Origin: Pleurocapsa sp. MO_226.B13
GTDB lineage: Bacteria; Cyanobacteriota; Cyanobacteriia; Cyanobacteriales; Xenococcaceae
Reading direction: 5' to 3'
NCBI GenBank assembly: GCA_030064795.1
Contig: JASJEI010000194.1
Coordinates: 1-12,946 of the forward strand
Length of the DNA: 12,946 nucleotides
Shown here: one piece after another, positions 1 through 12,946 of the stretch
How positions within the stretch are numbered: position 1 is the first letter of the stretch
Layout: every line of letters begins with the position of its first letter
The notes under the pieces: model-generated
Seen by the model: the letters and a program-made list of their open reading frames with translations, nothing else
Databases searched by the model: none
Told to the model about the DNA's origin: nothing
Program-made: the position numbers and the translations under genes

Positions 1-218
1 AAAATTATATTTCTATAAATAAGTAGTATTAATATCACTATATCCAGCGATATACATCAATAGATATAGTAGCAGACTGACACAGCTAAAATAGTGCAAT
101 AAACAATAATGTACCAGATTAAATTGCAATACGCTGTAGTAATTGTTGATTCAGGCGATCTCGCCGTTGAAAGCTAAAATATAGTTTCTTTCTTACTTCA
201 TCTGTATTTTGGCGGAGG

Positions 219-1109
219 CTATCTAACCCGTCTTAAAATTGCTAAAAATGCAAACACAGCAGGTGTATGAAGTGCGTTTGCCAGCACGGCAACCCCAATC
301 GTTCTTGTCAATGGCACTGGCAAACTACATACTTGAAGATTATTTGGTATGGGTTCAGCAGCAAGACGGGGAATGATAGTAGCTCCTAATCCTTGAGCAA
401 CCATGTTAACTTGAGTTGAATCTTCATCTGTGGTTAAGATTACATTCAATTCCTGCCCAAAAGAACGACAATGTGCGTGAACGCGAGCGCAACAGCTATG
501 AGACTCTGGCAGCATGATTAGCGGATAGCTACCAAGCTGTTCCCAACTCAGTGGTGATGGTAATTTGAAAGTAGGCGGAAGGAGAACAATATATTCATCT
601 CGATATACCTCCCAGGTTTCAAATTGGTTAGTAGTAGGTAAATAAGTAAAGCCGATGTCTGCATCATTAGAGCGTAGCATTTGCTCCACATCTGGATAAT
701 CGTTGTGTTCGCTGAGGTGGATAGAAATATTTGGAAACTTATTGCGAAATTGAGCTATGGCTTTAGGTAGGAGATAAGTTGCAGCACTACGAAAACTAGC
801 AATTCGGACAATTCCATCATGTAAACCTTTTGCTCGATTTGCTTTTTCTTCAATCTGTTCTAATAATTGCAGAACTTGACGTGCTTGTCGAACAATTTGT
901 TCGCCTACAGGAGTGCAACGAGTTTGTTGATGATGCCGAACCAGTAAACTCACGCCAAGCTGTTCTTCAAGAGTAGCGATCGCATGGCTGATTCCAGATT
1001 GAGAGATTTCCAGTTGCAAAGCTGCCTCGCCAAACTTACCGTACTCGGCGATCGCCACAAGAGCGCGTAATTGAGAAATTTTAAGATTCCCTTGATAAAT
1101 ACTAGTCAT
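219..1109 (-). CDS. LysR-family transcriptional regulator
   Basis: This 296-residue protein has the usual length and layout of LysR regulators. The N-terminal winged helix-turn-helix lies at about residues 10-68 (SQLRALVAIAEYGKFGEAA, then SQSGISHAIATLEEQLG), followed by a linker helix and a periplasmic-binding-like effector domain from about residue 95 to the end. The ATG at 1107-1109 places the helix-turn-helix in its normal position, but no clear Shine-Dalgarno precedes it. The gene is divergent from a LysE-type exporter remnant at 1245-1565. Paired LysR and LysE genes are a known arrangement in which the regulator senses an amino acid and activates its exporter, so I infer that this was the original role. 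With the exporter broken, the current target is unknown. The regulator itself shows no truncation. Family assignment is firm; the ligand cannot be told from sequence. Confidence 0.93.
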   Translation of the reverse strand: MTSIYQGNLKISQLRALVAIAEYGKFGEAALQLEISQSGISHAIATLEEQLGVSLLVRHHQQTRCTPVGEQIVRQARQVLQLLEQIEEKANRAKGLHDGIVRIASFRSAATYLLPKAIAQFRNKFPNISIHLSEHNDYPDVEQMLRSNDADIGFTYLPTTNQFETWEVYRDEYIVLLPPTFKLPSPLSWEQLGSYPLIMLPESHSCCARVHAHCRSFGQELNVILTTDEDSTQVNMVAQGLGATIIPRLAAEPIPNNLQVCSLPVPLTRTIGVAVLANALHTPAVFAFLAILRRVR

Positions 1110-1141
1110 GGAAAGCGATCGATTTAAATGTGTTTGTTTGT

Positions 1142-1161
1142 ATTAAGTTGCCGAAGTTAAT
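1142..1161. promoter_or_regulatory. Imperfect palindrome between lysR and the exporter remnant, candidate LysR operator
   Basis: ATTAAGTT and AAGTTAAT flank a 4-base centre. Seven of the eight positions in each arm pair, giving a 20-bp imperfect dyad about 33 bases upstream of the lysR start and about 85 upstream of the exporter reading frame. LysR proteins commonly bind A+T-rich dyads in such divergent regions. Operator function is inference from position and symmetry only. Confidence 0.33.
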
Positions 1162-1244
1162 CGATTTTAGGCCTACAACAGACACAGGTCAAATTCTCAT
1201 GGGCTAAACGATGCGCTCACCTTGAACAAATATTTATTCCACAC

Positions 1245-1565
1245 TTGGACCAAAAATCAGCGAACTGGCAGATTACACCAGGCCCTGACATGATTTATAT
1301 TGCCACGCGCTCGATCGCACAAGGTAAGAATGCAGGCGTAGTATCTGCACTAGGGGTACATACTGGTGTACTTATTCATACCTTTGCTGCGGCCCTAGGT
1401 CTTTCCGCCCTAATTGCTACTTCGGCTATTGCATTTAGCATGGTGAAATATGCTGGTGCAGCTTATTTAATTTATCTTGGTATTCAAACTTTTCTCAGCA
1501 AATCAGAAAAGTTTGAACTAAGATCGATGGCAAGTACCAGCATTAGCATACGGGGCAATGATTAA
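1245..1565 (+). pseudogene. Truncated LysE/RhtB-family amino-acid exporter remnant
   Basis: The translation carries the signature of the first half of LysE/RhtB exporters: ITPGPDMIYIATRS, then ALGVHTGVLIHTFAAALG and VKYAGAAYLIYLGI. The open frame is only 106 residues, whereas intact family members are about 200 with six membrane segments, so the second half is absent. It ends at a stop 12 bases before the end of fadE. The front is also damaged. The only start in frame here is TTG at 1245, and the hydrophobic first helix is replaced by polar residues. In-frame codons upstream (about 1221-1241) read LEQIFIP, resembling the normal family N terminus, but no start codon introduces them. I read this as a decayed exporter gene once paired with the divergent LysR gene. 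A functional half-size protein is unlikely. Confidence 0.75.
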
Positions 1566-1577
1566 CGTTCGGTAATA

Positions 1578-4130
1578 TTAGGCTCGATGCAATTTATCTA
1601 AGGCGATCGCTGTTTCGGTGTTGGTAAAAGTTTTGGCGACTGAATGTTCTTGATATTCTTCTAAAGTAAAGGAATCTACCTGAATTGCATCATTGCGAGC
1701 AGTTTCTGCTTGGGTTAGTAGTTCTACTTCATCTAAACTTATAATTCCTGCTTCTAAAGCATCGCGAATTAAGGTAACTGGTTTTGCTTGAGGTAATTGA
1801 CCTAAAATGCTGGCAGTCTTAATTTTCTTGAGAATGAATTCTGATTCCGATGATAGTCTGAAAGCTCGTTCTAGTCTTCCTAAAGCTTCGTCTGGATCGC
1901 TAGGAACATAGATATCCGCAGTTAGATTGTCTCTGGCAACCCCTGAAGTTTGCATTATCTGAGCAATTTTACTGCCCAGTTTATCTGCTGGCATCATTCC
2001 AATCGGATTGAACCGCCACCAAGCTGCTACGATGCTCAACAATGGTACGGACATATTATTAAATATACCAACAAATCCCTGTTGTATTTGGGCAAAAGCA
2101 TACTGTATCGACCAATGAACTAAAGGAAGATCGTCTGAGTTACGTCCTTCGGCTTCAAAACGGCGTAAAGTAGCAGTGGCTAAATACATCCAGGAAAGAA
2201 TGTCGGCAAATCTACCTGTAAGTTTTTCCTGCCGTTTGAGACTGCCTCCATACCTAATCAAAGCCAAATCAGTTAAGAAAGCAAAGGTAGCCGATGCCCA
2301 AGCTAACTTACGATAATACCTGGCAGTTGCCCCCGATACGGGCGAAGGAACTAGATAACCACGAGACAGACTGAGTAAGACGGTGCGCAAAAAATTACGA
2401 ACGATCGAACCGAGATGCTGCCAAAAGACGCGATCGAAGGCTTGGATATCAGATTTATTTAAAGCCTCGATTTCTTTATAGACATAGGGATGAGAACGAA
2501 TTGCCCCCTGTCCGAAGATAATCATGGTACGAGTGAGAATATTCGCTCCTTCGACAGTGATGGGAATCGGTGTAGCACTATAAATATTTGCCAGTAAGTT
2601 TCTTTCACCGCGACAAATTCCCGCACCGCCCATAATATCCATGCCATCGTTAATAATTTGACGGGACAGTTCGGTAAAGTTATATTTCGCGATCGCCGAA
2701 ATTACCGCAGGTTGTTCGCCTCGATCTACTGCGCCAACGGTATATAACCTTGCTGCTTCCATCAGATAAGTTAATCCGCCAATTCTAGCCAAAGGTTCTT
2801 CAATTCCCTCGAAACGACCGATATTTAGTCCAAATTGCCTTCTAACTCTGGCATAAGCCCCCGTAACCCTAGTGACAAATTTAGCGATACCCGTACAGGT
2901 AGCAGGAAAACTGATTCCCCGTCCCGCAGCCAAAGACTGCATCAACATTTTCCAACCCTGTCCCGCTTGTTCTATACCACCGATAATTTGGTCTACCGAA
3001 ACAACTACATCTTTGCCAAGAGTAGGAGAATTATAAAAAGGTACGCTCATCGGATCGTGTCGGCGATCGATCGTTACCCCTGGGGTATCAGTATGAATCA
3101 AGGCACAGGTAATACCGACATCTTCCCCCTTACCCAAAAGATTATCTGGATCGCGGAGTCTAAACGCCAGTCCCATCAAAGTCGCGATCGTCGCTAGGGT
3201 AATATAGCGTTTCTCCCAATTTAGACGCAGATATAACTTACCATCATCGCCCTTGAATACTACTCCGTTGGAGACAATACTACCTGCATCCGAACCAGCA
3301 TTGGGTTCTGTTAGAGCAAAGCAAGGAATTTCTTCACCCGTTGCCAGTCGGGGTAAATAATAATCTTTTTGTGCCTGGGTTCCATAGCGTAATAATAATT
3401 TAGCTGGCCCTAGAGAGTTGGTTACGCCTACGGTGGCGGTGTGAGTAAAAGAACGAGATGCCAGCTTAGTCATCACCGTACTATAAGCCAGGTTAGAAAA
3501 TCCCAATCCACCATATTCAGTCGGAATCATCATGCCAAAAAATCGCTCTCGCCTCAAATAGTCCCAAACTTCAGGAGGTAAATCCTTACGAGAATGAATT
3601 TCCCAGTCAGTCGCCATCCGACAGACTGTTTCTACCTGATTGTCGAGGAAGGAACGGATTTGTTGTAGGGGACGGGGCGTATAAACTGAGGAGGAAACCT
3701 CCTCAGACAGCCCCTCCGTTTCGCGAACCGCCCTTACCGATTGTGATTTTTGGGGTATCAATGGATAGGGTTCGTTGAGGAGGCGTTGGAATTTGGGTTG
3801 GCCAGAGAAGAATTCACCGTCTACCCAGACGTTTCCTGCTTCAATTGCTTCTCGTTCGGTGTCGGAAATTTTAGGTAAAAGTTTGAGACGAGCGACTGCT
3901 TTAACGATATAAGCTGTAATTAATCTTTGACGCAGTTGGGGAAGATTGAAAACTAAGGCAATAATACCAAAGATAATCCACCCCCAAAGTGGTACTTGCA
4001 ACAGTCCTAAAATTGCAGCAGCATACAGCGACCACAACCACAGAGGAACGCCAAGGTAGCCAAAACAGACCAAGAAAAACAAAAACAGGGCAAGATAAAT
4101 ACTAAAAGTAGATTCAACAAGATTAATCAT
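1578..4130 (-). CDS. fadE: Membrane-anchored long acyl-CoA dehydrogenase, FadE type
   Basis: FAD-dependent acyl-CoA dehydrogenase that makes the trans-2-enoyl-CoA in the first oxidative step of beta-oxidation. At 850 residues it is close to E. coli FadE (814) and far longer than ordinary 380-residue family members. Two hydrophobic segments at about residues 7-30 and 33-62 anchor it to a membrane. The catalytic region holds FALTEPNAGSDAGS (271-284) and TVEGANILTRTMIIFGQGAI (525-544), where Glu527 aligns with the presumed catalytic base. A FadE-type C-terminal extension follows (LPLVHWSIQYA, about 668-678). The ATG at 4128-4130 has an AGGAG at 4138-4142, spaced 7 bases. Residues about 126-152 have no counterpart in E. 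coli FadE as I recall it and are encoded by a palindromic repeat. A divergent GNAT gene lies directly upstream, so fadE probably needs its own promoter or long read-through from fadA. An ETF partner is expected but is not in the window. Confidence 0.95.
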   Translation of the reverse strand: MINLVESTFSIYLALFLFFLVCFGYLGVPLWLWSLYAAAILGLLQVPLWGWIIFGIIALVFNLPQLRQRLITAYIVKAVARLKLLPKISDTEREAIEAGNVWVDGEFFSGQPKFQRLLNEPYPLIPQKSQSVRAVRETEGLSEEVSSSVYTPRPLQQIRSFLDNQVETVCRMATDWEIHSRKDLPPEVWDYLRRERFFGMMIPTEYGGLGFSNLAYSTVMTKLASRSFTHTATVGVTNSLGPAKLLLRYGTQAQKDYYLPRLATGEEIPCFALTEPNAGSDAGSIVSNGVVFKGDDGKLYLRLNWEKRYITLATIATLMGLAFRLRDPDNLLGKGEDVGITCALIHTDTPGVTIDRRHDPMSVPFYNSPTLGKDVVVSVDQIIGGIEQAGQGWKMLMQSLAAGRGISFPATCTGIAKFVTRVTGAYARVRRQFGLNIGRFEGIEEPLARIGGLTYLMEAARLYTVGAVDRGEQPAVISAIAKYNFTELSRQIINDGMDIMGGAGICRGERNLLANIYSATPIPITVEGANILTRTMIIFGQGAIRSHPYVYKEIEALNKSDIQAFDRVFWQHLGSIVRNFLRTVLLSLSRGYLVPSPVSGATARYYRKLAWASATFAFLTDLALIRYGGSLKRQEKLTGRFADILSWMYLATATLRRFEAEGRNSDDLPLVHWSIQYAFAQIQQGFVGIFNNMSVPLLSIVAAWWRFNPIGMMPADKLGSKIAQIMQTSGVARDNLTADIYVPSDPDEALGRLERAFRLSSESEFILKKIKTASILGQLPQAKPVTLIRDALEAGIISLDEVELLTQAETARNDAIQVDSFTLEEYQEHSVAKTFTNTETAIALDKLHRA
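3677..3757 (-). repeat. Palindromic repeat element inserted in frame in fadE
   Basis: Between the FadE N-terminal part and the dehydrogenase domain lies a low-complexity stretch (RAVRETEGLSEEVSSSV) that E. coli FadE lacks. Its DNA holds a perfect 9-bp hairpin, CTGAGGAGG-aaa-CCTCCTCAG, at 3686-3706, followed by a second short palindrome, TTCGCGAA, at 3720-3727. The reading frame stays open through it. This looks like a small interspersed repeat that landed in a surface linker. The exact boundaries are estimated from the protein comparison and may be off by several bases. Confidence 0.55.
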
Positions 4131-4192
4131 ATTCTCTCTCCTACAAATTTAAAATAGTGATAGAAGCTTGTCAGAACAGGGTTGGTATTGAA

Positions 4193-4720
4193 ATGAACGG
4201 GATTAAAACCAAAAATCTAATTCTTGTTCCTTGCGATTTGATACATTTTGAGGCAATCTTGCAAGACCGACACGAATTGGAATTGTTATTGGATATTGTC
4301 ATGTCTGAGAATTGGACGGAGTTTCCCGAAGCTATAGAATATGCTTACGAATATCTGAAGGCTAATCCCTCTGCTTTTGGTTGGTGGGCTTATCTATTTG
4401 TTCATTGCCAAGATAGAGTTTTAATTGGTTGGGGGGGATTTAAGGGACAGGCTAATGAATCGGGCGTAGTAGAAATTGGCTATGAGATTATTCCCGACTA
4501 CAGAAATCGAGGTTTAGCCACAGAAGCAGCACGAGGACTAGTAGATTATGCTTTTTCTCATTCACAGGTTAAATTTATTGATGCCCAGACTCTTCCCAAG
4601 GCTAACGCTTCAACTAGAGTATTAGAGAAAATTGGGCTGAGATATATGGAAACAATCCAAGATCCCGAACAGGGAGCAATTTGGTATTGGCGTTTAGCTA
4701 GAGAAGACGATCGCAAATAG
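4193..4720 (+). CDS. GNAT-family N-acetyltransferase, RimJ/RimL-like
   Basis: A GNAT acetyltransferase that would move an acetyl group from acetyl-CoA to an amino group; the acceptor is unknown. The acetyl-CoA-binding motif is YEIIPDYRNRGLATEAARG (residues 97-115, with the RNRGLA loop), and NASTRVLEKIGLRYME (138-153) is the usual following helix. I chose the ATG at 4193 (175 residues) because the protein then opens MNGIKTKNLILVP, matching the standard start of this subfamily; AGGG lies 11 bases upstream. A GTG at 4157 would add 12 residues that do not resemble the family. The gene runs against the fad genes: its stop is 21 bases from the end of fadA, and its start is 62 bases from the fadE start. 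It splits the pathway cluster and shows no evident link to it. A transcript reading from fadA into fadE would be antisense to it. Confidence 0.9.
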   Translation: MNGIKTKNLILVPCDLIHFEAILQDRHELELLLDIVMSENWTEFPEAIEYAYEYLKANPSAFGWWAYLFVHCQDRVLIGWGGFKGQANESGVVEIGYEIIPDYRNRGLATEAARGLVDYAFSHSQVKFIDAQTLPKANASTRVLEKIGLRYMETIQDPEQGAIWYWRLAREDDRK

Positions 4721-4741
4721 CTTCAGGTTATTGATATCGAT

Positions 4742-5923
4742 CTACAACATCAAATTTTCAAATACCCCCGCAGCCCCCATACCACCGCCAATACACATGG
4801 TTATCATGCCGTAGCGGATACCGCGTTTTTGCATTTCATGGAGTAAAGTAGCGGTTAGTTTTGCCCCCGTACAGCCTAAAGGATGTCCTAGAGCGATCGC
4901 GCCACCATTAACATTGACAATCTCTTCATCGAGTCCGAGTTTGCGAATCACTGCTAGAGACTGTCCTGCAAAAGCTTCGTTAAGCTCAATTAAGCCAATA
5001 TCGTTGAGAGTTAAGCCGACTTGTTCGAGTACTTTGGGTACGGCTGTAACAGGGCCGATACCCATAATTTCTGGTGCTACTCCAGCCACTGCATAACCAA
5101 GGAGTTTGCCCATCGGTTTGACTCTGAACTGGTTGAGCATTTTCATACTCATAATTACTGCTGCTGCTGCACCGTCGGACATCTGGGAGGAGTTACCTGC
5201 TGTCACCATACCTTGAGCGTGAAATACGGGTTTTAATTTAGCCAAGGCTGACATACTGGTATCGCTACGCGGCCCTTCATCGACCTCGAATACTCGTTCT
5301 ACTGTTTGAGGCTGACCATCGACGTAGATAGTTTCTTTAAATTTAACTGGGACAATTTCTGCTTTAAAACGCTCCCTGGCTATGGCAGCTAAAGCCCGAT
5401 GGTGCGATCGCAAGGCAAACTGGTCTTGATCGTGTCGAGAGATATGATATTCTTTAGCGACACTTTCGGCAGTAAGTCCCATAGTGATATAGGTTTGGGG
5501 AGAAGTATTTATCAACTCTGGGTTGGGAGAAAGATAATTACCGCCCATGGGCATCAAACTCATCGATTCCGCCCCACCAGCGACGATAACCTCTGCCTGT
5601 CCCGTCATAATTGCCTGGGATGCCATAGCGATCGTTTGTAAACCAGAGGCACAAAAACGATTAACGGTACATCCAGGTACAGAATCGGGCAACCCCGCCC
5701 GTTGAGCCACAACCCTACCTAAATTAAATCCCTGTTCCCCTTCAGGAAAAGCACAACCCATAATGACATCATCTATCTGTGCGGGGTCTAATTCGGGAAT
5801 TTTGGCGATCGCACCTTTAACCGCAGTTGCCCCCAGATCGTCGGGACGCACGTTACGCAATGTTCCTCGCGGTGCTTTACCAATCGCAGTTCTGACACTG
5901 CTGACTATATATGCTTCTTTCAT
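4742..5923 (-). CDS. fadA: Acetyl-CoA acyltransferase (3-ketoacyl-CoA thiolase), FadA type
   Basis: Thiolase that cleaves 3-ketoacyl-CoA with CoA to release acetyl-CoA, the last step of beta-oxidation. Its 393 residues are full length. The acyl-accepting cysteine is Cys91 in [16 protein letters not shown] (315-319), His347 in [10 protein letters not shown] and the second catalytic Cys377 in CIGGGMG are all present, so the enzyme should be active. Sequence alone does not exclude a biosynthetic acetyl-CoA C-acetyltransferase, but the fad neighbours support the degradative role. The ATG at 5921-5923 starts the standard [16 protein letters not shown]. No Shine-Dalgarno is visible: only an A+T-rich 11-base spacer separates the start from a heptamer array (5935 onward), which may have replaced the original leader. 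An S23-family gene and two repeat arrays, about 650 bases in all, separate it from fadB. Confidence 0.95.
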
Positions 5924-5934
5924 CTTTTTATTTA

Positions 5935-6025
5935 GAGTTCGGAATTCGGAGTTCGGAATTCGGAGTTATTTAATTCACAACTCCTAACTACGAACTACTA
6001 ACTACGAACTACTAACTCCTAACTC
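5935..6025. repeat. Tandem heptamer and octamer/nonamer array A upstream of fadA
   Basis: Units GAGTTCG, GAATTCG, GAGTTCG, GAATTCG and GAGTTAT lie head to tail at 5935-5969. A spacer ending TTCAC follows, then AACTCCTAACTACGAACTA and further ACTAACTACGA-type units to about 6025. The second half is roughly the reverse complement of the first (GGAGTT versus AACTCC), so the array can fold. The array resembles the short tandemly repeated heptamers known in cyanobacterial genomes. It supplies the last four codons (RVRS) and the stop of the overlapping S23-family gene. Confidence 0.8.
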
Positions 6026-6380
6026 TTTGTTTTATTTTTTTAGTTATGACAACTAAAATTTTGATAATCTCTTCGCATTCTTGTCTGAGTAATTTAATTC
6101 TTTGTTCTTTTATCAAATCCGCTTGTACCAAAATAATTAGCCAATACTCAGTCTCTCTAGCTTCTTTAAGTGCAATTTCTAATTTGTGCAGAAAATCCCG
6201 ATCTGATTGAGCCGACTGAGCTTCACGAACGTTTGCCCCGATAGAAGTACCACTTCTAATTAGTTGCTTGTATAAAACCCTTGTTACACCATTTTGTTCT
6301 GCCAAAAACTTACAAAGCTTAACAACTCTAACCGCAAAACTCAGCGTTCGATCTTGAATTTTCTGCTTCTTATCACTCAT
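6012..6380 (-). CDS. Four-helix-bundle protein of the S23 / 23S rRNA intervening-sequence family
   Basis: This 122-residue protein has the family length and hallmark sequence: RSGTSIGANVREAQSAQSD (residues 42-60), then FLHKLEIALKEARETEYWL (63-81). The remainder is predicted helical with a basic tail. Members were first found encoded in intervening sequences of 23S rRNA genes and are now known widely as stand-alone genes. Avd, the accessory protein of diversity-generating retroelements, shares the fold. Molecular function is mostly unknown; a nucleic-acid-binding role is suggested. The ATG at 6378-6380 has no good Shine-Dalgarno. Here the gene sits between fadB and fadA, and two related heptamer arrays, sharing two near-identical stretches that total about 38 bp, flank it. 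The downstream array encodes its last residues and stop. No reverse transcriptase or variable repeat is visible, so this is not a retroelement in this window. Confidence 0.85.
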   Translation of the reverse strand: MSDKKQKIQDRTLSFAVRVVKLCKFLAEQNGVTRVLYKQLIRSGTSIGANVREAQSAQSDRDFLHKLEIALKEARETEYWLIILVQADLIKEQRIKLLRQECEEIIKILVVITKKIKQRVRS

Positions 6381-6435
6381 AACTAATTAACTATTCATAG
6401 ACATCTCCAAAATAATTTTTCCCAAAAGTAAGTTT

Positions 6436-6573
6436 GGAGTTCGTGCAGGGGCGCATTCCCTTGCGTCTTACGCCGACGCGGGGTCGCCCCTGAATTCGGA
6501 ATTCGGAGTTATTCACAACTCCTAACTACGAACTATATGCGAAGCGGTATCCTTTAGGACTAACTCCGAACTC
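6436..6573. repeat. Heptamer array B between the S23 gene and fadB, with two nested insertions
   Basis: GAGTTCG (6437-6443) and GAATTCG, GAATTCG, GAGTTAT (6492-6512) are heptamers of the same family as array A. They lead into TTCACAACTCC and AACTACGAACT (6512-6534) and end with CTAACTCCGAACTC (6560-6573). The two ends, GAGTTCG and CGAACTC, are inverted copies. A 48-bp hairpin element (6444-6491) sits exactly between two heptamers. A 24-bp unit (6535-6558, containing GCGAAGCGGTATCC) splits the second half and is flanked by ACT on both sides. The stretch 6498-6535 nearly repeats 5955-5997 of array A. Confidence 0.8.
6444..6491. repeat. 48-bp hairpin element nested inside heptamer array B
   Basis: CAGGGGCG (6446-6453) pairs perfectly with CGCCCCTG (6485-6492). 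Inside the loop a second stem, GCGTC (6463-6467) with GACGC (6475-6479), can form. The composition is markedly G+C-richer than the flanks. The element starts and stops at heptamer boundaries, which suggests insertion into a pre-existing array. No T-run follows on either strand, so it is not a typical intrinsic terminator. Confidence 0.55.
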
Positions 6574-6579
6574 AAAAAA

Positions 6580-8922
6580 CTAATTCCGCAGTGGTTTCTT
6601 GGTTTTCAGCAAATGTGCGATCCGTTTTTGGGTTTTCTCTTCTTTGAGTAACGGTACAAAGGATTCTCGCTCTAGTTGCAGTAGATAATCCTCACTAACT
6701 AGAGAAGGTGCTGAGAGTTCGCCACCTGTAAGCACGTATGCCAAACGGTTGGCGAGAAAGCGATCGTATTCGGAGATATATCCCCCTTGTTGGAAGACAT
6801 AAGCACCGTGTTCTAAGGCCGCTCTACCTGGTTGACCTAAAACCATAATCGAGTCACGATTGGGTATGGGTGCATAACCTTCGAGATCGAGACGGATGAC
6901 TTCTTGTTTTGCTACGTATAAACGGCGATCGCTATTCATGACAATCTTGGCGGTGGGAGACAAGAAACCGAGTTCTAAAGCTTCATCGGCACTGTTAGAG
7001 ACTTTTGCCATCCCCACAGTTTCAAAGACTCGTTGCAAGAAGGGTTGAATCTGAGTCGCTGTTTCTTTGGCTGCCCCTTCTGCTGCCCAGGCTGCCATCC
7101 GCATAATGCCCCCCGCTCCAGGAATCAAGCCCACACTCAGTTCTACTAAACCGATATAGCTTTCGGCTGCTGCCACGACTTGAGGACAAGCCATCGCTAA
7201 TTCACAACCGCCACCAAGTGCTAAACCCCTAACAGCAGCGACAATTGGTTTGGGGAAATAATGAATTCTCTGTAGGGTTTTTTGGAATTGTAGAATAACG
7301 GCGATCGCATCTAACTGATTTGTTTCAGCTATTGTTTCTATTTCCCTGAGATTAGCACCACCACAGAAGTTAACATCGCCATTACCGATTACCATGCCTC
7401 GGTATTCGTCATCTTCTTCGAGGATGTTTAAAACTTCGATCAGCCCTGCCATGACTTTAAAGCTTAGGGTATTACCTTTGGAGCGAAACTCGTATAGAAT
7501 AACTCCATCTCCTAAATCGAGTAATGCAGCCTCTTCGTTTTGCCAGAGAATATTCTCTGAATTAGATTTAATTACATCGAGGTTGATTTCATCTTGGGGA
7601 ATATTTAAAGCAACATACTCATGACTGGGTGTATAAACTCGATCTTGATGATAGAATCCACTAACGTGATGGTGTTTAATCATCGTTTGTACCCAATCGG
7701 CTAAAGGTATATCTGCTACCTGCATATCGGTGACAACAGTTTTAAAGCCCAAGACATCCCAAATTTCAAACGGCCCTAATTCCCAACCAAATCCCCAACG
7801 CATGGCGCGATCGATTTCTGCGGGACTATCGGTAATTTCGGGAATTCGATAGGAACTGTAACTAAGTATCGATAGCATCAGCTGGCGGAAGAATTGACCC
7901 GCACGTCCTTTATCTCGATACAAAGCCCGCAATCGTTCTGGTAGTTCTAATCCTTTGAGAGATTTAAGATCGCCTAAGTCTATTGGTTTAGCTGGTTCGT
8001 AAGCAAAGGTTTTGGGATTTAAGGAGAGAATTTTACCCCGTTCTTTTTTATAAAAACCCTGACCTGTTTTTGCTCCTAACGTTCCCGTTTCAACTAACTT
8101 GTTTAACAAAGCTGGTACGCGGAAAATTTCGCGACTTTCATCTTTGGGAATTGCTGGATAAAGATTTTTCGCTACATAAACTAGGGTATCCAATCCCACT
8201 AAATCGGCAGTGCGAAAAGTTCCCGATTTTGGTCTTCCGACTAAAGTTCCCGTCAGAGTATCGACTTCTTCGATGGTATAGCCTTCATCGGTAAAGGCTT
8301 TAATCCCCAACATAGTGGCGTAAATCCCAATGCGATTGGCAATAAAGTTGGGCGTATCTTTTGCCACCACTACCCCTTTTCCTAAATGCAGACGAGCAAA
8401 CCATTCCAATCTCAGTAAGATCTCAGTGTCTGTATCTTCAGTCGGAATTAGTTCTAATAATTTAAGATAGCGAGGGGGATTAAAGAAATGAGTACCTAAA
8501 AAACGCTGGCGAAAAGATTGAGGTAGTCCCCGTGCAATTTCATTGACGGGCAAACCACTAGTATTGGTAGAAACGATCGCACCTTGACTGACAACCCCTT
8601 CAATTCTTGCCATTAACTGCTGTTTGATCGCTAAATTTTCGACCACAGCCTCAATTACCCAGTCTACTCCAGTCAGGCGGTCTAAATGTTCGTCAAAATT
8701 GCCCAGAGTAACCCGACGGGCTGTTTTTTCGGTGAAAAGAATCGGCGGTTTCAGCTTGACCGCTTTTTGCCATCCAGCCTCTACAATTGCATTTTTATTT
8801 TCTTCTGGGGCGGGTATATCTAATAAATGAACTGTCAATCCTGCATTAGCCAGGTGGGCTGCAATCTGCGAACCCATAACTCCCGCACCTAATACGGCAG
8901 CAGTTCGGAATGGTTTAAACAT
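6580..8922 (-). CDS. fadB: Fused 3-hydroxyacyl-CoA dehydrogenase / enoyl-CoA hydratase, FadN/FadB type
   Basis: A bifunctional beta-oxidation enzyme that hydrates trans-2-enoyl-CoA and oxidises the L-3-hydroxyacyl-CoA with NAD+. Its 780 residues have the dehydrogenase first and the hydratase last. This is the order in Bacillus FadN and the reverse of E. coli FadB. The NAD-binding loop is LGAGVMGSQIA (11-21). The catalytic pair is His145 (GTHFFNPP) and Glu157, twelve residues apart as in FadB. The dehydrogenase C-terminal domain follows (GAKTGQGFYKK, 283-293). In the hydratase part the oxyanion-hole segments are CGGANL (520-525) and LALGGGCELAMAC (567-579), and both catalytic acids are present, Glu574 and Glu594 (VELSVGLIPGAGG). 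Both halves should be active. The ATG at 8920-8922 is preceded by GGGAGG (8931-8936), spaced 8 bases. Only 20 bases separate it from the fadD stop, so the two genes are almost certainly cotranscribed. Confidence 0.95.
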   Translation of the reverse strand: MFKPFRTAAVLGAGVMGSQIAAHLANAGLTVHLLDIPAPEENKNAIVEAGWQKAVKLKPPILFTEKTARRVTLGNFDEHLDRLTGVDWVIEAVVENLAIKQQLMARIEGVVSQGAIVSTNTSGLPVNEIARGLPQSFRQRFLGTHFFNPPRYLKLLELIPTEDTDTEILLRLEWFARLHLGKGVVVAKDTPNFIANRIGIYATMLGIKAFTDEGYTIEEVDTLTGTLVGRPKSGTFRTADLVGLDTLVYVAKNLYPAIPKDESREIFRVPALLNKLVETGTLGAKTGQGFYKKERGKILSLNPKTFAYEPAKPIDLGDLKSLKGLELPERLRALYRDKGRAGQFFRQLMLSILSYSSYRIPEITDSPAEIDRAMRWGFGWELGPFEIWDVLGFKTVVTDMQVADIPLADWVQTMIKHHHVSGFYHQDRVYTPSHEYVALNIPQDEINLDVIKSNSENILWQNEEAALLDLGDGVILYEFRSKGNTLSFKVMAGLIEVLNILEEDDEYRGMVIGNGDVNFCGGANLREIETIAETNQLDAIAVILQFQKTLQRIHYFPKPIVAAVRGLALGGGCELAMACPQVVAAAESYIGLVELSVGLIPGAGGIMRMAAWAAEGAAKETATQIQPFLQRVFETVGMAKVSNSADEALELGFLSPTAKIVMNSDRRLYVAKQEVIRLDLEGYAPIPNRDSIMVLGQPGRAALEHGAYVFQQGGYISEYDRFLANRLAYVLTGGELSAPSLVSEDYLLQLERESFVPLLKEEKTQKRIAHLLKTKKPLRN

Positions 8923-8942
8923 CTAGTTTTCCTCCCTTTGTT

Positions 8943-11303
8943 TCACTCTAATTCTTCTTTGATTTGAGGGTTTTGAGTTTGGAGTTGAGAATTATCGTCC
9001 TTACTAATAAATGGAATTCGGAATTTTGAAGATTTATCCTGTTCGTCAATCCCCATCTTTTGCCAGAAATCGAGATTCTGACGTTGAAAGTAATCTTGAA
9101 CAACTCGCCAGGATAGAAGTTTCAACCGAGCGATTAGCAATTTAAAACCTGATAACTCCCAACTCTGGACTCGGAATTTTTGTACGAGCGAACGGCCGTT
9201 CGCGGTTATCGACGTTGTTTCTTCTCCGTACAAAGCATCTATTTCTGCTGCAAAGATTTTATTTACTTGAGAGCGATCGATCTTGCCATTTGCCTGTAAT
9301 AGTTCCTCCGCTACGAAGAAACTGGGATCGAGCAAGCGAAATCCTTTAACTCTCGACCATTGAGGAAGTTGTTGGTTAGCTTCATCGACTACGGTTTGAT
9401 AAAGAGCGATAATTTCTGGCTGTTGCAGCAACTCGGCAATAGGTAGATATAAATTTAAAGCTCTAGCACGTTCCCGCAACTGTTCTAAATCTGGGAAAAT
9501 TAACATTCCACAGAACTTTTTCTGCCTGCCTACTACCACCGCCTGTCTTACTAGCGACGACTGTTTGACCCGCTCCTCTAGAGGTTGAGGGGTGACATAT
9601 TTACCAGTGGAAAGTTTAAATAGTTCTTTTTTATTACCAGTAATAGTCAGGAAACCTTCTGAGGTAAATTCTCCTAAGTCTCCCGTATGCAACCATCCTT
9701 CTCGATCGATGACTGCCTCAGTCGCCTCTGGATTTTTATAATAGCCCTGCATCACGTAGGGAGCTTTAACTAAGATTTCTCCATCAGGGGCGATCGCCAT
9801 TTTTACCCCAGGAATGGGCAAGCCTACTGTCCCCGCACGGTTGAAGCTATCTCGATTGCAGCAAATCACTGAACTGGTTTCGGTTAAGCCATAGCCTTGC
9901 AGGACTGTCATCCCCGCAGCACTAAATATGTTGGCAAGTTCGGCTGTTAATGGTGCGCCACCACTAATAAAGTATTTGAGCCTTCCACCAAAAGGTTTTC
10001 GCCATTGGGAAAAGACCAGCCAATCGGCTAACTTAAGTTGTAGGGCATAGGATAACCCCATTGGTTGCCCCAACTCATAATTTTGAGCTAGTTTTAATGC
10101 CCAATTAAAAATTGTTTTTTTAATTCCTCTAAGCTTGCTACCGCGATCGAGAATCTTTTGATAACTTTTTTCTAACAGTCTCGGTACGGTAGCGACCAGA
10201 GTCGGTCGGACTGTTTTAAAATCTCTAACTGCTCGATTGGGAGTAGAAAAATAGATGTTATGTCCGTAATTAAGATGACCGTAAATTAACGCCCGCGCAA
10301 AAATATGGGTTAGGGGTAAAAAAGACAGTACTGTCTCGGTTTTTCCTGGTTTTAAGTCGGGAATACTTTTAAAAGTCGTCAGAATATCGGCGGTAATATT
10401 TTCGTGACTTAACATCACCCCCTTGGGCTGTCCTGTATCTCCCGCTATATAAACTATGGTTGCCAAGTCTTGAGGGGAAATAGGCGATCTTGATTGCTCT
10501 TTTTGCTCTCGATCCTTTAACTCTTTACCTCTAGCCCGAACCTCATCTAAAGAAAAGAGTCGAACGCATTGAGGTAACTCAGGACAAGATAGCCTTTTCC
10601 GTCCCTGACAAAGCAACATGGGAACACACAAACAAGTTTGGGGGGAGTTCGGAGTTAGGAGTTTGTAGTTTGTAGTTTCTTGCTTAATATCTAAGGAACT
10701 AGATGTCGAATCCCAACCTTTTTCTTTCGAGCTATTAACTCCGAATTCTGAATTTCTAACTCCGAACTCATGAACGCCACAAGTTAATAGTTGGGTGCGT
10801 TTTTCTTCCCAGTCATCGGGAATATCGACGACAATTACTGTCTGGAGATCGGGAGTGTCGCAAAGATAGGGAATTACTTGAGCCAACAGATCTAGGTTGG
10901 AAACAATTAATGCTTTCGCTGCTGAATGACGCAGAATAAAAGCAATATTTTCTAGTGTCTGAGTTAAATCGATTGGCACATTAACTAATCCCGCTTGCAG
11001 AGTCCCAAAATCTGCAATACAGAAATTAAGATCGCTATGCATTAAAAATGCTACCTTTTCCTTTGGTTCTAATTCCTCTAGCAGTCCCCAAGCTAACTCT
11101 TCAGCAGCAGTTAGTAATTCTCGATGGGATAGAGACTGCCAGTTATTTGCTTGCCATTGATTGAATGCGCGATCGCTATGATTGCGATTACCCGACGGGT
11201 ACGCTGCGCGATCGCCAGCTTCCTCCAACAGCGAAGGCAAAGTCCGACCCAAAACTGGCAGTTCTGGAAGATTAAGGTCTTCAATCTTATTTAAATAAAA
11301 CAT
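8943..11303 (-). CDS. fadD: Long-chain acyl-CoA synthetase (AMP-forming), FadD type
   Basis: An ANL-superfamily ligase that activates free fatty acids to acyl-CoA with ATP; first gene of the fad cluster. Numbering is from the ATG at 11301-11303 (786 residues). A TTG two codons earlier is possible but less likely. Motifs in order: P-loop YIAGDTGQPKGVMLSH (285-300), GYGLTETSS (470-478), GWLHTGDLGEF (536-546), and NGKIDR (672-677) with the adenylation lysine Lys674. The P-loop is atypical: the usual TSGTTG reads IAGDTG. The protein is 100-200 residues longer than common FadD proteins. The excess maps partly to repeat-derived insertions at about residues 30-46 and 179-220 and to a C-terminal tail after about 695 that also contains repeat-like DNA. 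The adenylation core looks complete, so activity is plausible, but the insertions and the Asp in the P-loop leave some doubt. Confidence 0.92.
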   Translation of the reverse strand: MFYLNKIEDLNLPELPVLGRTLPSLLEEAGDRAAYPSGNRNHSDRAFNQWQANNWQSLSHRELLTAAEELAWGLLEELEPKEKVAFLMHSDLNFCIADFGTLQAGLVNVPIDLTQTLENIAFILRHSAAKALIVSNLDLLAQVIPYLCDTPDLQTVIVVDIPDDWEEKRTQLLTCGVHEFGVRNSEFGVNSSKEKGWDSTSSSLDIKQETTNYKLLTPNSPQTCLCVPMLLCQGRKRLSCPELPQCVRLFSLDEVRARGKELKDREQKEQSRSPISPQDLATIVYIAGDTGQPKGVMLSHENITADILTTFKSIPDLKPGKTETVLSFLPLTHIFARALIYGHLNYGHNIYFSTPNRAVRDFKTVRPTLVATVPRLLEKSYQKILDRGSKLRGIKKTIFNWALKLAQNYELGQPMGLSYALQLKLADWLVFSQWRKPFGGRLKYFISGGAPLTAELANIFSAAGMTVLQGYGLTETSSVICCNRDSFNRAGTVGLPIPGVKMAIAPDGEILVKAPYVMQGYYKNPEATEAVIDREGWLHTGDLGEFTSEGFLTITGNKKELFKLSTGKYVTPQPLEERVKQSSLVRQAVVVGRQKKFCGMLIFPDLEQLRERARALNLYLPIAELLQQPEIIALYQTVVDEANQQLPQWSRVKGFRLLDPSFFVAEELLQANGKIDRSQVNKIFAAEIDALYGEETTSITANGRSLVQKFRVQSWELSGFKLLIARLKLLSWRVVQDYFQRQNLDFWQKMGIDEQDKSSKFRIPFISKDDNSQLQTQNPQIKEELE
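9188..9203. repeat. Perfect 16-bp palindrome in the fadD C-terminal tail
   Basis: GCGAACGGCCGTTCGC is identical to its reverse complement. It lies in the tail-encoding part of fadD (about residues 701-706), beyond the last conserved motif. Heptamer-like DNA lies on both sides: CGGAATTT near 9172-9179 and GGAATTCGGAATT at 9013-9025. It looks like an interspersed palindromic repeat tolerated in a dispensable tail. Confidence 0.5.
10645..10769. repeat. 125-bp element with 14-bp terminal inverted repeats inside fadD
   Basis: GAGTTCGGAGTTAG at 10645-10658 is the exact reverse complement of CTAACTCCGAACTC at 10756-10769. Heptamer-like units continue inwards from both ends (GTTTGTAGTTTGTAG; AACTCCGAATTCTGAA). 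The right end is identical over 14 bases to the end of array B at 6560-6573. It is read in frame as about residues 179-220, a polar segment (EFGVRNSEFGV onward) between two parts of the adenylation domain. No transposase is present, so it is MITE-like in form only. Confidence 0.65.
11166..11215. repeat. 11-bp direct repeat bounding a 13-codon insertion near the fadD start
   Basis: TGCGCGATCGC occurs at 11166-11176 and again at 11205-11215, 39 bases apart, each containing GCGATCGC. The 39-bp period equals 13 codons, so the frame is kept and DRA is read twice around AYPSGNRNHS. The intervening DNA has the short palindrome ACCCGACGGGT. This looks like duplication or insertion at a HIP1 site. Confidence 0.6.
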
Positions 11304-11310
11304 TGGCAAT

Positions 11311-11337
11311 TCAAAGAGATTTCATCTCTTTCTCCTT
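11311..11337 (-). promoter_or_regulatory. fadD leader: Shine-Dalgarno, perfect hairpin and four-codon upstream ORF
   Basis: On the fadD transcript AAGGAG (11332-11337) is followed immediately by a perfect hairpin, AAAGAGAT-gaa-ATCTCTTT (11313-11331), and then nine bases to the fadD ATG. Unfolded, the AAGGAG is 28 bases from that ATG, too far to serve it. Folded, the effective spacing is nine. An ATG partly in the hairpin loop (11323-11325) lies six bases after AAGGAG and opens a mini-ORF, Met-Lys-Ser-Leu-stop (11311-11325), ending eight bases before the main ATG region. Both arrangements are seen directly; which one works is inference. Confidence 0.5.
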
Positions 11338-11399
11338 GAGGCTATCTTTAGCCCTCTGAAGCGTTGCCGAACATTTTTTGCAACTACAAGACTAATTCG

Positions 11400-11431
11400 A
11401 TAGCTATGTAATAAAAGTACATATTAGCTAT
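11400..11431. promoter_or_regulatory. Imperfect 32-bp inverted repeat in the fadD / ribbon-helix-helix intergenic region
   Basis: The left arm ATAGCTATGTA (11400-11410) pairs with TACAT plus AGCTAT in the right arm (11418-11431), with a three-base ATT bulge in the right arm and a seven-base centre. It lies about 97 bases upstream of the fadD start and upstream of the divergent small gene. It is a candidate operator for fatty-acid control, with no factor identified. Confidence 0.3.
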
Positions 11432-11549
11432 TAACTTTTGCTAAGATTTTAATCGCTCTACTGATATTTTCGACCGCAAATATCGACAAGACAATTTCAA
11501 TTTTTTAGGCTGTTTTTTTATCTTTGCCGAGCGGGATAATAAGCTAATC

Positions 11550-11558
11550 TGATATAAT
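11550..11558 (+). promoter_or_regulatory. Extended -10 promoter element
   Basis: TGATATAAT matches the extended -10 consensus (TGnTATAAT) exactly, 59 bases before the ATG of the ribbon-helix-helix gene. No convincing -35 is found at the standard distance, which extended -10 promoters can do without. It is the only perfect TATAAT noted in this region. Confidence 0.45.
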
Positions 11559-11617
11559 TTTCAGTATAGCATATTTATAGCAAATCAATTCGAGAGAGCC
11601 GATGGCTAGTCAACGTC

Positions 11618-11773
11618 ATGTGTCAAAAACAAATCAACATCAGGGTTCCCGCACATGAACTTAGAATTTTAAATCGCTATGCCGAAGAAACCAAGCGAAC
11701 CAAAACTGATATTTTGCGGGAGTTTATTCGCTCTTTGAAGAAAGAAACCAAAGCCTTGCAAAAAGCTCAATAA
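11618..11773 (+). CDS. Small ribbon-helix-helix (CopG/Arc-like) DNA-binding protein
   Basis: This 51-residue protein reads MCQKQINIRVPAHELRILNR and continues to EETKRTKTDILREFIRSLKK. A short beta strand (QINIRVP) followed by two helices with a T-x-T-D-I-x-R turn is the ribbon-helix-helix pattern of CopG/Arc regulators and many antitoxins. It would bind DNA as a dimer. The usual partner toxin gene is absent downstream, where only non-coding DNA follows, so it is an orphan. The start is uncertain. ATG 11618 keeps the domain whole but has only a distant GAGAG. A better-placed ATG at 11602 lies in another frame and stops after 18 codons at 11658, overlapping this start. The gene is divergent from fadD and could regulate itself or fadD, but this is only positional. 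Confidence 0.65.
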   Translation: MCQKQINIRVPAHELRILNRYAEETKRTKTDILREFIRSLKKETKALQKAQ

Positions 11774-12030
11774 TTACTAATTTTTGGTATTTGTTTGCCT
11801 TCTAGTTTATTAGATTTAAAATCTAAAATATGGAACGATAAATTCGAGAAGAGAACTCGATAAACCATGACTATAGATAAAAAAATAAAGCTAAAGCTAT
11901 AGTCCAGATAATCTAAACAACGGTGTTAATTAAGTTTGCAATCTAAAAAAAATCTTAATCATTTTTTTAAATACGATCATCTAGCGATTAATGAGAAATA
12001 GTATCAATAATCCAAGAAAGCAGATTCGTC

Positions 12031-12060
12031 TATCTGCGTTAATCTGTGTTCATCCGTGGA
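12031..12060 (+). repeat. Degenerate 10-mer tandem repeat
   Basis: Three consecutive 10-base units read TATCTGCGTT, AATCTGTGTT and CATCCGTGGA. An inverted GCAGAT precedes them at 12020-12025 and pairs with ATCTGC at 12032-12037. This ATCTGCGTTnATCTGTG pattern resembles an interspersed intergenic repeat seen in several bacterial groups; I recall this from general familiarity and have not checked it. Confidence 0.5.
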
Positions 12061-12092
12061 CTCGATCGCAGTTGTCTGTCTCAGAAAGAACA

Positions 12093-12143
12093 ATGAAAAC
12101 CGCTGTATCTATCAAATTACTCGCTCGGCGATCGCTTAAATAA
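12093..12143 (+). pseudogene. Possible remnant of an antitoxin N terminus
   Basis: A 16-codon frame starting at ATG 12093 reads MKTAVSIKLLARRSLK. MKTAVSI is a common opening of MazE/CopG-like antitoxins, which usually continue with a proline-aspartate turn and two helices. Here the match ends after residue 7 and a stop follows. It may be a truncated relic or a chance match; nothing after it resembles a toxin. Confidence 0.22.
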
Positions 12144-12160
12144 ATCGACGAACAAATAAC

Positions 12161-12189
12161 TTAATAAAAATTAAAATTCGCTCTATAGT
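12161..12189 (+). promoter_or_regulatory. Probable sigma-70-type promoter of the DUF1499 gene
   Basis: TTAATA (12161-12166) and TATAGT (12184-12189) are separated by 17 bases. The -10 matches consensus at five of six positions and the -35 at four of six. Transcription would begin near 12196, leaving a leader of about 15-27 bases before the gene. Confidence 0.42.
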
Positions 12190-12210
12190 AAAAGAGTATT
12201 TTGTTAGAGA

Positions 12211-12675
12211 GTGAATATTACTGTGTCTGGTTTTATCTCAATTATTTTCAGCCTAATAATTATTTTAGTCAGCAGTTCGATCGCGATTAATCCTGCTTTA
12301 GCTATTGGTCTTGAGAATGGTCAACTATCTCCTTGTCCGAGTTCTCCCAATTGTGTCGTCAGCCAAAACGGAGATGCGGATCATGAAATTGAAGCGATAC
12401 CATTTACAAGCGATCGCGCTACTGCCAAAGAAACTCTGTTAAAAGTATTATCGGTTGTTCCCCGCACCGAAGTTGTCGAACAAACTGATAACTATATCCA
12501 CGCTGAATCTACTAGCCGTATTTTTAAGTTTGTCGATGATGTCGAGTTTTATTTCCCTGAAGATGAAAATACAATTCAGGTTAGATCCGCCTCGCGGGTA
12601 GGAGAGTCCGATCTGGGAGTAAACCGCCGACGCATCGAACAGATTCGCTTAGCTATGGAAGATTTGGGTGTTTAA
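12211..12675 (+). CDS. Secreted or lumenal DUF1499-family protein
   Basis: The 154-residue protein begins with a hydrophobic segment (residues 7-25) and a likely signal-peptidase site after ALA (29-31), so it is probably exported to the periplasm or thylakoid lumen. The mature part starts with the family hallmark, LSPCPSSPNCVVSQ (39-52). YIHAESTSRIFKFVDDVEFY (94-113) and IQVRSASRVGESDLGVNRRR (121-140) follow, all typical of DUF1499. Function is unknown for this family, which is common in cyanobacteria and proteobacteria. There is no ATG: an in-frame TAG at 12205 limits the start to GTG 12211 or GTG 12223. The second has GAGAG eleven bases upstream; the first has none properly spaced. The signal peptide lacks the usual basic residues with either start. 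The gene stands alone, with its own promoter and terminator. Confidence 0.85.
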   Translation: MNITVSGFISIIFSLIIILVSSSIAINPALAIGLENGQLSPCPSSPNCVVSQNGDADHEIEAIPFTSDRATAKETLLKVLSVVPRTEVVEQTDNYIHAESTSRIFKFVDDVEFYFPEDENTIQVRSASRVGESDLGVNRRRIEQIRLAMEDLGV

Positions 12676-12710
12676 TTATCCCTCGTCAGCTAAGATTGTT
12701 TTTTGTAGAG

Positions 12711-12757
12711 AGAGTTGAGTCTAGTAATGAATCGTTAGGCTCAACTCTTTTAATTTC
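12711..12757 (+). terminator. Intrinsic terminator after the DUF1499 gene
   Basis: AGAGTTGAGTCTA (12711-12723) pairs with TAGGCTCAACTCT (12736-12748) to form a 13-bp stem with one G-T wobble and a 12-base loop. TTTT and then AATTT follow on the plus strand. It lies 35 bases after the DUF1499 stop codon. Confidence 0.8.
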
Positions 12758-12796
12758 AATATTACCAAATATTAACTTTTTATCTTTCATCTTTTT

Positions 12797-12840
12797 TCCT
12801 GTTGGAGACTCTCGGTTTTACCGATGAGAGGAAAACAGGA
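12797..12840. other. Two-part hairpin with overlapping alternative pairings
   Basis: TCCTGTT (12797-12803) pairs with AACAGGA (12834-12840). Inside, CTCTCGG (12809-12815) pairs with CCGA and GAG (12821-12828) around a TTTTA loop. An alternative outer stem, TTTTCCT (12794-12800) with AGGAAAA (12829-12835), overlaps the first, so the two cannot form together. No T-run follows on either strand, which argues against a simple terminator. The downstream gene is beyond the window. Confidence 0.35.
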
Positions 12841-12914
12841 CGAGGTATAACAGCCTGAATTACTCTTATCGAAATCTTTAAATACCAAGGTTTTAAAGCG
12901 TTGTACTATAGTTG

Positions 12915-12937
12915 TGTAGACGAAAACCAAGTCTACA
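12915..12937. other. Short hairpin near the window end
   Basis: TGTAGAC (12915-12921) pairs perfectly with GTCTACA (12931-12937) around a nine-base loop. It could be an operator or part of the leader of a gene starting beyond the window. Nothing further can be said from this sequence. Confidence 0.3.
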
Positions 12938-12946
12938 ATCAGTACC

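Follow-up and report, generated by a model that had tools for sequence, protein, structure and literature searches.

The closest known counterpart of the gene cluster described here comes from Rhodothermota (Roseithermus, Rhodothermus sp.), where the same four beta-oxidation genes stand in the same order and where FadN and FadE are 58-59% and 60-61% identical, respectively, to the proteins analysed in this study. The Rhodothermota cluster differs, however, in that the P-loop of its FadD is canonical; ETF is present in the genome of that Rhodothermus sp. and absent from Roseithermus. The fadN-fadA-fadE order of the Bacillus fadNAE operon, seen in many Bacilli loci, is likewise shared, but FadE in these loci belongs to another family (approximately 23-30% identity over part of the protein). 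The FadE of E. coli, finally, resembles ours across both its N-terminal and its C-terminal extensions, although fadE in E. coli is not clustered with the other fad genes, and ETF-type genes are present there.

Among cyanobacteria, four adjacent beta-oxidation genes of Chlorogloeopsis fritschii PCC 9212 (UYEDRAFT_05553-05556) have been reported, in the available part of the source, to be approximately 10-fold up in far-red light (Ho and Bryant 2019, PMC6424891), and neither ETF nor the FadD motif is mentioned in that part of the account. The FadN analysed here shares 70% identity with one from C. fritschii and, judging from this match, UYEDRAFT_05553-05556 are probably the same cluster. At the same time, beta-oxidation is missing from cyanobacteria according to the accessible portions of two papers (PMC7379126, PMC6123915), and work published in 2024 with a different C. 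fritschii strain has it, in its accessible portion, that the canonical pathway seems to be absent in cyanobacteria (PMC10830646). Our literature search, by titles and abstract openings, found no work devoted to a cyanobacterial beta-oxidation cluster that lacks ETF or the P-loop. In other words, the occurrence of such genes in Chlorogloeopsis is already known, while the ETF gap and the decay of FadD were not found in that search.

Here, we analyse a stretch of 12,946 nucleotides from Pleurocapsa sp. MO_226.B13 (the window) together with its relatives. Our best reading is that its fad genes represent a conserved, old cyanobacterial beta-oxidation operon, for which we infer enzyme activity from the sequences.

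Organization of the cluster

A preliminary description of this DNA had placed FadD-, FadN-, FadA- and FadE-type genes in one minus-strand cluster, and the open reading frames, together with Pfam matches above cut-off for all four proteins, agree with it over positions 1578-11309. The fadE-type gene (1578-4130, minus strand) encodes an acyl-CoA dehydrogenase of 850 amino acids with matches to PF09317, PF02771, PF02770 and PF00441; the fadA-type gene (4742-5923, minus strand; Pfam and NCBIfam matches) encodes a thiolase of 393 amino acids, and the fadN-type gene (6580-8922, minus strand) a 3-hydroxyacyl-CoA dehydrogenase/enoyl-CoA hydratase of 780 amino acids with the dehydrogenase half first. 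The fadD-type gene, for an ANL (adenylate-forming) protein, occupies 8943-11303 or 8943-11309 of the same strand, giving 786 amino acids from the ATG at 11303 or 788 from the TTG at 11309. FadE and FadA pass an NCBIfam subfamily cut-off; FadN and FadD reach none among the families listed.

The run is broken by two genes that the preliminary description did not mention, namely a GNAT acetyltransferase gene with a Pfam match on the plus strand between fadE and fadA (4157-4720) and a four-helix-bundle (23S rRNA IVP) gene on the minus strand between fadA and fadN (6012-6380; PF05635, TIGR02436). Because of these intervening genes, the arrangement in the window is a cluster and not one tight operon. 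The GNAT gene lies outside the conserved cluster, no GNAT match above 80 bits being listed around the best 80 FadN loci introduced below. Heptad repeats of cyanobacterial appearance stand in the gap between fadA and the four-helix-bundle gene and overlap the 3' end of the latter (5935-6024), and an in-frame heptad-repeat inverted element within fadD (10645-10769, minus strand) encodes an insert modelled with low confidence (residues 179-220, pLDDT below 50).

Distribution and ancestry

Genomes were searched with an alignment of cyanobacterial FadN proteins, and the best 80 loci, 16 of them cyanobacterial, were taken. All 16 show the order fadD-fadN-fadA-fadE as far as their contigs reach; the four genes were all matched in 14, and the other two are without fadE where the contig stops. 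By BLAST clustering, an alpha/beta hydrolase gene lies within approximately 1.5 kb of the cluster in ten of these 16 loci (eight of the ten proteins were scanned, giving seven matches to Hydrolase_4 and one to DUF1400 only), and such a gene also adjoins a plasmid copy of the cluster in Acaryochloris; there is none among the open reading frames of the window.

The frequency of the cluster was read from a draw of 290 Cyanobacteriia genomes, with 90% completeness requested and the gene searches taken as covering the same genomes. FadN was detected in 57 and FadE in 59 of them (E<=1e-100 for both), and every one of the 57 FadN genomes also has FadE, at most 10 kb away in 51 and on a separate contig in six. 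The cluster is thus carried by approximately one fifth of the sampled cyanobacterial species, which is a wider spread than the preliminary description had supposed. In trees of the proteins, the cyanobacterial rows form one clade for FadE (quick tree, 24 rows, SH-aLRT 99, two loci with a FadE under 700 amino acids left out), for FadN (quick tree, 50 rows, SH-aLRT 100, comprising the window and 49 of the top 50 loci, with one locus under 700 amino acids left out and loci 51-80 not taken), and for FadD. The nearest non-cyanobacterial loci by FadN identity, among the best 80, are those of Rhodothermota (54-59%) and of a Gemmatimonadetes bin (57%); three Rhodothermota loci have the same order and the same FadE type, and two others stop sooner on the contig.

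Could the cluster nevertheless be contamination of the assembly, or a recent foreign insertion? The window holds 14 copies of HIP1 (GCGATCGC) versus 0.12 expected, and its closest named proteins and loci are those of Pleurocapsales/Xenococcaceae, which agrees with the earlier remark that HIP1 palindromes mark this DNA as cyanobacterial. What is more, the isolates Xenococcus PCC 7305 and Fischerella PCC 7521 carry the same cluster, and the cyanobacterial rows make up a single clade in all three trees. On the strength of the HIP1 count and of the cluster's presence in isolates we rejected contamination, which we regard as extremely improbable; that the cluster belongs to a genuine cyanobacterial lineage is supported by synteny, by the trees and by its occurrence in 57 of the 290 genomes.

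FadE, FadA and FadN

The catalytic base of acyl-CoA dehydrogenases is a glutamate, and Glu527 of the window FadE (codon 2550-2552) aligns with this glutamate of known dehydrogenases and is invariant in 23 rows. The protein is of the E. coli type: it has the ACDH_C C-terminal domain and aligns nearly end to end with E. coli FadE, at 46% identity across 816 columns. It scores 1008 bits against NF007000 (cut-off 600), remains under the cut-off of NF038187 FadE_coli (868 versus 1300 bits), and lies under that of the Bacillus FadE family NF058590 as well (109 versus 600 bits). By hydropathy, at least one hydrophobic stretch is found at the N-terminus in 23 of 23 FadE rows scanned. The structural model (mean pLDDT 82 and pTM 0.85, with residues 522-533 around Glu527 below 50) has helices at residues 2-26, 30-43, 48-62 and 64-82, and the folds nearest to it, 2z1q, VLCAD and ACAD9 among them, belong to acyl-CoA dehydrogenases. 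Hydropathy and model helices suggest that FadE is probably membrane-anchored through this hydrophobic N-terminus (residues 1-66; 3933-4130, minus strand).

The window FadA has the catalytic residues Cys91, His347 and Cys377; the nucleophilic Cys is found in all 16 cyanobacterial loci of the best 80, and the His and second Cys in 15, the remaining locus ending before them. FadN carries GAGVMG at 12-17, His145/Glu157 and Glu574/Glu594, and its domain order, dehydrogenase then hydratase, and its full-length homology to Bacilli FadN mark it as FadN-type, although it scores under the cut-off of NF052272 (658 versus 999 bits). The core of the pathway, in other words, is there: a dehydrogenase, a hydratase/3-hydroxyacyl-CoA dehydrogenase and a thiolase, each with its catalytic residues.

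The preliminary description had also likened the locus to a Bacillus fadN-fadA-fadE arrangement with fadD added. The gene order does agree, but the likeness goes no further, since FadE is E. coli-type and FadN is only 41-44% identical to that of Bacilli versus 54-59% for Rhodothermota; on FadE family scores and FadN identity, a Bacillus-type origin was rejected.

ETF and the electron acceptor

Classical beta-oxidation has an ETF for its acyl-CoA dehydrogenase. PF01012 (ETF) has no match in the genomes of the 16 cyanobacterial loci, and of the 290 Cyanobacteriia, which are relatives of the window, the 59 that carry FadE likewise gave no ETF. Above cut-off, it was detected in 16 of the 290, all of them without FadE; two weak matches below cut-off in the same draw, not counted here, are also in genomes without FadE. 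As a positive control, ten of 14 control genomes gave a match, and with the same search 60 of the 61 genomes drawn from the Roseithermus phylum showed ETF, the sole exception being the complete, FadE-bearing chromosome of Roseithermus itself. Of the 12 FadE-bearing genomes in that phylum 11 have ETF and, consequently, the FadE family is not ETF-free as such. A phylum-wide ETF count on the cyanobacterial side (138 of 291) was set aside in favour of the class draw because most of its matches are in genomes of approximately 2 Mb, which we take to be non-photosynthetic relatives of cyanobacteria. The anti-correlation between FadN and ETF is weak (Fisher p 0.048), and no argument rests on it, only on the absence of ETF.

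Given that no ETF was detected in the cyanobacterial FadE genomes, another acceptor probably reoxidises cyanobacterial FadE. Electron transfer from E. coli-type FadE is unsettled, and direct reduction of quinone is unproven even in E. coli, as far as the available parts of the literature go (PMC11495604, PMC9329746). Our first choice of acceptor is quinone, since the N-terminus has the look of a membrane segment and the published work on E. coli is compatible with this option.

FadD

While the statement that the catalytic residues are recognisable in all four proteins holds for FadE, FadA and FadN, it fails for FadD, whose P-loop in the window reads YIAGDTGQPKG (10419-10451, minus strand, coordinates derived from residue numbers) versus YTSGTTGxPKG in canonical enzymes. 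The canonical motif is absent from the window and from all 15 readable cyanobacterial loci, the sixteenth being unreadable at that site, and present in nine of nine non-cyanobacterial cluster FadDs aligned. It also does not occur in any of 131 cyanobacterial FadD rows, which comprise the 120 nearest homologues (window included) and 11 loci and which were picked by likeness to the window FadD and are not independent. In these rows, the P-loop Thr has become Ile in 123 and the Ser has become Ala or Pro in 130, the A8 Asp has become Gly in 127, and none of the 131 retains the A8 Arg. Other parts of the enzyme are kept: A7 TGD in all 131 rows, A5 Glu in 127, the GKY(V/I) motif besides, and GxTGxPKG in many rows, window included. 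The A10 Lys is variable; it is present in 51 of the 112 rows caught by a loose pattern (window included; 19 of the 131 were not caught), and a general loss of this lysine was therefore rejected.

Two cyanobacterial loci have inserts of approximately 34 residues inside the P-loop. On plasmid pMB02 of Acaryochloris sp. 'Moss Beach', fadD is annotated as two open reading frames parting at the P-loop and fadN is likewise split between frames, so that this copy of the cluster, with both genes broken, seems to be decaying. An assembly error as the source of the motif loss was rejected, the loss being found also in named strains, among them Pleurocapsa PCC 7319 and PCC 7327, Fischerella PCC 9605 and Pseudanabaena PCC 6802. 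A quick FadD tree was built after masking the columns of the motif. In it, all 18 cluster FadDs from outside the cyanobacteria have a canonical P-loop and none of 16 cyanobacterial rows does, so that the motif was lost once, at the root of the cyanobacterial clade; left out of this tree were three short or split loci, one of them with a canonical loop, and loci with a FadD match weaker than E 1e-30.

The same cyanobacteria have other ANL proteins, with 28-32% identity to the cluster FadD of Rhodothermus, which we take to be of Aas (Slr1609) type. In contrast to the cyanobacterial cluster FadD, the P-loop of these paralogues is canonical in all 13 that were read, from the 16 cyanobacterial cluster genomes, and they form a separate clade in the FadD tree, where the 13 rows had been selected for having the motif. 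As for the other three genomes, the paralogue is in pieces on different contigs in one and none is listed in two.

Is the cluster FadD then a dying gene? The values of dN/dS, 0.11-0.22 in six of eight overlapping pairs (two are saturated, and the lowest value comes with dS above 3), are above those of neighbouring genes in five of the six and yet well under one, which indicates that FadD is under purifying selection, constrained rather than dead, at least in the lineages compared. Its model keeps the ANL fold. No curated NCBIfam ligase cut-off is reached among the best 25 of 91 families, the top score being 231 versus 950 bits. Since both the P-loop and the A8 Asp-Arg pair are lost, the cluster FadD, denoted FadD* below, is probably no longer a classical ATP-dependent acyl-CoA ligase. 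That said, some ligase activity may remain, with A5, A7 and GKY(V/I) kept and the A10 Lys present in the window.

Discussion

The claim of a complete, classical beta-oxidation set is not supported by these results: the FadD ATP motif is lost, no ETF was found in FadE-bearing relatives, and isocitrate lyase was detected in only one of 290 Cyanobacteriia, at a strict E<=1e-50 at which four of 14 controls match and divergent lyases could be missed. We consider it somewhat more probable than its negation that the cluster is a conserved operon in which FadE works independently of ETF, perhaps reducing quinone, and in which FadD* is not a classical ATP-dependent ligase; activity, acceptor, acyl supply and the role of FadD* are all inferred in this picture. 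In particular, acyl-CoA would be supplied by the intact Aas-type paralogue or via transfer from acyl-ACP, and would be oxidised by FadE, whose FADH2 would be reoxidised without ETF, most likely by passage of electrons from the membrane-anchored protein to the plastoquinone pool. FadN would hydrate and then oxidise the enoyl-CoA, yielding NADH, FadA would release acetyl-CoA, and FadD*, deprived of the P-loop and of the A8 Asp-Arg pair, would be retained in an altered role. A quite speculative extension is that the altered FadD moves acyl chains of the acyl-ACP route to CoA without an ATP step of its own, and that membrane FadE feeds the plastoquinone pool that photosynthesis and respiration have in common.

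These observations could be read in other ways. An ordinary, complete pathway, with a FadD ligase tolerating its changed P-loop and a FadE using some unrecognised soluble carrier, would fit the retained ANL fold, the A5 and A7 motifs, the GxTGxPKG remnant of many rows and the purifying selection on FadD, but the Thr-Ser pair of the loop is gone in nearly all rows, two loci have inserts of approximately 34 residues there and the Acaryochloris gene is split at this very point, and we find this reading unlikely, if the least so of the alternatives. Alternatively, FadE might act as an acyl-CoA oxidase, passing electrons to O2 and making H2O2, which requires neither ETF nor quinone. The host is oxygenic, and strong expression of E. 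coli FadE leads to more H2O2 production, according to the available part of PMC11495604; against this, every FadE scanned has a hydrophobic N-terminus, which oxidation by O2 does not need, and the fold comes closest to those of VLCAD, ACAD9 and similar dehydrogenases. Neither point is decisive, and we rate an oxidase as rather improbable.

A still more doubtful proposal is that the genes serve a specialised pathway, for example one that shortens acyl chains destined for natural products or for the remodelling of lipids, and not energy-yielding breakdown. The altered FadD and the near-absence of isocitrate lyase would suit it, whereas the close pairing of FadN with FadE across genomes, the intact thiolase that lies between the two, the lipase-like neighbours, and the far-red induction of what are probably the same genes in C. 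fritschii (PMC6424891, available part) speak for breakdown. As isocitrate lyase was so seldom found, net growth on acetyl-CoA via the glyoxylate shunt looks rare, and acetyl-CoA would more likely feed respiration or re-synthesis than such growth.

The main interest of the ETF-independent operon favoured here lies in its missing parts, the FadD ATP motif and ETF. The FadE-keeping genomes in which ETF was not detected provide a natural test case for electron transfer from FadE of the E. coli type. FadD*, an ANL protein that is conserved although its P-loop is gone and although these cyanobacteria also have an intact paralogue, may well have taken on a new function. Finally, approximately one in five of the sampled cyanobacterial species carries the cluster despite the published statements of absence and, with the FadD motif lost and no ETF detected in the sampled genomes that hold FadE, fats in these cyanobacteria are probably burned by a modified route.

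Beyond fadE, the window carries an open reading frame of the LysE exporter type (1245-1565), which matches positions 5-89 only of the 193 in its profile, and adjoining it a LysR regulator (219-1109). Upstream of fadD lies the gene of a DUF1499 protein (12211-12675), and in the approximately 900 bases between the two, the window's listing holds no open reading frame of at least 80 amino acids.

Within fadD itself, an inverted element of heptad repeats is placed in frame (10645-10769), with arms of 40 nt that are 73% complementary, and the stretch it adds to FadD is poorly modelled in the predicted structure. Similar heptads are found at 5935-6024, between fadA and the four-helix-bundle gene, overlapping the 3' end of the latter. 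Elsewhere, the fadD genes of two loci, L005 and L008, from Prochloraceae and Leptolyngbyaceae, carry inserts of approximately 34 residues exactly in the P-loop, the degenerate ATP motif. The stretch ahead of the stop in the Acaryochloris fadD looks like these inserts.

As for the electron-transfer flavoprotein, the usual electron acceptor, it was not found in Roseithermus sacchariphilus, the sole such genome (1 of the 61 drawn from its phylum), and FadE is present there.

In Acaryochloris sp. 'Moss Beach', the cluster is plasmid-borne (pMB02, 9949-19400) and is accompanied by an alpha/beta hydrolase. Its fadD is broken in two at the P-loop site, and the reading frame of its fadN shifts within the gene. 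Taken together, these two sequence changes suggest that the plasmid copy of the cluster is decaying.
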